From Clostridia bacterium (GTDB taxonomy: Bacteria; Bacillota; Clostridia; Christensenellales; Maliibacteriaceae), in the NCBI GenBank assembly GCA_017431145.1, contig JAFRLQ010000033.1, positions 1 through 64,000 of the forward strand: a DNA stretch of 64,000 nt, in the 5' to 3' direction. This document shows positions 1 through 64,000 of the stretch, in pieces. The notes beneath the pieces are model-generated. The model was not told where the DNA came from. It did no database searches and was given only the letters and a program-made list of their open reading frames with translations. The position numbers and the translations under genes are program-made. Numbering within the stretch: the stretch's first letter is position 1; each line of letters begins with the position of its first letter.

Positions 1-54
1 AAACAACGTAGGGCGGGGCACGCCCGAACGTATACGCCCGTGGAGATCGCGTAA
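1..54 (+). pseudogene. tnpB: tnpB 3' end (partial, cut by window start)
   Basis: Frame 1 enters the window open and encodes RAGHARTYTPVEIA before a TAA at 52-54. A TPVE motif near the C-terminus is common in TnpB (IS605 OrfB-type) nucleases. After the stop the same frame continues with MVEEAGIS, which resembles the usual final TnpB VEAGS motif, so the stop may be premature by about 10 codons or may be the natural end. Most of the gene lies outside the window, so activity cannot be judged. The recognition rests on the combination with the element end that follows. Confidence 0.55.
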
Positions 55-131
55 GACTTCCCAACGGAAGCAATGGTCGAAGAAGCGGGAATCTCCCTCC
101 TCAAGCTGACATGTCAGGTAGGTGGAGAGAG
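1..131 (+). ncRNA. 3' part of TnpB omega-RNA and right end of the IS605/IS607-type element
   Basis: TnpB elements carry a guide RNA (omega-RNA, reRNA) that overlaps the tnpB 3' end and stops at the right end of the element. Here GTCGAAGAAGCGGGAATC (76-93) is followed by an imperfect hairpin, CTCCCTCCT ... AGGTAGGTGGAG, with the perfect palindrome CTGACATGTCAG (106-117) at its tip, then GGTGGAGAG. This order matches typical right ends of the group. Bases just after about 131 would be the guide. The exact end is uncertain by several bases. Confidence 0.55.
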
Positions 132-163
132 GATGTCAATAGTAAAAAGAGGAGCAGGGCAGT

Positions 164-1177
164 TTGACAGCTGCCTGTTACAGACAAATGAGCAATGATA
201 AAGAATTCGATAAATACCTGAATCAGAAGGTAGCTGCGGGAGAACTCACGGAAGAGGATAAAGAACTGTTAAAAAAGGCAGCAGACGGTTTCGTTGTACA
301 ACAACAGGAGGAAAAAGAGAGACGGCAAAGGGCAATTGGAGAATTTGATGATCTCATTGCGCAAATAAACAATGCGGAATCCAGATCAAAACAGGCAGAG
401 CTTGCGTTTACGATCACTTTGTATATGCAGTTAATTGAGGAGTACTGCTTGTTTCTCTCATGCCGCTATGATGAGTTTGTCCAACGTGCTCGTCGTGGAG
501 AAGTCGGCGCGAATGCAGTGCTTTACGCGATTCAGGAGTTTGGAGAAGAGACATTCTGGAAGAAAGCAGCATATTTCCGGATGCTGCAAGAAACATTCGA
601 TGCAGCATTCCCGGATTTTAAAGATAATGAAAAAATGAGAAGGGATTTCCAGAATATTCCTGCCAAGGAACAGGAAATCATCACAGAGACTCAAAAGCAG
701 CTTGATCAACAGTTTTCCGAGGAAATCGACAGAGAATACAAAAAATGGACAACAGAGGAAAGAAAAAAGAAAGCGAAAGAGGCCAGACGGGATGCACTTG
801 ACGGCATGGGGGTTGTGTTCCTGGGAATTCTTCTGAGTATACTGTTTGCCGCAACGGCGTTTGCGCATTGGTCCCTGCACAACGGATGGGAAGGACCGCA
901 GAATGTGTTTCTGGAAGTTGTGTTTCCCTTCCTGATGGTCATTGGATCCATCTATTTTGCGGCACAGGCGTTTGCGGTTCTGATGCTGCTGAAAGATCCG
1001 GAGATCATGTGGCTTGGATATGGTATTGGCGGTGCGATTGCAATTGCGTTTCTTGTCTTCTGGAAACACTGGGTCGTTTGTATCGGCGCGCAGGTTGTGA
1101 TTGCTGGGCTGCTTTTTACGTTCCTGATCATTATGTTTGTAAAGCTTATACGGTTTTTGAAGCATTTAAAGGCGTAA
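164..1177 (+). CDS. four-helix membrane protein with long charged N-terminal region, function unknown
   Basis: A 337-residue protein. About 200 charged, helix-prone residues (many Lys/Glu, coiled-coil like) precede four hydrophobic segments near residues 213-235, 250-275, 283-302 and 305-330, so the N-terminal part is probably cytosolic and the C-terminal part sits in the membrane. I do not recognise a family. The start is uncertain: the TTG at 164 has AGAGGAG nine bases upstream, whereas the ATG at 188 (eight codons later) has no ribosome binding site. It lies directly downstream of the TnpB element end and is followed by a strong terminator, so it appears monocistronic. Confidence 0.75.
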   Translation: MTAACYRQMSNDKEFDKYLNQKVAAGELTEEDKELLKKAADGFVVQQQEEKERRQRAIGEFDDLIAQINNAESRSKQAELAFTITLYMQLIEEYCLFLSCRYDEFVQRARRGEVGANAVLYAIQEFGEETFWKKAAYFRMLQETFDAAFPDFKDNEKMRRDFQNIPAKEQEIITETQKQLDQQFSEEIDREYKKWTTEERKKKAKEARRDALDGMGVVFLGILLSILFAATAFAHWSLHNGWEGPQNVFLEVVFPFLMVIGSIYFAAQAFAVLMLLKDPEIMWLGYGIGGAIAIAFLVFWKHWVVCIGAQVVIAGLLFTFLIIMFVKLIRFLKHLKA

Positions 1178-1205
1178 TGATACGCAGAAAACATATAGAT
1201 CAAAG

Positions 1206-1228
1206 GCGGGCTGTCAGGCCCGCTTTTT
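1206..1228 (+). terminator. intrinsic terminator
   Basis: GCGGGC (1206-1211), six-base loop, GCCCGC (1218-1223), then TTTTT. It ends the preceding membrane-protein gene. Confidence 0.85.
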
Positions 1229-1267
1229 GTATGTTTGAAAAAGATTCAATTATCAGACACCCCTAAA

Positions 1268-1272
1268 TCAAT
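1268..1272. repeat. IS21 target-site duplication, left copy (TCAAT)
   Basis: TCAAT directly abuts the left IS end; an identical TCAAT follows the right end at 3639-3643. Confidence 0.8.
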
Positions 1273-1335
1273 TGTTAGAGTCAGGCTAAAAGAACCATTA
1301 GAGGGCAAATTAATATAACCAATAATGGTCGCATC

Positions 1336-1370
1336 AAAACAACCAATTCTGTCAAATTAAAACAACCAAT
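1336..1370. repeat. IS21 internal end repeats (AAAACAACCAAT)
   Basis: AAAACAACCAAT occurs at 1336-1347 and 1359-1370 inside the left end. Inverted relatives lie inside the right end: ATTGGTTGT at 3517-3525 and TTTTGGTTGTTTT at 3587-3599, plus two shorter TTTTGGTT copies. IS21 elements carry multiple terminal repeats that bind the transposase, and these are the likely equivalents. Confidence 0.75.
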
Positions 1371-1393
1371 CACACCATTTCATTTTGTTTAAC

Positions 1394-2197
1394 TTATTTG
1401 TTGCTGCCCGGCAGAACCGGAGGTTCTCCCACGTTTAATGTAATAGATTTGCGGAACTTGCCTCTGTAGCTTTCGCCTTTGAAAGTAATGACAGTCGCGT
1501 TGTCAAAGATCCTGTCCATTGCGGGAAGCAATGAAGCATCCTCCTGAAAGAATTCTCCCCAGTTGTTTGCCGGAACATTGCTCGTCAGGATCAGATTGTT
1601 TGAACCTTCTTTCTGGTACCGTCTGTCGATCATGTCAAAGAACAGTCTTGTGCTTGTTTTGTCAAATACGCATCTGCCGATCTCGTCAATGATCAAACAG
1701 CTGTGTTTGACCAGTCCGCGGATCAGCTGCGCTTCATGGCCGAAGCGGATCGCTTCTTCAAACTTCTGTTTTAATTCTGTCGCTTTCAGAAAATACGTCT
1801 TGTATCCCTTGCTGCAGCATTCTCTGCCGAATGCCATGGCCAGATGGGTCTTTCCTGTTCCTTCCGGGCCAATAAACACAATGTTCCGTCTGGCGTGCAA
1901 CGCTGAAAGTGTAGATAGATTTTTCAGAACACCTGCTTCTTTTCCATGGATCTGTTTGAAGTCAAAGTTTTCAAATGTTTGCGGTTCTTTCAGTGGAAGC
2001 CTGCTCATCTTCAGCAGTGTCGAGACGATTTTCTCTTTCTTCTTTGTTTCAAGATGATTCAGTACATCTGCCACAGCATCGATCTGTTCTTCTGAATAAT
2101 TGTGGCTCATAAAGAACGAAGCGATCTCTTCTGCATACGGATCCAGTTTCAGTTCTTTCAGTGAAGTCAGGATCCCGGTGAATCGATTCTCATCCAT
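1394..2197 (-). CDS. istB: IS21 helper ATPase IstB
   Basis: A 267-residue AAA+ ATPase that assists the IstA transposase in target selection. Walker A is GPEGTGKTH (residues 110-118) and Walker B is CLIIDEIG (about 167-174), the DnaC/IstB-type arrangement. I place the start at the ATG at 2197, after GGGGAGG, not at an in-frame ATG 11 codons upstream, because 2197 overlaps the natural end of the istA frame (2190) as is typical for the family. Length is normal for IstB and no damage is visible. Confidence 0.93.
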   Translation of the reverse strand: MDENRFTGILTSLKELKLDPYAEEIASFFMSHNYSEEQIDAVADVLNHLETKKKEKIVSTLLKMSRLPLKEPQTFENFDFKQIHGKEAGVLKNLSTLSALHARRNIVFIGPEGTGKTHLAMAFGRECCSKGYKTYFLKATELKQKFEEAIRFGHEAQLIRGLVKHSCLIIDEIGRCVFDKTSTRLFFDMIDRRYQKEGSNNLILTSNVPANNWGEFFQEDASLLPAMDRIFDNATVITFKGESYRGKFRKSITLNVGEPPVLPGSNK

Positions 2198-2348
2198 CGG
2201 TCTCGTCCTCCCCGAAACGGAACTTGTCATATCCTGTCTTGCGGACCGGCGTTTCTTTCTGAATGATCGTTGTTGTGACGGGTGCTGTAGGATGTTCCTC
2301 CGGTTCGTTCAATACAAACTGATCATCACAATAGCTGTCATATCTGCT
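2190..2348 (-). pseudogene. istA C-terminal extension beyond the amber codon
   Basis: In-frame continuation of istA after TAG 2349-2351: 52 sense codons (starting SRYDSYCDDQ) and TGA at 2190-2192. It is coding-like and joins istB in the family's usual overlap, which shows that the upstream stop is a mutation (or a sequencing error) and not the original end. Confidence 0.75.
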
Positions 2349-3497
2349 CTAGGTCACATCATGTACTGCCAGCTCTTCTGTAAGATCATTGTTATAGATG
2401 TGCAGATAATAACGGTCCCTGTAGACCCGACAGGTCTTTTCTCTGTACCGGTACGGCACCCCGAAACGCCTTCCGTCATAACTGACAAAGCCGTCAAATG
2501 AGATCTTTCGCTGAGGACACAGATACTTCTGGATCTCTTTGTTCATTTCCAGGCTGCGCAGGTGTGCGCTGCATTGGTGAAGATGGACCTCCTGAGGTGT
2601 TTCGTCAATAGAGGAATGCGCCTGTTCATTCTGCTGTGTGCACCATGTTTCTGCTGTTTCATTCAGTTCTGTAATGTTGGCAAAACTTCGACCTTCAAGG
2701 AAATGATCTTTAATGTATCGTATAAACCGTTCGACCATACCTTTCGTATAGGGATGTCGCGGCTTACACAGTTTCGTGTGAAAACCGATCGTGTCCATGA
2801 AAATTTCATAATCTTTCTGCCAGACGGGACGTCCTTCCGCGTCACGATGCAAAACGACGCTTTTCATGTTGTCAGTCAAAACATCCCGGGGAATACCCAG
2901 ATGCTGAAAGCCATGGATCATCCCAATAAACAGATTCTCCTGACGCGCATTCGGAAAGAACTCCACATAGTCTTTCCCGCAATGATGACAGCACATAGCG
3001 AAACACGCGGCCTTGTATGTGGTTTCATAGCCCGAACTGACATTAACAAAGCCCCAGTCCATCTGGAACGCTTCACCGGGTTCCGTTGTGTATCTTCGTC
3101 CCCGGTTTCCCTGAGGATCCACCTGATGCCGTTTCGGCGGCAAAAGATCCCTGTGTTCCCGGATATATGCTTTCACACTGGTCAAACTGCCGGTATATCC
3201 CTGCTCGCGCAGCCGTTCCAGACAAACATTTGCGTTCTTTATCCCTTGCTGCAGCAGATTGTTCAATACTCCTGTATATCCGCTCAGTACAGTTTTTTCT
3301 GCTTTCTGTCCAATTCTGGCGTGTGGTAGAAAACGGTATCCATCTTGTTTCCATTTCCGCAGCACCTGCCGGGAAAGCCCTGTGCGCCGCGCTAATTCCG
3401 AAAGATTCAGATCGTCAAACTGAATGTCATGACCTTGTTCGGATTTTATATCCTCCAGCGCACGTGCTATAATTTCTTCACGATCATTTTGTTTCAT
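2349..3497 (-). CDS. istA: IS21 transposase IstA, truncated by an amber codon
   Basis: A 382-residue DDE transposase: an N-terminal helix-turn-helix (about residues 30-55), then the catalytic triad D147 (MDWG), D209 (LTDN) and E256 (GMVERF). A TAG at 2349-2351 ends the frame. The same frame then stays open for 52 more codons to a TGA at 2190-2192, overlapping the istB start by eight bases, which is the normal IS21 junction. Full length would be about 435 residues, so the C-terminal tail is lost unless the amber is read through. ATG start at 3497, after a weak AGGAAGG-type site. Confidence 0.93.
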   Translation of the reverse strand: MKQNDREEIIARALEDIKSEQGHDIQFDDLNLSELARRTGLSRQVLRKWKQDGYRFLPHARIGQKAEKTVLSGYTGVLNNLLQQGIKNANVCLERLREQGYTGSLTSVKAYIREHRDLLPPKRHQVDPQGNRGRRYTTEPGEAFQMDWGFVNVSSGYETTYKAACFAMCCHHCGKDYVEFFPNARQENLFIGMIHGFQHLGIPRDVLTDNMKSVVLHRDAEGRPVWQKDYEIFMDTIGFHTKLCKPRHPYTKGMVERFIRYIKDHFLEGRSFANITELNETAETWCTQQNEQAHSSIDETPQEVHLHQCSAHLRSLEMNKEIQKYLCPQRKISFDGFVSYDGRRFGVPYRYREKTCRVYRDRYYLHIYNNDLTEELAVHDVT

Positions 3498-3638
3498 AAA
3501 GCTCCTTCCTGATGTGATTGGTTGTCGTCATCAGTATATTGCTTTCCGACTCAAAATGATCGTTTTGGTTCTTTTGTTTCGCCTCGTTTTGGTTGTTTTA
3601 TCCTGACGTTTTTTGGTTGCTATTCTCCGACTCTAACA

Positions 3639-3643
3639 TCAAT
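3639..3643. repeat. IS21 target-site duplication, right copy (TCAAT)
   Basis: Matches 1268-1272, showing that the insertion duplicated five bases of target. Confidence 0.8.
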
Positions 3644-3743
3644 TGAAGAAATGATCATGAAGGGGATTTGAGGACACCGGTAAAAAGCGAAAAGAACGAA
3701 TCATATAACAGTTAAAAAGACTGGCTTTTGACAAATCAATAGA

Positions 3744-3765
3744 ATTTGCAACTGAATTGCTACAA
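3744..3765. repeat. 22-bp dispersed repeat, copy 1
   Basis: ATTTGCAACTGAATTGC followed by TACAA. A copy with one mismatch lies at 38901-38922. It includes a small inverted repeat (GCAA/TTGC). In this copy it sits 13 bp upstream of an intrinsic terminator. Confidence 0.6.
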
Positions 3766-3778
3766 AGTGGTGAAAAAA

Positions 3779-3814
3779 GAACTGCCATTAAGTGATTATG
3801 GCGGTTCTTTCAGT
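3779..3814. terminator. intrinsic terminator-like hairpin
   Basis: AGAACTGCCAT, nine-base loop, ATGGCGGTTCT, then TTC. There is one mismatch-type pair in the stem. No intact gene reads into it from the left, so it probably belonged to a gene displaced by the IS21 insertion; on the minus strand it could also end the lipoprotein gene that follows. Confidence 0.55.
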
Positions 3815-3872
3815 GTTATTTAAAATGATTGTATTGTCGGCATCTTGAACAAACCTCAAGTGTGATCAGGCA

Positions 3873-4370
3873 TCACGGAATGGAAAACTCACATATCATG
3901 AAACAGTTCTGATCGATCACTCTGTTGTTTGTCGGACTTTTTATCTGGTATCCGATTAGTATTCGATAATCTCCGCGAGGAAGCTCCCCATACAGAAAAC
4001 TCCAATCGATTTGCTCCTTGAAACTATTGTGTGATGTCAGTTGTATTCCATATGTCTCAATATCATAATTTTCAACTATTGGACTGAGATCGTACCAGGC
4101 ACCTTTTTTATTAATCTGTATTCTGTATTCAGGCCCCCAAAAGATCGTATTGTTTCCGGTGTTTTCGCAATAGAAGACAGCACTTGTTGGTGTTAATGAA
4201 TCATCTACGAGACGAAATATGACTTCGTCATGCTGCTTGTAAATTGTATCATCCGGAACCTTCGAGTACTTGATCCTTGAACAGGCGGAAAAAGACAATG
4301 CAACTATCAGAAGTGCAATGAATGAACGCTTCAGTATTCTAATATGAACACGTTCAAAGAAAGCAAACAT
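3873..4370 (-). CDS. lipoprotein with bacterial Ig-like domain
   Basis: A 165-residue exported protein. Residues 1-29 form a positively charged start, a hydrophobic core and a lipobox-like FSAC, predicting lipid attachment. The rest is a single beta-sandwich-like domain with features of the bacterial Ig-like family found in small Bacillota lipoproteins: ENTGNNTIFWGPEY followed by W..L and a late YGELPRGDYRI. No enzyme motif is visible. The start ATG follows AAAGGG. It is transcribed away from the serine recombinase, in an AT-rich stretch that looks horizontally acquired. Confidence 0.75.
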   Translation of the reverse strand: MFAFFERVHIRILKRSFIALLIVALSFSACSRIKYSKVPDDTIYKQHDEVIFRLVDDSLTPTSAVFYCENTGNNTIFWGPEYRIQINKKGAWYDLSPIVENYDIETYGIQLTSHNSFKEQIDWSFLYGELPRGDYRILIGYQIKSPTNNRVIDQNCFMICEFSIP

Positions 4371-4392
4371 TTGAATACCCTTTCAAATGAAT

Positions 4393-4460
4393 AAAGAATT
4401 ATCACCCGAGGAATTCCCAACTGCATTAGTGTATAAATTGTTTCACCTCGATAATTCTTT
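4393..4460. repeat. 11-bp perfect inverted repeat in the gap between lipoprotein and recombinase genes
   Basis: AAAGAATTATC (4393-4403) and GATAATTCTTT (4450-4460) are exact reverse complements 46 bp apart, with a GAGG/CCTC match just inside. They lie in the divergent region upstream of a serine recombinase, so they may be recombination or binding sites. A plain hairpin cannot be excluded. Confidence 0.5.
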
Positions 4461-4541
4461 GTCAATGTTCAAATGTGTGTATTGAAAACAGTGATAAAAC
4501 ACAAACCGGTCAAGTAACAGATTTACTGCGAAAGATCGTTT

Positions 4542-4571
4542 TTATTTGTTTTGAAATCATGAATGTATAAT
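4542..4571 (+). promoter_or_regulatory. probable promoter of the serine recombinase gene
   Basis: A perfect -10 box TATAAT at 4566-4571, with only a weak T-rich -35 (TTATTT at 4542-4547, spacing 18). The start codon is at 4603. Confidence 0.5.
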
Positions 4572-4602
4572 CTGTCCACTTGCTATTAGGAGGAAAGAAA
4601 TT

Positions 4603-5220
4603 ATGCAGGTATTTGCTTATGTAAGAGTTTCTACAAAAGAACAGAATGTTGAGCGTCAAATTGAGGCCTTAAAGCAATTTGATATTCCAAAACGCAATGT
4701 ATTTATTGATTATCAGAGTGGTAAAGATTTCGACAGACCGGAATATAAGAAACTGATCAAGAAATTAAGAAATGGAGATTTGCTTGTTTTAAAAAGTGTG
4801 GATCGACTAGGACGCAACTACACAGAAATCCTCTCACAATGGCGGAGGATCACAAAAGAAATCGGGGCGGACATTTTGGTGCTGGATATGGAACTGCTTG
4901 ATACGAGGAAGAAAAATGGGGATTTGACAGGAGTTTTAATTGCAGATTTGGTGCTGCAGATTCTAGCTTATGTTGCTCAGACTGAAAGAGAATTCATTCA
5001 TCAGAGGCAAGCGGAGGGGATTGCAGCTGCAAAGGCAAAGGGAACGAGATTTGGTAGGATCCCCAAACAGATGCCGGATGGATTTGATAATGCATGCAAA
5101 ATGATTGCAACAGGAGAAATGTCAATTAGAGAAGCAGCAGAATCCTTGGGAATTAGCCTTTCAACGTTTTACAGACACTACAGAAAAGTTAAATCAAATA
5201 CTAGAAAATATGAAACATAA
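4603..5220 (+). CDS. serine recombinase, resolvase/invertase family
   Basis: A 205-residue small serine recombinase. The catalytic Ser10 lies in YVRVSTKEQN and the family arginines in SVDRLGRN (R68, R71), followed by the long E-helix and a C-terminal helix-turn-helix (about 165-195, IREAAESLGISLSTFYRHY). This is the complete size of Tn3-type resolvases and Hin/Gin-type invertases. It cuts and rejoins DNA at paired short sites. No transposase or conjugation gene is adjacent, so it may be a remnant of a mobile unit or a local invertase. Ribosome binding site AGGAGG precedes the ATG. Confidence 0.93.
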   Translation: MQVFAYVRVSTKEQNVERQIEALKQFDIPKRNVFIDYQSGKDFDRPEYKKLIKKLRNGDLLVLKSVDRLGRNYTEILSQWRRITKEIGADILVLDMELLDTRKKNGDLTGVLIADLVLQILAYVAQTEREFIHQRQAEGIAAAKAKGTRFGRIPKQMPDGFDNACKMIATGEMSIREAAESLGISLSTFYRHYRKVKSNTRKYET

Positions 5221-5295
5221 CACGTAAAACATTCAATCCGATCATTGTGTTACATAATTCCGCTCTTTTTATATTGTATTCATTGTAGTTTTCCT

Positions 5296-5332
5296 GTTTC
5301 AAAAAGTCTGCTCTTTGAAACAACTTTTTTTT
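5296..5332 (+). terminator. intrinsic terminator abutting the next ribosome binding site
   Basis: GTTTCAAA (5296-5303), ten-base loop, TTTGAAAC (5314-5321), then eight T (5325-5332). The GGAGG of the next gene begins one base later. It may simply end the recombinase transcript, or act as an attenuator in front of the lipoprotein gene. Confidence 0.65.
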
Positions 5333-5342
5333 GGAGGAAGCA

Positions 5343-6116
5343 ATGAAAGACAAAAAGAAAGTAAGGTTTATTGCCATTGTTCTAATAATGGCCGTCTTTT
5401 GCTGTATGTGTGCTTGCGGCAAGAAGAAAAGTGAAGAGGCTGTTGCAGTTGAAGAACTGATTGATGCCATTGGTGAGGTAACGTCTTTGGATCAAGGAGA
5501 AGCGATTAATGAGGCGCAAACGGCATTTGATGAATTAACGGAGGAACAACAGGAAGAAGTTGAAAACCGTGAAATTCTAGAGGAAGCTGAGAGGGCATGG
5601 CTTACACTTCAGGCAGCGGAATTGGAACGCTTGGCAAATCTTCATTGGGATGAACCGTTTTATGTTGATGATTTTGGTGACCCGACTGATGAAGCGTATT
5701 GCAGAGGTTTGTTCAGCGGAACATTCAAAAACTCTGCTACAAACGGAGCGAATTTAGACATTATGGTTTCTGCTGACAAAATGTTTTCAAAAACAAGCAT
5801 GGACCATTTCAGCATACGTTTGATTGAGTATGGGCGTTTGACGGCTAACATCAGCAGACTAGGAGCAGGAAATGTCTATATTAAAGTGAAAATCGACAAT
5901 CAGACATATGACGATTACGCAAGTATGCTGATCGGTGACGATATCATTATTCAAAGAGGTAACGCATTGTTTTCACCCATTGTTACTGCATTGAATGAAG
6001 AAAAAGAGATAAAAATTGTTATTGAGACATACAGCTACTATCAGGTGATGGCAACATATGAATTTACGATGGACAGCAACGGATTGGAAGATATCGACCA
6101 TAACTGGATGCCATAA
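5343..6116 (+). CDS. lipoprotein with N-terminal helical repeat domain
   Basis: A 257-residue lipoprotein. The signal peptide ends in a cysteine-rich lipobox (CACGKKK, about residue 25). Residues 35-85 form a helical domain (LIDAIGEV ... AFDELTEEQQEEVEN ... LEEAE) that also occurs at the start of the lipoprotein at 6640. Residues 100-257 look like a beta-rich domain that I do not recognise. I use the ATG at 5343 after GGAGGAAGCA, not the TTG four codons upstream that lies inside the ribosome binding site. It is the first of three co-oriented envelope genes with short gaps. Confidence 0.75.
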   Translation: MKDKKKVRFIAIVLIMAVFCCMCACGKKKSEEAVAVEELIDAIGEVTSLDQGEAINEAQTAFDELTEEQQEEVENREILEEAERAWLTLQAAELERLANLHWDEPFYVDDFGDPTDEAYCRGLFSGTFKNSATNGANLDIMVSADKMFSKTSMDHFSIRLIEYGRLTANISRLGAGNVYIKVKIDNQTYDDYASMLIGDDIIIQRGNALFSPIVTALNEEKEIKIVIETYSYYQVMATYEFTMDSNGLEDIDHNWMP

Positions 6117-6148
6117 GTCTGAGTGGATTATACGGAGGGAAAAGAACA

Positions 6149-6574
6149 ATGATTAAAACGCTGGTCAACAAAAAGAATGCTGCAATAATCGGAGCTGCTT
6201 TGAGTTTGGTGATTATACTGTTTGGGATTCTTGTATTAAGCGGTGCTTTTGGGGCAAAAACGGAAAAAGCTCCGTCGAGCTCTTCCAAATATGATACCGG
6301 TTATGCGACATTTGGAGCAGATTTTTATAATTTTGCATCAAACAACGCATATGAAGCAGCTGTTGCATCAAGGACGGTTGCGGATAATCTGCATGCGCTT
6401 GGAAAACTAATTAAAAACGTATCTGGACTTACACTTCTTGCATTAGGATTCCTAGGATGCGGGTATTTTGGACTTGCATTTGTAGAGTGTTTGAAAAAAG
6501 AAGAGAGTCCAGCTGAAGCAGGGGTTGCAACTCATGACGATGATGTTCAACCTGACGCATCAGAAAACGAATAA
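6149..6574 (+). CDS. small membrane protein with two transmembrane segments
   Basis: 141 residues. Hydrophobic segments near residues 12-33 and 90-110 flank an external-looking region rich in Ser, Ala and aromatic residues; the C-terminal tail is acidic. No family is recognised. It lies 32 bp after one lipoprotein gene and 65 bp before another with a related domain, so the three are probably co-transcribed. Ribosome binding site GGAGGGAAAAG precedes the ATG. Confidence 0.7.
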   Translation: MIKTLVNKKNAAIIGAALSLVIILFGILVLSGAFGAKTEKAPSSSSKYDTGYATFGADFYNFASNNAYEAAVASRTVADNLHALGKLIKNVSGLTLLALGFLGCGYFGLAFVECLKKEESPAEAGVATHDDDVQPDASENE

Positions 6575-6639
6575 ACCAGCAATGTTTGGAGAGAGGAAGA
6601 AAACAGTTGCTTTGGCAATAAAAGAAGGGTAGATACAAT

Positions 6640-7437
6640 ATGAGGAAAAAGACTTTAGTATTGTTATCAGTATTACTTGTTGTTTTGCTTTTAATGATGA
6701 CCGCATGTGGAAAAAGCTCGGAAGCAAAGAAAGCAGATGATTTGATCCTTGCCATCGGTGAAGTTGATCTTGAAAGCAAAGACGCAGTTCAGGCAGCGCG
6801 TATATACTACGACATGCTGACCGATAAGCAGAAAAATCAGGTTGAGAACTATTCGATTCTTGAACAAGCGGAAGCTGATTTGGGACAGTTAGAAGAGTAC
6901 GAAGAGATTTATGCACGTGCACAGGATTATGACAAACAGAATGAAATTGATAAAGCATATGAATACTATTCTCAATTGCCTGAATCGTTTAAAGATACCA
7001 AAGCGAAAAAGGATGCATTGGCACCTTATGTAGGTATCTGTGGAACATGGATTTGTGATGTTCAATTGGCAAAAGCGCAGAATGGGGCTGAATGGAGACC
7101 GCTATATTCAACAGTAAAAATCAGTATAGATAGCAGATCCGGTAATTCGGTCACATTTAAGTATGAAGGAACAACGACGACTGTAGACAGTAAGCATATC
7201 TTATTTAATAAGTTTGATATGTGGGGTGCAATGGGACATGACGAAGGAATGTTTTGGAACTGTACTGTCCTAGCGGATGGATCACGTGCTTTTGATGAGC
7301 AGTTGACTATGGGAGGCACGAATCTTGGACAAATGTATGAGCAGTTTACTTTTTCAAGTGACGGCAAGATGACAGAGTCTATAAGAATTGACAAGCACAA
7401 TCTATATGTTTCGTTCCCTTATACAAAAACAAATTAA
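6640..7437 (+). CDS. lipoprotein, paralogous N-terminal domain to the gene at 5343
   Basis: A 265-residue lipoprotein with lipobox MTACGK (Cys at about 23). Residues 30-85 repeat the domain of the neighbouring lipoprotein (LILAIGEV ... YYDMLTDKQKNQVEN ... LEQAE). Residues 90-130 resemble a tetratricopeptide-like helical hairpin (YDKQNEIDKAYEYYSQL). Residues 135-265 form a lipocalin-like or beta-sandwich tail with 'GTWICDVQ' at its start. Function is unknown. A strong terminator follows, closing the three-gene unit. Confidence 0.75.
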   Translation: MRKKTLVLLSVLLVVLLLMMTACGKSSEAKKADDLILAIGEVDLESKDAVQAARIYYDMLTDKQKNQVENYSILEQAEADLGQLEEYEEIYARAQDYDKQNEIDKAYEYYSQLPESFKDTKAKKDALAPYVGICGTWICDVQLAKAQNGAEWRPLYSTVKISIDSRSGNSVTFKYEGTTTTVDSKHILFNKFDMWGAMGHDEGMFWNCTVLADGSRAFDEQLTMGGTNLGQMYEQFTFSSDGKMTESIRIDKHNLYVSFPYTKTN

Positions 7438-7462
7438 TGATTAACGTCTGATATTCAAGTTG

Positions 7463-7490
7463 CCGCTGTGAGCAATCACAGCGGTTTTTT
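7463..7490 (+). terminator. intrinsic terminator
   Basis: CCGCTGTGA, four-base loop, TCACAGCGG, then TTTTTT. Confidence 0.92.
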
Positions 7491-7719
7491 CTGTTAACTG
7501 GAGATGGCAAAGTGTCGTGCATTCATAGCCCTGCAAAAAAAACAGCATCAGAGCTTAAGAAGAAGCAAAGAGGACTCCTTTTCATGAAATGAGAAAAAGG
7601 ATATACTGAAATCAAAGAACAGCATGCAATGAACGATCATTCTATGCCTATAACATAGCGCAGGCAGGACCGAACCCGGTTCTGTCTGCATGATGCGTTT
7701 CTGCGGAAAGGAGTTTGTT

Positions 7720-9342
7720 TTGTATCCGAAAAAACTGACGAGATCTGTAGTCTCCAATCCGGATTATCCTGTTGTCCAGACGACGCAGGGAAAGGTACGG
7801 GGACTTCTGGAGGAAGGCGTGTTTATTTTCCGCGGCGTACCGTTTGCGCAGGTCAAACGTTTCGCAATGCCGGAAAAAGTCACACCGTGGGAGGGGACAC
7901 GGCGTTGCAATGTGTACGGACCGGTCTGCAAGGAGATCCATACACCGATTGCGCACGATGAGTACAACGTTCCGCATTTTCACTATTCACAGGATGAGGA
8001 TTGTCTCAATCTGAATATCTGGACCAAGCATATCAATGAGGATGTCAGAAAACCGGTCATGGTCTGGTTCCACGGCGGCGGACACGCAACAGGATCCTCC
8101 ATTGAACTGTACGCCTATGACGGAATGGAACTGGCGGACTTCGGTGACGTGGTGGTCGTTTCCGTCAACCACAGACTGAACTGCATCGGCTATCTTGATC
8201 TTTCCGAATATGGAGAAAAGTATCGGTATTCGGGAAACCTCGGCACGGCGGATCTGGTCGCATCGCTCCAGTGGGTCCATGACAATATCGCGGGATTCGG
8301 CGGGGATCCGGACAACGTCACGATTTTCGGTCAGTCCGGCGGCGGACAGAAAGTGGCGACGATGCTGCAGACGCCTGCCGCAGACGGGTTGTATCATAAG
8401 GCGATCATTCAGAGCGGCCTTTTGGAAGCGAGGCCGGACAATTCGCAGGAAAGCGCCCGTGAGATGGCGCGCCTTACGGTCGAGCATCTCGGGCTGACAA
8501 AAGAGAATATCGAAAAGATCGAAACGGTTCCGTATTACGTGCTGGCGCGTGCGGCGCAGCAGGCTGCGGCGGACCTGGGCACACCGATCGGGACGATGAT
8601 CAACTGGGGACCTGTACTGGACTACGATTACTTCCTCGGAATCGCCAACGGGATCCCGTTCAGGGAGGAGACCAAGCATATCCCGATGCTGGTCGGAAAC
8701 GTGCTGGGCGAATTCGATCAGAATTTCAACTGCATCTACGCGGAAGGCTCGAAGAACGACTGGGACGACGAGAAGGTCGACACGCTGATTAAGCAACTGT
8801 ACGGCACGCAGGCGGATGCGGTGCGAAAGGGTTTTGCAAAGGCGTATCCCGACAAAAAGATCGTGGACTGCCTGTATACGAGCCGCATCTGGCGTCAGGG
8901 CCACAAAGACTACTGCAACAAACGCGCGGCGCAGGGATGCGCGCCGGTCTACAACTGGATGTTCTCACTGGAACTTCCGATGAATGGCGGGACCGTCGCG
9001 TGGCACAACGCGGATGAGGCGTATATGTTCCATAACGCGAACTATCTGGAGGCGGAGTACATTCCGGGCGTGTCCGAGGAACTGCAGGACATCATGACGG
9101 GAGCATGGGTCGCATTTGCCTATACAGGAGATCCCAATCATCCAGGCATGGCGCCGTGGCCTCCCGTAAAAGACGGAAACGGAGCGTGCATGATTTTCGA
9201 CAGACGCGTCTATGCCGCTTATCACCATGACGACGATCTGATGGCTGCACTTGATCCAGAGCTTCTTCCTCCCAAGGAGATCACGATCCCCATTGAGGAA
9301 GGCGCGGGAACGTTCGGCGGCGGGCCGAGACAGAGCCTGTGA
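7720..9342 (+). CDS. type-B carboxylesterase (PnbA-like), copy 1
   Basis: A 540-residue alpha/beta hydrolase that would hydrolyse carboxylic esters. Visible motifs: EDCLNLNIW (93-101), oxyanion-hole HGGG (118-121), nucleophile S206 in FGQSGGG, and a late AWHNADEAYMF carrying the catalytic His. Length is normal for bacterial para-nitrobenzyl-esterase relatives. No signal peptide, so cytosolic. I choose the TTG at 7720: GGAAAGGAG lies six bases upstream, and translation from it aligns residue for residue with the next gene's start (YPKKLT against YMKKLT). The upstream ATG at 7690 has no ribosome binding site. It heads a three-gene operon. Confidence 0.9.
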   Translation: MYPKKLTRSVVSNPDYPVVQTTQGKVRGLLEEGVFIFRGVPFAQVKRFAMPEKVTPWEGTRRCNVYGPVCKEIHTPIAHDEYNVPHFHYSQDEDCLNLNIWTKHINEDVRKPVMVWFHGGGHATGSSIELYAYDGMELADFGDVVVVSVNHRLNCIGYLDLSEYGEKYRYSGNLGTADLVASLQWVHDNIAGFGGDPDNVTIFGQSGGGQKVATMLQTPAADGLYHKAIIQSGLLEARPDNSQESAREMARLTVEHLGLTKENIEKIETVPYYVLARAAQQAAADLGTPIGTMINWGPVLDYDYFLGIANGIPFREETKHIPMLVGNVLGEFDQNFNCIYAEGSKNDWDDEKVDTLIKQLYGTQADAVRKGFAKAYPDKKIVDCLYTSRIWRQGHKDYCNKRAAQGCAPVYNWMFSLELPMNGGTVAWHNADEAYMFHNANYLEAEYIPGVSEELQDIMTGAWVAFAYTGDPNHPGMAPWPPVKDGNGACMIFDRRVYAAYHHDDDLMAALDPELLPPKEITIPIEEGAGTFGGGPRQSL

Positions 9343-9381
9343 TCCGGTGAGAAGTACAGAGAACGAGAGGAGCGTGTTTGT

Positions 9382-10998
9382 ATGTATATGAAAAAACTCA
9401 CGAGCCAGGTCGTGATGACATATGACGATCCGGTGGCGGAGACGAAATACGGAAAAGTAAGAGGACTGAAGACGGAGGATACCTACATCTTCCGAGGGAT
9501 CCAGTACGCCAAGGCGAAGCGGTTCCATATGCCGGAGGAGCCGGATCCGTGGGAGGGCGTGAAGAACGCATTCGCATTCGGGAACGCCTGCCTGGAACTG
9601 AATACTCCAGTCGCGCATGACAATGATATCGTGCAGCACTTCTATTATCCCCAGAGCGAGCGCTGCCAGGTTTTGAATATCTGGACGAAGCATCTTGAGA
9701 AAGACGCGAAAAAACCTGTGATGGTCTGGCTGCACGGAGGCGGATGGTTCTCCGGTTCCGCGACTGAGCTGATCGCCTATGACGGTGAGAACCTCGCTCA
9801 GTACGGCGACGTGGTCGTCGTGTCGCTCAACCACCGGCTGAACGTACTGGGGTATCTGGACCTTTCCGATTACGGAGAGGAATACAGATACTCAGGAAAC
9901 GTAGGTCTGGCGGATCTTGTCGCGGCTCTGAAATGGGTGAAAGAGAATATCGAAAACTTCGGCGGAGATCCGGGAAACGTCACGATCTTCGGCCAGTCCG
10001 GCGGCGGCGGAAAAGTCGCGTATCTTCTGCAGACGCCTGCAGCGGACGGACTGTATCACAAGGGGATCATCCAGTCGGGCGGCTATCTCGGACACGGCGG
10101 CGCAGAAGCGCATAAGCACAACAGAGAAGTCAGCAAAAAGTGCGCAGCGCTTACACTGAAGCAGCTGGGGATCGGAGAGGATGAGGTCTCAAAGATCGAA
10201 ACAGTCCCGTGGGAGGATCTGGCGCAGGCGACGATGGAAGCGATCTGGCTTCTTCGTGAAGAAGGAGAATCCGTATCCTGGGAGCCGGTCTACGACGGAG
10301 ACTATTTCATGGGCGATCCCGTCGATATGGGATTCCGCAAAGAGACGATCGGCACGCCGATGATCATCGGTACCTGCTTCGGAGAGTTCTCCGGCACGCA
10401 CGACCGGCACTTCAGCGAGACACCGAAAGCGCTCTGGAGCGCGGAGGAAGCCGACGCGATCATGCGCAAGGCGTTCGGTGACAAGGCGGACCGGGTAAAG
10501 GAACTGTTTGCGAAAGCGTATCCTGACCGTCAGATCCAGGACGTGCTTTTCCTCGATCTGGATTTCAAGAATCAAGCGCTGGGATATATCAAAGGATTTG
10601 CGGAAGCCGGCGGAACGATCTGGAACTATATGTTCAATCTGGAAACGCCCTACGAGTGCGGTACGGTCGCCTGGCACAATGCGGAGGAATGCTATGTGTT
10701 CCGCAATGCCGCGTATCTGGAGTATGAGTATATTCCGGAAGTGTCGGAGAAACTGGAGGACGAGGTCAGCGGCGCGTGGCTTGCGTTCGCGCGAAACTCC
10801 GATCCCAACTGCGATGCGATCCCGGAATGGCCGGCATGCACAAAGGACAGCGTCCCCTGCATGTGTTTCGACAAGGTGACGGATCTTCGCGTCGATCACG
10901 ACAAAGAACTGATCGCGGAGTATCCCGACATCGAGGTGCCGGAATTCCCGCTCAGCAACAAGATGTACGCTTTCTATGGCGTGAAACCGCAGGAATGA
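9382..10998 (+). CDS. type-B carboxylesterase (PnbA-like), copy 2
   Basis: A 538-residue close paralog of the upstream esterase, clearly a tandem duplication: the same N-terminus, HGGGW oxyanion loop, nucleophile in FGQSGGGGK, and the AWHNAEECYVF histidine region. The oxyanion-loop residue after HGGG changes from H to W between copies, as does much of the central substrate region, which suggests different substrates. Cytosolic. Starts 39 bp after copy 1, with GAGAGGAG before the ATG, and is followed 36 bp later by a phosphoesterase gene. Confidence 0.9.
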   Translation: MYMKKLTSQVVMTYDDPVAETKYGKVRGLKTEDTYIFRGIQYAKAKRFHMPEEPDPWEGVKNAFAFGNACLELNTPVAHDNDIVQHFYYPQSERCQVLNIWTKHLEKDAKKPVMVWLHGGGWFSGSATELIAYDGENLAQYGDVVVVSLNHRLNVLGYLDLSDYGEEYRYSGNVGLADLVAALKWVKENIENFGGDPGNVTIFGQSGGGGKVAYLLQTPAADGLYHKGIIQSGGYLGHGGAEAHKHNREVSKKCAALTLKQLGIGEDEVSKIETVPWEDLAQATMEAIWLLREEGESVSWEPVYDGDYFMGDPVDMGFRKETIGTPMIIGTCFGEFSGTHDRHFSETPKALWSAEEADAIMRKAFGDKADRVKELFAKAYPDRQIQDVLFLDLDFKNQALGYIKGFAEAGGTIWNYMFNLETPYECGTVAWHNAEECYVFRNAAYLEYEYIPEVSEKLEDEVSGAWLAFARNSDPNCDAIPEWPACTKDSVPCMCFDKVTDLRVDHDKELIAEYPDIEVPEFPLSNKMYAFYGVKPQE

Positions 10999-11034
10999 TA
11001 ACAGCAACAAACGAAAGAGGGAAGTGATCCCAGA

Positions 11035-12246
11035 ATGAAGAAAACGGTTTTGAGGATCCTGACAGTCTGCATGGTGCTTTGCATGGGGTTCATGCTTCTG
11101 TGTCCCGCCGGGGCAAAAGCGCAGGAGGCCGGTCAGGAACTGATCGCACGTGAAGATGGTTCTTTCCGTGTCCTTCTGGTCGCGGATACACAGGATACAG
11201 ATAAACCGCAGCAGCAGATGCTCGAGCTTCTGAATGCGGAACTGGACAACGCAGACGCGGATCTGGTGATCTTCCTGGGTGACGTGATCTACGGACCTTC
11301 GATCGGCAATGACGCGGAAAAAGCGGAAGCGGCGATCCGTGCGGTCGTGGATCCTGTTGACCAGCGAGGGATCCCTTTTGCAGTGGCGTTCGGCAATCAT
11401 GACGATCAGGACTGCATCAGCAAGGAAGAGCAGCTGGCGATTTACCAGAGTTACCCCGGATGCCTCAACGAGGATCCGGAGCTTCCGGGCGTCGGCAATA
11501 CATGCCTGCAGATCAAGGGACAGGATGCTGAATCGGCTCCGCTTCTTCTGTGGATCATGGACAGTGGGACCTACGCGGAAAAGGAGATCGGCGGTTACGG
11601 TTATGTAACGCAGGAGCAGAACGAATGGTTCCGAAGCGGTATCGCGGCCTATGGTGAAAACGCGCCGGTATCGTATGTGTTCCAGCATATTCCGGTGCCG
11701 CAGGTGTTCGAACTGATCGAACCCGCCGCACCATTTTCCAAGGGGTCTTTCTGCACATTTATGAATCCGACCACCAAGTGGTACAGGGAAAAAGAAGGAG
11801 CTGTCCGGACCGGATGTTTTGGCGAGACGCCTTGTCCACCCAAATACGACAGCGGTCAGTTCCAGTCCTGGAAAGACTGCGGTGTACGTGCAGCGTTCTT
11901 TGGACACGACCACACCAACGACTATGTTGCGACGGTGGAGGGGATCGATCTTATCGCAACGAGCGGGATCGGCTTCTATTCCTACGGAAGAGGATATGAC
12001 CATGGCGCGCGGCTCCTCATTCTGCATCCGGACAAGCCGGAGGAATATGAGACCGAAATGGTCTATTACAGGGATTTGATCGATAAACCGCTCGGTTTCA
12101 TCCAGACATCCAACATGGGTGTTCAGATCTCGAGGATCGTGATTCCCGCATCAGCCGGGATCCTTGTGTTCCTGATCGCGCTGATCACAGTGATCATCCT
12201 TCTGCGCAGACGCAGAAGAAGGAAAAAAAGCCTGAAGAAAGAATAA
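11035..12246 (+). CDS. membrane-anchored calcineurin-like metallophosphoesterase
   Basis: 403 residues: a signal peptide (1-29, AKA/Q-type cleavage), a metallophosphoesterase domain, and a C-terminal transmembrane helix (about 365-388) followed by an Arg/Lys-rich tail. Metal motifs are D51-T-Q (in place of the usual DxH), GDV (D83), GNHD (121-124) and GHDH (about 290-293). DxQ-type enzymes of this kind resemble purple-acid-phosphatase-like or nucleotide/lipid phosphodiesterases. The active site would face outward, anchored to the membrane. Last gene of the esterase operon; a hairpin terminator follows. Confidence 0.88.
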   Translation: MKKTVLRILTVCMVLCMGFMLLCPAGAKAQEAGQELIAREDGSFRVLLVADTQDTDKPQQQMLELLNAELDNADADLVIFLGDVIYGPSIGNDAEKAEAAIRAVVDPVDQRGIPFAVAFGNHDDQDCISKEEQLAIYQSYPGCLNEDPELPGVGNTCLQIKGQDAESAPLLLWIMDSGTYAEKEIGGYGYVTQEQNEWFRSGIAAYGENAPVSYVFQHIPVPQVFELIEPAAPFSKGSFCTFMNPTTKWYREKEGAVRTGCFGETPCPPKYDSGQFQSWKDCGVRAAFFGHDHTNDYVATVEGIDLIATSGIGFYSYGRGYDHGARLLILHPDKPEEYETEMVYYRDLIDKPLGFIQTSNMGVQISRIVIPASAGILVFLIALITVIILLRRRRRRKKSLKKE

Positions 12247-12284
12247 TAAAACAGAAATCTGGGCGAAAACGTTCAACGAACAGC

Positions 12285-12321
12285 ACAGTCCCTGCACTCT
12301 TGGTGAGGCAGGGACTGTTTT
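12285..12321. terminator. bidirectional-looking intrinsic terminator
   Basis: ACAGTCCCTGC (12285-12295) and GCAGGGACTGT (12308-12318) with a 12-base loop and a short T tract. It lies between convergent genes. Confidence 0.75.
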
Positions 12322-12340
12322 ATCTGAATGTGTCAGAGGA

Positions 12341-12616
12341 TCAGATCACGATATTGCCGTATTTGATGCCGTGCTGTTGGAGGAATTCCTCCATCCCGAG
12401 CAGATGGGAACTTTTGCATAGGCTGATGAAATCGTCGAGTGAAATGATGGAGAACAGCCGATCCGTTTCCTCTTTGGAAAACACGTAATGCGATTCGCTG
12501 TCGTAGAAATCATCGCCGCCGTATATCTCCGAGTCAAGATACAGCCGGCCGTCACAGATATATCCGCTCAGAGAGGAACCGCTGCCCGCATAGCAGCTGA
12601 AATGCTGATCTTTCAT
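12341..12616 (-). CDS. small hypothetical protein
   Basis: A 91-residue acidic protein without signal peptide or membrane helix. No family is recognised. The start ATG follows GGAGATATCGGT, a good ribosome binding site, and the composition is protein-like. It sits 34 bp downstream of the HTH-HD gene on the same strand, so the two are probably co-transcribed. Confidence 0.6.
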   Translation of the reverse strand: MKDQHFSCYAGSGSSLSGYICDGRLYLDSEIYGGDDFYDSESHYVFSKEETDRLFSIISLDDFISLCKSSHLLGMEEFLQQHGIKYGNIVI

Positions 12617-12650
12617 ACCGATATCTCCGTTCTTTTAAATAGTGGAAGCG

Positions 12651-13484
12651 TTACATCCGGAGGATCGTTGCTTTCGCGCTTTCCAGTACGCTCATGATCT
12701 GGTATTTCAACACGAATACCGCATCATAATACTGCGCGTACTCCTTCTTTATATGATCGAGAAGAGGGATCACATATTTCTGGGTCTCGTCAACGTACTC
12801 GATGATACCCTCTGTAGAGAAACCGAGCATCATCGTGGAGACGTTGTTGCAGCGGTCCAGCGCCTTGACGATGGACGCGGTGCTGTTGGCGGCGATCGCA
12901 CTGAAATAGGCGTCCAGATCTTCAGGCTCTGTTCTTGTCAGAAGACGTACAGCCTCGCGGACTTCCGGTGAAAAGGGAAGTTCATCCGGAGCGATGCCGC
13001 AGTCTTCGCAGACATCATGAAGCAGCACTGTGGCGATCACGGCGTCGTCTCTGATCCCCAACGCGTGCGCGTGGCAGGCCATGATGAAGGGATGCACGAT
13101 GTAGGGAACGGATTCTTCGGAAAATACGCTGGTTTTGCGACGCTGGTTTTTGTGTTTCTCCATCGCGTAGTCGATAGCGCGGTCCGTCTCCGGAAGGGAA
13201 TCCGTCTTTGCGAATTCCTTCAGTTTCCGGTACATATTCTCCACACCGTAGAACTGATCGTGGACGACCCATGACGGGCGCTTTTTTTCCTCCTCGCTGA
13301 TCAGATCGGCTTTGTTCATTTTAAGCGCGTTAGCGATGAGACTGATGTTGTACACGTCCGGAATGCTCCTTTCGTTTTCCCACTGGCTGACAGCCTGCGG
13401 CGTTACATAGACAGCTTTTGCAAGCTGTTCCTGCGTCATGCCAAGTTCTTTGCGCCTCTGTCTAATCCTGCTTCCGATATTCAC
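12651..13484 (-). CDS. XRE helix-turn-helix fused to a Mesh1/RelA-SpoT-type HD hydrolase domain
   Basis: 277 residues. Residues 4-58 are an XRE-type DNA-binding domain (RRKELGMTQEQLAKAV ... PQAVSQWENERSIP). Residues 100-225 match the HD phosphohydrolase domain of RelA/SpoT and Mesh1: HKNQRRK (111-117), PYIVHP (H131), LLHDVCED (H156, D157) and KALDRCNN (D210). All four metal-binding positions of that family are kept. The enzyme activity would be removal of the 3' pyrophosphate from (p)ppGpp or a related nucleotide, and the fusion suggests transcription control by that ligand. No synthetase domain is present. GTG start, with GGGAGGTGG seven bases upstream. Confidence 0.82.
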   Translation of the reverse strand: MNIGSRIRQRRKELGMTQEQLAKAVYVTPQAVSQWENERSIPDVYNISLIANALKMNKADLISEEEKKRPSWVVHDQFYGVENMYRKLKEFAKTDSLPETDRAIDYAMEKHKNQRRKTSVFSEESVPYIVHPFIMACHAHALGIRDDAVIATVLLHDVCEDCGIAPDELPFSPEVREAVRLLTRTEPEDLDAYFSAIAANSTASIVKALDRCNNVSTMMLGFSTEGIIEYVDETQKYVIPLLDHIKKEYAQYYDAVFVLKYQIMSVLESAKATILRM

Positions 13485-13633
13485 ATGACCACCTCCCGAT
13501 TGCAGTATATAACAGGCGGGGGAAGGTTGGTATAAAGCCGTGCTTTAGAAAAAACAAAAAAGTGTTTTCCTTTAAGGTTGGTTTAAGGTGCTTTGGGTAT
13601 CCTGTTTTCAGATCCAAGAAGGAGGACACAAAA

Positions 13634-15058
13634 ATGAAAAAGAACAACCTGATCAAGATCATGTCGATTGTAACCGCAGCTGTGCTTGCCTTTTCGCTTA
13701 CGGCATGCGGAAAAACAAATACGGACGCTGCAGGACAGAACGCCGGTGCGGTGACAGAGACGGCAAGCGTGAGCGATACGGCGGGAACCGCAGCAAATGA
13801 AGAGATCACGAGCACGAACGACAGCGAGCACGCGATCGAGGTCAGCGGAGAAACGGCGGAATACGCGAATATAAAAGTAACGAAAACCGGAGACTCGGAC
13901 CTGGGCGATGAAGCGGACTTCTACGGTGACAACGCGGCGGTCTTCGCGACAGAAGGCGCGACGCTGACACTGACGGATATCGAGGTTGATACAAACGGAA
14001 AACACGCGAACGCAGTGTTTTCATACGGAGAAGGCACGACTGTCAACATCAGCGATTCCGTCATCACGACGAGCGGCGACTGCTCGGGAGGCCTTATGAC
14101 GACAGGCGGCGGCACGATGAACGCCGAGAATCTGGACATCCATACGACCGGCAATTCCTCCGCGGCGATCCGGTCTGACAGAGGCGGCGGAACCGTCAAT
14201 GTGACAGGAGGAACCTATACGACAGACGGAAAAGGCTCTCCGGTCATCTATTCCACAGCGGATATCACCGTCAGTGACGCCGCGCTGGTATCGACAGCGT
14301 CCCAGGGCGTCGTGGTGGAAGGCAGGAACTCCGTCACACTGAACAACGTGACGCTGGCTGCGGATAACAATATGAAGAACAGCGACAAGTCTGACTGGTA
14401 CCAGGCGGTAATGATCTATCAGTCGATGTCCGGCGACGCGGCGGAAGGCCTTGCAACGTTCACGATGACCGACGGATCCCTGACCAATATGAACGGTGAC
14501 GTGTTCTTTGTGAACAACACGACGGCGGCGATCACGCTGGAGAATGTGGAGATCGTCAATCAGGATACCGACGGCGTATTCCTGAGAGCGGCTGCGGCAG
14601 GCTGGGGCTCGGAAGGTTCCAACGGAGGAAAGGTGAAACTGACTCTCAATAACCAGACGCTTGAGGGAGATATCCTTGTCGACAGCGTATCTGCGCTGAA
14701 CATGTATCTCGCATCCGGAACGGTGTACACCGGCGCAGTGAATGAGGAGAATAAAGGCGAGGTCTATGTCGAGATCGAATCCGGATCCAAATGGGTGCTG
14801 ACGGGAGACTCCTATATCACTTCACTGACATGTGATGCAGACAGTATCGATTTGAACGGACATAAGCTCTACATCAACGGAACGGAATACAGTGAGGGAA
14901 CTGTTTCTTCCGGCACGGCTATCGAGATGGAAACAGAATCCTCAATGGGTGCAGGACAACAGGATGGGATGCCGGGAGATGCACCGTCAGGTGACCGTCC
15001 ACAGGGTGGACCGAACGGTGAAAACGGAGAACCGCCTGCCAGACCTGATGGTCATTGA
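13634..15058 (+). CDS. beta-helix lipoprotein, carbohydrate-binding-domain type
   Basis: 474 residues. Lipobox LTACGK ends the signal at about residue 25; a Thr/Ala-rich linker leads to a long parallel beta-helix (about residues 70-430) made of short Asn/Thr/Gly-rich turns such as NAVFSYGEGTTVNISDS. The tail (about 445-474) is rich in Gly, Pro, Asp and Asn. Beta-helix proteins of this kind in clostridia are surface polysaccharide-binding or adhesin-like proteins. I use the ATG at 13634 after GGAGGACAC; the frame is open 24 codons upstream without a ribosome binding site. Confidence 0.82.
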   Translation: MKKNNLIKIMSIVTAAVLAFSLTACGKTNTDAAGQNAGAVTETASVSDTAGTAANEEITSTNDSEHAIEVSGETAEYANIKVTKTGDSDLGDEADFYGDNAAVFATEGATLTLTDIEVDTNGKHANAVFSYGEGTTVNISDSVITTSGDCSGGLMTTGGGTMNAENLDIHTTGNSSAAIRSDRGGGTVNVTGGTYTTDGKGSPVIYSTADITVSDAALVSTASQGVVVEGRNSVTLNNVTLAADNNMKNSDKSDWYQAVMIYQSMSGDAAEGLATFTMTDGSLTNMNGDVFFVNNTTAAITLENVEIVNQDTDGVFLRAAAAGWGSEGSNGGKVKLTLNNQTLEGDILVDSVSALNMYLASGTVYTGAVNEENKGEVYVEIESGSKWVLTGDSYITSLTCDADSIDLNGHKLYINGTEYSEGTVSSGTAIEMETESSMGAGQQDGMPGDAPSGDRPQGGPNGENGEPPARPDGH

Positions 15059-15122
15059 TTGAAAAAAGTCGTGCTGCCTGGCACAGGCAAACATGTCATA
15101 GCAGCACTGGTTTTCCTCAAAT

Positions 15123-15156
15123 AAAAAAACAGGGAACTCCATCGCGGAGTTCCCTG
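15123..15156 (-). terminator. intrinsic terminator of the purine permease gene
   Basis: CAGGGAACTCC (15130-15140), five-base loop, GGAGTTCCCTG (15146-15156); on the minus strand the stem is followed by seven T. Confidence 0.9.
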
Positions 15157-15215
15157 TCGTCGATCGGATATTAGTGAGAAAGCAGGAACATGGCAAGGAA
15201 CAGTACGTCCAGAAC

Positions 15216-16559
15216 TCAGGTGATGGGATGGATCTCTTTCGCGTTGCCACGAAGCAGCTCGATCAGCGTGTAGGAAATGACGCCGATGCCGATACCGTAA
15301 CTGATGTTGTAGCCAAATGCCATTACGACGATCGTAAGGAACGCCGGTACTGCACCGGAAACATTGGTCCAGTCAACTTCGCGGACCCCGTTCATCATGA
15401 GGACACCGACATAGACAAGTGCCGCAGCAGTTGCGCAGGAAGGAATGAGTGCTGCAACCGGAGCAAAGAACATGGCAATCAGGAACATTGCCGCTGCAGT
15501 AAGAGAGGTCAGACCGGTCTTGCCGCCTTCAGCGACACCAGCGGAAGATTCGACGAAAGTCGTAACGGTGGAAACACCGCACATCGCGCCTGTGCAGGTC
15601 GCGATCGCGTCTGCAAGCATCGCGTTGTTCATGTTGGGGACTTCCCCGTTTTCTGTGAGCAGTCCGCCGCGAGCGCAGGCACCGTAAAGTGTGCCGATCG
15701 TGTCGAAGCAGTCAACGATGGTGAGAGACAGGGAAGTCGTGATCAGAACAAGAATGAAGTTCGTAGCGCCATGAGCCTGGATATAGGCGGAGAAATCAAA
15801 TCCGCTCTTGAATACCTGCAGGAACGCCATCTCGCCGAACTCCTTGAACGCGGTAAAGGGATTGAAGGACATCCCTGCGAACAGACCCGCAAAGTAGCCG
15901 GGGATCGTTAGGCCAAGCAGATAATACAGAACTGCACCGCCGAGGATACCGATCAGGACAGAGCCCTTCACGTTCTTCTTGGACAGAACCGCGATTATGA
16001 TGATGGACAGGAAGGTGACGAGGATGGGCATGATCGTTGCCCAGGTCGCGCTTCCGGTCAGGAAGTTCAGAGAGACAAAACTGGATGCTGTTGATTCGTT
16101 CGGTACGATGATGCCGGCGTTCTGCAGTCCAATATATGCGATGAACAGACCGATACCGGCGGGAATGATGTGTTTGACAGGTGTCGGAATCGCTTTGAAC
16201 AGTGCTTTTCTGGCGCCGGTCACGGAAAGGATAATAAAGACGATACCATCAAGCAGAACCATTGCCATTGCGTTCTGATAGCTGAACCCGAATCCGAGGC
16301 AGATCGTGTAAACGACGAATGCGTTGACACCCATACCGGGAGCCTGAGCCATCGGCAGACCGGAAAGGAGACCTATCAGGACTGTTCCGATAATTGCCGA
16401 GAGCGCTGTTGCGATATAGATCGCGTTGTAGCTTACGACGCCCAGAGCGGAAAAGATTCCGGCGTTGACCATCAGGATGTAAGCCATTGCCATGAAAGTG
16501 GTCAGGCCAGCGACGATCTCTGTTCTCACAGTCGTGCCATGTTCTTTGAGTTTAAACAT
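15216..16559 (-). CDS. NCS2-family purine permease (PbuG/AzgA type)
   Basis: A 447-residue inner-membrane protein with 12-14 hydrophobic segments. It would import purine bases (guanine/hypoxanthine or adenine) with protons. Visible AzgA-type features: TTFMAMAYILMVNAGIF near residue 22, APGMGVNAF (about 75-83), IGLFIAYIGLQNAG, and the family signature around VDCFDTIGTLYGA. Length is normal. Its exact base specificity cannot be read from the sequence. It appears monocistronic, with its own terminator and a long upstream leader. Confidence 0.9.
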   Translation of the reverse strand: MFKLKEHGTTVRTEIVAGLTTFMAMAYILMVNAGIFSALGVVSYNAIYIATALSAIIGTVLIGLLSGLPMAQAPGMGVNAFVVYTICLGFGFSYQNAMAMVLLDGIVFIILSVTGARKALFKAIPTPVKHIIPAGIGLFIAYIGLQNAGIIVPNESTASSFVSLNFLTGSATWATIMPILVTFLSIIIIAVLSKKNVKGSVLIGILGGAVLYYLLGLTIPGYFAGLFAGMSFNPFTAFKEFGEMAFLQVFKSGFDFSAYIQAHGATNFILVLITTSLSLTIVDCFDTIGTLYGACARGGLLTENGEVPNMNNAMLADAIATCTGAMCGVSTVTTFVESSAGVAEGGKTGLTSLTAAAMFLIAMFFAPVAALIPSCATAAALVYVGVLMMNGVREVDWTNVSGAVPAFLTIVVMAFGYNISYGIGIGVISYTLIELLRGNAKEIHPIT

Positions 16560-16700
16560 ACAACCCCTCTTTTCTTTATATTATCGTGGGATGATCCCAC
16601 AAAAATGGATTCATAAGTGGATTGTTGAACGATTTTCTTCTGTAAATAGAAAACGTTCACGGAATAGACATATTGTACCACATATTTGTATGTTGAACAG
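16560..16700 (-). promoter_or_regulatory. leader and putative promoter of the purine permease gene
   Basis: On the minus strand a weak promoter can be drawn: TGTTCA (16694-16699), 16-bp spacer, TACAAT (16672-16677). The leader holds two inverted repeats, GAACGATTTTC/GAAAACGTTC (16627-16658) and GTGGGATGATCCCAC (16586-16600). I see no purine-riboswitch core, so these may be operators or simple hairpins. Confidence 0.4.
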
Positions 16701-16776
16701 ATGCATATACAATATATTGTGAATTGATCGTAAAAAACATAAACTTTACAGAACCGATGCGTCGCGAATGACAATG

Positions 16777-16818
16777 AAAAAACCCGGCGTCAGAAGTGTT
16801 TCATTCTGTCTGCCGGGG
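16777..16818 (-). terminator. intrinsic terminator of the sstT-sdaA operon
   Basis: On the minus strand, CCCCGGC and GCCGGG frame a long partly paired loop and are followed by TTTTTT. Confidence 0.85.
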
Positions 16819-16839
16819 TCTTTTGAACAGTCGTATATA

Positions 16840-18054
16840 TCAGGCTTCATCCAGCTGTTCGCGATACAGCTGTGCGAGGCCGCCGTGCGATGTTTCCCTG
16901 TATTTCTCGTTCATGTCAAGCCCTGTGCGGTACATGGTCGCGACCACATCGTCGAATGAGATCTTGCGTGTTGTGTATAGGAAGCGCGAGAGGTTGACAG
17001 CGCTCAGTGCACGCATCGCGGCAACGGCGTTGCGCTCGATGCACGGGATCTGCACGAGCCCGTTAACGGGATCGCAGGTGAGACCCAGATTGTGTTCCAT
17101 CGCGATCTCCGCCGCGTATTCGATCTGATCGATGTTGAGACCGAAAAGCGTGGCGACCGCTGCGGCCGCCATGGAGCAGGCGCTGCCGATCTCCGCTTGA
17201 CAGCCGCATTCCGCGCCGGAGATGCTTGCGTTCGTGCGGATCACGTTTCCGATCAGTCCCGCGACAGCGAGGGCGTCCAGGATCTCGTCTTCCGGGAAAC
17301 CTCTGTCATGGTGCATATAGTACAGGATCGAAGGAAGAACGCCGCAGCTCCCGCAGGTCGGAGCGGTGACGACGACTTTTTCCGAGGCGTTCTCTTCGCT
17401 GACGGCGTATGCGTATGCCGCGATCAGCCTGTTCATCGTTACGTCGGCACTCTCATTGTAGCAGCGTGTTTCAAAAAGCGTTTTTGCCTTCCGCTGGACA
17501 CCGAGCCCCCCGGGAAGCACGCCTTTCGCGGCAAGACCGCGCTCCACGGATTTTTCCATGGCGTGCCAGACCCGTCTCAGATATTCCCGCAGGGGATAGC
17601 CCTCCAGAATGTAGATCAGCTGAAGAATGCTGATGTTTTCCTGATTGCAGAGAGACAGGATCTCGGAGAAGTTCTTCTGCGGGTAGACTTCCTTGTCCTC
17701 ATCCGAGACCTCGTTCTCGATCCGGATCGATCCGCCGCCGATACTGAAGATGCGCGTCGAGGCGATCTCCTTCCCGTCTTTGAACGCTTTGAACAGCATG
17801 GTGTTCGGATGCGGAAGGTCCTTGATCTCCGTTTCGGTATCGAAGAGGATCTCCGCTTCCGGCAGGATCTCACGGATCGCCTTTGCCGTGCCGTGCCCTT
17901 CTCCCGTGAAGGCGAGAGAGCCGTACAGCGTCACCTGATAGGCGTCCGCGTCCGGATAGCGTCCGTGGAATTTGTGCGCGGCATGATACGGACCGACGGT
18001 ATGGGAACTGGACGGCCCGTTTCCGATCTTGTAAATGCTCGTGATGCTTTTCAT
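16840..18054 (-). CDS. sdaA: L-serine ammonia-lyase, iron-sulfur dependent, single chain
   Basis: 404 residues. Converts L-serine to pyruvate and ammonia using an oxygen-labile [4Fe-4S] cluster. The N-terminal beta domain begins with SIYKIGNGPSSSHTVGP, the C-terminal alpha domain holds the cluster cysteines in APTCGSCG, AECGCQAEIGSACS and TCDPVNGLVQIPCIERN. Both domains are in one chain, as in Gram-negative SdaA/SdaB, whereas many Bacillota use separate SdaAA and SdaAB. It lies 21 bp after the SstT-type serine transporter, forming an uptake-and-deamination operon. Ribosome binding site AAGGAAAT. Confidence 0.95.
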   Translation of the reverse strand: MKSITSIYKIGNGPSSSHTVGPYHAAHKFHGRYPDADAYQVTLYGSLAFTGEGHGTAKAIREILPEAEILFDTETEIKDLPHPNTMLFKAFKDGKEIASTRIFSIGGGSIRIENEVSDEDKEVYPQKNFSEILSLCNQENISILQLIYILEGYPLREYLRRVWHAMEKSVERGLAAKGVLPGGLGVQRKAKTLFETRCYNESADVTMNRLIAAYAYAVSEENASEKVVVTAPTCGSCGVLPSILYYMHHDRGFPEDEILDALAVAGLIGNVIRTNASISGAECGCQAEIGSACSMAAAAVATLFGLNIDQIEYAAEIAMEHNLGLTCDPVNGLVQIPCIERNAVAAMRALSAVNLSRFLYTTRKISFDDVVATMYRTGLDMNEKYRETSHGGLAQLYREQLDEA

Positions 18055-18075
18055 TTTTATTTCCTTCTTATGCCG

Positions 18076-19302
18076 TTACAGAGGCAGTTTCTTTCCTTCC
18101 TTCTTCCATTCCATGAACTCGGCAGTCGCCGTGAAGAGCACGTCGCCGGAGGAGTTCAGTGCGGTCTCCATGGAATCCTGGATCACGCTGACGATGAAGC
18201 CGACCGCGACGATCTGCATGGCGATGTCGTTCGGGATCCCGAACAGAGAACAGCCGAGGGGAACAAGGAGCAGGGAACCGCCGGCGACGCCGGATGCTCC
18301 GCATGCGGACAGGGTCGCGATGATGCTCAGAAGGATCGCCATGGGCAGCGTGACCTTGACTCCTGCGGAGTAGGCGGCAGTCAGAGCGAATGTCGTGATG
18401 ACCGCGGCAGCGCCGTCCATGTTGATCGTTGCGCCCAAGGGTATGGAAACGGAATACATGTCTTCATCCAGCCCCAGTTCCTCACACAGTTCCATATTGA
18501 CCGGGATGTTTGCGGCGGAACTTCTTGTGAAGAAAGCGGTGATGCCGCTTTGCCGTATGCAGCGGAAGACCAGAGGATAGGGATTGTGACGAAGCGCGAT
18601 CCCGACGATCAGCGGGTTCACGACCAGTGCGACCAGAAGCATCGATATGACAAGCACGATGACCAGTTCGCCGTAGGTGGTGAAGATCTCAAGACCGCTG
18701 GTGGAGACGGCTTCATACACGAGACCGAGGATACCGAACGGAGCAAAACTGATCACCCAGCGCACCACTTCGGACACCGCGTCGGAAATATCGCTCATGA
18801 CTTTCTTTGTGTGATCGGCTGCGCGTTTCAGCGCCAGGCCAAGAATGACTGCCCAGAACAGGATCCCGATGTAGTTGGCGGAGACCAGCGCTTCCAAAGG
18901 GTTGGATACGATGCGCATCAGGAAATCCTTCACGATCTCGCCCATGCTGGAAGGCGCGACAAAGCCCTGGGCGGCGTCCAGCCCTTTCAGGGAAAGCGTG
19001 ACCGGATGGATGAAGTTCACCAGGACCGCGACGATCGCGGCGGCAAGGGTGCTGACAAGATACAGAACGATGACTTTGGTGAACCTCGAGGAGTGGCCGC
19101 CTTTGGCATTTGCCAGAGAAGAGGAGACCAGTACAAAGACGAGGATGGGGGCGATCGCCTTCAAAGCCCCGACGAACAGTGTTCCCAGGATCCCGATCCA
19201 GGTCCATTTGGGAAGCGTCAGACCCAGGACCGCGCCGATGATCAACCCGATCAGGATCCGAAGGATCAGACTCGTTGAGTTCCATTTTTTGATCAGTTTC
19301 AT
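18076..19302 (-). CDS. sstT: sodium/serine-threonine symporter SstT
   Basis: A 408-residue DAACS-family transporter with about eight membrane helices plus re-entrant loops. Family motifs: FFTRSSAANIPVNMEL (serine-rich hairpin, unique to SstT-like members), PLGATINMDGAA (NMDG sodium/substrate site) and SACGASGVAGGSL. It imports serine and threonine with sodium. I start at the ATG at 19302 after GGAGGAAGCACTT; the alternative TTG at 19317 lies within that ribosome binding site. First gene of the operon with the serine dehydratase. Confidence 0.94.
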   Translation of the reverse strand: MKLIKKWNSTSLILRILIGLIIGAVLGLTLPKWTWIGILGTLFVGALKAIAPILVFVLVSSSLANAKGGHSSRFTKVIVLYLVSTLAAAIVAVLVNFIHPVTLSLKGLDAAQGFVAPSSMGEIVKDFLMRIVSNPLEALVSANYIGILFWAVILGLALKRAADHTKKVMSDISDAVSEVVRWVISFAPFGILGLVYEAVSTSGLEIFTTYGELVIVLVISMLLVALVVNPLIVGIALRHNPYPLVFRCIRQSGITAFFTRSSAANIPVNMELCEELGLDEDMYSVSIPLGATINMDGAAAVITTFALTAAYSAGVKVTLPMAILLSIIATLSACGASGVAGGSLLLVPLGCSLFGIPNDIAMQIVAVGFIVSVIQDSMETALNSSGDVLFTATAEFMEWKKEGKKLPL

Positions 19303-19689
19303 AAGTGCTTCCTCCAATGCAATGAGCAGTGACCAAACGACGGAAAAAGGGTTGTTCGGACATGCGTTTATTGATGTGCGCTTACACGTTCAGGCGGCAC
19401 GGTTTCTGTTGATTCAAAGGTACCATAAAAAGGACAATTATTCAAAACCGGAGAGCGGATTCATTGTGAAAAAACAGAACGGACGGGGCAAAAAAAGCGT
19501 CGCAATATTGAAAAAAGAGATGTGGAATAATAAAATATTTACCATAAATAAATGAAAGTTTCATTCTGATGAGATTTCGGTATACTGTACTGCTTTTGCG
19601 CTGATGCGGGGCGGTTCTTGTTTTTGTTTCTGAGGCAGACGGTTTTGGTGAAACGAAACGGTTCTGTATAGTGTTCCACGGAGGTTCGG
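19303..19689. other. intergenic region between divergent sstT operon and adhesin gene
   Basis: 387 bp without a convincing gene. For the adhesin a possible promoter is TTTCAT (19559-19564), 16 bp, TATACT (19581-19586), leaving a leader of about 100 bp. For sstT no clear consensus promoter is visible. The stretch 19490-19560 is A-rich. Confidence 0.4.
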
Positions 19690-22600
19690 ATGCGCGATCA
19701 GGGGAAAAAAGTGCTGGCGGTCTGTCTGGTCATGCTGCTTGTCATGGCATGTCTGCCTGTACTGCATAAAGCGGTTGCGGAAGGCAGAGCGACTTTTGAC
19801 AGGGGAACGACGGTACGTGATGTTTGGATCTCGCTTGCCGGCGGGAAAAACAATGTAAAAGCGATCAGGCAGTATCCCGGCGCCTCCATGCCGGAAGGCG
19901 TGACTGCATGGACGGTTTCTTTTTCGGGATCGCAGGTTCCGATCTATTCATGGTTCGAGGACGGGACGATCTATTACTGGTCCGAGGATCCGCGTCCCCG
20001 CACCAATGCGGACGCGAGCTATATGTTCTACAGTTTCAGCGAAGCGGCATTCATCGACGCGGCGCCTTTTGACACTTCGGGAACGACGGATATGGAGGGG
20101 ATGTTCGGCGACTGTGACAGTCTTGAAACGCTGGATGTCAGCGGATTCGACACGACGAATGTCAGATGCATGTACTGCATGTTCATCTACTGCGGAAAAC
20201 TGAAAGAAATCGATGTCAGTCATTTCAATACGACCAACACGACAAGCATGTCCGATTCGGGCTACGGCAGTCTCTGCGGAATGTTCCTCGGATGCTCCAG
20301 CGTCAAGGTGCTGGATCTTTCCAGTTTCGACATGACACAGACTTCCTGGCCTTACCATACCCAGAATATGTTTCCCGGCTGTACGAGCCTTGAAAAACTG
20401 ATCCTCGGTCCGCAGAACCGGTTCAACGGCTACACATCGCTCAGCGGCAGTTGGACGCATGAAGGGGATGGTGTGACTCTTTCCGGTTCCGCATTGACTT
20501 CGCAGTACAATTCGACGAACGCATTCAGTTACTCGGGCACATGGCTGCGCAATATGCCCGAGGGGCATTATTACCGCACAGACGGGAGCCTCGGCACGTC
20601 GAACCTGTGGGAAGTCCATACGCCGGACGACCGGTTCAAGGGCTACTGTCTCAACCTGAACAAATTCGGCGTCGCGGAGGAACTTGACCGTGTGCTCGCG
20701 GAAGACGATTCCGCGATCCTGGAACTTTTGTGCACACAGTCCGAGGGAAGTGTTCACGGCTCTTCGCCGCTGGGCGCCAATATGCGCGAAGCGCTCATCA
20801 CACTGATCTATTACGGATGGCCGAACGACGCCGCCGGGATCCAGGCCAAATACGGCCTTTCGGATCAGGAATACATGGAGATCACCCAGAATGCCGTCTG
20901 GGATTTTACGGACCGATATGACGAGCCTGCCGGACCGTCTCTTTATGAAGGAAACAGTCTTGCGGCATACAATGCGCTCGTTTCTCAGCGCTATGCGAAT
21001 ATCGAGGGGAAATACATCCTTTTCCTCTACAAATCATGGGATCCGTCCAAACAGAACCTTTTGTCCATCATGGGCGTCGACGATCAGGAATACGGCGGCG
21101 TGTCCGTGCGCAAACAGAACAAAGACGGGTCGGAGAAACTGGCGGGAGCTGTGTTTACCGTCTATGACGAAGAGGGTACGGAAGTCGGCACAATGACGAC
21201 GTCCGCGGACGGCGTCGCCTTTATCTGCAGGACGGACCACACGGCGGGACTTCCGCTTGGCAAATACACGGTACGGGAGACTGAGCCCCCCGCCGGTTAT
21301 TATCTGTCGGATGTCGAGTATCATTTTGAGATCACTGAGGCAAATGAGATCGTGACAACCGGCTGGCGGATGGATCCCGTGAGCGGTACGGTCGAAGAAG
21401 AGATGATCTTTTACAACGACCATGACGACACCTATTCAGGCGGCGGGATCGGCATTATCAAGAAATCGGACACGGGAAAGATGCTCGGCGGCGCGACGTT
21501 CAGGATCTATGACGCGGAAGGGACCGAGGTCGCGAGTCTCGTGACGAACGATTCCGGCGTCGCAGCGACCGGAAAACAGGATCTGCCTCTTGGTACTTAT
21601 ACGGTCAAAGAGACCGACGCGCCTGAAGGGCATATGATCATGGAAGGGGAAAGGACCGTTGAGATCACCCAGAACTTCCAGTTTTTGACGCTGACGTTTG
21701 AGAACAGGGAGAAGACCGGGTCCGTGACGCTCGAGGCGCAGAAGATCCTGGAAGGAGAAGGCGCAAAACTGGAGGAGGGACAGTTCACGTTCCAGCTTCT
21801 TGACGAGCGCTACAATGTGATCCAGGAAGCGTCGAATGACGCAAGCGGCAGAGTCGTATTCAATACGATCTCCTATACGCCCGACGATCTTGGATATAAG
21901 AATTACCACATCATCGAAGTGATCGGGGACGACGATACGATCCGCTATGACCGGCATCAGGAGGATGTGACCGTAACCATTTACGATACAGGCACATCGC
22001 TCGACTGCACGGCGATCTATGATTCGGACGGCGCTGTCTTTACGAATACGACCGATGCCGAGAGATTTGAGATTCAGGTGCTGAAGCGCAAACTAAATAC
22101 GGATGAGGCAGTCGAGGGTGCCGTGCTGGAGGTGCGGGATGCTTCCAACCGCCTGATCGAGAACTGGGTCACGGACAGCGGACCGCACACGCTGAAACTG
22201 GATCCGGGACAGTATGTCCTGCGGGAGATGACCGCGCCGAGGGGCTACTATGACTTCGAGGATATCCGGTTCGAAGTCGCTGAAGACGGGAAACTGACCT
22301 CCGGCAGCGACGCGGCGGTGATCTCGGGAAGTGAAATGACAGTGTGGGATGAAGCGATCCCATCAACACAGCTCCCGATCCGCAAAACGGACGCAGAGAC
22401 CGGAGCGGTCCTGGAAAACGCGGAATTCACGCTTGAGGGGCAGAACGGAAGCAGTTATCACGCAGTCGAAACGACAGGTGCGGACGGAAGCGCCGTTTTC
22501 ACCGGGTTGGAGACCGGTACGTATACGCTGACGGAAAGCGCGGCGCCGGAGGGATATCAGGCGCAGGGCGGACCCTGGACGGTGGAAGTCATCTACAAAA

Positions 22601-23823
22601 AGGGAATATCCAAAACAGGAAACATCAACACGCACGGCGCGTCGGCAGGCGAGTATTCCAACGCGCAGGTCAATGAAACGGTCACGTGTCCGGGCGCTGA
22701 GACCATACATGTGGAACTGAGATATCAGACGGAAGACGGATACGACTATCTGCTGCTTCTGGATAAAGACGGGAAAGTGATCACGCAGGATAAAAACGGA
22801 AGCGCGATCGGTGACACGCGCGCATCCTACCGCGGCTATATCTGGGGCGGACTGGACAGCGGACAGATCAGAACGCTTTCCTTCGATCTTGAAGGAGATA
22901 CCGTGACGTTCCGGTTCGTTCCGGATGCCAACTTGGGAGGCTACGGGTATTACGCCGTGGTGACGGCGGAATCGCGCATCAGCGTGACGGACGCATCCGG
23001 CGAACGGGTCGACCCGGAAGACGGCGTATATTCTTTCGAGAACAGAAAGATCCAGGGGACAGAACTTCAGTTTTCCGGAACGAAAACGATGACAGGCCGT
23101 GAACTACAGGAAGGGGAGTTCCGGTTCACGCTGACAGGATCCGACGGAACGCAGGAGACGGTGACGAACGACGCACAGGGCGGATTCGCATTCTCACGGA
23201 TCGTGTATGAGGAAAGCGGTACATTCACTTATGAAGTGAAGGAAGAGCCTTGCGACGATCTGGAAGTGGTCTACGATCCCACGGTCTATCAGATCACGGT
23301 CAAAGTGACGCAGAAGGAAGACGGAAGTCTGGAAGCGGAAGTGATCGGCGCGGATCCGGAAGCGCTTGATTTCACGAACACCTGTCTGTCCGGAAGCCTG
23401 AAGATCATGAAAACGGTAAACGGCGACCTTGCGGACAGTGACCGTGCCTTCACCTTCCAGGTCCAGCTGAGCGCGGAAGGAACGTTCAATTGTACGGGCG
23501 ACTGGTCCGGAACGATCCAGAACGGCGGTACGCTGAAACTGAAGCACGGACAGTCGGTCACGATCACGGGACTGCCCGAGGGATGCACGTTTAAAGTGAC
23601 GGAACTTGACGGCGCGGGATATCAGATGAGCGCGGGCGGAGATTCCGGAACGATCAAAGACGATACGGTCAGTGTGGCATCCTTTGTCAATACAAAGAAC
23701 AGTGTGCCGGATACCGGAGATGGCAGCCGCATCATCGCGCTGAGCGCAGCGGCAGTCTGTGCGGTCCTCGGCATGACCGGGCTTGTACTATTCAGGAGAA
23801 AAAGGAACGGAGCATTTTCCTGA
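19690..23823 (+). CDS. giant surface adhesin: BspA-like repeats, thioester domain, CnaB/pilin-type repeats, VPDTG anchor
   Basis: A 1377-residue secreted wall protein. Order: signal peptide (1-30); BspA/DUF285-type repeats (about 70-240, e.g. MEGMFGDCDSLETLDVSGF); a thioester domain with C320 (GYCLNLN) and Q400 (TQNAVWDF), the Cys-Gln pair that can form a covalent bond to host amines; CnaB/SpaA-type isopeptide domains near 450-545, 560-640, 750-840 and 855-930 (each ending YTVRETEPPAGY-like); pilin-type isopeptide domains near 645-740 and 1085-1180; a DUF5979-like domain near 1190-1330; sorting signal VPDTG (1339-1343), hydrophobic helix and RRKR tail. It would project from the wall and bind surfaces covalently. 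No sortase gene is in the window. ATG follows GGAGG. Confidence 0.93.
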   Translation: MRDQGKKVLAVCLVMLLVMACLPVLHKAVAEGRATFDRGTTVRDVWISLAGGKNNVKAIRQYPGASMPEGVTAWTVSFSGSQVPIYSWFEDGTIYYWSEDPRPRTNADASYMFYSFSEAAFIDAAPFDTSGTTDMEGMFGDCDSLETLDVSGFDTTNVRCMYCMFIYCGKLKEIDVSHFNTTNTTSMSDSGYGSLCGMFLGCSSVKVLDLSSFDMTQTSWPYHTQNMFPGCTSLEKLILGPQNRFNGYTSLSGSWTHEGDGVTLSGSALTSQYNSTNAFSYSGTWLRNMPEGHYYRTDGSLGTSNLWEVHTPDDRFKGYCLNLNKFGVAEELDRVLAEDDSAILELLCTQSEGSVHGSSPLGANMREALITLIYYGWPNDAAGIQAKYGLSDQEYMEITQNAVWDFTDRYDEPAGPSLYEGNSLAAYNALVSQRYANIEGKYILFLYKSWDPSKQNLLSIMGVDDQEYGGVSVRKQNKDGSEKLAGAVFTVYDEEGTEVGTMTTSADGVAFICRTDHTAGLPLGKYTVRETEPPAGYYLSDVEYHFEITEANEIVTTGWRMDPVSGTVEEEMIFYNDHDDTYSGGGIGIIKKSDTGKMLGGATFRIYDAEGTEVASLVTNDSGVAATGKQDLPLGTYTVKETDAPEGHMIMEGERTVEITQNFQFLTLTFENREKTGSVTLEAQKILEGEGAKLEEGQFTFQLLDERYNVIQEASNDASGRVVFNTISYTPDDLGYKNYHIIEVIGDDDTIRYDRHQEDVTVTIYDTGTSLDCTAIYDSDGAVFTNTTDAERFEIQVLKRKLNTDEAVEGAVLEVRDASNRLIENWVTDSGPHTLKLDPGQYVLREMTAPRGYYDFEDIRFEVAEDGKLTSGSDAAVISGSEMTVWDEAIPSTQLPIRKTDAETGAVLENAEFTLEGQNGSSYHAVETTGADGSAVFTGLETGTYTLTESAAPEGYQAQGGPWTVEVIYKKGISKTGNINTHGASAGEYSNAQVNETVTCPGAETIHVELRYQTEDGYDYLLLLDKDGKVITQDKNGSAIGDTRASYRGYIWGGLDSGQIRTLSFDLEGDTVTFRFVPDANLGGYGYYAVVTAESRISVTDASGERVDPEDGVYSFENRKIQGTELQFSGTKTMTGRELQEGEFRFTLTGSDGTQETVTNDAQGGFAFSRIVYEESGTFTYEVKEEPCDDLEVVYDPTVYQITVKVTQKEDGSLEAEVIGADPEALDFTNTCLSGSLKIMKTVNGDLADSDRAFTFQVQLSAEGTFNCTGDWSGTIQNGGTLKLKHGQSVTITGLPEGCTFKVTELDGAGYQMSAGGDSGTIKDDTVSVASFVNTKNSVPDTGDGSRIIALSAAAVCAVLGMTGLVLFRRKRNGAFS

Positions 23824-23844
23824 TACCTGAGGAACAGAATATCT

Positions 23845-23876
23845 GAGCTTTCGGCATAAGAGCCGAAAGCTCTTTT
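23845..23876 (+). terminator. intrinsic terminator
   Basis: GAGCTTTCGGC, six-base loop, GCCGAAAGCTC, then TTTT. Ends the adhesin transcript. Confidence 0.92.
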
Positions 23877-23921
23877 CTATGGAAGAACGGCGATCCGTTT
23901 ATGCGGATCTGAAACAAACAG

Positions 23922-23951
23922 TTGGTTCAAAGCCATGTTACGGCATATAAT
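23922..23951 (+). promoter_or_regulatory. probable promoter of the SHOCT-protein operon
   Basis: TTGGTT (23922-23927), 18-bp spacer, TATAAT (23946-23951). The start codon is 68 bp downstream. A small hairpin, GATCCG/CGGATC, lies just upstream at about 23892-23909. Confidence 0.6.
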
Positions 23952-24018
23952 AGAGTCAGAAGTTTGAGACCCTGTACAGTATGATTCCAAATCACATCGG
24001 AACCGGGAGGAATGCACC

Positions 24019-24750
24019 ATGAAGATGAATCCGGAACAGATCAATAAGATCTCCAAGATCGTCGGAGAGGAAATGGTCAACGAACAGGACAACAAGCTGA
24101 TCGATGATCTGCGGGACCGTTTTCAGAAGCTGAAGCTGAATCTGCAAACGAGAAAGAGGATCGCGAAAAGCCTGAGCATCGATGAAAAGAAAGCCATGAA
24201 CTGGAAGACGGTGGGGGACGTGTTTTCCTTTATTGACACGTCTGACCTTGCGCAGCATCATCCCGAAGAAGCGTCACGCCTTCTGAAGATCATCGCGGGT
24301 ATCGTCGGCGTCGCGTTTCCGGTCACGCTGCCTGTTACGGGAGCGATCCTCGTGCTGCCGCCGATGGTAGCGGCAAAGCTCGTGGAATATCTGGGCAAAC
24401 CCACACCGGAGCATGTGGTCCATAAACTGGCGGACTATCAGGCGGAGAAATTCAGACTGGCGCTAGAGGAAGGCGAACCGGGCGATGATGTGACTGAGTT
24501 CATCGACTTGGAGGAGATCACAGAGGACGAGACCGACTATACGATTCCGGAATCTGAAGAAACCTCGGAAACGGAGCAGATCGAAGAAGAAGAGGAGACT
24601 TCCGAACCTGAAGAAGAGATCCAGCTCAAGGCAGACGACAACGAGGTGATCGACAGCATCGAGATGCTGTACACGCTCTGCCAGAGGGGGATCATCACGG
24701 AAGAGGATTTCAATACCAAGAAAGATGAGCTTTTGAAGAAGCTTGGCTGA
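24019..24750 (+). CDS. membrane-associated protein with C-terminal SHOCT domain
   Basis: 243 residues. The N-terminal 90 residues are helical and charged, followed by a hydrophobic hairpin (about 93-120, IAGIVGVAFPVTLPVTGAIL), a very acidic linker (about 155-205) and a C-terminal SHOCT domain (MLYTLCQRGIITEEDFNTKK). SHOCT is a short module at the ends of many bacterial proteins, thought to mediate oligomerisation or localisation. No enzymatic motif. Two small membrane-protein genes follow closely and are probably co-transcribed. ATG after GGGAGG. Confidence 0.75.
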   Translation: MKMNPEQINKISKIVGEEMVNEQDNKLIDDLRDRFQKLKLNLQTRKRIAKSLSIDEKKAMNWKTVGDVFSFIDTSDLAQHHPEEASRLLKIIAGIVGVAFPVTLPVTGAILVLPPMVAAKLVEYLGKPTPEHVVHKLADYQAEKFRLALEEGEPGDDVTEFIDLEEITEDETDYTIPESEETSETEQIEEEEETSEPEEEIQLKADDNEVIDSIEMLYTLCQRGIITEEDFNTKKDELLKKLG

Positions 24751-24780
24751 TTTTGCTGAAAGGAAAGGAGAACCGTTGTT

Positions 24781-24939
24781 ATGAAACCATGGCTGATCGT
24801 TCTGATCATCGTCGGTGTGCTGCTGATCTGCAGTGCGATCGTGCACAGACGTGTCATCAAGTCACTGATCAAGTTTAAGAAGCTTCCGCTGGCTCCGAAA
24901 TGGCATGTATGGCTTCCGGTGGATAAACGCAGAAAATAA
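24781..24939 (+). CDS. small membrane protein, 52 residues
   Basis: Begins MKPWLIVLIIVGVLLICS: one hydrophobic helix (4-20) followed by a strongly basic tail ending in RRK. AAAGGAAAGGAG lies 10 bases before the ATG, a strong ribosome binding site. It sits 30 bp after the SHOCT gene and 36 bp before another small membrane-protein gene. Function unknown; one-helix proteins of this size often act as subunits or regulators of neighbouring membrane proteins. Confidence 0.6.
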   Translation: MKPWLIVLIIVGVLLICSAIVHRRVIKSLIKFKKLPLAPKWHVWLPVDKRRK

Positions 24940-24975
24940 GTGCCTGTTCCAGAATAACGATGAAGGAGTAAGAAA

Positions 24976-25179
24976 ATGTCATCAACTTTTGCACTTGCAT
25001 TCGTACTACTGTTATTGCTGCTTTTGATCGGGATCGGCGGTTCCGTTGCGGGAACGGTGCTTCTGATCGTGTTTGCGGCGAAAAAGAAAAAGATCGTCGC
25101 TCCTTTAATTATCCTGATCGTTTCCGTGATCCTTCTGATCCTGAGCATCGTGCTTATTGCGAAGATGCTTGGTGCGTGA
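24976..25179 (+). CDS. small membrane protein, 67 residues, two helices
   Basis: Two hydrophobic segments (about 6-34 and 41-64) separated by KKKK, so both ends probably face outward. Glycine-rich first helix (GIGGSVAG). No family recognised. Preceded by GAAGGAG and followed by a terminator, closing the SHOCT operon. Confidence 0.65.
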   Translation: MSSTFALAFVLLLLLLLIGIGGSVAGTVLLIVFAAKKKKIVAPLIILIVSVILLILSIVLIAKMLGA

Positions 25180-25223
25180 GAAGGCGCTGCATAAAAAACA
25201 CAAAGGTCAAACAGAGAAAGAGC

Positions 25224-25269
25224 GGCTGTTCCGGAATAAAGTCCAAATCCCGGAGCAGCCACTTTTTTT
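25224..25269 (+). terminator. intrinsic terminator
   Basis: GGCTGTTCCGG and CCGGAGCAGCC (one G-T type pair) around a 15-base loop, then a T7 tract. Confidence 0.85.
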
Positions 25270-25285
25270 GTTCTATCAAGGGACA

Positions 25286-26248
25286 TCAGATCCCCTGTGC
25301 GAATTCCTTCGTCGCTTCGATGACATACTGGATGTTCTGATCCGGCGTGTCGTCCTGAAGGGAGCAGTCACAGCCGATCAGGAAGCCCTCGGTGCCGAAA
25401 CCGCGGATCAGAGCCTTGGTGTAGTTCTTGATCTCGCCTTCGGTCCCGGTGACGATCAGTTTCCCCGGACGTACGTCGAAACCGCCCATGATGGAAGGGT
25501 TCGAATCAAAATAGGTGCGCGCAGCGGAAAGCGTCGGAAGATCGCGTTCGATATGTACGCCCCAGTTGACGCACATATGGTCGTAGTCTTTCCAGACATC
25601 CATGTGGTTGGGTTCGTTGCCCCAGGAGCACAGATGGGAAATGACGTATTCGAATCCTTCTCTGACAGCTCCGAGCAGGCGTTTGTCCCAGGGCGTCAGG
25701 ATCTCGCGGTATTCCTCGCTGGTGAAGCGCCATTCCTCCGCGTTCTGGAAGGAGATCGCCGCTCCGGTGACACCGCTGTCCTTGATCATATCGATCAGCG
25801 CCAGGTTGTCTTCCTCGATGACCTTCATGGCCTCGGTCATGGCTTTGGGATCCTCTTTGTACAGTTCGTTGACCAAGTGCTCTCCGCCCACCGTATGCTT
25901 GATCACGGAATAGGGGGAGAAGAAGGAATAGATGGAAGCACAGTTTGTACCGAGTTTTTCGGCGATACGCGAGGCGCGGTCATACTGACCGACGAAATAA
26001 TGATCGGTCTTTTTGTGCGGACGGATGCTTCCCCAGTCTTTCGTTGTGCGGAGCGGTGTTTCGGAAGCGAATTCCATGTAGCCGTCCAGCTCGATCGTGA
26101 GAATATCCATTCCCGTTTTGAGCGCCCATTCCGCCTGTCCCGTGACGGTGTTGTCCGTCTGGTCTTCAAAATGCTTCAGGAACCCTGCGGGGACCCGGTC
26201 GACGGGCAGCTTTTTCATTGCGTTGCGGACTCTAGTCAATGCGTCCAT
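25286..26248 (-). CDS. uroporphyrinogen-decarboxylase-fold protein (methyltransferase-like)
   Basis: 320 residues of the URO-D superfamily, which includes HemE and the MtaA/MtbA-type corrinoid methyltransferases. Visible features: a C-terminal FLIGCDCS segment that fits the family's zinc-binding cysteine strand, and conserved GGFDV before it. The N-terminal RxPVW motif of HemE (substrate arginines) is absent, so heme synthesis is unlikely. I start at the ATG at 26248, eight bases after GGAGG; an upstream ATG at 26263 overlaps that site. It is downstream of an MFS transporter gene by 34 bp, so a substrate-import-and-modify pair is likely; no corrinoid protein is nearby. Confidence 0.8.
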   Translation of the reverse strand: MDALTRVRNAMKKLPVDRVPAGFLKHFEDQTDNTVTGQAEWALKTGMDILTIELDGYMEFASETPLRTTKDWGSIRPHKKTDHYFVGQYDRASRIAEKLGTNCASIYSFFSPYSVIKHTVGGEHLVNELYKEDPKAMTEAMKVIEEDNLALIDMIKDSGVTGAAISFQNAEEWRFTSEEYREILTPWDKRLLGAVREGFEYVISHLCSWGNEPNHMDVWKDYDHMCVNWGVHIERDLPTLSAARTYFDSNPSIMGGFDVRPGKLIVTGTEGEIKNYTKALIRGFGTEGFLIGCDCSLQDDTPDQNIQYVIEATKEFAQGI

Positions 26249-26282
26249 AAAAGATACCTCCATGAATTGATATAGTGTAGAT

Positions 26283-27533
26283 TTATTGACGGGATCTCTC
26301 TTTGCCGGGACCTGTCTCGCGGACGAAACGGATCAGGAAGTAAGAGATCAGATTGGCGATTGAAAAAAGAAGGATGCAGACCCCGGAAGCGTTCGCGAAC
26401 GGCATACCGTTTTTCATGAAAAGATCGGTCAGCGCTCCCCCGATGACTGGGGAAAGAAAGCCTGCGACGAAGCCGCTGGACAGGATAAAGGAAAAGGCAA
26501 AGCCTGTCTTTGCGGGATCCGCTTCGACATTCTCTGTCGCGGACATGTACATGGCGGGCATCCAGATGCTGTTGCCCAGACCAAACAGCGCCGTTCCTGC
26601 GATCATGAAGGGGAATCCGAACCAGAGGCCTGCGGTCATGAGGATCATGCCGACGAATTTGAGGACCTGACCCGTCAGCATCGGCGGGCGGCGCAGTCCG
26701 AATTTTGTGCTCATGCGTCCGCCGACGATCCCGCCGACGACTCCGACCGCTGGAAGGAGAAATGCCGAAATGATACCTGCCATTTCGGCGCCGGTCGAGA
26801 ACGCGCGGTCCAGAATGTCGGGAACGACGGTGAAAATATGCGAACAACAGAAGAAATCGCAGACGAAAGCGAGACAAAGAAGCAGTATGTTCCGGTTCTT
26901 CAGCACTTCCTTCTGATAACCTTTCCCTCGTACTTCTGTTGCTGAAGCTGTTTTTCCGTTTCGGGATTCATTCTGTCCGAAGCAGAACCAGAAGACCAGA
27001 ACCGCTATGCCCGGTAAGGCGAAAACGGCGAATGTGTACCGGAGATTGTCTGACATAAGATGATACAGCGGGACCATGCAGGCGAAACAGATCATGCTCC
27101 CGATCAGCGGGAAAAGACCGTTCAGCGTATTCATCCTTTCACGCGCTCTTCCGTCATACCACTCCGCGATCGCGTTGCCGATAAACGGGATCTCGAAACC
27201 GTAACCGGCACCGTAAAGGGCACGCGCTGCGAGCAGGGCCCAGTAATCGGAAGCGAAAAGACAAAGCACCATTCCTGCTGTATAAAGGAGCATACTGAGC
27301 GTGAACAGATGTCCCGTGCGAAGACGTCTGCTTGAGGCACCCAGAAGGGAAAACAGGATGATCGGCGGGTACTTGATCGTGGACGACAGGTTCAGAAGCG
27401 CTTCGTTTCCGATCCCGTAATTGGAACGGACCTGTGAAAGCACAGGGGAGACTGCCATTTCGTTGATATAGATCAGAAGAACACCTGCGATGATCAGTAT
27501 GGTGACAGGTATCATGCGATTCTTGTTTTTCAC
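26283..27533 (-). CDS. MFS transporter
   Basis: A 416-residue major-facilitator protein with 12 predicted helices, a central charged loop near residue 190-205, and an N-terminal-half helix pair of YGAGYGFEIPFIGNAIAEWY. Substrate is unknown. I choose the GTG at 27533, eight bases after GGGAGG, because it places the first helix (MIPVTILIIAGVLLIYI) directly after six residues; an upstream ATG at 27590 would add a hydrophilic extension without a ribosome binding site. First gene of a two-gene unit with the URO-D-like gene, divergent from an AraC regulator. Confidence 0.88.
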   Translation of the reverse strand: MKNKNRMIPVTILIIAGVLLIYINEMAVSPVLSQVRSNYGIGNEALLNLSSTIKYPPIILFSLLGASSRRLRTGHLFTLSMLLYTAGMVLCLFASDYWALLAARALYGAGYGFEIPFIGNAIAEWYDGRARERMNTLNGLFPLIGSMICFACMVPLYHLMSDNLRYTFAVFALPGIAVLVFWFCFGQNESRNGKTASATEVRGKGYQKEVLKNRNILLLCLAFVCDFFCCSHIFTVVPDILDRAFSTGAEMAGIISAFLLPAVGVVGGIVGGRMSTKFGLRRPPMLTGQVLKFVGMILMTAGLWFGFPFMIAGTALFGLGNSIWMPAMYMSATENVEADPAKTGFAFSFILSSGFVAGFLSPVIGGALTDLFMKNGMPFANASGVCILLFSIANLISYFLIRFVRETGPGKERSRQ

Positions 27534-27673
27534 TTGTTTTCCTCCCGGGGACATTACAAAGGACAAGGGGCTCCGTACGATTCTTATCATTTTTGATTAT
27601 ATTTCAGACATTATCCGCAAAAGGGACTATTTTACGGAATGACAGGTGACAAGTTTACGGTAATCATGATAGG

Positions 27674-28669
27674 GTGGAAGAAATCAGAACCGAAACGGCA
27701 GTACCTAATATGGAGAACAGATACGAAGTCATCGATTACAAAGAGACGAATTACAAATTCAGCTGCGGATGGGGCAGATATGTGACGCCGCATCTGCACA
27801 GAGAGTTTGAGATCGGGATCGTTCTGTCGAACGGCATCCGCATCAAATCCGGCAGGGATCAGGACATGATCGGCACAGGAGAGATGTGGCTGATGAATCC
27901 TTTTGAAAACCATGAGATGTGCGTGCAGCCCCAGGGCGCTGTCAACGACTTTGTGCAGCTCCAGGTATCGCCTGTTTTTTTTCAGGGGTATTATCCCGAC
28001 ATAGAAGGGATCCGGTTTCAGACGCATCATCTGAAGGAAGAAGAGATCGGACGGGAAGCGTTCTCAATGATTCGTTTGCGGCTGATTGAGGCTGCGGAAA
28101 TATACTATAAGCACGAACCGGGATTTCAGCTTGAGTGTGCGGCACAGATCAATCTTCTTTTCCGCGATCTGATCCGATATGTTCCATACCGGAAAATGGA
28201 TGGAAATGAACAGACAGCGGCACAGCGGAAGCAGTACAGGATCCGGTCGATCAGCACATACATAGAGAAAAACTATGATCATAAACTCCTGTTGAGCGAG
28301 TTGGCGCAAAGAGAAGGCCTGTCGCTGAATTATCTGTCTGCTTTTTTCAGCGAAAACTTCGGTATGTATTTTCAGGAGTATCTGCTTTCGCTCAGATGCA
28401 CGAAGGCGAGAGAACTGCTCATGACGACGGATCTGAAACTGCTGGACATCTCCATGATGTGCGGGTTTTCCGATCCGAAGTATCTGCGCCGGGGGATCCG
28501 GAAACTCTACGGAACGGATGCGGCATCTCTCAGAAAAGAGAAGAAGCTGGAGCTGCGGACGGAAGAGGGAGATGAAATACGGGAAAGCGAACAGACGCTG
28601 TCGGGGAAAACGGCGCAGCTGTTCATGGATCATGCGGTGCGTTTCCTGCGGCACGAAGGAACGAATTGA
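27674..28669 (+). CDS. AraC-family transcription regulator with N-terminal cupin-like sensor
   Basis: 331 residues. The N-terminal part contains a cupin-type sensing region (PHLHREFEIGIVLS, about 38-51). Residues 195-295 form the paired helix-turn-helix DNA-binding domain (LSELAQREGLSLNYLSAFF and ISMMCGFSDPKYLRRG). It is divergent from the MFS/URO-D pair with an 140-bp gap, so it probably controls that pair in response to the transported compound. The start is uncertain: GTG 27674 or ATG 27710; neither has a clear ribosome binding site. Confidence 0.88.
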   Translation: MEEIRTETAVPNMENRYEVIDYKETNYKFSCGWGRYVTPHLHREFEIGIVLSNGIRIKSGRDQDMIGTGEMWLMNPFENHEMCVQPQGAVNDFVQLQVSPVFFQGYYPDIEGIRFQTHHLKEEEIGREAFSMIRLRLIEAAEIYYKHEPGFQLECAAQINLLFRDLIRYVPYRKMDGNEQTAAQRKQYRIRSISTYIEKNYDHKLLLSELAQREGLSLNYLSAFFSENFGMYFQEYLLSLRCTKARELLMTTDLKLLDISMMCGFSDPKYLRRGIRKLYGTDAASLRKEKKLELRTEEGDEIRESEQTLSGKTAQLFMDHAVRFLRHEGTN

Positions 28670-28670
28670 T

Positions 28671-28700
28671 TTGCGCTGAAGAGTGCAGTTTTGCCATAAT
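28671..28700 (+). promoter_or_regulatory. possible promoter of the gene at 28735
   Basis: TTGCGC (28671-28676), 18-bp spacer, CATAAT (28695-28700). Confidence 0.45.
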
Positions 28701-28734
28701 GATTCTATGATCTGCCCGAAAGGAGAGAAAAGAT

Positions 28735-29037
28735 ATGCTCTTGGATGAGATACGGGAGAAAATAAGAATCAAAAAAGAGGCCGTCCTGGCGGATCCCGAT
28801 GAGAAGGTAGAAGACAAACGGTTTTTTGTCACGATCGAAAAGGTGTTTCAGAACCGGGACGCGATACTGAAGACGCCCCGGTCTGTGATCCTTGGGACGC
28901 TGCTTGCAATAGGATATCCGTATGCTGAGACCCGGCCTCTGTACGATAAACTGATCGCAGAACTGAACCGTGTCTACAAATTGGTTGATCCGGAAGAACT
29001 GGATTATGCGCTGAAGAAGTTTGGCAAGAAGGAGTAA
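28735..29037 (+). CDS. small hypothetical protein, 100 residues
   Basis: A mainly helical, soluble-looking protein rich in Lys and Glu, without signal peptide or membrane helix. No family recognised. AAAGGAGAG lies 10 bases before the ATG, it has its own putative promoter and a terminator follows, so it seems to be expressed on its own. Confidence 0.65.
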   Translation: MLLDEIREKIRIKKEAVLADPDEKVEDKRFFVTIEKVFQNRDAILKTPRSVILGTLLAIGYPYAETRPLYDKLIAELNRVYKLVDPEELDYALKKFGKKE

Positions 29038-29076
29038 CGCCGGATATAGAAACAGTCTGTGATACAAGAAATCAAA

Positions 29077-29126
29077 GATTCGCCCGCATAAGTGCTACAC
29101 ATCTTGCACAACGGGCGATTCTTTTT
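29077..29126 (+). terminator. intrinsic terminator
   Basis: TCGCCCG (29080-29086) and CGGGCGA (29112-29118) around a 25-base loop, then TTCTTTTTT. Confidence 0.75.
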
Positions 29127-29246
29127 TAATATGGACTTGAAATTATGGAACGGAAGTGTCGTTTTCAGGGAAAGAAGACGGCTGTTTTGTGATGTGAAAG
29201 GATCCGTCCGGTCACGTTTGTTTATGAGGAGAACAGGTGAGTCGAG

Positions 29247-29681
29247 ATGAAAAAAAGGGAAGCTTTGAACACGCAGGCAATGAATGAGAAACTGAAGGGA
29301 GATGTCTTTCCGTCAGATTGGGAGGACTTCTTGGATGAGGATATTCGTTCCTTTTTTGATGAACTGCTGTTTGAGAGCGGGCAGAAAAAAAGCGAGATCA
29401 TACAGAAGGCGAACATTCCCCGTACCTACGGGTATCAGCTGATGGAAGGCCGCAGAAAAGGAAAAAGGGATTATTACATCCTGATCGGCATCGCGATGGG
29501 GCTTGACCTGAAGACGGTACAGCGGATGCTGGCGGTCACCAAATGCGGCGGACTGCATTCACTGATCAAGCGGGACGCGGCGATCATTTTTGCCATCAAC
29601 CACGGGTACGATCCGATCCGGACATATGATTTTATGTGCGCGGTCGGCGTCGATCCGCTGGATGACGGAACAGAAATCTAA
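29247..29681 (+). CDS. small helical protein with HTH-like core, first gene of the glycosyltransferase-kinase locus
   Basis: 144 residues, cytosolic. Residues 40-85 (SEIIQKANIPRTYGYQLMEG then RDYYILIGIAMGLD) read like an XRE-type helix-turn-helix core, and the rest is helical (MLAVTKCGGLHSLIKRDAAI). I infer a regulator or kinase-partner role from the adjacent kinase and pseudokinase genes; this is not proven by any motif. Starts after AGGTGAG. The next gene begins 90 bp later on the same strand, with no terminator between them. Confidence 0.65.
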   Translation: MKKREALNTQAMNEKLKGDVFPSDWEDFLDEDIRSFFDELLFESGQKKSEIIQKANIPRTYGYQLMEGRRKGKRDYYILIGIAMGLDLKTVQRMLAVTKCGGLHSLIKRDAAIIFAINHGYDPIRTYDFMCAVGVDPLDDGTEI

Positions 29682-29771
29682 AAAAAATAGATTTGTATGC
29701 ACAGAGCAAACCGGACCGAATCATTTCTGCTTTATCGTACAGATAAGGCCGAACAGACAGGAGTTTATTCA

Positions 29772-31028
29772 ATGGAAAGATTCATGAGACATTTCAGACG
29801 CTGGATGAGTATCGGACTCATCTGCATTCTTTTCGTGCTGCAGGGCTGCAGAGCCGGATCCAGGATCGATCCGTCCGCGAAGGAGATCGCGAAACAGTCC
29901 GCTGCCGCCGGTTTTCTGGCGTCGCTGGTCGAAAAGAATTCCGGTTTCATCGGCAGCAACGAAAAAACAGAGCAGGCCTACTTGTACGACAATGCCATCA
30001 CGCTGTATGCGCTTTCGGAAGCCGGGGCAGTGTGGCACGCGGAAAAACTGGCGGATGCGATCGTCTATGCGCAGGAACATGATCGGACTTTCCATGACGG
30101 AAGGCTGAGGAATGTGTATCTGTGCGGTGATCCCAGCGTTGATTCGGGACGTTCTGCCGCACGTGAGACGGTACCGCTCCCCGGTTTCTGGCGGAACGGA
30201 AAGTGGCAGGAAGATTATTATGCGGTCTCCACTTCGACCGGAAATATGGCGTGGACGATCCTCGCCTTGTGCAAGGCTTCGCAGATCGTGTCAGAGGAAA
30301 AAAGCGCTGCGTATGTGGCCGCAGCAGCGCGTGCCGCGGATTTCCTGCTTGAATTGGCTGCAGAGGAGGAAGGGTTCACCGCAGGATATGAAGGCTGGGA
30401 CGAAGTGCAGACGAAGGTCAAGTATCAGTCCACGGAGCACAATATCGCGCTGACAGCTGCGTTCACCGTACTGGCGGACGCCATAGAGGGCACGGACCCA
30501 CAGAAAGCCGAAGCGTACAGAGAGGCGGCCGGATCCGCTTACGCGTTTGTCCGGTCCATGTACGATCCGGATCTGCACTGCTTTTATACCGGAACGGAGG
30601 AGGACGGGACGACGGTCAATCAGGGCGTGATCCCGCTGGACGCAACTGCATTGTCCGTGCTTGCGTTCGGTGACGAGGCGGGCAGTGCAAAAGATATGCT
30701 CGACTTTGTGAAAACGAGCATGGCGGTCGGTCCGGGATTTGATTTCAGCGCCGGAGACCTTGACGGCATATGGAACGAAGGAACGGCGCAGATGGCGCTG
30801 TGCTATCTGGAACAGGGAATGCAGGACGAGTATAACGCGACGATGGGTTATCTGAAGACGCAGGAATATACGGACGGCGGAATCCCCGCTGCGGACAGGG
30901 ACGGCGTTTCCACCGGGTTTGTTCTGAGCGGTACGGAGGAACTCTGGGAGTACGATAACGAGCTGAGCATCGGCGCGACAGGATGGTACGCGCTGGCGCA
31001 GCTGCAGGTCAATCCATTGGTGCACTGA
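29772..31028 (+). CDS. lipoprotein with (alpha/alpha)6-barrel glycosidase-like fold
   Basis: 418 residues. Lipobox VLQGCR places the lipidated cysteine near residue 26. The rest consists of repeated helix pairs with aromatic/acidic loops typical of six-hairpin glycosidases (TGNMAWTILALCKAS; YDPDLHCFYTG; IPLDATALSVLAFG; GIWNEGTAQMALCYLEQG). Conserved catalytic acids cannot be assigned. I start at the ATG at 29772 after ACAGGAG; the frame is open 25 codons upstream. Its position 15 bp before a processive-type glycosyltransferase gene parallels the glycosidase partner (BcsZ) of cellulose-synthase operons. Confidence 0.72.
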   Translation: MERFMRHFRRWMSIGLICILFVLQGCRAGSRIDPSAKEIAKQSAAAGFLASLVEKNSGFIGSNEKTEQAYLYDNAITLYALSEAGAVWHAEKLADAIVYAQEHDRTFHDGRLRNVYLCGDPSVDSGRSAARETVPLPGFWRNGKWQEDYYAVSTSTGNMAWTILALCKASQIVSEEKSAAYVAAAARAADFLLELAAEEEGFTAGYEGWDEVQTKVKYQSTEHNIALTAAFTVLADAIEGTDPQKAEAYREAAGSAYAFVRSMYDPDLHCFYTGTEEDGTTVNQGVIPLDATALSVLAFGDEAGSAKDMLDFVKTSMAVGPGFDFSAGDLDGIWNEGTAQMALCYLEQGMQDEYNATMGYLKTQEYTDGGIPAADRDGVSTGFVLSGTEELWEYDNELSIGATGWYALAQLQVNPLVH

Positions 31029-31042
31029 TGGCATAAACCGGA

Positions 31043-34000
31043 ATGAAAAAGAGAAAGTCTTCACAAAAGCATATACCGGAAAGCCTGGGGAATACGGTAT
31101 GCGGCGTCCGGCCGCATGTGTTCGCCCTGCTTCTGAATGCTGTGATCCATGTGCTGATCTGTGTTGCCTACGGCATACCGGCGAATCAGCTCTGGCGGTT
31201 CGTGCTGTCTTTCTTTTTCTTTATTTATCCCTTCTCCTTCGTGACGGATGTGCTCTGGTCCATGCGCCCGTCTGTCAGACGCATTCTGACCGGCGAAACG
31301 CGGATCAACAGGAAACACTATATGAATACCGCAAGGAGACAGGTCGAATCGGGACAGCTGCTCCCGGTCACGATCAGCATCCCGGTATACACAGAGGAAA
31401 ATGCGGTCATCTTTGAGACCCTCAGACAGAGTCTAGCCGCAGTGCGCAGCTATCGCGCATACAGCTCCAGAGAGGCAAATGTTCTCGTGTCCGAAGACGG
31501 ACTGGCGCCGCTGATGGGCGGGATCTGTACAAAAGAGAGCGTAGAGCGCCTCGTCCGCGCGTTTCACAGCGATCCGAAGAGCCTGACGCCGCAGGAAAGA
31601 AAGGCGGCGCAGCGGATCCTGTTTTACAGGGAAAACGGCATCGGTTTCATCGCGCGGCCTGCGAAAAACAGAGCGGGACTGTTCAAGAAAGCATCCAATC
31701 TGAATTACACGCTGCGGTTCGGCGATCTTGCGGCAAGAGGGATGGAATACGCCGCGGATGAAGTGGAAGCAAAGCTTTTTGAGGCGGGATATGCGGAGGG
31801 AGACTGCCGCACGCATGAGATCATTCTTTTGATGGACAAGGATTCCGGCATCAGGGAGGGGATCCTTGAATCCGTGGTGCCGGAGTTTGCCTTTGATGAA
31901 CAGCTGGCATACGTGCAGTGTGCGACCAGAACGGTGAATCTGCGTGAAAACTACTATTCCAGAGCGACCGGGCATCTGACCAACGAACTGTTTCAGTTTA
32001 CATGGCCGAGCAAAGCGCTGCAGGGATTCTTCGTGCCGCTTGCGGGGCATAATGTCATGATCCGGAAAAGTGTTCTGGAAAGAAGCGGCAGGTGGTCGGA
32101 AAACAAGGTGTCCGAAGATTTCGACCTGGCGATTCGCCTCTACGCAATGGGCTACCACGGGAAGTACGCCAAGATCTCAGGTCTGGAATTCACGGAGTAC
32201 GCCAGTACGCACTTTGCGGAGGAAACGGGGAAACAGCGCAGATATGCCTACGGTCTGTTTGAAATGATGTTCGACGGAACCGTAAAGGCAGGCAGAACGC
32301 GGCCGTGCGATTTGCTGTTTATGATCCTGTACTTTTTCTCGATCGTCAACCAGGTGCTGCTTCTTCCGACCGTATTCTTCGAGTGCTATTTCGGAAACAT
32401 CCATCTGCTTTGGGCGGGATTTCTGCTGTGCGACGCCTGTTTCATCCTGCTTCCATGGATCAGAGGGCTGGTCATGGGAAGAAACGTGCCGGGAGAGTAC
32501 CGCATCAGCGTGATCAGTACGCTGGAAGTGGCGATCTCGTTCATCTGTCATTCGCTGTCGATCCTGTCCGGGGCAGTCACCTGGCTCCTGAACAAGTTCA
32601 GACGCAGAAAGCGCGCGTTTCCCTCGACCCGGGTAGGAGAAAACGACAGAGGAATCCGCGCGGGCATCAGGACGGTCATCGGATATATCCGCGGAACGTG
32701 GATCTTCATTCCGGTAGTCGTGCTCAGCGTAGACAGACTCTTCTATGTCATGACAAGACACGGTATCGGTACGGAATCCCGCATCGCATACAGCTTTATC
32801 TTTTTCAGTCTGGTCCTCGCGCCGGTCCTTTTCACGCCTGCTCTTTTCGGGGCCGGCCAAAAGGCGCAGAGGCAGGAAAGAAAACGCATATCTCAAAAGG
32901 ACGGACAGACTGGCAGGAGGTGGATCATGGAACCTTCCATTCCGGAAGTCATGGAAACTGTTCCTGAAAAGGAACTCACGGAGGATGCCGCTGCATTCCT
33001 GAAAGGATACGATGCGTATCTGGCGGGTGAGGTGGCGGATGCGGAATTCCCGCGGGAGATCACGGATTCCTATGCAGTGGCGGGATGCCTGAAGAAAGAA
33101 GAGGACGGACGGAAGGAGACATGGTCTCTGAGGCGTCTCTCGGACGGGCTGCCTGCGATCCTTCGCATAACACACGACTATGCGCAGGAGGACGCTCTGG
33201 ACGAGGCGGAAATACTGAGCCGCCTGAATCATCCGGGGATCCCCAGGGTATATGCTTCCTTCGAAAAAGGCGGCTGGCATTACCTGATACGCGAGTATAT
33301 CGAAGGAAACACGCTGGACAGGATCGTTGAGAGAAAGGGTCCGCTGTCCGAAGAGGATGTTTTCAGGGTCGCGCAGGAATTGAGCGGGATCCTGAAGTAT
33401 CTGCACGGACAGTCACCGCCTGTGATCCACAGGGATATCAAACCTCAGAACATCGTGCTGGGAAGGGACGGAAGCATCCATCTGATCGACTTCGGCATTG
33501 CGAGGACCCATAAAACGGGACAAAGACAGGATACGACTGTCGTACTGACACTGGACTATGCACCGCCGGAGCAGTACGGGTTTGACCAGTCGTCACCATT
33601 GACGGACATTTATGCGTTCGGAGTCGTGATGCTGTACTTGGCGACAGGCCAGGCGGCAAAACCGTCGCTTGAATCGGAGATCGTCAGCAACGATCTTCGC
33701 AGTCTGATCCGAAAATGCATCGCGTTTGATCCGCGTGACCGCATCCAGAGTGTGAACGAGATCGAACGGATGATCAGACGCAGGGCAAGAAAGCGTGCGG
33801 GAAAATATCTGAAAGTTGCGGGAATCGCGGCGGCGCTGGGTATTGTTGTTTTCGCGTTTTATGCCGCGGGAACGCTGACCGGTATCCGAAACGGAGACAG
33901 CTTGGGATACAGGACGGGGTACGATCAGGGTTATGTGGACGGATACAGAAACACGCCGATCCTCAGCCTGGGAGAAAGACCCGCGCCACCCAAAGACGGG

Positions 34001-34642
34001 AACCTGGCGTCAAATCTTCTGACGCCTTACGGCGCATACGCGCTGGAGTACGAGGACAATATCTATTATGTCCAAGACGGTGACATATTCAGAATGAAGG
34101 CGGACGGAACGGATGCGGAGTTGTTTGTCCGGGACGGATCCGCGGCAGGGATCAGCGCCTATAACGGCTGGCTGTATTATTCCTCGGAGTCGGATATCAT
34201 ACAGGTCAGCGTATACAACGGAGACGGGAACATCACGTACGGCGGGACAGACGGCTATCTGACCGTACTGGATGAAACCTACTATATCGTTACACCGGAA
34301 GAAGTGTATCTGTTCGATCTTTCAGACTGGTCGATCACACCGGTATCCTCCTCTTTGATAACGGATTATGCGCGCCGGGATGTGCCGGAGGAGGTGCTGG
34401 AACTCGTGGATGCGCAGAAACCGGCTCAGTACGGATACGGGAGCAGAGGAACGGTCATGCTCGACGGATATGATTCGCTGCTCTGGATGAGTGATCCGGA
34501 AGGAAGCATCAGATACAGGGTAACGAAAAACAGGGTGGAGGATTTCAATATCGCAGGAGAATGGATCTTCTATCACAACCTGGATGACGGGGGCAGCCTG
34601 TGGTGTGTCCGCTATGACGGAGCGGATGACCATAAGGCATGA
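31043..34642 (+). CDS. fusion of GT2 glycosyltransferase, Ser/Thr protein kinase and extracytoplasmic DUF5050-like domain
   Basis: 1199 residues. Residues 25-75: two membrane helices. 105-420: GT2 catalytic domain with ED152, DKD (D265/D267), SED (E358/D359) and KQRRY (397-401) in place of the Q(Q/R)xRW of processive synthases. 425-620: about five membrane helices. 690-900: eukaryotic-type kinase with HRDIKPQN (D798), DFG (816-818), APPEQYG and DIYAFGV; the usual VAIK lysine position reads AILRI (R708). About 930-950: another membrane helix, then GY-xx repeats and a beta-propeller-like DUF5050-type domain to the end. I infer glycan synthesis and export controlled by the attached kinase. No frameshift or stop separates the parts. 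Weak ribosome binding site; probably coupled to the upstream gene. Confidence 0.88.
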   Translation: MKKRKSSQKHIPESLGNTVCGVRPHVFALLLNAVIHVLICVAYGIPANQLWRFVLSFFFFIYPFSFVTDVLWSMRPSVRRILTGETRINRKHYMNTARRQVESGQLLPVTISIPVYTEENAVIFETLRQSLAAVRSYRAYSSREANVLVSEDGLAPLMGGICTKESVERLVRAFHSDPKSLTPQERKAAQRILFYRENGIGFIARPAKNRAGLFKKASNLNYTLRFGDLAARGMEYAADEVEAKLFEAGYAEGDCRTHEIILLMDKDSGIREGILESVVPEFAFDEQLAYVQCATRTVNLRENYYSRATGHLTNELFQFTWPSKALQGFFVPLAGHNVMIRKSVLERSGRWSENKVSEDFDLAIRLYAMGYHGKYAKISGLEFTEYASTHFAEETGKQRRYAYGLFEMMFDGTVKAGRTRPCDLLFMILYFFSIVNQVLLLPTVFFECYFGNIHLLWAGFLLCDACFILLPWIRGLVMGRNVPGEYRISVISTLEVAISFICHSLSILSGAVTWLLNKFRRRKRAFPSTRVGENDRGIRAGIRTVIGYIRGTWIFIPVVVLSVDRLFYVMTRHGIGTESRIAYSFIFFSLVLAPVLFTPALFGAGQKAQRQERKRISQKDGQTGRRWIMEPSIPEVMETVPEKELTEDAAAFLKGYDAYLAGEVADAEFPREITDSYAVAGCLKKEEDGRKETWSLRRLSDGLPAILRITHDYAQEDALDEAEILSRLNHPGIPRVYASFEKGGWHYLIREYIEGNTLDRIVERKGPLSEEDVFRVAQELSGILKYLHGQSPPVIHRDIKPQNIVLGRDGSIHLIDFGIARTHKTGQRQDTTVVLTLDYAPPEQYGFDQSSPLTDIYAFGVVMLYLATGQAAKPSLESEIVSNDLRSLIRKCIAFDPRDRIQSVNEIERMIRRRARKRAGKYLKVAGIAAALGIVVFAFYAAGTLTGIRNGDSLGYRTGYDQGYVDGYRNTPILSLGERPAPPKDGNLASNLLTPYGAYALEYEDNIYYVQDGDIFRMKADGTDAELFVRDGSAAGISAYNGWLYYSSESDIIQVSVYNGDGNITYGGTDGYLTVLDETYYIVTPEEVYLFDLSDWSITPVSSSLITDYARRDVPEEVLELVDAQKPAQYGYGSRGTVMLDGYDSLLWMSDPEGSIRYRVTKNRVEDFNIAGEWIFYHNLDDGGSLWCVRYDGADDHKA

Positions 34643-36207
34643 TGAAAAGGACGGAATCTATGCGGAAAACAGCGATACAATTTACGGAAGGAAAACGCAT
34701 GTCGCTTGCGCAGATCATTGCGTCCGGCGGCCCGATGAAGCCGCGCAGGGCAATGGAGATCGCAAGAGCGCTGTGCGGAAGACTGAGAGAAGAAACAGAC
34801 AAAACGGATGCCGGGCTGCCTGTGCTCCATCCGCAGGCTGTTCTTCTGTCTCCCGAGGGGACGATTGCCTTCTCGAAGACACCCGTTCCGGATTCTGCAA
34901 AAGAGATATACCTTCCCCCGGAGTACATCAGAGGCGTCACTTCAAGAGAAAGCGTTTCGATCTACGGACTGGGGATACTGCTTTTGTTCCTCGTTACGGG
35001 GAAGACGAGGAAAACACAAACAGACGCCGGGATCAGGAACCGGGCTTTGAAGACGGTGATCGACCGGTGCACATCGATCGATTCAAGGCGGCGCTTCCAG
35101 AGCCTGCATGAAGTCTACGCGTACCTCAACAGGGAACTCAGATTTCCGAGAAAGCGTATGCTGGGCATCCTGCTTGCGCTGGTCCTCTGTATCGCCGCGG
35201 CTGTCTCGGTTCATCTGTTCATCAGGGGCAGAACGCAGGGCGAAGCCGAGGGAAATGAGACAGGGTACAGAAACGGATACGGAAACGGTTATGAAGCAGG
35301 GCTTTCAGACGCGCCGGGGATCGGAATTGAAGATACGAAAATGCCTGAGATGTACGGGAATTTCCCAGGCAACCTGAATGCGGAGAACGGCGCGTTCGCT
35401 GTCAGCGGCGGTGATTATCTGTATTACGGAAATCAGGGCCGTCTCTGCAGAATGGATCCGTACAGCGGGGAGGTATCCGTACTTTGCGAGCATGAGACGG
35501 TCTCCGGGCTGAATTATTGGGACGGCAGCCTGTTCTATCTGACAGAGAATGCGCTCGTCAGAATGGATCCCGAAAGCGGAGAGGAAGAGACGGTCACCGA
35601 GAACATCGGCGGCAGATTCTGCATCTATAACGGAACATTGTTTCTTGAAGACGAAAAGAGTACGGGATACTTATACAGCATCGATGCGCAGACGCTGGAG
35701 ATCAGACAGCTGAACGGCGGAACGGTCCACGATGCATTGAACGTGGCGGAAGCGAGCCTGTACTACGCGGATCCCGATAAAAACGGATACCTGTTCCGCA
35801 GCGATTATGACGGAGGGAATGCGGTCAGACTTCTGAGCAAACCCTGTATAGATCTGGACCTTTGCGGCGGGAGCGTGTACTGCCTCACATCGGACGGAGA
35901 AGAGAACGGCAGCATCGACATTCTGACGCATATGAACCAGGAGGGCGGCGACGCGGAAGCGGTGACCGGCAGACCTGTCAGGAGGTTTGTCGCGACAGAA
36001 AATGGAATCTTTTATCTGGATGCCGTGTCCGGCCAGCTTGAATGGATGACACCGGACGGTGATACGAGATACACGGTCTGCGCCGAGCGGATCGAAGAAT
36101 TCAACGTTGCGGGAAGGTGGATCTTCTTCAGGAAAACGGGAGAGAACGCACTGTACCGTATGCGACTGGACGGGTCCGACATCGCCAGACTGTCTTCAGT
36201 CGAATAG
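34639..36207 (+). CDS. membrane pseudokinase with extracytoplasmic DUF5050-like propeller
   Basis: 522 residues. Residues 20-165 are the remains of a Ser/Thr kinase: the catalytic loop reads LHPQAVLL where HRDxKPxN is expected, the DFG region reads AFSKT, but the APE-like LPPEY and the SIYGLGILLLFLVTGK helix are kept. A membrane helix follows (about 172-195), then GYRNGYGNGYEAG repeats and a DUF5050-type repeat domain (about 230-520). The gene overlaps the GT2-kinase stop by 4 bp (ATGA), so the two are coupled. ATG 34660 after AAAAGGACGGA is an alternative start. A non-catalytic partner or sensor for the upstream kinase is the likely role. Confidence 0.85.
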   Translation: MMKRTESMRKTAIQFTEGKRMSLAQIIASGGPMKPRRAMEIARALCGRLREETDKTDAGLPVLHPQAVLLSPEGTIAFSKTPVPDSAKEIYLPPEYIRGVTSRESVSIYGLGILLLFLVTGKTRKTQTDAGIRNRALKTVIDRCTSIDSRRRFQSLHEVYAYLNRELRFPRKRMLGILLALVLCIAAAVSVHLFIRGRTQGEAEGNETGYRNGYGNGYEAGLSDAPGIGIEDTKMPEMYGNFPGNLNAENGAFAVSGGDYLYYGNQGRLCRMDPYSGEVSVLCEHETVSGLNYWDGSLFYLTENALVRMDPESGEEETVTENIGGRFCIYNGTLFLEDEKSTGYLYSIDAQTLEIRQLNGGTVHDALNVAEASLYYADPDKNGYLFRSDYDGGNAVRLLSKPCIDLDLCGGSVYCLTSDGEENGSIDILTHMNQEGGDAEAVTGRPVRRFVATENGIFYLDAVSGQLEWMTPDGDTRYTVCAERIEEFNVAGRWIFFRKTGENALYRMRLDGSDIARLSSVE

Positions 36208-36260
36208 AAAAACCAACTTTTAAGAAAAAACACAAAAAAAGGCAAAATGTATGCACAGGG

Positions 36261-36276
36261 CATACCTGCAGGTATG
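36261..36276. promoter_or_regulatory. 16-bp perfect palindrome upstream of 36341
   Basis: CATACCTGCAGGTATG is its own reverse complement. It lies 64 bp before the next start codon and is a candidate operator. It is not followed by a T tract, so it is not a terminator. Confidence 0.5.
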
Positions 36277-36340
36277 AAAACCGGGCCATACTGTTCATGA
36301 ACTCAGGAGCGAACCGGAAAACCGGGACAGGAGGAACAGT

Positions 36341-36730
36341 ATGGAAAACATCCTTTTGATCAGATTCAGTATCGAAAAACTGAACGAGCTTCCGGGACCG
36401 TATGCATTCCAGAAAGGATTCCTTGTAGGAAAGGCGGTGCCGGAGAGGTTTCTGAAAGGCTTGAAGGTGTTTGAGGGGGACACGCTGAAAACGCTTCAGG
36501 GTGAGGAGTATGTCACATTTGTTGCGATCGAAGGTGACTATGCGCTGCTGAAGGAAGAAATTGAACCCAGGATCGTTCTGAATGAAAGCATCGCGCAGAG
36601 AAAAGCGGAGCCGCTGGTCAGGATCGTAAATGAGATCAGAGGACCGATATCTGAAGTGAATCTGGCACAGGACGGAAGCGGAACGGAAAGCGAATGGTGC
36701 ACCAAGGGATTTCTCTATGCATGGAATTGA
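36341..36730 (+). CDS. hypothetical protein, 129 residues
   Basis: A soluble alpha/beta-looking protein without signal or membrane helix. No family recognised. GGAGGAACAG precedes the ATG. It follows the pseudokinase gene on the same strand after 133 bp that contain a palindrome, so it may be separately controlled. It could still be part of the glycan locus. Confidence 0.65.
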   Translation: MENILLIRFSIEKLNELPGPYAFQKGFLVGKAVPERFLKGLKVFEGDTLKTLQGEEYVTFVAIEGDYALLKEEIEPRIVLNESIAQRKAEPLVRIVNEIRGPISEVNLAQDGSGTESEWCTKGFLYAWN

Positions 36731-36812
36731 AGCATTTGCGATTGTCACATAAACACAAAGAGCAGAGCAATGTCGAGGATGAATCATACTTACAGTAACA
36801 GGAGGAAAAAAC

Positions 36813-37685
36813 ATGGAAAGCAGATTTTGCAGTAAATGCGGAGCCCCGTTGAATCCGGGCGCAAAGTTCTGCGCGAAATGCGGCGCAGCAGTTATAAACA
36901 AAGCGGACATACCGGAACCTGCGATGACGGGTCAGCCTGTACAAATGCCGCAGCAGATACCGGATACAGTGACACAGGAACCATTCGTTCAGCCGCAGAT
37001 GAACGCTGAACCTGCCGCTGAGAACAGGAAGAGCAAAAAGAAGAAATGGGTGATCCTTTCAATCATCCTTGCCGCTGTGCTCGTAATGTTCGTGATACCC
37101 GGAACGATCGCACTCATCATTCGAAGCCAGATCAGAAAACACAGCGGACCTGTACCACCAACATCGTTTGCTCAGACTGCGGAAGCAGAGCGCGACGAGG
37201 AAGAAGAGGAAGAAGAGAATGCAGCGGTAGACGCGAACTTCCCGGCAGGTGACTACAGCGGAGAAGTTGACGAAGACGGTGAGGATTCAGACGGCCTGAA
37301 ACTTCCCGTTGCGGGTCCGGGCGAAAAAGTATATATCGGTTACGGCGAGCTTGAGGGAATCGGCCTGACAAAAATGGCCTTGGTTCTGTCGGAAGACAGG
37401 CAGAGCGTGCATGATATCGTGATCCTTCTGGATGGTATCAGCAGTCCGCTGGGTGGCTATAATGTTATGTTCTCCAATATGCAGACAAGTACGACGACAG
37501 AATATGATCTGCCTGCGACAGATGAAACTCTGGGGCAAAGTACGATTAAGGATATGCATATGGAAGGAGATTACATCTATGTGCGGTTGGATTATGTCTT
37601 TACAAACATCTCATTTGGCACATCAACTCAGGACCAGACGATTCCTTTGGGTGAAACGGAAATCTGGCTGAGAGAAGCAGGTTAA
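36813..37685 (+). CDS. zinc-ribbon membrane protein
   Basis: 290 residues. N-terminal zinc ribbon with CSKCG (residues 6-10) and CAKCG (21-25), a Pro/Gln-rich linker, a basic stretch (KSKKKK), one membrane helix (about 78-105), an acidic linker (EEEEEEEN) and a C-terminal beta-rich domain (about 150-290) outside the membrane. This layout, cytosolic zinc ribbon plus external domain, is common in Bacillota of the gut, but its role is unknown. Ribosome binding site GGAGG. Confidence 0.75.
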   Translation: MESRFCSKCGAPLNPGAKFCAKCGAAVINKADIPEPAMTGQPVQMPQQIPDTVTQEPFVQPQMNAEPAAENRKSKKKKWVILSIILAAVLVMFVIPGTIALIIRSQIRKHSGPVPPTSFAQTAEAERDEEEEEEENAAVDANFPAGDYSGEVDEDGEDSDGLKLPVAGPGEKVYIGYGELEGIGLTKMALVLSEDRQSVHDIVILLDGISSPLGGYNVMFSNMQTSTTTEYDLPATDETLGQSTIKDMHMEGDYIYVRLDYVFTNISFGTSTQDQTIPLGETEIWLREAG

Positions 37686-37703
37686 AAAAAAGACAATGAT
37701 GCG

Positions 37704-37731
37704 CCCTGCGGCAAATGTCGCAGGGTTTATT
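37704..37731 (+). terminator. intrinsic terminator
   Basis: CCCTGCG, eight-base loop, CGCAGGG, then TTTATT. Confidence 0.75.
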
Positions 37732-37907
37732 CAATGTCAGGAGCCGCTCGGGAAACGTACAAAAAACATAGGCTCAGTTTACGTGAACACATTGCGGGAA
37801 CTATAATTGTAGTAAAGAGCAGCAGAAACTGCTGAAAAGGGTTTATCTCTCGCAGCAGCGCGGAAGAAGACACTTTTCGTGCGCGGCAGAGAGGAAAGGA
37901 GAATATG

Positions 37908-38744
37908 ATGGAAAAGAAAGTTTGGCTGATCACAGGCGCGAACCGGGGACTCGGACGTGCTTTTGCGGAAGAAGCACTGTCTCACGGTGACTGTGTCATT
38001 GCTGCAGCTCGCAGACCGGATCTTACAGATCCCTTCTATGCACACGAGAACGTTTTCTGCGTGAAAATGGAAGTTACAGATCCCGAAGAGGTGAAAGAAG
38101 GTGTCCGTCTGGGGGCTGAGCATTTCGGTAGGATCGATGTGCTGATCAACAATGCGGGATTTGGCTTCAATGCCGCAATGGAGGAAATCAGTGATGAAGA
38201 ATTGCGAAAAATCGTGGAGACGGACTATTTCGGCGTAATCAGCGTTACAAAAGCAGTGCTTCCATATATGCGCGCTCAAAAGAGCGGCACGATTCTCAAT
38301 CTGTCTTCGCTTGCCGGAATGAGAGGGGCGGCGGGAAGTTCCGCATACAACGCGGTGAAGTTCGCAATGGTCGGTCTTTCGGAGGCACTGAATCAGGAAC
38401 TCAGCTATTGGAATATCCGCGTTGCGGCATTGTGCCCGGGACCGTTCAGGACGGACTTCAGGGATCCGTCTTCTATGATGAGCGCTGCAAATCCGATGAA
38501 AGAATACGACGGGACCCCGGCACATGAATCGATGATCCAGCTGCGCGCAGGGAATCACAAGCAGCCTGGTGATCCGAAGAAGGCGGCAGCGTTCGTGTAC
38601 GATATAGTTCAGAAACCGAATCTGCCTGTTCATATTCTGTTAGGGAAAATGTGTCTGGAACTTGTGACGGCAAACCTGAAGAAGACGCTCGAAGAAATCG
38701 AATCCTACTACGACGCCGCAGCTGCAACTGATTATGATGAGTAA
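37908..38744 (+). CDS. short-chain dehydrogenase/reductase
   Basis: 278 residues of the classical SDR family: TGANRGLG (dinucleotide binding, about 9-16), NNAG (about 80), catalytic Ser in LNLSSLAG (about 131) and YNAVK (about 145-149). It reduces or oxidises a carbonyl/alcohol with NAD(P)H; the substrate cannot be told. PGPFRTDF after the active site fits the family. The second ATG (37908) is preferred because AGGAG lies six bases before it; 37905 is only three bases away. Monocistronic, with terminators on both sides. Confidence 0.88.
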   Translation: MEKKVWLITGANRGLGRAFAEEALSHGDCVIAAARRPDLTDPFYAHENVFCVKMEVTDPEEVKEGVRLGAEHFGRIDVLINNAGFGFNAAMEEISDEELRKIVETDYFGVISVTKAVLPYMRAQKSGTILNLSSLAGMRGAAGSSAYNAVKFAMVGLSEALNQELSYWNIRVAALCPGPFRTDFRDPSSMMSAANPMKEYDGTPAHESMIQLRAGNHKQPGDPKKAAAFVYDIVQKPNLPVHILLGKMCLELVTANLKKTLEEIESYYDAAAATDYDE

Positions 38745-38802
38745 AATCTGAAACACGAAACCTACTGCAGTGTATTTGCATGTTAATTGTATATTTTACG
38801 GA

Positions 38803-38842
38803 GAATAACCGGGGCTATCACAAAAGCCCCGGTTATTCACTT
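38803..38842 (+). terminator. intrinsic terminator
   Basis: GAATAACCGGGGCT, eight-base loop, AGCCCCGGTTATTC, then CTTTT. Perfect 14-bp stem. Confidence 0.9.
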
Positions 38843-38900
38843 TTCAGTCTTGCAAAAAGCGTACCAGTAAAGTTTTTGTCTGTTTATTCAAATCAGACTG

Positions 38901-38922
38901 ATTTGCAACTGAATTGCGACAA
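38901..38922. repeat. 22-bp dispersed repeat, copy 2
   Basis: ATTTGCAACTGAATTGC followed by GACAA; differs from 3744-3765 at one base. It lies in a 340-bp stretch (38745-39084) that has no gene and otherwise holds two terminators. Confidence 0.6.
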
Positions 38923-39029
38923 TAAGATCAGACAAAAGAAAACAAGTGCTTTTCTAAACAGGTTTTGATAGAACCTTCACTTCAGGACTCTTGAATGCGC
39001 ATCAATACAAAGACGATGCATTTTAAATA

Positions 39030-39060
39030 AACCGCAATGAAAACTCATTGCGGCTTTATA
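39030..39060. terminator. terminator hairpin between convergent transcripts
   Basis: AACCGCAATGA, four-base loop, TCATTGCGGCTT, followed by an AT-rich tract; on the minus strand it can end the aminopeptidase gene. Confidence 0.65.
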
Positions 39061-39084
39061 TTTGGTATTGTCATGAAGGCATTA

Positions 39085-40155
39085 TTATTCTTTATTCCCG
39101 TGCTTGAATATTGTCTCATCATTGAATGTACCGTCACTGTAAATGCATTCTCCATCTACCTCGATTATGGGATCATGCACGTCAAAGTCAACATGTTCAT
39201 CGGAATGAATGATCTCACCCCGCCGGCGATTGTTTCCAAGTGCTATATGGACACAATGAATCTGATGACTTCCGTCAACTTTCCAGCCGTACATATTGTT
39301 TTCCAGTGACGTGGTGGCAACAAGACCGATTTCATCGCACAGATCAGGCTTGGGTGATACTTCGTCGAGCAGAATCCGGAGCCGCTCAGCCTGCTTTTTA
39401 TCCCCTGAAAAATCGACAAGATAGCTGTCTTTAAACACGAGTTTCATTGGTTCCCTGTACAGTTCACTGCAAGTGGGCATATTGGGACGAATGGGGAAGC
39501 CGCGCTGATTATGAGTGCGTTCTGAAGCGCCATCTGCTACTACTGTTCCGTTGACGGTCCCAAGGGAGGGAATGACAGCCACCTCGGAATAGAATGGAAT
39601 GATTCCCATGACCGGGTACATCGCATCCACACCGAGATGCAGAGCACAGGTGAGATCGGTTCCGCGCTTGGTCGTGATGCGGATCTCCCGTGCGGATTGC
39701 AGCCAGGAATACAGTGCCAAAGCGCGTGTGCGGTTCGCCAGGACCTCTTCCTTATTAATGTTCCATTCTTCCATTCCTCCACTTTCAAGAGTGAACCTTT
39801 TGCTTTTTCCCAGAAGCGATGCGTCGCCCGCATCGATGGAACCGAGATAAGTCTGGAATCCTGTTTTGATTTGCGGCGTGGTCATAAAGGTAATGTCCGC
39901 ATGCAGGATGGCCTGCTGCACCGGTTTCATAATCGGAATGTTATCATAGCCTTCCTGCCCGCCGTACATATCCACATCCAGAATGACAGGATGACACCCG
40001 CACTCTCTTGCCACGTCGCATAAGGCGCGCGCATTGGAATATGATTCGCTGTCAGCAATGACCACAATATTGTCGCCCTCTTTCGCCCCTGCGATTTCTT
40101 TTAAGACAAAAGTTGCGTTTTCACGGATTTTTGCCAAATCTTTGTAAATAAACAT
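39085..40155 (-). CDS. M29-family aminopeptidase (AmpS/leucyl aminopeptidase type)
   Basis: A 356-residue metallopeptidase-like protein. The C-terminal signature HIALGNN ... HSDEHVDFDVHDP ... IYSDGTF matches M29 aminopeptidases and their relatives (including NicX-type ring-cleaving enzymes), which use metal ligands in this region. Cytosolic, without signal. It would release N-terminal residues from peptides; the NicX-like alternative cannot be excluded from sequence alone. GGAGG lies 12 bases before the ATG. Monocistronic. Confidence 0.82.
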   Translation of the reverse strand: MFIYKDLAKIRENATFVLKEIAGAKEGDNIVVIADSESYSNARALCDVARECGCHPVILDVDMYGGQEGYDNIPIMKPVQQAILHADITFMTTPQIKTGFQTYLGSIDAGDASLLGKSKRFTLESGGMEEWNINKEEVLANRTRALALYSWLQSAREIRITTKRGTDLTCALHLGVDAMYPVMGIIPFYSEVAVIPSLGTVNGTVVADGASERTHNQRGFPIRPNMPTCSELYREPMKLVFKDSYLVDFSGDKKQAERLRILLDEVSPKPDLCDEIGLVATTSLENNMYGWKVDGSHQIHCVHIALGNNRRRGEIIHSDEHVDFDVHDPIIEVDGECIYSDGTFNDETIFKHGNKE

Positions 40156-40575
40156 TTGTTACTGAAGCCTCCTTTTTTCAATAACCGAATGAAAGGAAAA
40201 AGAAGAATCGTACATACATCATATTAAACTAATTATATCATGAATATGATGAACAGAAGTAAGAAACGCACGGTTCAATTCATTCGAATTAAAAGGTTGT
40301 TTGTTCGGGGAAACAATAAAAGAAAAAGATGGATGCAGAACTACCAACACAGCAGAACAGATGCTGTAACTGCCGGTATAAAACTGTGGACTTCCTGAAA
40401 CAGAGCTTATAGAATGAAGACTGGTTGGACTTAGGCGTGATCATTCATGTTCGAAAGTGATACTTGTATTTCGAAAAAAAGATTAATTCTTTTTCAAAGA
40501 AGCGGATTTGATTAAACCCAATGGTCCTCTTTTGCGTCTATATGGTGTAAAGCAAAGAAAAGGAGATTCGAAACC
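40156..40575. other. 420-bp AT-rich intergenic region
   Basis: Lies between divergent genes. I see no convincing reading frame, tRNA or terminator. It must hold promoters for the aminopeptidase (minus) and the zinc-ribbon gene (plus), but no clear consensus boxes stand out. Confidence 0.3.
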
Positions 40576-42264
40576 ATGTTTTGTAGTTCATGCGGCAACC
40601 AGCTTCCTGACGGTGCAAGATTCTGCCCCAAATGCGGCGCGTCCCAGCAAGCAGTGGATGTGGAGGCGATTAGAAAGCCGGAAACTGTTTCTAACCCTGT
40701 GGCTTCTCAGCCGGCAAATGTACGTAAAACGGACACGAAAAAAACCAAACTGCCTTTGATCCTGGGTCTTGCGGGCGGCGGTGTTCTGATGGTCGCTCTG
40801 GCCGTGATTCTGGCAGTAGTTTTGATCGGCGGCAAAGGAGGCAGTAAAGGAAACAATTATGTTATCGTGGAAAATCCCGTCACCTATGTGGTGGATCAGG
40901 ATGATTTCTTTGGTGAAGAACACTATCTTATCGCTTCCGACGGCAGACAAATGAGTCTGTACCACGGCGCGCCTGACACCATGATAACCGGCATGGAAAG
41001 CGGCTTTTTCCTGGATCGCCCGGATGACGCGGAATGGGGGACGGAGGAATATGATCGTCAAAGCCTGTATCATTACGGAAAAGACGGACTTGATCTGATC
41101 GCTGAAGATGTCCTTTACATACGTGATTCTGCGGACGGTACAGCGGTAGTTTACGCAACAACAGCGGGAATGATTTCGAGTTTTGATCAGACGCCTGTCC
41201 ATATTCATGTCTGGAAGGATGGAAAAGACATGGATCTTGGCATGCTGGACAATTTTGATCAGTTCTGTATTTCTCCGGATGGTTCTTCGGTATTCTTTGC
41301 AGGTGAGGACGCTATTGAATACATCGCAGAGATCTGGACCGACGGGAAACGTGTCGAAACACTGGAAGATTTCGAAGAATCTGCGGTCATAGCGCTCTCA
41401 AACGACGGGAAAACACTGTTCTACTACAATAACGACTTTGACCGTCTGTATGCTTATGACAGCGGTGAGGAGATTCTCCTCGGCAGACAGGATTACTTTC
41501 AGTTCTCACCGAAGTATTTCAACGATGACTGCAAACAGATCCTGTTTGTCTGTGACGATGAAACCTATGTCTGGAATCAGGGAGACGATGATGCAACGCA
41601 GGTAGCGGACGAGGCGTTGTATCTGATTACACCTGCACATACACGCTTGTGGGGTATTTCGGTTGATACGTTCGAGCATTTTGTCGGTGTCAAAAATTTC
41701 CGCGACATCTTTTTACAGAACAACGATTCGGAATGCTATTATCTCGACAGCAAACTAGAACTTCATTCTGTGATCAGTGGCTACAGTATGCTACAGCTCG
41801 CAGATGATGGGAAAACGATTGTGGTCGCAAGACGGAACAATCTTTTCAAGTTTGACGGAACAAAAGAACATGATGATCTTGAAGATTCGATTGTCGCGGA
41901 TGATGTCGTAGGCTTTCAGATGACACCGGATGCAGAGGACATCTATATAATCGATGATTATAACGATCTGTATTATGTACAGAGTCCCGGGAAGACCGCG
42001 CTTCTTGCGGAAAGCCTTGTGAATCCGAATTTTCAATATCCTGCCGCAAGTATGGATTATCGCGGACGTCTGTATTTTATAAGTGACGATGAACTGCATT
42101 ACGCGGTGAAAGATACCGTTCAGACAGTTGAAGGGTTCGAAGGAACACCATCAGGAGTTTTTCCTTCCGGAAGTGTCATCTTTGTCCATAGCGATGTCGA
42201 TTATGATGTTTACCGTTATGCGGTTCTTCCGGATGATACGATAATGCTGTCCAGTATCTGGTAA
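40576..42264 (+). CDS. zinc-ribbon membrane protein with beta-propeller-like external domain
   Basis: 562 residues. Zinc ribbon CSSCG (3-7) and CPKCG (18-22), a basic linker, one membrane helix (about 60-84), and a long repetitive domain (about 95-562) with WD40/TolB-type blades (e.g. QFCISPDGSSVFFAG, AVIALSNDGKTLFYYN). It probably senses or binds something outside the cell. The layout resembles the zinc-ribbon protein at 36813, though the external domains differ. Ribosome binding site AAAGGAG. A 20-bp-stem terminator follows. Confidence 0.78.
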   Translation: MFCSSCGNQLPDGARFCPKCGASQQAVDVEAIRKPETVSNPVASQPANVRKTDTKKTKLPLILGLAGGGVLMVALAVILAVVLIGGKGGSKGNNYVIVENPVTYVVDQDDFFGEEHYLIASDGRQMSLYHGAPDTMITGMESGFFLDRPDDAEWGTEEYDRQSLYHYGKDGLDLIAEDVLYIRDSADGTAVVYATTAGMISSFDQTPVHIHVWKDGKDMDLGMLDNFDQFCISPDGSSVFFAGEDAIEYIAEIWTDGKRVETLEDFEESAVIALSNDGKTLFYYNNDFDRLYAYDSGEEILLGRQDYFQFSPKYFNDDCKQILFVCDDETYVWNQGDDDATQVADEALYLITPAHTRLWGISVDTFEHFVGVKNFRDIFLQNNDSECYYLDSKLELHSVISGYSMLQLADDGKTIVVARRNNLFKFDGTKEHDDLEDSIVADDVVGFQMTPDAEDIYIIDDYNDLYYVQSPGKTALLAESLVNPNFQYPAASMDYRGRLYFISDDELHYAVKDTVQTVEGFEGTPSGVFPSGSVIFVHSDVDYDVYRYAVLPDDTIMLSSIW

Positions 42265-42270
42265 ACACGA

Positions 42271-42323
42271 AGAACACAGGAGCCGTCTCATTAAAAAAAG
42301 ATGAGACGGCTCCTGTGTTCTTC
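42271..42323. terminator. bidirectional intrinsic terminator with 20-bp stem
   Basis: 42272-42291 pairs perfectly with 42301-42320 (GAACACAGGAGCCGTCTCAT and its complement). It lies between convergent genes, with A-rich loop and short T tracts both ways. Confidence 0.9.
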
Positions 42324-42327
42324 CTGA

Positions 42328-43440
42328 TCAGGCAAATTCGTCCTCTACTTCGGTCTTGATCGTTTCCAGGTATCTGCGGATCTGCAGTTTCTGGGGACAG
42401 CGGCGTTCACACATTCCGCATTTGATGCAGTCAGACGGTTTTCCGTTGAGCTGTATCAGATTAAGGAAGTAGTTCCAGATATCACTGTCACTCTTCATGC
42501 CGAAACGCTTGAGATTGTTGTATACGGAAAAATAGTCAGGTATTGCAATCTTTTTCGGGCAGACAGGTGTACAGTAACGGCAAGCGGTGCAGGGAATCGC
42601 AGTTTGCGCGCGGAGGATTTTTCCTGCTTCGATACATGTTTCCTGTTCTTTTTGGGTCAGCGGGACAAACGATTTCATGTAGGAAATGTTGTCCGTCATC
42701 TGTTCCATCGTATTCATGCCGGATAATACGACCATGACATTCGGCTGTGATGCGGCAAAACGGATCGCCCATGAAGCGTTGGAAAAAGCAGGATCCATAG
42801 AACGCAGGAGATTCTCTGCGTCTTTGGGAAGATTCTGAAGGGAACCGCCTTTTACGGGTTCCATCACGATGATCGGCTTGTTGTATTTGACACAGACTTC
42901 CTGACATGCATGAGACTGAATGTTCTCGTCGGTCCAGTCACAGTAGTTGATCTGAAGCTGCACATATTCCAGCTCGGGATGTTCACTGAGAATACGGTCC
43001 AGTACTGCAGGTGAACCATGGAAAGACATGCCGATGTGTTTCGCGCGTCCATTGTTCTTCTGTTCAGTCAGGTATTCAAAGGCGTGCAGACGAACCATTT
43101 TGTCGTAATTGGCATCATTGAGCGCGTGAAGCCAGAGATAATCAAAGTAATCGACTCCGAGACGTTCAAGCATCTCCAGAACGAAACCTTCCATCTGATC
43201 CTCGCGTGTCAGGTTCATACAGGGAATCTTATCCGTGATCGTAAAACTGTCCCGGGGATAACGTTTGACGACACACTCACGGAAGGCACGCTCGCTTGCA
43301 CCGTCTCCATAAATATAGGCGGTATCATAATAAGTAAAACCGTTGTTCATGAACTGATCCACAAGACTTTTGACCTGTTCCAGATCGATCTCATTATTCT
43401 TTTTAGGCAGACGCATGAGGCCAAAACCAAGTTTTTTCAT
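42328..43440 (-). CDS. aldo/keto reductase with C-terminal ferredoxin-like [4Fe-4S] domain
   Basis: 370 residues. N-terminal aldo/keto reductase barrel (about 1-270) with catalytic YD in YYDTAYIYG and the HP/HA-type WLHALND. The C-terminal part has two cluster motifs, CTACRYCTPVCPKKI and CIKCGMCERRCP. Such enzymes reduce carbonyls with electrons passing through clusters or NAD(P)H; substrate unknown. ATG after GGAGG. Divergent from an AraC gene at 43565, which probably controls it. Confidence 0.9.
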   Translation of the reverse strand: MKKLGFGLMRLPKKNNEIDLEQVKSLVDQFMNNGFTYYDTAYIYGDGASERAFRECVVKRYPRDSFTITDKIPCMNLTREDQMEGFVLEMLERLGVDYFDYLWLHALNDANYDKMVRLHAFEYLTEQKNNGRAKHIGMSFHGSPAVLDRILSEHPELEYVQLQINYCDWTDENIQSHACQEVCVKYNKPIIVMEPVKGGSLQNLPKDAENLLRSMDPAFSNASWAIRFAASQPNVMVVLSGMNTMEQMTDNISYMKSFVPLTQKEQETCIEAGKILRAQTAIPCTACRYCTPVCPKKIAIPDYFSVYNNLKRFGMKSDSDIWNYFLNLIQLNGKPSDCIKCGMCERRCPQKLQIRRYLETIKTEVEDEFA

Positions 43441-43564
43441 TTCACTTACCTCCAGATATCATTTGGTGATGAGGTGATTTTATCAATAATTTTAGGCAAA
43501 ACATACAAAAATTGACGGAATTTTGTTAAAATATTTGGGAAACATTAACGAGGAGAAATGGATC

Positions 43565-44359
43565 ATGGCAATTCTGTCGCAAAAAGAGCTGATGCTTCGG
43601 GAATACATCAATAAGGAAAATGCGTTCCGGCATTTGCGGTATGATGAGGAGATGTATCCGTACGAACTGATGCGTCAGGGGGATATGCGCTCGGTTGAAG
43701 AAAGCCAGCGAGTCTTCTGGCAGTCAGGTACCACGGCCCATCTTGTTGATGACCCAGTTCAGAATCAGAAATATCTGTGTGTTTCGTCGATCACGATCGC
43801 AACAAGGATCGCGATCGAAAATGGAATGCCGGAAGAAGATGCACTGAATGCAAGCGATCTGTATATCCGAAAGATGGACGCGTGCAAAAGCGTTGAAGAA
43901 GTGTTGAATATCCACAAAGATATCATGGCGTTTTATACGGGCAAAATGGCGCAGATCCGGAAAAGCACTGCATACAGCAAACATGTCACATCGACCATGC
44001 AGTATATACGTGATCACCTGAACGAAGAGCTGAATCTTTCCGGGATCGCTTCATATGTTTGCTTGAATGCATCTTATCTTTCTGCGCTGTTCCATGAAGA
44101 GACCGGCATGACGGTGATGGATTATATACAGGAGTGCCGCGTCGAGTGGGCAGAGAACCTGCTCAGGTTTTCGGATTACAGTATCCTGGAAATATCCAAT
44201 ATCACGTCTTTTTCTTCGCAAAGCTATTTCGGTGCGGTTTTTAGAAAACGGACCGGTTTAACACCCGGGGAATACAGGAAAAAATACTACCGCAAGGGCG
44301 TTCTGCAGCGAAGAAAAGTAACAAAAGAAAGGAAGGGTGATCTGCTTGCGCTGGAATGA
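43565..44359 (+). CDS. AraC-family transcription regulator (copy A)
   Basis: 264 residues. The N-terminal domain contains LRYDEEMYPYELMRQGD, related to the same region of the regulator at 44432. The C-terminal 100 residues form the AraC double helix-turn-helix (LSGIASYVCLNASYLSALF, then ILEISNITSFSSQSYFG). Starts at ATG 43565 with GAGGAG nine bases upstream; the frame is open 14 codons further. Divergent from the aldo/keto reductase at 42328 and convergent with its paralog. Confidence 0.88.
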   Translation: MAILSQKELMLREYINKENAFRHLRYDEEMYPYELMRQGDMRSVEESQRVFWQSGTTAHLVDDPVQNQKYLCVSSITIATRIAIENGMPEEDALNASDLYIRKMDACKSVEEVLNIHKDIMAFYTGKMAQIRKSTAYSKHVTSTMQYIRDHLNEELNLSGIASYVCLNASYLSALFHEETGMTVMDYIQECRVEWAENLLRFSDYSILEISNITSFSSQSYFGAVFRKRTGLTPGEYRKKYYRKGVLQRRKVTKERKGDLLALE

Positions 44360-44431
44360 ATACTATGGGAATTGATCAAGTCCAATTGTGTGTTGTATTT
44401 GCAACATGATTGAAGCAAGGTCAGAAAAACA

Positions 44432-45226
44432 TCAGACGGAATCTGTACTGACAGGCTCATCAGGCAAATGACGTTCTGACGCAGCATTCAAACTGTGCCG
44501 GAAAAAGGAATTCTGGTATTCAATTGGGGTCATTCCTTCCAGCTTTTTGAAACAGCGGATGAAATAACTCTGGGAACTGAATGCAAGGATCTCACTAATC
44601 TGTGCAGATGTGAATTCCGAGTAACGAAGCATGTTCTTTGCAGTCTCGATTCTACGGCGCAGAATATAGTCACTGACTGCAAGGCCGGTTTCTTTCTTGA
44701 AGAGTGTAGAAAGGTAGCTTTCGCTTAACCCGACATAAATGCAAAGATGAGAAAGCCGGATTGGCTGATGCAGGTTCAAATCAATAAAGTCCATACACTG
44801 GAGAACGGGTTTTGAAAACACGTTTTCTTTTTTAATTGCGGCCATTTTGTTTGTGAAGTAAGCAAACATCTCATGATGCAATTTGAGGACCTCATCGACG
44901 CTGTTGAGTTTGTCCATCCTGTTGATGTAATAGTCACTTGACGTGTATGCTGTTTCGTTGTCTAGGCCGCCTTCGATAGCGAAACGTGTCGTTATCGTGA
45001 CGCAGGCAACAAACAGGTATTTGATATTCCGCACGGGGTTGCCGCTCAGATGTCCGGTAAGATTTGAGCGGATTATGGCGTCTGCTTCCGGTATTGCTTT
45101 AGGATCACCTTTCTGCATCAGTATGTACTGTTTCATTTCCTCATCATAAAAATGATGTCTTTTATTGCTTTCCCGGTTGAGATAGGCAAGATATGCGATT
45201 CCGGTTTCGCGTTCATGTGTTCTCAT
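44432..45226 (-). CDS. AraC-family transcription regulator (copy B)
   Basis: 264 residues, a paralog of the regulator at 43565 over its full length (FYDEEMKQYILMQKGD; VTITTRFAIEGGL; ISEILAFSSQSYFIRCFKK). Divergent from the aldo/keto reductase gene at 45408. The ATG follows GAGGTGATAAA. The N-terminal sensing domain is of the same unrecognised type in both copies. Confidence 0.88.
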   Translation of the reverse strand: MRTHERETGIAYLAYLNRESNKRHHFYDEEMKQYILMQKGDPKAIPEADAIIRSNLTGHLSGNPVRNIKYLFVACVTITTRFAIEGGLDNETAYTSSDYYINRMDKLNSVDEVLKLHHEMFAYFTNKMAAIKKENVFSKPVLQCMDFIDLNLHQPIRLSHLCIYVGLSESYLSTLFKKETGLAVSDYILRRRIETAKNMLRYSEFTSAQISEILAFSSQSYFIRCFKKLEGMTPIEYQNSFFRHSLNAASERHLPDEPVSTDSV

Positions 45227-45407
45227 AAGACTTTTATCACCTCAAACAACAAAATGATTTTACTATAAACAGAACAATAATGCTATATTCAAGCAATAAA
45301 GCGTACTAGAATCACATTATTCTTAAACACAGTGTCGAAGCGGGTGTTCCGCCAAGCTGGCCAGAAAACCGCAGATGATACAGAAGTAAAAGGAGAGATC
45401 ATCAGTT

Positions 45408-46370
45408 ATGAAAAAGATGCAGATAGGAATGACAGGGATTGAAGTGCCGGCAGTGGCAGTAGGATGCATGAGACTGGATGGTGTTGACCGGAAGAAAGGA
45501 GAAGCTTTGCTCCGCGGAGCGTTGGATATGGGGCTGAATTTCTTTGATCATGCAGACTTTTATGGTTATTGGAAAAACTATGTTGGTATATGTGAAGAAC
45601 TTTTTGCTGAGTATCTTCCGATGACACCTGCACTTCGCGAGAAGATCGTGATCCAAACAAAATGTGGTGTAAAAATCGGACCGGACGGTAAAGGCGGCAT
45701 GATGAATATCAGTTATGATTTTTCAAAAGACTATATCCTCAGGTGCGTGGAAGACTCTTTGAAACGCCTAAAGACAGATTATATCGATGGACTTCTTCTG
45801 CACATCCCGGATGCACTCGTGGAACCGGAGGAAGTTGCGGAAGCATTTGACCTTCTTGAGGAGCAGGGAAAAGTGCGTTATTTCGGTGTTTCCAACCATA
45901 CGCCGATGCAGATAGAACTGTTGAAAAAATATGTGAAGCAGCCGATCTGTGTGAACCAGCAGAAACTGTCTCTCGGATATGCACCGATTATTTCGTCCGG
46001 TGAGTATGTATGCATGCCCGATGAACGCGCGTTGAGCTATGACATGGAATCTCTGAATTACGGCCGTTTAAATAGTATTACGATGCAGTGCTGGTCACCG
46101 TTCCACGGTGCAAAGGGCGGAATCATTCTGAACGAGGAAAAATATCCGGAGCTGAATGCTGTATTGGAGCAGATGGCTGAAAAATACGGCACAAGTAAAA
46201 CGGCGATCTGTATTGCGTGGTTGCTGCGTCATCCTGCAAAACTGCAGCCTGTTACCGGAACTATGGATATTCAGCATCTAAAGGAGAGCGCGGATGGTAT
46301 GGATATTACACTGGAGCATGATGACTGGTACAAACTGTGGATAGCAGCGGGAAACAATACGAGGGCATAA
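45408..46370 (+). CDS. aldo/keto reductase (YdhF-like)
   Basis: A 320-residue barrel enzyme with catalytic D-Y-K-H: FFDHADFYG (Asp/Tyr), K in IQTKCG, and LLHIPD for His. It lacks the cluster domain of the other two reductases. It uses NADPH to reduce carbonyls; exact substrate unknown. AAAGGAGAG precedes the ATG. The next gene starts 3 bp after its stop, so the two are co-transcribed and may be coupled. Confidence 0.9.
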   Translation: MKKMQIGMTGIEVPAVAVGCMRLDGVDRKKGEALLRGALDMGLNFFDHADFYGYWKNYVGICEELFAEYLPMTPALREKIVIQTKCGVKIGPDGKGGMMNISYDFSKDYILRCVEDSLKRLKTDYIDGLLLHIPDALVEPEEVAEAFDLLEEQGKVRYFGVSNHTPMQIELLKKYVKQPICVNQQKLSLGYAPIISSGEYVCMPDERALSYDMESLNYGRLNSITMQCWSPFHGAKGGIILNEEKYPELNAVLEQMAEKYGTSKTAICIAWLLRHPAKLQPVTGTMDIQHLKESADGMDITLEHDDWYKLWIAAGNNTRA

Positions 46371-46372
46371 TT

Positions 46373-46747
46373 ATGGATCGTGAACAGTTGGCAAGAAAGT
46401 ATCACAAAAGCGGTTGTAACTGCGCACAGGCAGTATATGGAGCATTTGCTGATCTGGCAGACAGAGAACCTGAGAAGGCAATGGAGGAGGCCCGATTCTG
46501 GGGCGGTGGCGCAAAGGTGAAATGCGGCGCGGTGTATGCTGCGGAACAGATTATCAATCAGTATGCAGGGGAACAGAAAAAACAGATTACGGACGAATTT
46601 GAAAAAGCATTCATTCGTGAAAACGGAGATTTGGAATGCAGGAAACTTCTGGCCTCGGGAAACAAATACCGAAAGACATGTAATGATTATGTAGGCGATG
46701 CCTCATCGATGCTCGTACAAGTACTTTCGGACAACGGGCTTTTATAA
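46373..46747 (+). CDS. C_GCAxxG_C_C family protein
   Basis: 124 residues. Family features: SGCNCAQAV (residues 14-22), GGGAKVKCGAV (about 43-53) and later single cysteines (ECRKLL, KTCNDYVG). Members are proposed redox or metal-associated proteins and often sit beside oxidoreductases. The start ATG (46373) lies just after the aldo/keto reductase stop; an in-frame upstream start inside that gene is less likely. Confidence 0.8.
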   Translation: MDREQLARKYHKSGCNCAQAVYGAFADLADREPEKAMEEARFWGGGAKVKCGAVYAAEQIINQYAGEQKKQITDEFEKAFIRENGDLECRKLLASGNKYRKTCNDYVGDASSMLVQVLSDNGLL

Positions 46748-46879
46748 AGAGACTTGCTTGCAAGGAGATACTTTTGTGACGGCTCTTCCTGTTGTGAAAC
46801 GCTGCAGTATTGTTGGAATCCTGTTGATCCTCTGGTATTGATATCTGTATTGACATCAGCATTTCGTATTACTATATCT

Positions 46880-46951
46880 AAAAATGTGCTAAGAAAGAGC
46901 GAGCGGTATGGAGAATCGGATCCCACCGGGTAACGACGTCTTAGCATTTTT
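46880..46951. ncRNA. possible structured RNA or terminator with long loop
   Basis: AAAATGTGCTAAGA and TCTTAGCATTTTTT form an outer stem that ends in a T tract. The roughly 45-base interior contains a second stem (CGGT-GGA/TCC-ACCG). It could be a terminator with a long loop for the reductase operon, or a small RNA. I match it to no known riboswitch. Confidence 0.35.
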
Positions 46952-47040
46952 TCGTTTTGTGCGATGTTGCTTTTCAGCGAGGGTTTCAACTGAAAAACAA
47001 AACAAAGAATACTGATCATCGGACAAATACATTTCTACAT

Positions 47041-47131
47041 GATTGCTACAAGGTCATAAAATCATTGAAAAAAAGACAAAAGAAAAAAGCCTGTTTTCAT
47101 TGATTTAACAGGCTTTTCGAGGTGGTCTGGG
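47041..47131. repeat. duplicate of the tRNA-Pro 3' end and terminator
   Basis: The stretch GCCTGTTTTCATTGATTTAA plus flanks repeats 50279-50368: about 65 bases of related upstream sequence, the tRNA terminator hairpin, and TGGTCTGGGT, the reverse complement of the tRNA 3' end with its CCA. The body of the tRNA is missing here. The 47-kb copy joins directly to a gene remnant. Confidence 0.75.
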
Positions 47132-47322
47132 TCGAGGTCGATCCCTCCTGGAAACGCTGGGAAGAGAAACTGATGTTTGGACCGTTCATCCATCATGTGG
47201 GCGGCATCTACGGCGATTACGCCGATGTATTTGAAGAAGACGTCCGTTATCTCAACGATCCCCGCCGTGGCGTTAAAGTCAATCTGGAAACGCCTTATAC
47301 TCCCGGACAGAAGTCTCTGTAA
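47131..47322 (+). pseudogene. 3' fragment of a larger gene, possibly a sugar isomerase (fucose/arabinose isomerase type)
   Basis: About 63 codons (WKRWEEKLMFGPFIHHVGGI ... TPYTPGQKSL) ending at a TAA and followed by a good terminator, so this is a genuine gene 3' end. GPxIHHV-GIYGDYADV resembles the C-terminal part of L-fucose/L-arabinose isomerase-type proteins; the resemblance is from memory and weak. No start or 5' part exists: the frame begins abruptly at the tRNA-derived repeat. Confidence 0.5.
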
Positions 47323-47341
47323 AACAGGATTTAAAGCAGAA

Positions 47342-47374
47342 AGCTGCAGGGTTTTAATAAGCCCTGCAGTTTTT
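47342..47374 (+). terminator. intrinsic terminator of the gene remnant
   Basis: CTGCAGGG, ten-base loop, CCCTGCAG, then TTTTT. Confidence 0.85.
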
Positions 47375-47447
47375 CTATACTGCTTCTTCAGGATATCCAG
47401 TCACGTGAAGGCGATGAGACAGTGTAAAACGGATGAAACAATTGCCG

Positions 47448-48440
47448 TCAGTATTTGATATAGGTTTGATTTTTGCTGGTTGGCTTATCGGGCATTGTCA
47501 TAAAAACCAATTTCTTGTCAAGAGCAGGGACAAGATATGTTTTGCGAAAACTGCTTCTGGAAGCGATGCCAAGCAGTTCCATCAACTGGTGGATGGTATA
47601 AGGGACATTGTATTCCATTGCATCGATCAGTTTTTGCACCTGCGGAGTGAGCAATGCGTTTTTCCCAGTAGACTGTTCAATTGCCCGATCCAGAGAAAGG
47701 TTGATCATATCCAGCATAAACTCAATGAACCGGTTTGAATTTCCTGCAACATGGCATGCGGCAATCGCATCATAATAGTCGTCCTGAAACTCCTGAATTC
47801 TGCTTTCAATCGGGATGTACTGAAAAAGCGGATTCCATAAAGACAGAAGTGCAGTCTGCCAAAGTCGGGCTATTCTTCCGTTTCCGTCGCTGAACGGATG
47901 GATAAAAACAAACTCGTAATGAAAAACCGAAGACAGGATAAGCGGGTGTATGGACTGCCGGGACTCCTTCATCCATGCAAACAGCTGCTGCATTAACTGC
48001 GGAACAAACTGAGGGGGAGGGGCCATGAAAATACATGTCTCTCCTTTGAAAACACCTTCATTGTGTGTACGGAATACTCCGGAATCCTGCAACAGGAGGT
48101 AGGTCATAATTCCATGTATCTTTTGAAGATCTTTCAGGGAGTATGGATCAAATTTGCCGAGCAAATCATAAGCTTTGTATGCGTTTTTGACTTCCTGAAT
48201 CTCTCTTTCAGGCCCCATGACACTTTTTCCGTTGATGACGCCTTGGACTTCATCCACAGACAAGGAATTCGCCTCAATCGCAAGGGAGGAGTGTATCGAT
48301 CGAATGCGGTTATTCCGACGAAGATATGGCTTTGTTTCAAAAGTCTTGTAACTTGAAATCTTACCGACTTTTTCAGCGATCTGCCCTGTCAGTAATATCA
48401 TATTATTTGTCAGTGAAAACGGCGGGTGATTCTTCTCCAT
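47448..48440 (-). CDS. Fic-family protein (AMP-transferase type)
   Basis: 330 residues. The Fic core HPFSDGNGRIAR (181-192) is intact, so transfer of AMP (or another nucleotide part) to a hydroxyl of a target protein is expected. An N-terminal self-inhibition helix is present as SSLAIEANSLS (51-61): the glutamate (E56) is kept, but the usual following Gly is Ala. The C-terminal 80 residues look like a winged helix (TIHQLMELLGIASRSSFRK). The ATG at 48440 follows GGAGG; an upstream ATG at 48491 lacks a site. No antitoxin gene is adjacent. Confidence 0.9.
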   Translation of the reverse strand: MEKNHPPFSLTNNMILLTGQIAEKVGKISSYKTFETKPYLRRNNRIRSIHSSLAIEANSLSVDEVQGVINGKSVMGPEREIQEVKNAYKAYDLLGKFDPYSLKDLQKIHGIMTYLLLQDSGVFRTHNEGVFKGETCIFMAPPPQFVPQLMQQLFAWMKESRQSIHPLILSSVFHYEFVFIHPFSDGNGRIARLWQTALLSLWNPLFQYIPIESRIQEFQDDYYDAIAACHVAGNSNRFIEFMLDMINLSLDRAIEQSTGKNALLTPQVQKLIDAMEYNVPYTIHQLMELLGIASRSSFRKTYLVPALDKKLVFMTMPDKPTSKNQTYIKY

Positions 48441-48510
48441 GTCAAACACCTCCATTGATACCATTTTATCAGAAAAAGAAGATGGCTTCAATCATCATGT
48501 GTGTTATCAT

Positions 48511-48575
48511 AGGTCATTTCATGTTATATTACACAAGAATGAAAGATCATAAGTCATATCATGGGCTATTTCATG
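48511..48575. repeat. three short direct repeats upstream of the Fic gene
   Basis: AGGTCATTTCATG (48511-48523), AAGTCATATCATG (48551-48563) and GCTATTTCATG (48565-48575). They lie in the Fic promoter region and could be binding sites. Confidence 0.4.
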
Positions 48576-48670
48576 TGGATTTGTATGATTCAATGAAAGA
48601 CGATACAGTTTAAATGGGTACAGATTCATCACGTGAATTCAGATGGAAGAGTTGAACCTTATGATGTTTT

Positions 48671-48853
48671 GTGTCCGAGGCAAAAGAAGCATATACTTAC
48701 ATTGCCTGCATTGCAACAGAAATCGCACTTTCCATTACAGGCGTAAACGTGTATTACTGTATGACAAACGACGAATTCGACGCGGATGCATGGTGTGACA
48801 AGTTCTGTAATGAAGAATTGCACGAAATGCTTCTGAAATGGTATATCTCCTGA
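48671..48853 (+). CDS. short reading frame, doubtful
   Basis: 60 codons from a GTG, without a ribosome binding site. The C-terminal half (NDEFDADAWCDKFCNEELHE) is protein-like and acidic, so it may be the remnant of a gene. No family recognised. Confidence 0.25.
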   Translation: MSEAKEAYTYIACIATEIALSITGVNVYYCMTNDEFDADAWCDKFCNEELHEMLLKWYIS

Positions 48854-48959
48854 AAGATAATCCGAGTATGAATGAAACTTCGGGGCAGGAGCATCAGTTG
48901 ACAGAAGGAAACAGGTTCAAAATTTTAGAACAGAATAATTAAGGCAGAGGTGTTTTGAA

Positions 48960-50108
48960 ATGAAGTACAGGAAACTGGGCAATACCGGAATGGAAGTCAG
49001 CGTGGTTGGTATAGGCTGCGAAGGCATGTTGGAGGACAACTGCGCCATGACAACAAAACTGTTTGATGAGGCAGAAAAACTCGGAATCAATTATTTCGAC
49101 CTGTATGCTTCGGATCCTGAGTTGCGCGCAGCCGTCGGAAAGGCGCTGAAAGGACGGAGAGAAAAGTTCTATATCCAGTCGCATCTTTGTTCTGTCTGGA
49201 AGAATGGGCAGTATCTTCGTACCCGCAACGTTCAGGAGGCACAAGCGGGATTTGAAGAGATGCTGAAACTCCTCGGTACGGATTACATTGATGTCGGCAT
49301 GATACATTATTGTGATGCGATGAAGGACTGGGAGGAAATCGTGAATAACGGGATCCTGGACTTTGCGCGTGAATTAAAGAAAGAGGGAAGGATCCGCCAT
49401 ATCGGGCTTTCCAGCCACAATCCGCTTGTGGCGGAGCGTGCGGTAAAAGAAGGCGGGATCGAAGTCCTGATGTTTGCGGTAAACCCGTGTTACGATCTGC
49501 AGCCTGCAGGCGAAGATGTGGAGCAGCTTTGGGAGGACGAGGCCTATGAAAAGCATCTTACGAACATGGATGCGGACAGACATCGCCTTTATGAGACCTG
49601 TCAGAATATGGGCGTCGGCATCACGGTCATGAAAGCGTTCGGGGGCGGAGATCTCCTGGATGCAGAACTGTCACCGGCAAAGGCGGCGCTTACAGTCAAT
49701 CAGTGCATTCATTATGCATTGTCAAGACCGGCAGTCGGTGTTGTGCTTGCAGGTGCGCATAACGTTGAACAGCTCAGGGAAAGCGCTTCTTACTGTGAGG
49801 CGTCCGATGAAGAAAAGGATTTTGCAGATGCTTTTGCGAGTTTTCCCAGAATCAGCTGGACAGGGCACTGCATGTACTGCAGCCATTGTGAGCCGTGTCC
49901 GATGCACATCGACATTGCAATGGTGACAAAGCTTCTGAATCTTGCAGAAGCACAGAAAGAGCTTCCGGAGACGGTCCGGGAGCATTATAAAGTGTTGGAA
50001 AGGCATGCTTCAGACTGTATTCAATGCGGCGCTTGTGAAACAAGATGTCCCTTCGGAGTTGAGATTCGGGAAAACATGCAGAAAGCAAGAGAGGTATTTG
50101 GTTTCTGA
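48960..50108 (+). CDS. aldo/keto reductase with C-terminal ferredoxin-like [4Fe-4S] domain (second)
   Basis: 382 residues. Barrel domain with FDLYASDPE at the catalytic Tyr position and MIHYCD for His. The C-terminal part has CMYCSHCEPCP and CIQCGACETRCP, the same two-cluster layout as the reductase at 42328, although the barrels are only distantly related. Electron transfer to an unknown carbonyl substrate is expected. Ribosome binding site is weak (GAGGTG). Own terminator downstream. Confidence 0.88.
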   Translation: MKYRKLGNTGMEVSVVGIGCEGMLEDNCAMTTKLFDEAEKLGINYFDLYASDPELRAAVGKALKGRREKFYIQSHLCSVWKNGQYLRTRNVQEAQAGFEEMLKLLGTDYIDVGMIHYCDAMKDWEEIVNNGILDFARELKKEGRIRHIGLSSHNPLVAERAVKEGGIEVLMFAVNPCYDLQPAGEDVEQLWEDEAYEKHLTNMDADRHRLYETCQNMGVGITVMKAFGGGDLLDAELSPAKAALTVNQCIHYALSRPAVGVVLAGAHNVEQLRESASYCEASDEEKDFADAFASFPRISWTGHCMYCSHCEPCPMHIDIAMVTKLLNLAEAQKELPETVREHYKVLERHASDCIQCGACETRCPFGVEIRENMQKAREVFGF

Positions 50109-50116
50109 ATGAATTG

Positions 50117-50148
50117 AAAAAGCTGCGGGTTACGTCCTGCAGCTTTTT
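50117..50148 (+). terminator. intrinsic terminator
   Basis: AAAAGCTGC and GCAGCTTTT around GGGTTACGTCCT, ending in TTTTT. Confidence 0.85.
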
Positions 50149-50278
50149 GCTTCTCCGGATTCAGTGATCATTCTTCTGATTATCATATCTAAAGTTTGAA
50201 TTACACAGAGAACACGCTATCGTTTGCCTGAATTCTGTGATACCAAACAAGCCCCATTATCTATGTTTACAACATATT

Positions 50279-50368
50279 TACTACAGGGTTAGAAAACCAT
50301 CGAAATAAAGGACAAAGGAAAAAGCCTGTTTTCATTGATTTAACAGGCTTTTTGATGTGGTCTGGGTG
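50279..50368. repeat. original copy of the tRNA-Pro 3'-end/terminator repeat
   Basis: Matches 47041-47131 (see there). Here it is attached to the intact tRNA gene. Confidence 0.75.
50319..50353 (-). terminator. intrinsic terminator of tRNA-Pro
   Basis: On the minus strand AAAAAGCCTGTT and AACAGGCTTTTT pair around an 11-base loop, with the T tract on the downstream side. Confidence 0.85.
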
Positions 50369-50434
50369 AGAGGACTTGAACCTCCGGCCTCTTGAACCCC
50401 ATTCAAGCACGCTACCAAACTGCGCCACACCCAG
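50358..50434 (-). tRNA. tRNA-Pro (anticodon GGG)
   Basis: A 77-nt cloverleaf. The acceptor stem CTGGGTG pairs with CACCCAG, followed by A and an encoded CCA. D arm GCGCAGTTTGGTAGCG; anticodon arm CTTGA-ATGGGGT-TCAAG with GGG at 34-36; T arm GGAGG-TTCAAGT-CCTCT. Reads proline codon CCC (and CCU by wobble). Confidence 0.95.
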
Positions 50435-50446
50435 ATGACAAAAAAG

Positions 50447-50475
50447 ATAGTAACACCCCCTATATTAAATGTCAA
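50447..50475 (-). promoter_or_regulatory. promoter of tRNA-Pro
   Basis: On the minus strand TTGACA (50470-50475), 17-bp spacer, TACTAT (50447-50452), about 12 bp before the tRNA 5' end. A near-consensus promoter. Confidence 0.85.
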
Positions 50476-50609
50476 GTAAAACATTCTTGTTGTGGCTGAT
50501 GGAACAAATGGCACACGAATGGTGAATAAACCGGACAAGGATTGTTCTTCATGGCGTAAAGTGCAAACGAGAGCGTTTCATTATATCCTCCAGATAATCT
50601 GGTGTTATA

Positions 50610-50654
50610 AAAACAAAAACTCTTCATGGATCCCATGATGAGTTTTTGTTTTTT
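50610..50654. terminator. strong hairpin terminator
   Basis: AAAACAAAAACTC (50610-50622) and GAGTTTTTGTTTT (50640-50652) with an inner CATGG/CCATG stem. It works in both directions. No annotated gene reads into it from the left, so it either isolates the tRNA promoter from the adhesin gene or ends an unseen small transcript between 50480 and 50610. Confidence 0.75.
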
Positions 50655-50789
50655 AAGTATTCATAGTATTAATTAAAAACATTATTAACTTTTATATTCA
50701 ATTAATAGAAATTTATATATAATAAATATATATGCTCAGCTGTTAATAGACATCATTGAGTGTTGGTGCTTTGCAAAGGAGAGGACTGT

Positions 50790-52553
50790 ATGGAGAGGAA
50801 TAAGAGAATTCGTATTGCTGCTCTTATGGCATTGTTTTTGATCGTACTGGCTGTAGGGATTGTGGCAATCATGCCTGCGCATCAGGTACATGCTGCTGAA
50901 GGCACGAGAGCAACGACCGAAGTGAAAGCATATCCCACCGAGTTTCTGAATGGGAAAAAGTATTTGGACGGATCACAAATGCAGCTTCTTTCAAGCAGCG
51001 GAGAAGTTCTGGAAGAATGGACAAGCAGTGCCGATGGACCGCATATCATTGAATATCCGCTGATTCTGGATGAAACATATGTCCTGCATCAGGTCACGGC
51101 TCCGGACGGTTATACTCAGGAGTACGAGGCAGATGAAGATTTAGGTATACCGGCCGGCAGCTTTGATGTGAATTATACGATCGGATACGATACGACATTT
51201 TATCTGACTGCAGATGCGGAAGGGAAGGAAACGGTTCATTATTCCTATTATCGCTATCTGTTCCGGAATAATTACGGAGAAAAAGTGTTTAGAGGAGTCT
51301 TTGAAGACAAATCGTCGGATCAGGTAATGGTCATCGACTATAGATCCCGTACGATGGAAATTGGAAAAGAAGTTCTTGGAAATGCCGGAGATACGGAGGA
51401 GTATTTTGAAATCATCCTTGAAATCCCGAGAGGTATTCCGGGACAGATCATGAAGGTGGATCTTTCCAATGCGGATTCATCAAAGAACCCTGCGACCATC
51501 ACGATCCCGGAAGACGGAGTTTTGAAGGCGTCTTTCTGGCTCAAAGACGGACAGTCGATCAAGCTGGATGGATTTCCGCTGTACGGCGGTGATTACTATA
51601 CTGTGTCAGAGAATAATGAAACGCTGAACGCTGAAGGATATATCACAAGGATCCTCGCGGCGGAAACCATGGATCAGGTCGAATCAGATTCGCTGATCAT
51701 ACAGGGAATCAATTTGATATCGAAGAATGAGCCTTCCAATTCTTCTCCGGTGGTTGTAGCCTGTTCCAACGGTATCCTTGATCGCTTCCTGGGATGGATT
51801 CCTGCGCAGGAAGTTTATGCCGCAGGTGAATCAACAGATCAGGAATCAACCATTCAGTATGAAGTAACCGAAAAAGCGATCGAGAATATGTCGGACTACG
51901 CAACGGAAGATATGTTTACAGTTGAAGATCCGGTCGTAGAGATAGAAGGCATAAGGAATCCTTTGTTGGAAACGCTTGGTTTTGTGCATGAATATGGGTA
52001 TTTCATCATTAATGATACTTTGTCAGACGGCAGCGGGACAAACCGCACGGTCTCTAAAGGGAGGTTTCCGGGAAGCTATGTATATCCGCGTGTTCCGTTG
52101 ATCAGTCTAGCTGAAAACGGTGTATTCGGTGATGCGCACATCCTTTTCATCAACAGACGCGACGGCGTGCCTGTTGAGAAACAGGACGAAGAAGGGGAGC
52201 TTCTTCCGGGAAGCAGTCTTCAGATCCTCGACGCGAGCGGAGAAGTGGTGCATGAGTTTACATCTACGGATAAGCCTGCGATGATCGTCGGACTTGCACC
52301 CGGAGACTACAAACTGCACGAGGTGAGTGCGCCTGCAGGTTATTTAACGGCAGAGGACGTCAGTTTCACAGTGGAGGACCTGGAAACGGTCGAAACGGTG
52401 ACGATGACTGACCCGAAGGATCCTTCCGCACCGCCGGAGGAAAAGGTCCCGGCTACTGGTGACCATATCGCGTTCCTGTTGCCGGTAGCGATGCTGATGG
52501 TTTCCGGAGTTGCTGTGACCCTTGCGCTGCGCCGCAGACAGAATAATGGATAA
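50790..52553 (+). CDS. sortase-anchored surface protein with CnaB-type domains, VPATG anchor
   Basis: 587 residues. Signal peptide (1-36, ending VHAA), CnaB/SpaA-like domain near 45-115 (YVLHQVTAPDGY), a central region with a DUF7601-like beta domain (about 185-285, EIGKEVLGNAGDTEEYFEI), and a C-terminal CnaB-type domain (about 455-545, YKLHEVSAPAGYLTAEDV). The sorting signal is VPATG (553-557), then a hydrophobic helix and RRRQNNG. It would be wall-linked or a pilin subunit. I start at the ATG at 50790 after AAAGGAGAGGA. A 130-bp AT-rich promoter region precedes it. No sortase nearby. Confidence 0.9.
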   Translation: MERNKRIRIAALMALFLIVLAVGIVAIMPAHQVHAAEGTRATTEVKAYPTEFLNGKKYLDGSQMQLLSSSGEVLEEWTSSADGPHIIEYPLILDETYVLHQVTAPDGYTQEYEADEDLGIPAGSFDVNYTIGYDTTFYLTADAEGKETVHYSYYRYLFRNNYGEKVFRGVFEDKSSDQVMVIDYRSRTMEIGKEVLGNAGDTEEYFEIILEIPRGIPGQIMKVDLSNADSSKNPATITIPEDGVLKASFWLKDGQSIKLDGFPLYGGDYYTVSENNETLNAEGYITRILAAETMDQVESDSLIIQGINLISKNEPSNSSPVVVACSNGILDRFLGWIPAQEVYAAGESTDQESTIQYEVTEKAIENMSDYATEDMFTVEDPVVEIEGIRNPLLETLGFVHEYGYFIINDTLSDGSGTNRTVSKGRFPGSYVYPRVPLISLAENGVFGDAHILFINRRDGVPVEKQDEEGELLPGSSLQILDASGEVVHEFTSTDKPAMIVGLAPGDYKLHEVSAPAGYLTAEDVSFTVEDLETVETVTMTDPKDPSAPPEEKVPATGDHIAFLLPVAMLMVSGVAVTLALRRRQNNG

Positions 52554-52571
52554 GCGCACAGAAGTGAAATC

Positions 52572-52604
52572 AAAAGCCATGCCTATACAGGTGTGGCTTT
52601 TTTT
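52572..52604 (+). terminator. intrinsic terminator
   Basis: AAAAGCCA and TGGCTTTT around a 14-base loop with further partial pairing, then a T7 tract. Confidence 0.8.
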
Positions 52605-52772
52605 CAAACCATCGCCGCCCGGTGAAAGGTCTGTGCCGGGGTGCTGCCGGAGAATACACCGCATGATGGCTTTTCAAGACTGTTTTTGTTATGAATCAAA
52701 ACAACGGTATGGTAGAATGTTTTAAAAGACGGAACGCACTCACTGATACCCATATGCATTTGGAGGAAAAAC

Positions 52773-55022
52773 ATGAATAGAGAGGATTTTAAAAACCCGC
52801 AGAGGGTAGCGGCTCTTGACGAGGCGCAGGTACCGCTCTGGTTCTGGAATGACGTCCTGACACCGGAGGAACTGGCCAGGCAGCTGAAACTGATGACGGA
52901 AGCAGGAATCAAATGCAATTCACCGCATGCGAGGACAGGCTTTCAGGGCGGTTATCTCGACGAGGCGTGGATGTCACATATCCAAACGGTACTTGCGTAC
53001 AAAAGGGAGAACAACGAGAAGGCCTGGCTGTATGACGAGTTCAACTGGCCGGCGGGAAGCGCGAACGGAGAAGTGCCGAAGCATGAGGAGTTCCGCGAAA
53101 AGTTTCTGACGCTTCAGGAATTCCATGTTCCGGCAAACACGAGATTCCGCAGACAGCCGGAGCAGATCTCAAACGCGGCTTCGTTCTCCATGGAAAATGA
53201 GGTTTTGAGTTTCGGAAAAAAGAAACATATTGATAATATCTTCCTGTTTGACGAAGAAACGATGGAGCCGTTGGATATCACGTTGTATCAGCCGGATGAC
53301 CTTTCAGGCGTACCGTATAATATGTCAGAGGGAGATTTTGAACTGTTCCGCAACCGTCCGACAATTGTCATCGAGGCGAAGATCTCGACGGAGATGACGA
53401 TGGGTGAGGGGATCCTGACACCGGATTATCTGAACGACGAGGCTACGAAGCATTTTCTGGATGTGACGTATGAAGCGTATTATAAAACGTTCCCCGATGA
53501 CTTCGGCACCGTCATCACAGCGAGTTTCAATGACGAGACGCGTTTCTGCCATGCGTTCCCGTGGACGCAGAAACTCCAGGAGGAATTCAAGAAGCGGTTC
53601 GGCTATGATCTCATTCCGCATCTGCCGGATCTGATTCTTCCCGGAGAGGAAGCGGGAAGGACGCGATGCCTTTATTTCGATCTTTTGGCGGAACTGTACA
53701 GAAAGAACTATCATAAGATGATCCGTGACTGGTGCGAGGCGCATCATATCGACTACGCACCGCATCTTCTGGGTGAAGAGACGATGGCGGGACAGGTCCG
53801 GTTCTCCGGCGAATACATGCGCCAGACACGCGAGGTCTCGCGGCCGTGCGTCGATCATCTGGGAAGAGGGATCGGGAGCCTGAACCTTCGCTATGCGGCT
53901 TCCGCGGCGGAACTGTATGGAAAGAAAGGCCTTGCATGCGAGACGTTTGCAGCCTGCGGATGGGAACTGACCTACGAGGAATACCGCCGCATGACGCTGT
54001 GGCTCTTCTCGCAGGGTGTCAAAACGCTGGTCAATCACGGATTCTTTTATTCGACGGAAGGGATCCGGGCGCACGACTGGCCGCCTTCCGAGTTCTTCCA
54101 GTGGCAGGGCTGGCCGAGAATGGGAGAGGCGAACGCCATGACGAGACGGCTTTACGGCATGCTTGTGGACGCGACACGCCTTTCCGATGTGCTCGTCTAT
54201 CATCCGACGGAGACGTACTGGCTGCATTATCTGGCGGATCAGGGATTCAAACACGGCTATCATATGGGCGCACTGGTCAAAGACGAGACAGCGATGCGGA
54301 TCGACAGGGATGAGCAGATCCTTTTGAACACGATGCAGCAGGAGAACAGGGATTTCACCATGTTCTGCAGTGATGCAGCGGATCAGTTTGAGGTCCGGGA
54401 CGGAAAACTTGTCCAGAAAACGACCGGGCAGAGCTTTTCCGTGTTCGTGGTGCCGTTCTGTGAGGTCATGCCTGTCGAAAGTGCGAAACTGCTTCTGGAC
54501 TTCACAAAAGCCGGAGGAACGGTCCTCTTTGTGCAGTCGGTCCCGCATCTTGGAATGATGAAACAGGACGATGAAACGGTCTGTCAAATCATGGAGGAGA
54601 TGCTGAAAGAGGAATCTGTCTGCGTGATCGAAGATTTTGATGTGAATGCCATCATCGACAGGATCAGTGAGAAAGCACCGATGCGGCTTCGGATCCTGAG
54701 CGGAAACGGGACATGCAAAAAGAATAAGCTGCACTATCCCGCATGGGTGATCGATCCCTATATGCATACAGGCGAAAACATGACGGGGATCTCCTGGTCG
54801 GCCTGGAGGGAAGAAGATGAGACACGGTATCTTATCATCAATTACGGCGACCGGAAAGAAAGCATTGCCGTCAGGTGTATTGCTTCTGTTATCCCTCAGA
54901 TCTGGGATCCTGTTACCGGAGAGGTATGGGACGCGGATGTGACACTTGCGGACAGTCAGAAATTTGAAGTGAAGGTGGATGTGGAACCCGGATGCGGTCT
55001 TTTCCTGATCGCGAAGGAATAA
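52773..55022 (+). CDS. GH106-like glycoside hydrolase (alpha-L-rhamnosidase type)
   Basis: 749 residues, without signal peptide, so cytosolic. The N-terminus (PLWFWNDVLTPEELARQL) and WLYDEFNWPAG are typical of the GH106-type rhamnosidase family and its relatives, as is the NHGFFYS ... DWPPSEFFQW block. The catalytic acid cannot be assigned with certainty. It probably cleaves rhamnose or a related deoxysugar from imported plant or exopolysaccharide fragments. Shorter than typical GH106 enzymes (about 1000 residues), lacking the C-terminal beta domains. GGAGG before the ATG; monocistronic. Confidence 0.78.
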   Translation: MNREDFKNPQRVAALDEAQVPLWFWNDVLTPEELARQLKLMTEAGIKCNSPHARTGFQGGYLDEAWMSHIQTVLAYKRENNEKAWLYDEFNWPAGSANGEVPKHEEFREKFLTLQEFHVPANTRFRRQPEQISNAASFSMENEVLSFGKKKHIDNIFLFDEETMEPLDITLYQPDDLSGVPYNMSEGDFELFRNRPTIVIEAKISTEMTMGEGILTPDYLNDEATKHFLDVTYEAYYKTFPDDFGTVITASFNDETRFCHAFPWTQKLQEEFKKRFGYDLIPHLPDLILPGEEAGRTRCLYFDLLAELYRKNYHKMIRDWCEAHHIDYAPHLLGEETMAGQVRFSGEYMRQTREVSRPCVDHLGRGIGSLNLRYAASAAELYGKKGLACETFAACGWELTYEEYRRMTLWLFSQGVKTLVNHGFFYSTEGIRAHDWPPSEFFQWQGWPRMGEANAMTRRLYGMLVDATRLSDVLVYHPTETYWLHYLADQGFKHGYHMGALVKDETAMRIDRDEQILLNTMQQENRDFTMFCSDAADQFEVRDGKLVQKTTGQSFSVFVVPFCEVMPVESAKLLLDFTKAGGTVLFVQSVPHLGMMKQDDETVCQIMEEMLKEESVCVIEDFDVNAIIDRISEKAPMRLRILSGNGTCKKNKLHYPAWVIDPYMHTGENMTGISWSAWREEDETRYLIINYGDRKESIAVRCIASVIPQIWDPVTGEVWDADVTLADSQKFEVKVDVEPGCGLFLIAKE

Positions 55023-55043
55023 GTGAACAAGCAAAACGGAGTC

Positions 55044-55070
55044 CCTGCCGGAAACGGCAGGGGTTCTGTT
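55044..55070 (+). terminator. intrinsic terminator
   Basis: CCCTGCCG, four-base GAAA loop, CGGCAGGG, then GTTCTGTT. Confidence 0.8.
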
Positions 55071-55223
55071 ATGGGAAATGCGTAAACCTTAGTAATGCAG
55101 TTCTGAAAAGCTCGGTACAGGCGGGAAACCCGGCATTCATTCACTTCATATCGATATACAGGAAAGTATGTTTCGCAATATAATAAAGACAGAAAGAAAT
55201 CGTGAGGGAAAGGAGACCGTTTC

Positions 55224-55886
55224 ATGATGTACGCTCTGATACCTGCCTGTATCTGTCTCGCAGCGGTGTTTCTCTGGCGGGAAAGCAAAAAGGACTACGT
55301 TACCGCGGCCGTTCTGAAGGGACTGGCGTCAGCCTGCTTTGTCGTTCTGGGGTTCCTGCTCGCCGGCGGGACTGGGAAGGCGAAACTGATCGTTGCCGGT
55401 CTTGTTCTGGGATGCATCGCGGATGTGCTGCTGAACCTGCGCTATGTGTTCGCGAAAAAGGGACAGATCGTTTTTCTTGCCGGGATCGCTGTCTTTCTGG
55501 GCGGGCATATCCTTTATCTGATCGCCGCCATGCAGGGGACCGGGTACTGGTGGATCTGTATCCTTGCCGCCGCTGTTCTGACTGCGCTTCTCATGTGGCA
55601 GCTTTTCAAACGCATCACTGCCAAGAAGGCGTTCAAGATCTTCGGAGTGGTCTATATCGGCGCGATCATGCTGCTGAACTGCGTCGCGGCTGCCAATCTG
55701 ATCGCATCACCGGGTGCGCATACAGCGTTCTTTGCTGCCGGTTCGTTCCTGTTCCTGATCAGCGACATTATCCTGATCCTGAACACTTTCGGGAAAGAGA
55801 CGAAACAGAGTCTGCGTATCGCCAATATCGGTCTGTACTATGCCGGTCAGATCCTGATCGCGTTGAGCCTGCTGTTTCTGACATGA
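55224..55886 (+). CDS. YhhN-family membrane protein (lysoplasmalogenase-like)
   Basis: 220 residues with about eight membrane helices. YhhN/TMEM86 features: CIADVLLNL (acidic pair in helix 3), FLGGHILYL (His in helix 4) and FLFLISDIILILN (Asp in helix 7). Relatives hydrolyse the vinyl-ether bond of lysoplasmalogens; anaerobic Bacillota make plasmalogens, so the role is plausible but unproven. ATG 55224 after AAAGGAG. The lipoprotein gene that follows at 85 bp may be co-transcribed. Confidence 0.8.
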   Translation: MMYALIPACICLAAVFLWRESKKDYVTAAVLKGLASACFVVLGFLLAGGTGKAKLIVAGLVLGCIADVLLNLRYVFAKKGQIVFLAGIAVFLGGHILYLIAAMQGTGYWWICILAAAVLTALLMWQLFKRITAKKAFKIFGVVYIGAIMLLNCVAAANLIASPGAHTAFFAAGSFLFLISDIILILNTFGKETKQSLRIANIGLYYAGQILIALSLLFLT

Positions 55887-55970
55887 AAAAACAGGCTACG
55901 GATACTTGACAGTCCGTGTCGGGAAAGACAGAATACGCTTGAAAACACCCGGAAAGGAGAGACGTGCGAA

Positions 55971-56555
55971 ATGAAAAAAACACTTACGGTCCTGCTGTTC
56001 TGCGCGCTTGTGCTGGTGATGTTCACCGGATGCGGAAAGAAAGTGCAGGAAGTGGAGGAAGCTGTGGAGGAAGCGGCGCAGCAGGTGGAAGAGGTCGCTG
56101 AAACGGTGGAAGCAGAAGTGGAAGAAGCCGTAGAGGAAGTGGAGCAGGCAGTGGAAGAGGTCACGGAACCCGCTCCCGAACTTACGACCGAATTTGAACC
56201 CATCGAATACCACGGCCGCGTCGTGGAGTATGATCACTGCGAGCTTGCGGAAGACGATGACGGTGAGTTCCAGTTCCTTGTCTATTTCAAATACACAAAC
56301 AACGGCGACAAGGCGCAGTCCTTCAGCATGGGCCTGGATGTGCAGGTTTACAGTGAAGGCGAGGAAGTAGAGGAGGTATGGCCTCCGGTCAATGACGAAG
56401 CCATCGACCGTTATGATGCCGAGATCGAGGTCGGCGAAACGGTGCTGGTCGCAAACGCGTATGAGTATCCGTCCAGCTTCCCTGTCACGATCAAAGTGGA
56501 TCCCTGGTATGACGTGGGCGACGTGCCGCTGATGGAGATCGTGGTCGAGCCGTAA
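55971..56555 (+). CDS. lipoprotein with Glu/Val coiled coil and DUF5067-like domain
   Basis: 194 residues. Lipobox FTGCGKK places the lipidated Cys at about 21. Residues 24-65 are an extremely acidic heptad-type repeat (EEAVEEVEQAVEEV-like), predicted as coiled coil. Residues 70-194 form an Ig-like domain with NNGDKAQSF typical of DUF5067. No enzymatic motif. Terminator downstream. Confidence 0.78.
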   Translation: MKKTLTVLLFCALVLVMFTGCGKKVQEVEEAVEEAAQQVEEVAETVEAEVEEAVEEVEQAVEEVTEPAPELTTEFEPIEYHGRVVEYDHCELAEDDDGEFQFLVYFKYTNNGDKAQSFSMGLDVQVYSEGEEVEEVWPPVNDEAIDRYDAEIEVGETVLVANAYEYPSSFPVTIKVDPWYDVGDVPLMEIVVEP

Positions 56556-56575
56556 AAAAGAACAACAATGATGAA

Positions 56576-56603
56576 GAAAGAGCACAGACTGTGCTCTTTT
56601 TTG
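56576..56603 (+). terminator. intrinsic terminator
   Basis: AAAGAGCACA and TGTGCTCTTTTTT with a very short loop. Confidence 0.85.
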
Positions 56604-56671
56604 TGTAAAAAGATGCCGCATGGCTGGATTTGAAGAGGGACCATGCGGCGTTGGAAAAGGGAAAAGTATGA

Positions 56672-57562
56672 TCAGTTGTTTCGTTTATCGCCCCAGAAGA
56701 ACACGGCGATGGTGCCGGGGCCGGTATGCGCGCCGATCGTGGCGCCGATGGGGAAGATCTGCACTTTGCCGTCCTTCAGTTTCGGGAAAGCTTCCTCGAT
56801 CAGACGCGCGGTGAGCGCGGTGTCCTCATCGATCATGGAGTGGCTGATGTAACAGGCGCCGGAATAATTCTCGCGGTCCTGCGCGAACTCCTTCATCTTC
56901 TGGACTGCGCGGCGGATGGCTTTCTTTCTGCCGGGCATTTTCTCTCTTGGCGTGAGGCGTCCTTTGTAGTCGACGTTGAGCAGGGGGCAGATCTTCAGAA
57001 GCTGCCCGACGAATCCCTCCGCCTTGGTGATGCGGCCGCCGCGGATATAGAAGGTCAGATCCGTGGAGAAGAACCAGTGGTGCAGGTTCAGCTTGTGATC
57101 CTCGACCCACACATGCAGTTCCTCCAGACTCATGCCTTCGTCTCTTCTGTCTGCCATTGCGGTCATGATGAGGCCGTAACCGCTGGAGGCTGCGAGGGAA
57201 TCGACGACATAGAGCTTGCGGTCGGGATACTTCTCCTTCAGCTCATCCCGCGCGGCGCAGGCGGAGTTGTACGCGCCTGAGATCCCGCTGGAAAGAGAGA
57301 CATGGATGACATCCTTTCCCTCACGGAGAAAGGATTCGAAGTATTCCAGAAATTCGCCCATGGAAGGCTGTGAGGTCTTCGTCTGCGCGCCGTCGATCAT
57401 CATCTGAAACAGTTTTTCGGAAGGCAGGGAAAGACCCATGTCGTCAGGGTAGGTGGTTTCATCCACGAGCACATGGAAATTGATAAAGGAAAGATCCCGC
57501 TCCTGCATGATCGTGCGGTCCAGATCGCAGGAAGAACAGCAGGAAATAATGTAATCGCTCAT
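56672..57562 (-). CDS. DegV-family fatty-acid-binding protein
   Basis: 296 residues. Typical features: KTSQPSMGEF (about 62-71), VIHVSLSSGISGAYNSA (ligand-binding serine, about 85-101), RGGRITKAEGF, and the C-terminal IGATIGAHTGPGTIAVFF. DegV proteins bind a fatty acid; some (FakB) present it to a fatty-acid kinase for phospholipid synthesis. No kinase gene is nearby. The ATG follows GGAG. Divergent from the gluconate operon. Confidence 0.93.
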   Translation of the reverse strand: MSDYIISCCSSCDLDRTIMQERDLSFINFHVLVDETTYPDDMGLSLPSEKLFQMMIDGAQTKTSQPSMGEFLEYFESFLREGKDVIHVSLSSGISGAYNSACAARDELKEKYPDRKLYVVDSLAASSGYGLIMTAMADRRDEGMSLEELHVWVEDHKLNLHHWFFSTDLTFYIRGGRITKAEGFVGQLLKICPLLNVDYKGRLTPREKMPGRKKAIRRAVQKMKEFAQDRENYSGACYISHSMIDEDTALTARLIEEAFPKLKDGKVQIFPIGATIGAHTGPGTIAVFFWGDKRNN

Positions 57563-57723
57563 AATTCAAAACTCCATAAAATGTAATATGGAATATTATA
57601 TCATGGAACACAGGGAAATACTACTGATACGGAAGGTTTCTGCGAAGAAAAGAGAAAAAGGGAAAAAGCGCATAATTCACTGCGCCAAAAGGGCGGGAAC
57701 GGGCGAAAAGAAGTGCTTCCGCC

Positions 57724-57774
57724 TTGTTTCCGAGGCCTGTCTGGGGTACAATAATAGGCGGACAAAACGTCCGC
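57724..57774 (+). promoter_or_regulatory. promoter and operator-like hairpin of the hexonate operon
   Basis: TTGTTT (57724-57729), 17-bp spacer, TACAAT (57747-57752). Just downstream GCGGAC-aaaac-GTCCGC (57758-57774) is a palindrome covering the expected transcription start, a likely operator. A second hairpin, CCGGAGC/GCTCCGG, lies at 57792-57810 in the leader. Confidence 0.7.
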
Positions 57775-57834
57775 ATGACAACAAAAAACAGCCGGAGCGA
57801 AGGGCTCCGGGTGAGATCAGACAGGAGGATCACA

Positions 57835-58596
57835 ATGAGCAGTATCTTTGATATCTCAGGCAAAAAGGCAATCGTGACCGGCGCCGCGCAGGGCCTTGGA
57901 AACGGCATGGCGGCGGGCCTCATGAAAGAGGGCGTGGAAGTCGTTCTTTTCGACATCAACCCCAAGGTGAAGGACGTGGCGGAAGGCTTCGTGAACGACG
58001 GCTACAAATGCCACGCTGTCGTCGTGAATCTGGGCGACCAGGCAGACCGCGAGCGTGCGTTCGACGAGGCGCTTGAGATGCTGGGCGGCAGACTGGATAT
58101 CATCGTGACCGCGGCTGGGATCCAGAGAAGACATAAGAGCGAGGAGTTCCCGCTGGAAGACTGGAACCTGGTGCTGAACGTCAACCTGACCGCAGTGTTC
58201 GCACTGGATCAGCTGGCGGCGCGCGTCATGCTCAAACAGGGCAGCGGCAAGATCATCAACATCGCGTCCATGCTGAGCTATTTCGGCGGTTTCACCGTTC
58301 CCGCATACGCGGCGAGCAAGGGCGGCGTCGCGCAGATCACCAAGGCGTTCGCCAACGAGTGGGCGAGCAAGGGCATCAACGTCAACGCGATCGCTCCCGG
58401 CTATATGGCCACCGAGATGAACGTTGCGCTGATCAACGACGAGGTCCGCAACACCGAGATCCTCTCCAGGATCCCCGCAAAGCGCTGGGGCACGCCTGAG
58501 GATGTGGCGGGTGTCGCGTGCTTCCTGGCCTCTCCGGCTTCGGATTACCTCAACGGCGCGATCATCCCATGTGACGGAGGATACCTGAGCAGATGA
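57835..58596 (+). CDS. SDR oxidoreductase, gluconate 5-dehydrogenase/KduD-like
   Basis: 253 residues. TGAAQGLG (about 15-22), catalytic Ser in NIASMLSYFGG and YAASKGG, and APGYMATEMN near the C-terminus, the pattern of KduD and 5-keto-gluconate reductases. It would interconvert a keto-sugar acid and its alcohol form (for example 5-keto-D-gluconate and D-gluconate) with NAD(P)H. First gene of the operon; the stop overlaps the next start (ATGA). AGGAGG before the ATG. Confidence 0.85.
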   Translation: MSSIFDISGKKAIVTGAAQGLGNGMAAGLMKEGVEVVLFDINPKVKDVAEGFVNDGYKCHAVVVNLGDQADRERAFDEALEMLGGRLDIIVTAAGIQRRHKSEEFPLEDWNLVLNVNLTAVFALDQLAARVMLKQGSGKIINIASMLSYFGGFTVPAYAASKGGVAQITKAFANEWASKGINVNAIAPGYMATEMNVALINDEVRNTEILSRIPAKRWGTPEDVAGVACFLASPASDYLNGAIIPCDGGYLSR

Positions 58597-59975
58597 GTCA
58601 GTGCCAGATCGGAGTTTTCGGCCTTGGCGTCATGGGCAGTTCATTGGCGGAGAATTTTCTCCGCCATGGTTTTACTGTTGCGCTTTACAGCCGTGAACAG
58701 AGCGAACGAGAACGCTTTGCGAAAAGAGATGTTTCCGGTTATGAGATGACAGGTGACCTGTCATCTTTTGTTGCGCATTTGCAGAAGCCGCGCAGGATCA
58801 TCATGATGATCACGGCGGGGCCAGCCGTTGACGCGGTGATGCAGAGCCTGAAGCCCCTTCTTGAGGAAGGAGATATCCTGGTGGACGGAGGAAACTCCTA
58901 CTACGAGGATACGAACAGAAGAACAGAGGAATACGCGGCGGCCGGTCTGCATTTCGTGGGCATGGGCGTGTCCGGCGGTGAGGAAGGCGCGCTTCACGGC
59001 CCCAGTCTCATGGTAGGCGGGTCTGACGAGGCGTATGAAGTGCTGGAGCCGTATCTGACTGCGATCGCGGCGAAGGCGGGAGACACCGTCTGCTGCGGGC
59101 ACGTGGGCACGCGTGGCGCGGGACACTACGTCAAGATGGTCCACAACGGGATCGAATACGGCGTGATGGAGCTCATCGCGGAAGTCTGGCAGATGATGCA
59201 TCAGGGCCTCGGGATCGCGCAGGAGGACATTGCGGAGTTCTTCGACAGCATGTCCGGGACGCGTCTGGATTCCTATCTCGCGGAGATCGCGGCAAAGGTG
59301 CTGCGCTATCTGGACGAGGACGAGCTTCCCCTGATCGAGAAGATCCGGCCGGTCGCCATGCAGAAGGGGACCGGAAAATGGACGTCGCTTGAGAGCATCG
59401 ACCGCGGTGTCTATCTGCCGACGATCATCGAGTCCGCGTCGATCCGCGCTTTCTCCCAGCACAGGGAGGAATATAAGGGATACGGCAAGGGAAAAACACG
59501 TCCCGCATTCCAGGATCCTTCCTATGATTCCATGCGCAACGCCTTGTATCTGGGCACGCTGATCTGCTACGCGCAGGGTCTCAGCCTCATCAGAAAGGCG
59601 TCGCAGGACCTCGGGTTCGATATCCCGATGGCCCAGACGGTCTCTCTTTGGAAAGGCGGCTGTATCATCCGCTCCAGGATGCTGCAGGATATCGAGGCGG
59701 CCTATCTGAACGAGCCGGAGACGGAGAATCTGCTCTTTGCAGCGCCGTTCAGAGGCTTAAAGAACGAGCGCGCGGATATGGGACGACTGGCGCGTGTCGC
59801 CATCGAGGCGCACATTCCGGTGCCCGCCTTCGCATCCGCAGTGACCTATTACGACGCATGCATGGCGCCGGAGCTTCCGCTTGCCATGGTGCAGGCGCTG
59901 CGCGACTGTTTCGGCGCGCACACCTATGAGCGCAAAGACAGGGAAGGAGCGTTCCATACGTTATGGGAGAAGTAA
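58593..59975 (+). CDS. gnd: 6-phosphogluconate dehydrogenase, decarboxylating
   Basis: 460 residues. Converts 6-phosphogluconate to ribulose 5-phosphate with NADP+/NAD+. Visible: GLGVMGSSLAENF (nucleotide binding, 9-21), VDGGNSYYEDT, the active-site KMVHNGIEYG (K181), GTGKWTS and the C-terminal substrate residues. Full length for the long form. It overlaps the SDR gene by 4 bp and the kinase gene by 13 bp, indicating tight translational coupling. This copy probably serves gluconate breakdown. Confidence 0.95.
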   Translation: MSQCQIGVFGLGVMGSSLAENFLRHGFTVALYSREQSERERFAKRDVSGYEMTGDLSSFVAHLQKPRRIIMMITAGPAVDAVMQSLKPLLEEGDILVDGGNSYYEDTNRRTEEYAAAGLHFVGMGVSGGEEGALHGPSLMVGGSDEAYEVLEPYLTAIAAKAGDTVCCGHVGTRGAGHYVKMVHNGIEYGVMELIAEVWQMMHQGLGIAQEDIAEFFDSMSGTRLDSYLAEIAAKVLRYLDEDELPLIEKIRPVAMQKGTGKWTSLESIDRGVYLPTIIESASIRAFSQHREEYKGYGKGKTRPAFQDPSYDSMRNALYLGTLICYAQGLSLIRKASQDLGFDIPMAQTVSLWKGGCIIRSRMLQDIEAAYLNEPETENLLFAAPFRGLKNERADMGRLARVAIEAHIPVPAFASAVTYYDACMAPELPLAMVQALRDCFGAHTYERKDREGAFHTLWEK

Positions 59976-61384
59976 CCGTTCTGGTCCTGGAGTCCAGCAC
60001 CAGTTCTGCCAAGGCGCTTCTGTATTCCTCCGTACGCGGACAGATCCGCACGAAGACCCGCCCATACGGCAGGATGTACGAAGACATCACGATCCACGAC
60101 GCGGAAAAGGTCTTTCAGGAGACTGCCGCTCTGGGAAAAGAAGTTCTGCAGGGCGAGCATGCGGACGTGATCGCGCTGTCCGGGACATGGCACAGCGTGA
60201 TGCTGACCGAAGAAGACGGCACGCCGGTCACGCCGGTGCGCGAGTGGTCCAACACGGAAGCGTCGGATCTTTGCCGCGCCCAGCGCAGGGACGCGGACTA
60301 CGCCCGCGCGTACTACCACAGGACGGGCTGCATGGTGAGCGCCATCTATCCGTTCTTCAAGCTGCGCATGCTGAAGGAAAGAGGATACGATCTTTCCCGG
60401 TACCGCGTGATGGGACAGGGCTCCTACAACGGGTTCCGGCTCACGGGACGCTTTGAGGTCACGGACTGCATGGCGTCAGGATCCGGCCTTCTCAACACGC
60501 ATGAAAAGACTTATGACAGGGAAGCGCTGAAGGAGCTCGGGATCTGCGAGGATCAGCTCGGAAAGCTCATCTCCTTCAGGGACACGGCGCCTCTGACGGT
60601 CGAAGGCGCGGCGCTGCTCGGCACGGACGCGGGGATCCCCGTGGTCGCGGCAGGCTCCGACGGGGGCCTCAACCAGGTGGGGGCAGGCGCGCTGAAGGAA
60701 GGCGTCATGACGTTCTCCGTCGGGACGAGCGGCGCGATCCGCCTTGCGACGCAGCAGCCGATCCTGCCTGAGGATCCGGGGACCTGGTGCTACCTTTCCC
60801 CGGTGGGATATCTCTCCGGCGCGGCGACGTCCGGCTGCTGCAACTGCATCGACTGGTGCAGGGAGAAATTGTTTCCGAAGGATATGTCCTACGCGGACAT
60901 CGAGGCGGGATTCACCGGAAAGGAGACGGAGCCGGTGTTCCTTCCGTTCCTGTTCGGGGAACGCTGTCCCGGATGGCGTGACGAGCGTCAGGGCGGCTTC
61001 GTTGACGTGAAGGGCTATCATGATGCGTACGACCTGTACCGCGCGGTGCAGGAGGGGACGCTGATGAACCTGTATCACTGCTACAGGATGCTGGTGAAAG
61101 AGAACGGGAGACCGAACCGTATCATGCTGTCCGGCGGGATCCTGGCATCGAAGAGATGGACGCAGATGTGCGCGGACCTGTTCGGAGAGGACATGGAGAT
61201 CGCGGATCTGGACCAGAGCTCGATCCTGGGCGGCGCGGTGCTCGGACTCACAGTTGCCGGAGCACTGGAGAGACCGGAGGACTTTGAGGTGCATATCGAA
61301 CGAACGGTGCATCCGGATCCGTCGATGAGAAACAGCTACGATGACAAGTTCGCGAGGTACCTGGACTGGTACGCGCGGACCTGA
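59963..61384 (+). CDS. FGGY-family sugar kinase, gluconokinase-like
   Basis: 473 residues. FGGY features: N-terminal LESSTSSAKALLY (phosphate-binding start), VGTSGAIRL (ATP-binding), SDGGLNQVGAG and the C-terminal IMLSGGILASKRWTQM. Its neighbours, a KduD-like reductase and 6-phosphogluconate dehydrogenase, make gluconate (giving 6-phosphogluconate) the likely substrate. Another aldonate or ketose cannot be excluded. The gene starts 13 bp inside gnd; the ATG has TACGTTATGG upstream and thus a weak site, relying on coupling. Confidence 0.88.
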   Translation: MGEVTVLVLESSTSSAKALLYSSVRGQIRTKTRPYGRMYEDITIHDAEKVFQETAALGKEVLQGEHADVIALSGTWHSVMLTEEDGTPVTPVREWSNTEASDLCRAQRRDADYARAYYHRTGCMVSAIYPFFKLRMLKERGYDLSRYRVMGQGSYNGFRLTGRFEVTDCMASGSGLLNTHEKTYDREALKELGICEDQLGKLISFRDTAPLTVEGAALLGTDAGIPVVAAGSDGGLNQVGAGALKEGVMTFSVGTSGAIRLATQQPILPEDPGTWCYLSPVGYLSGAATSGCCNCIDWCREKLFPKDMSYADIEAGFTGKETEPVFLPFLFGERCPGWRDERQGGFVDVKGYHDAYDLYRAVQEGTLMNLYHCYRMLVKENGRPNRIMLSGGILASKRWTQMCADLFGEDMEIADLDQSSILGGAVLGLTVAGALERPEDFEVHIERTVHPDPSMRNSYDDKFARYLDWYART

Positions 61385-61440
61385 CATACAAAATGATTCA
61401 GACAACGCCGCACAGGGCGGCAGAATACACGGAGGACAGA

Positions 61441-62073
61441 ATGATGGATGTTATGGAAAAGGTCAGGGAACTGAAGATCCTGCCTGTGATCAAGATCGAC
61501 GACGCAAAAGACGCGCTGCCTCTGGCAAAAGCGCTGATCGATGGGGGACTTCCGGCGGCGGAAGTCACGTTCCGTACAGACGCGGCGGAGGAATCGATCC
61601 GCGCGATCTGCGCGGCTTACCCCGACATGCTGGTCGGCGCAGGCTCCCTTACGAGCGTGGAGCAGGCGAAGGCGGCATACGCGGCCGGCGCAAAGTTTTT
61701 CGTTTCCGCGGGCTTCCACAGGGGCGTCGCGGAATACGCGACGGAAAACGGGATCCCGTATTTCCCGGGGATCTGCACGCCTTCCGAGCTCATGTGGCTC
61801 GTGGAGTTCGGTCTTCCCGTCGCAAAGTTCTTCCCGGCGGGACAGATGGGCGGTGTCAAGACGATCAAGGCGATCGCAGCTGCGTTCCCGAACATGCTCT
61901 TCATGCCCACAGGCGGCGTGAACGCGGCGAATATCAAGGAGTATCTGGCATATGAGAAGATCATCGCCTGCGGCGGCAGCTGGATGGTCAAGGACACGCT
62001 GATCAACGAGGGGCGCTTCGACGAGATCACGCGTCTCACGAAAGAAGCCATGGCTCTGATCCATGGGGAATAA
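61441..62073 (+). CDS. eda: 2-dehydro-3-deoxyphosphogluconate (KDPG) aldolase
   Basis: 210 residues. Splits KDPG into pyruvate and glyceraldehyde 3-phosphate. E41 (AEVTFRT) and the Schiff-base lysine K129 (AKFFPAGQ) are present, as is PTGGVN. I start at ATG 61441 after GGAGGACAG; the frame is open 16 codons upstream, and the next ATG (61444) is possible. No phosphogluconate dehydratase (edd) or KDG kinase gene is visible in the window, so its substrate must come from elsewhere or the aldolase acts on a related compound. Confidence 0.94.
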   Translation: MMDVMEKVRELKILPVIKIDDAKDALPLAKALIDGGLPAAEVTFRTDAAEESIRAICAAYPDMLVGAGSLTSVEQAKAAYAAGAKFFVSAGFHRGVAEYATENGIPYFPGICTPSELMWLVEFGLPVAKFFPAGQMGGVKTIKAIAAAFPNMLFMPTGGVNAANIKEYLAYEKIIACGGSWMVKDTLINEGRFDEITRLTKEAMALIHGE

Positions 62074-62084
62074 GGAGAAACGAT

Positions 62085-63038
62085 ATGAAGATTCTTGTAT
62101 CACCTACATCGATGTGCATCCATCAGGATTGTGAGGCCATGCGGACGCTGAAGGCGTTCACCGACGACATCGTGATCAGCCCCTATCCGCGCAACATGAC
62201 GGCGGAGGAGCTGATGGAGCTGATCGAGGACGTGGACGGCGTCGTGGCCGGCACGGACGATTTCAATGCGGACGTCATCGCCAAGGCGAACAAACTGAAG
62301 GTCATCTCCCGCTACGGCGCGGGCGTGGACTCCGTGGATCTTGCGGCGGCGAAGGCCAAGGGCATCGCGGTCACCAATACGCCCGGCGCGAACGCGCAGG
62401 CGGTGGCGGAACTGGCATTCGGACACATGATGGCGCTGGCGCGGAAAACGGAGTATCAGTCCAAGGCGCTGCAGAGCGGCAAATGGGTCAGCGTCGTCGG
62501 CAAGCAGATGATGGGCAAGACCGTCGGCATTCTGGGCTACGGCAACATCGGAAGACGTTTCGCGAAGATGGCAAAGGGCTTGGACATGACGGTTCTGGCG
62601 TATGATCCGTATCTTTCCGCGGACAGGATCCGCGAGACCGGCGCGGAACCCGCCACGCTGGATGAGATCTTCACGCAGGCGGATGCCATCACGGTCCATA
62701 TGCCGCTGACTCCCGAAACGAAACACCTGATCGGAGCGGAAGCCATTGCGAAGATGAGGGACGACGTCATCCTGATCAACACGGCCCGCGGAGGGATCAT
62801 CGATGAGGAAGCCGCGTACGACGGCCTCGTATCCGGAAAGATCTGGGGCCTTGCGCTTGACGTCTACGAGACGGAACCGCCGATGGGCTCCAAACTCTTC
62901 GAACTGGACAACGTGATCTCCACGCCTCATGCCGGCGCGCACACTTTTGAAGCGGTCGAGAACATGGGCAATATGTCCGTGAAGAACTGCATCGACGTGC
63001 TGTCCGGAAACGACTGCCCGTTCATCGTAAACAGATAA
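62085..63038 (+). CDS. D-2-hydroxyacid dehydrogenase (phosphoglycerate-dehydrogenase-like)
   Basis: 317 residues. NAD-binding GILGYGNIGRRF (about 146-157), catalytic Arg in NTARGGIID, Glu in DVYETEPP and His in STPHAGAHT. It oxidises or reduces a D-2-hydroxy acid. As the last gene of the hexonate operon (12 bp after the aldolase) it may act on a sugar-acid product, not on serine synthesis. GGAGAAACG before the ATG; a strong terminator follows. Confidence 0.92.
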   Translation: MKILVSPTSMCIHQDCEAMRTLKAFTDDIVISPYPRNMTAEELMELIEDVDGVVAGTDDFNADVIAKANKLKVISRYGAGVDSVDLAAAKAKGIAVTNTPGANAQAVAELAFGHMMALARKTEYQSKALQSGKWVSVVGKQMMGKTVGILGYGNIGRRFAKMAKGLDMTVLAYDPYLSADRIRETGAEPATLDEIFTQADAITVHMPLTPETKHLIGAEAIAKMRDDVILINTARGGIIDEEAAYDGLVSGKIWGLALDVYETEPPMGSKLFELDNVISTPHAGAHTFEAVENMGNMSVKNCIDVLSGNDCPFIVNR

Positions 63039-63054
63039 ACAGAAAGTGAAGGAA

Positions 63055-63087
63055 AAGACCCCGGAGGAGCAATTTCTCCGGGGTCTT
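63055..63087 (+). terminator. intrinsic terminator of the hexonate operon
   Basis: AAGACCCCGGAG (63055-63066), nine-base loop, CTCCGGGGTCTT (63076-63087). Confidence 0.88.
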
Positions 63088-63118
63088 CAATAAAAACAGA
63101 CCGGAAAGGAGAGACGCG

Positions 63119-63208
63119 ATGCAGACGGCATCTGCAGCAGGGCTGCTGCACAACAGGGTATTCCGAAAACCCGGGACACGGAAAGGGCAGGTGAAGGAGG
63201 ATGACTGA
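63119..63208 (+). CDS. 29-residue leader-type reading frame
   Basis: ATG at 63119 with GGAAAGGAGAGACGCG upstream, a strong ribosome binding site. The frame (MQTASAAGLLHNRVFRKPGT ...) ends at 63208, overlapping the next gene's ATG at 63201 by eight bases. Composition is basic. It may be a coupling peptide or a chance frame with a good site. Confidence 0.4.
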   Translation: MQTASAAGLLHNRVFRKPGTRKGQVKEDD

Positions 63209-63617
63209 GATCCTGCTTGTTCTCTGCGGCGTCTTCTATGCCGTGCTTTGTGTGTTTTCCGTTGTGACAGGGCTGATGTACGCTTCGGGAAAGAGAGAAC
63301 TGAACCCGCTGGAACTGTCAGACAGGTTCATGCAGCGTTATGCAGATAAGGACAAACGCAGACGCTTCACCGTCAGGATGGGATGGGTGACGTTTGCCGT
63401 GGGGATCGCGCAGGGCATCGCGGCGCTTGCGTTTTTTCTGCGCGGCAGCGCCGCGCTGTACTGGACCGCGCTGGGTTTCACATTGTTTTCCTTAGCGTCC
63501 GCAGCATGGAAACTGAAAGGGAAGTTCCATGTCTTTCCGCTGTTGAAAGCAGCGGCGTATACCGTGATCCTGGTCCTTCTGCTTCTGCCGGCGGCGAGAG
63601 CATATTTCTTCGGATGA
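63201..63617 (+). CDS. membrane protein with four helices, function unknown
   Basis: 138 residues. Hydrophobic segments at about 4-26, 60-80, 84-103 and 112-133; a charged loop (KDKRRRF) lies between the first and second. It resembles small DUF3784-type membrane proteins in size and layout, but I cannot confirm the family. GGAGG lies immediately upstream of the ATG, too close to be ideal, which supports coupling with the upstream short frame. A lipoprotein gene follows after 10 bp. Confidence 0.7.
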   Translation: MTEILLVLCGVFYAVLCVFSVVTGLMYASGKRELNPLELSDRFMQRYADKDKRRRFTVRMGWVTFAVGIAQGIAALAFFLRGSAALYWTALGFTLFSLASAAWKLKGKFHVFPLLKAAAYTVILVLLLLPAARAYFFG

Positions 63618-63627
63618 TGAGGTTTTT

Positions 63628-64000
63628 ATGAAAAGACTTACTGCAATACTTCTGGTGCTGGCGCTTCTTCTGGGCATGTCGGGCTGCGGAGGCTGCGGGA
63701 AACAGCATGCGCTGCAGACGCTTTCAGGGACGCCCGGGCCGACGCAGGAACCGCCTGCCGTCTGGCGCCTTCAGGGGTTCGATGCAGACGGGGAAATGAC
63801 GGCGATGATCCCCGCGGACTCATCGCGCGTCGTGCTGCAGTACGGAGCGATGCAGACAGGGGATGACCCCGAGACGAATCTGTGGGTACAGAAACTCGCA
63901 CTGTATGATATCGACACGGACAGGCTCGTCAGTGAGACCGAGATGCGCGACGGCTGGGAGGAACAGCTTCTGGGCGTACGCAGGAACGGAGAGATCCTGA
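63628..64000 (+). CDS. lipoprotein, partial (runs off the window)
   Basis: The first 124 residues of a lipoprotein: hydrophobic signal and lipobox LGMSGCGG (Cys at about 20), a Pro/Thr-rich linker, then what looks like the first blade of a beta-propeller-type domain (LWVQKLALYDIDTDRL). Starts with ATG at 63628 after GATGAGG; 10 bp behind the membrane-protein gene, so co-transcribed. The rest lies beyond the window. Confidence 0.7.
   Translation, partial: MKRLTAILLVLALLLGMSGCGGCGKQHALQTLSGTPGPTQEPPAVWRLQGFDADGEMTAMIPADSSRVVLQYGAMQTGDDPETNLWVQKLALYDIDTDRLVSETEMRDGWEEQLLGVRRNGEIL

Follow-up and report, generated by a model that had tools for sequence, protein, structure and literature searches.

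Results and discussion

A putative glycan synthase and a kinase in one chain

The window analysed here, a stretch of 64,000 nucleotides from a Clostridia bacterium (contig JAFRLQ010000033.1), contains a gene in which a family 2 glycosyltransferase (GT2) seems to be joined to a Ser/Thr kinase, raising the question of whether a single protein of this kind exists and, if it does, what the kinase does for the synthase. We favour, at a probability of about 0.55, a reading as a synthase-dependent polysaccharide system whose BcsA-like processive glycosyltransferase is under the control of a receptor Ser/Thr kinase carried on the same chain. Judged by their sequences, synthase and kinase are each of a known kind; what is new is their covalent combination, together with the pseudokinase twin encoded beside them (Table 1).

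The gene is one uninterrupted frame on the forward strand, running from an ATG at 31043 to a stop at 34642 and encoding 1199 amino acids. Pfam recognizes three domains in the product, all with scores exceeding the curated cut-offs: Glyco_trans_2_3 (PF13632, residues 260-464, E 7.5e-26), Pkinase (PF00069, residues 715-890, E 1.1e-35) and DUF5050 (PF16472, residues 984-1078, E 1.7e-10). The motifs named in an earlier, sequence-only reading of this DNA are all in place, with SEDG at 150-153, DKD at 265-267, SED at 357-359 and KQRRY at 397-401 in the glycosyltransferase part and HRDIKPQN at 796-803 and DFG at 816-818 in the kinase part, and nearly all of them are invariant across 19 aligned orthologues.

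Hydropathy analysis finds hydrophobic stretches at residues 27-45, 53-71, 424-442, 455-473, 490-512, 552-570, 585-603 and 925-943, with the glycosyltransferase domain, predicted to be cytoplasmic, between the second and the third. The stretch at 490-512, which basic residues flank at either end, is probably an interface helix on the cytoplasmic side rather than a full membrane span. Eight Lys or Arg residues precede the helix at 925-943, so that by the positive-inside rule, and by comparison with BcsA, the kinase would lie in the cytoplasm and the propeller outside. Along with the DUF5050 match, this upholds the earlier proposal of an external propeller-like domain following an additional helix. 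PF16472 and the profile of a related domain (that of the pseudokinase family, which finds the 7-bladed propeller 3s25 among solved structures, E 3.6e-11) assign the C-terminal domain to a predicted DUF5050 propeller fold. Both in the window and in locus L018, the domain falls about 60 alignment columns short of its length in most orthologues.

Table 1. Features of the fusion gene and the genes around it (window coordinates)
Feature	Position	Strand	Basis
Small HTH-like protein of 144 aa that opens the module	29247..29681	+	HTH-like from sequence reading alone
Lipoprotein, probably starting at 29772, with a predicted (alpha/alpha)6-barrel glycosidase fold	29697..31028	+	Signal peptide, AlphaFold2 model
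Whole fusion: GT2 synthase joined to kinase, membrane helix and propeller	31043..34642	+	Frame, Pfam, alignment
Synthase part (residues 1-604), made up of 2 N-terminal helices, the GT-A domain, interface helices and 4 membrane helices at its C-terminal end	31043..32854	+	PF13632, AlphaFold2/Foldseek, hydropathy and charge
Ser/Thr kinase domain, about residues 670-910	33050..33772	+	PF00069 (E 1.1e-35); invariant HRD/DFG/PE; R708
Single helix through the membrane (residues 925-943), preceded by eight Lys/Arg	33815..33871	+	Hydropathy, flanking charge
External beta-propeller (DUF5050), about residues 982-1199, shortened in this genome	33986..34639	+	PF16472
Pseudokinase (C-lobe only), membrane helix, GxxxGY repeats, DUF5050 propeller	34639..36207	+	Profile comparison; in all 20 fused loci

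The synthase part

An AlphaFold2 model of residues 1-628 (pLDDT 78.5, pTM 0.81) has cellulose synthase BcsA (4p00, E 5.8e-16) as its top PDB match in Foldseek, which bears out the GT-A fold claimed for the N-terminal part. Hyaluronan, cyclic glucan (8rf9), plant cellulose and chitin synthases follow, the TM-score of 8rf9 (0.55 by query length) being the highest among the matches listed. As modelled, the N-terminal part is a BcsA-like processive GT-A fold with channel-forming membrane helices, and it looks like the synthase part of a putative glycan-polymer system, a processive GT2 of a known kind.

Within this part, DKD and SED are invariant in the orthologue alignment. KQRRY is present as had been reported, but the counterpart of the QxxRW motif among the orthologues is [KR]QxRY, with Lys or Arg replacing Gln and the Trp replaced as well. 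An FxxT motif resembling a gating loop (F526-T529) comes after the interface helix in chain order, and presumably occupies the place that the FxVT gating loop has in BcsA. Pfam finds no PilZ domain in the fusion after the last channel helix and the kinase stands there instead, as the sequence-only reading had it. The score against the cellulose synthase model TIGR03030 is 21.8 bits, with a cut-off of 699. Fold and motifs are insufficient to name the polymer, the resemblances to BcsA, to hyaluronan synthase and to cyclic glucan synthase deciding nothing.

A conserved module of four genes

A scan of 84,980 species genomes returned 21 loci, and after duplicates were removed (L019 equals L011, L029 equals L015) and the window was added, the fusion was present in 20 distinct genomes. 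All 19 aligned members match the Pkinase and GT2 families and 18 of them match DUF5050; identity of the orthologues to the fusion of the window ranges from 47 to 68%. The carriers are at least 20 bacteria of gut, mouth and digesters.

Gene order is fixed in all 20 fused loci: HTH-like protein, lipoprotein, fusion, pseudokinase. In the window, 14 bases separate the end of the lipoprotein gene from the fusion, and the fusion's stop codon shares bases with the start codon of the pseudokinase gene (ATGA). The sequence-only reading had recognized the fusion and left out three members of the system, namely the HTH protein, the lipoprotein with its glycosidase fold and the twin that carries the pseudokinase.

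The lipoprotein, found in 20 of 20 fused and 3 of 4 unfused loci, has a signal peptide with an LQGC lipobox. Its AlphaFold2 model (pLDDT 90.5) is an (alpha/alpha)6 barrel whose top PDB matches are glycosidases (TM about 0.6, 12-14% identity), and eight Asp/Glu residues are invariant among 22 sequences. By sequence it matches PDB entries at chance level only, so the fold is a modelled one. No Pfam family matches at E 0.001, hence none of the GH8/BcsZ type, and with those hydrolases it has only the (alpha/alpha)6 fold in common.

In a profile comparison the pseudokinase can be aligned over its full length with the part of the fusion that lies between the kinase hinge and the C-terminus (E 3.4e-94), which makes it a duplicate of that half. 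Its C-lobe matches PknB in a profile search and keeps a PPE motif; the N-lobe, HRD and DFG have been lost. In both proteins, G-rich repeats of the GxxxGY type lie directly outside the membrane helix, and the two probably form a heterodimer through these GxxxG-type repeats beside the membrane.

No Pfam or NCBIfam model matches the HTH-like protein, which occurs in all 20 fused loci and is 63-81% identical among 14 aligned sequences. We searched 291 genomes of the class for its family and obtained matches in 32. A Ser/Thr kinase lies within about 1.5 kb of the homologue in 23 of the 29 loci fetched, compared with 4 of 76 control windows (p 7e-14, Fisher test). All four control matches come from a single LRR-kinase gene that follows the module in related genomes, which makes the control a conservative one. 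Another such HTH-kinase pair occurs at C77 in the genome of the window. Since the family adjoins kinases elsewhere, the HTH protein is assigned to the kinase as a member of a predicted kinase-linked family, and given this link transcription is a likely second output.

One synthase, several signalling modules

Relatives of the synthase at four loci (L016, L036, L037 and L045) lack the kinase, and all four also lack the HTH and pseudokinase genes. At L016 the glycosyltransferase is fused to GGDEF (a weak match) and EAL (a strong one), its lipoprotein partner is fused to a GDPD domain, and a sulfatase-fold gene (PF00884) lies upstream. In L045 the unfused glycosyltransferase overlaps a membrane histidine kinase, after which come a response regulator and another histidine kinase. 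In L036 the glycosyltransferase, again unfused, is preceded by the lipoprotein, and a hybrid histidine kinase is encoded on the opposite strand; L037 offers the unfused glycosyltransferase only. As the same synthase occurs with a Ser/Thr kinase, GGDEF-EAL or a two-component system, the glycosyltransferase-lipoprotein pair appears to be the core of the module and the signalling part to be exchangeable.

That a signal controls synthesis, as the sequence-only reading had inferred, is favoured by two observations, which take the proposal part of the way: the kinase comes after the channel helices, and signalling modules are swapped on the same synthase. A search of the alignment for synthase Ser/Thr residues conserved only in the fused forms, as candidate phosphosites, found none. 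S77 was rejected as one, Ser being present at this position in the unfused L045 as well.

The kinase could instead have the HTH protein as its sole substrate, the synthase or the growing polymer serving as an input to the sensor that is reported to transcription. The adjacency of HTH homologues to kinases, here and at C77, speaks for this, as does the joint occurrence of HTH protein and fused kinase (together in 20 of 20 fused loci, both missing from the 4 unfused ones). For transcription, though, a separate kinase would suffice, and the strictness of the fusion across 20 genomes, with GGDEF-EAL at the same position in a relative, suggests that proximity to the synthase matters. We therefore regard an HTH-only role as unlikely; it is in any case compatible with control of the synthase by its own kinase.

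Is the fused kinase active?

The kinase part of the fusion best matches the PASTA-type receptor kinase group; Pfam finds no PASTA repeats, and NF033483 scores 127 bits (cut-off 450), over the kinase part only. Its HRD, DFG, catalytic Asn and PE residues are invariant in the columns checked (19 of 19), so that the kinase part noted earlier holds up as a conserved one, and T831 and T836 of the activation segment are invariant in the 19 sequences. The position of the beta3 Lys is occupied by Arg (R708) in the window, as in 13 of 19 orthologues altogether, the other six, L022 and L026 among them, having Lys, and no glycine-rich loop (GxGxxG) is found in the window's kinase sequence. Kinase activity is plausible on these grounds, but because of the missing loop and of the Arg, which 12 further orthologues share with the window, it may be low or absent. 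The window's genome has three matches to PP2C phosphatases and one weak match to GGDEF, which makes Ser/Thr phosphorylation available there and c-di-GMP signalling sparse.

The same features could mean that the fused kinase is inactive or an ATP-binding scaffold, forming with the pseudokinase a conformational lever that links propeller to synthase and dispenses with phosphorylation. The prevalence of Arg at the beta3 position, the absent glycine loop and the reduction of the twin to the C-lobe of a pseudokinase are what such a lever would have going for it. Against this, HRD, DFG, the catalytic Asn and the activation-segment Thr have stayed invariant across deep divergence, whereas the twin has lost them, and the nearest separate kinase, L051, has the beta3 Lys, from which the family seems built on an active design. 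A pure lever is, to our mind, improbable.

Origin and spread of the fusion

In the kinase tree, the fused kinases form one clade with strong support (100/99) to the exclusion of 22 separate kinases, so that the fusion is most simply read as having arisen once. Support for the kinase-fused group is only 67/55 in the glycosyltransferase tree, where the branch of L016 is too long for placement inside or outside that clade. Copies from Actinomycetota records fall inside the Bacillota set, which suggests transfer of the fusion between phyla, though L021 and L033 may be misbinned; L034 is a 550-kb scaffold. The glycosyltransferase part is rare, being found in 2 of 396 genomes of the order, 3 of 391 of the class and 1 of 398 of the phylum (own genome counted), and a single-protein search of viral contigs found no relatives of it.

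An artefact of assembly or gene prediction joining two genes has next to nothing left to recommend it and was rejected: the window's genome is fragmented (148 contigs) and two frames are broken (L017 after the kinase, L033 inside the glycosyltransferase part), but the junction is intact in 18 independently assembled genomes, two of which (L026 and L034) carry no MAG label. The one-frame architecture claimed earlier is thus found to be neither a joining of two genes nor, at its N-terminus, devoid of a GT-A fold.

A proposed mechanism and its meaning

If the favoured reading of a synthase governed by its own receptor kinase is right, the propellers of fusion and pseudokinase, probably as a heterodimer, would sense a signal in the envelope, and sensing would alter the activity or conformation of the kinase. 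The kinase would then open or close the synthase, either by phosphorylating it or through its conformation, and would also act on the HTH protein, which would control the operon. The lipoprotein would trim or release the polymer, by analogy with hydrolases of the BcsZ type elsewhere, a role to which its modelled fold, its lipoprotein signal and its constant pairing with the synthase point. We go further only tentatively, at slightly less than even odds, in seeing here an undescribed class of synthases, controlled in cis by a receptor kinase which, with its pseudokinase twin, senses the outside through propellers, the kinase replacing PilZ and phosphorylation being an alternative to c-di-GMP.

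In the bacterial polysaccharide synthases compared here, synthesis is controlled via c-di-GMP. In the present family one synthase core has been paired in evolution with a receptor kinase, GGDEF-EAL or a two-component system, the link being covalent in the kinase case and kept in 20 genomes. Should the kinase gate the synthase, one protein would provide the route from an outside signal to a surface polymer, and this could readily be tested, as the substrate is tethered to its own kinase. The module also presents a receptor kinase from bacteria that brings its own pseudokinase partner, and a little-known HTH family tied to Ser/Thr kinases across Clostridia.

Comparison with known systems

The architecture had been thought undescribed, and our literature search agrees: no description of a synthase-kinase fusion was found in open-access papers, and the main text of a classification of 993 prokaryotic kinases (PMC2877116) does not contain the term 'glycos'. 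The recurring gene set hints at an on-off control of surface polymers for which the open-access papers searched give no description.

BcsA (4hg6, 4p00) is like the fusion in its processive GT-A core with DxD, an ED catalytic base and an R-aromatic motif, in the gating-loop-like FxxT motif, in the four C-terminal channel helices and in having a cytoplasmic regulatory domain after the last helix. It differs in being controlled by PilZ and c-di-GMP where the fusion has a Ser/Thr kinase, a helix and an external propeller; identity between the two is about 15%, and no BcsB was seen adjoining the fusion. The Pss system of Listeria (PMC4125290) and the Pel system of Bacillus cereus (PMC7112168) are likewise Gram-positive polysaccharide systems under post-translational control, and Pss resembles the module of the window in having a separate putative glycosidase. 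Their receptors, PssE and PelD, are separate degenerate GGDEF proteins that bind c-di-GMP, and neither system uses a kinase (PMC4125290, PMC7112168).

PASTA-type kinases (PrkC, StkP, PknB) share with the fusion a cytoplasmic Hanks-type kinase, one helix and an external sensor, but the fusion has a propeller and no PASTA, an attached synthase and an atypical N-lobe. Cyclic beta-1,2-glucan synthase (CGS) likewise brings together a synthase and a carbohydrate enzyme of (alpha/alpha)6 fold. Unlike the module described here, CGS (8rf9) does so in one giant chain and without a kinase. A further counterpart is the GT-GGDEF-EAL protein of L016, which belongs to the same synthase subfamily (37% identity over the glycosyltransferase part) and has the same lipoprotein partner, but in which a c-di-GMP-type domain replaces the kinase, the lipoprotein being GDPD-fused and the PF00884 gene lying upstream.

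Variation within the module

The propeller of the synthase-kinase fusion is shortened in the window and in L018, a locus from another genome, both of which lack about 60 columns that are present in most orthologues (fusion residues about 1100-1145, compared against L011 and L020-L035), and from this alignment the sensor of the fusion may have changed in these two. The pseudokinase of the module is kept as a twin of the fusion, with the same helix and propeller.

The HTH-like protein belongs to a little-characterised family without a Pfam model, represented in the window, at L048 and at L049-L077. In 23 of the 29 loci from Clostridia, its members adjoin a Ser/Thr kinase.

Neighbouring genes and relatives

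Location	Feature
Window 19690-23823	Surface protein, 1377 aa
Window 29247-29681	HTH-like protein
L048:1969-4030	HTH-like family locus
Window 34340-34480	Propeller gap
Window 34639-36207	Pseudokinase, C-lobe only
Window 36341-36730	Small ORF
Window 36813-37685	Zinc-ribbon membrane protein
Window 40576-42264	Zinc-ribbon membrane protein
L022, L023, L025, L032, about 17300-19150	Second kinase, external leucine-rich repeats
L016:7574-13005	GGDEF-EAL joined to synthase
L045:3282-10052	Unfused synthase, lipoprotein, two-component genes
Locations of features in and around the module and at related loci

The surface protein is adhesin-like: alongside a thioester domain it carries four SpaA repeats and isopeptide (FctA) domains, and its LPXTG anchor is weak. 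In other genomes, homologues of the small ORF form the C-terminal portion of DUF805 membrane proteins encoded near the module. Of the two zinc-ribbon proteins near the module, the second has a long external part, propeller-like by reading. The leucine-rich-repeat kinase of related genomes lies downstream of the module.

At L045, a membrane histidine kinase comes after the synthase and lipoprotein, its start overlapping the glycosyltransferase stop; next come a response regulator and another histidine kinase. The L016 synthase belongs to the same subfamily as the window's fusion; its lipoprotein partner is joined to a glycerophosphodiester phosphodiesterase which, together with an upstream sulfatase-fold gene (PF00884), hints at a phosphoglycerol-modified polymer.
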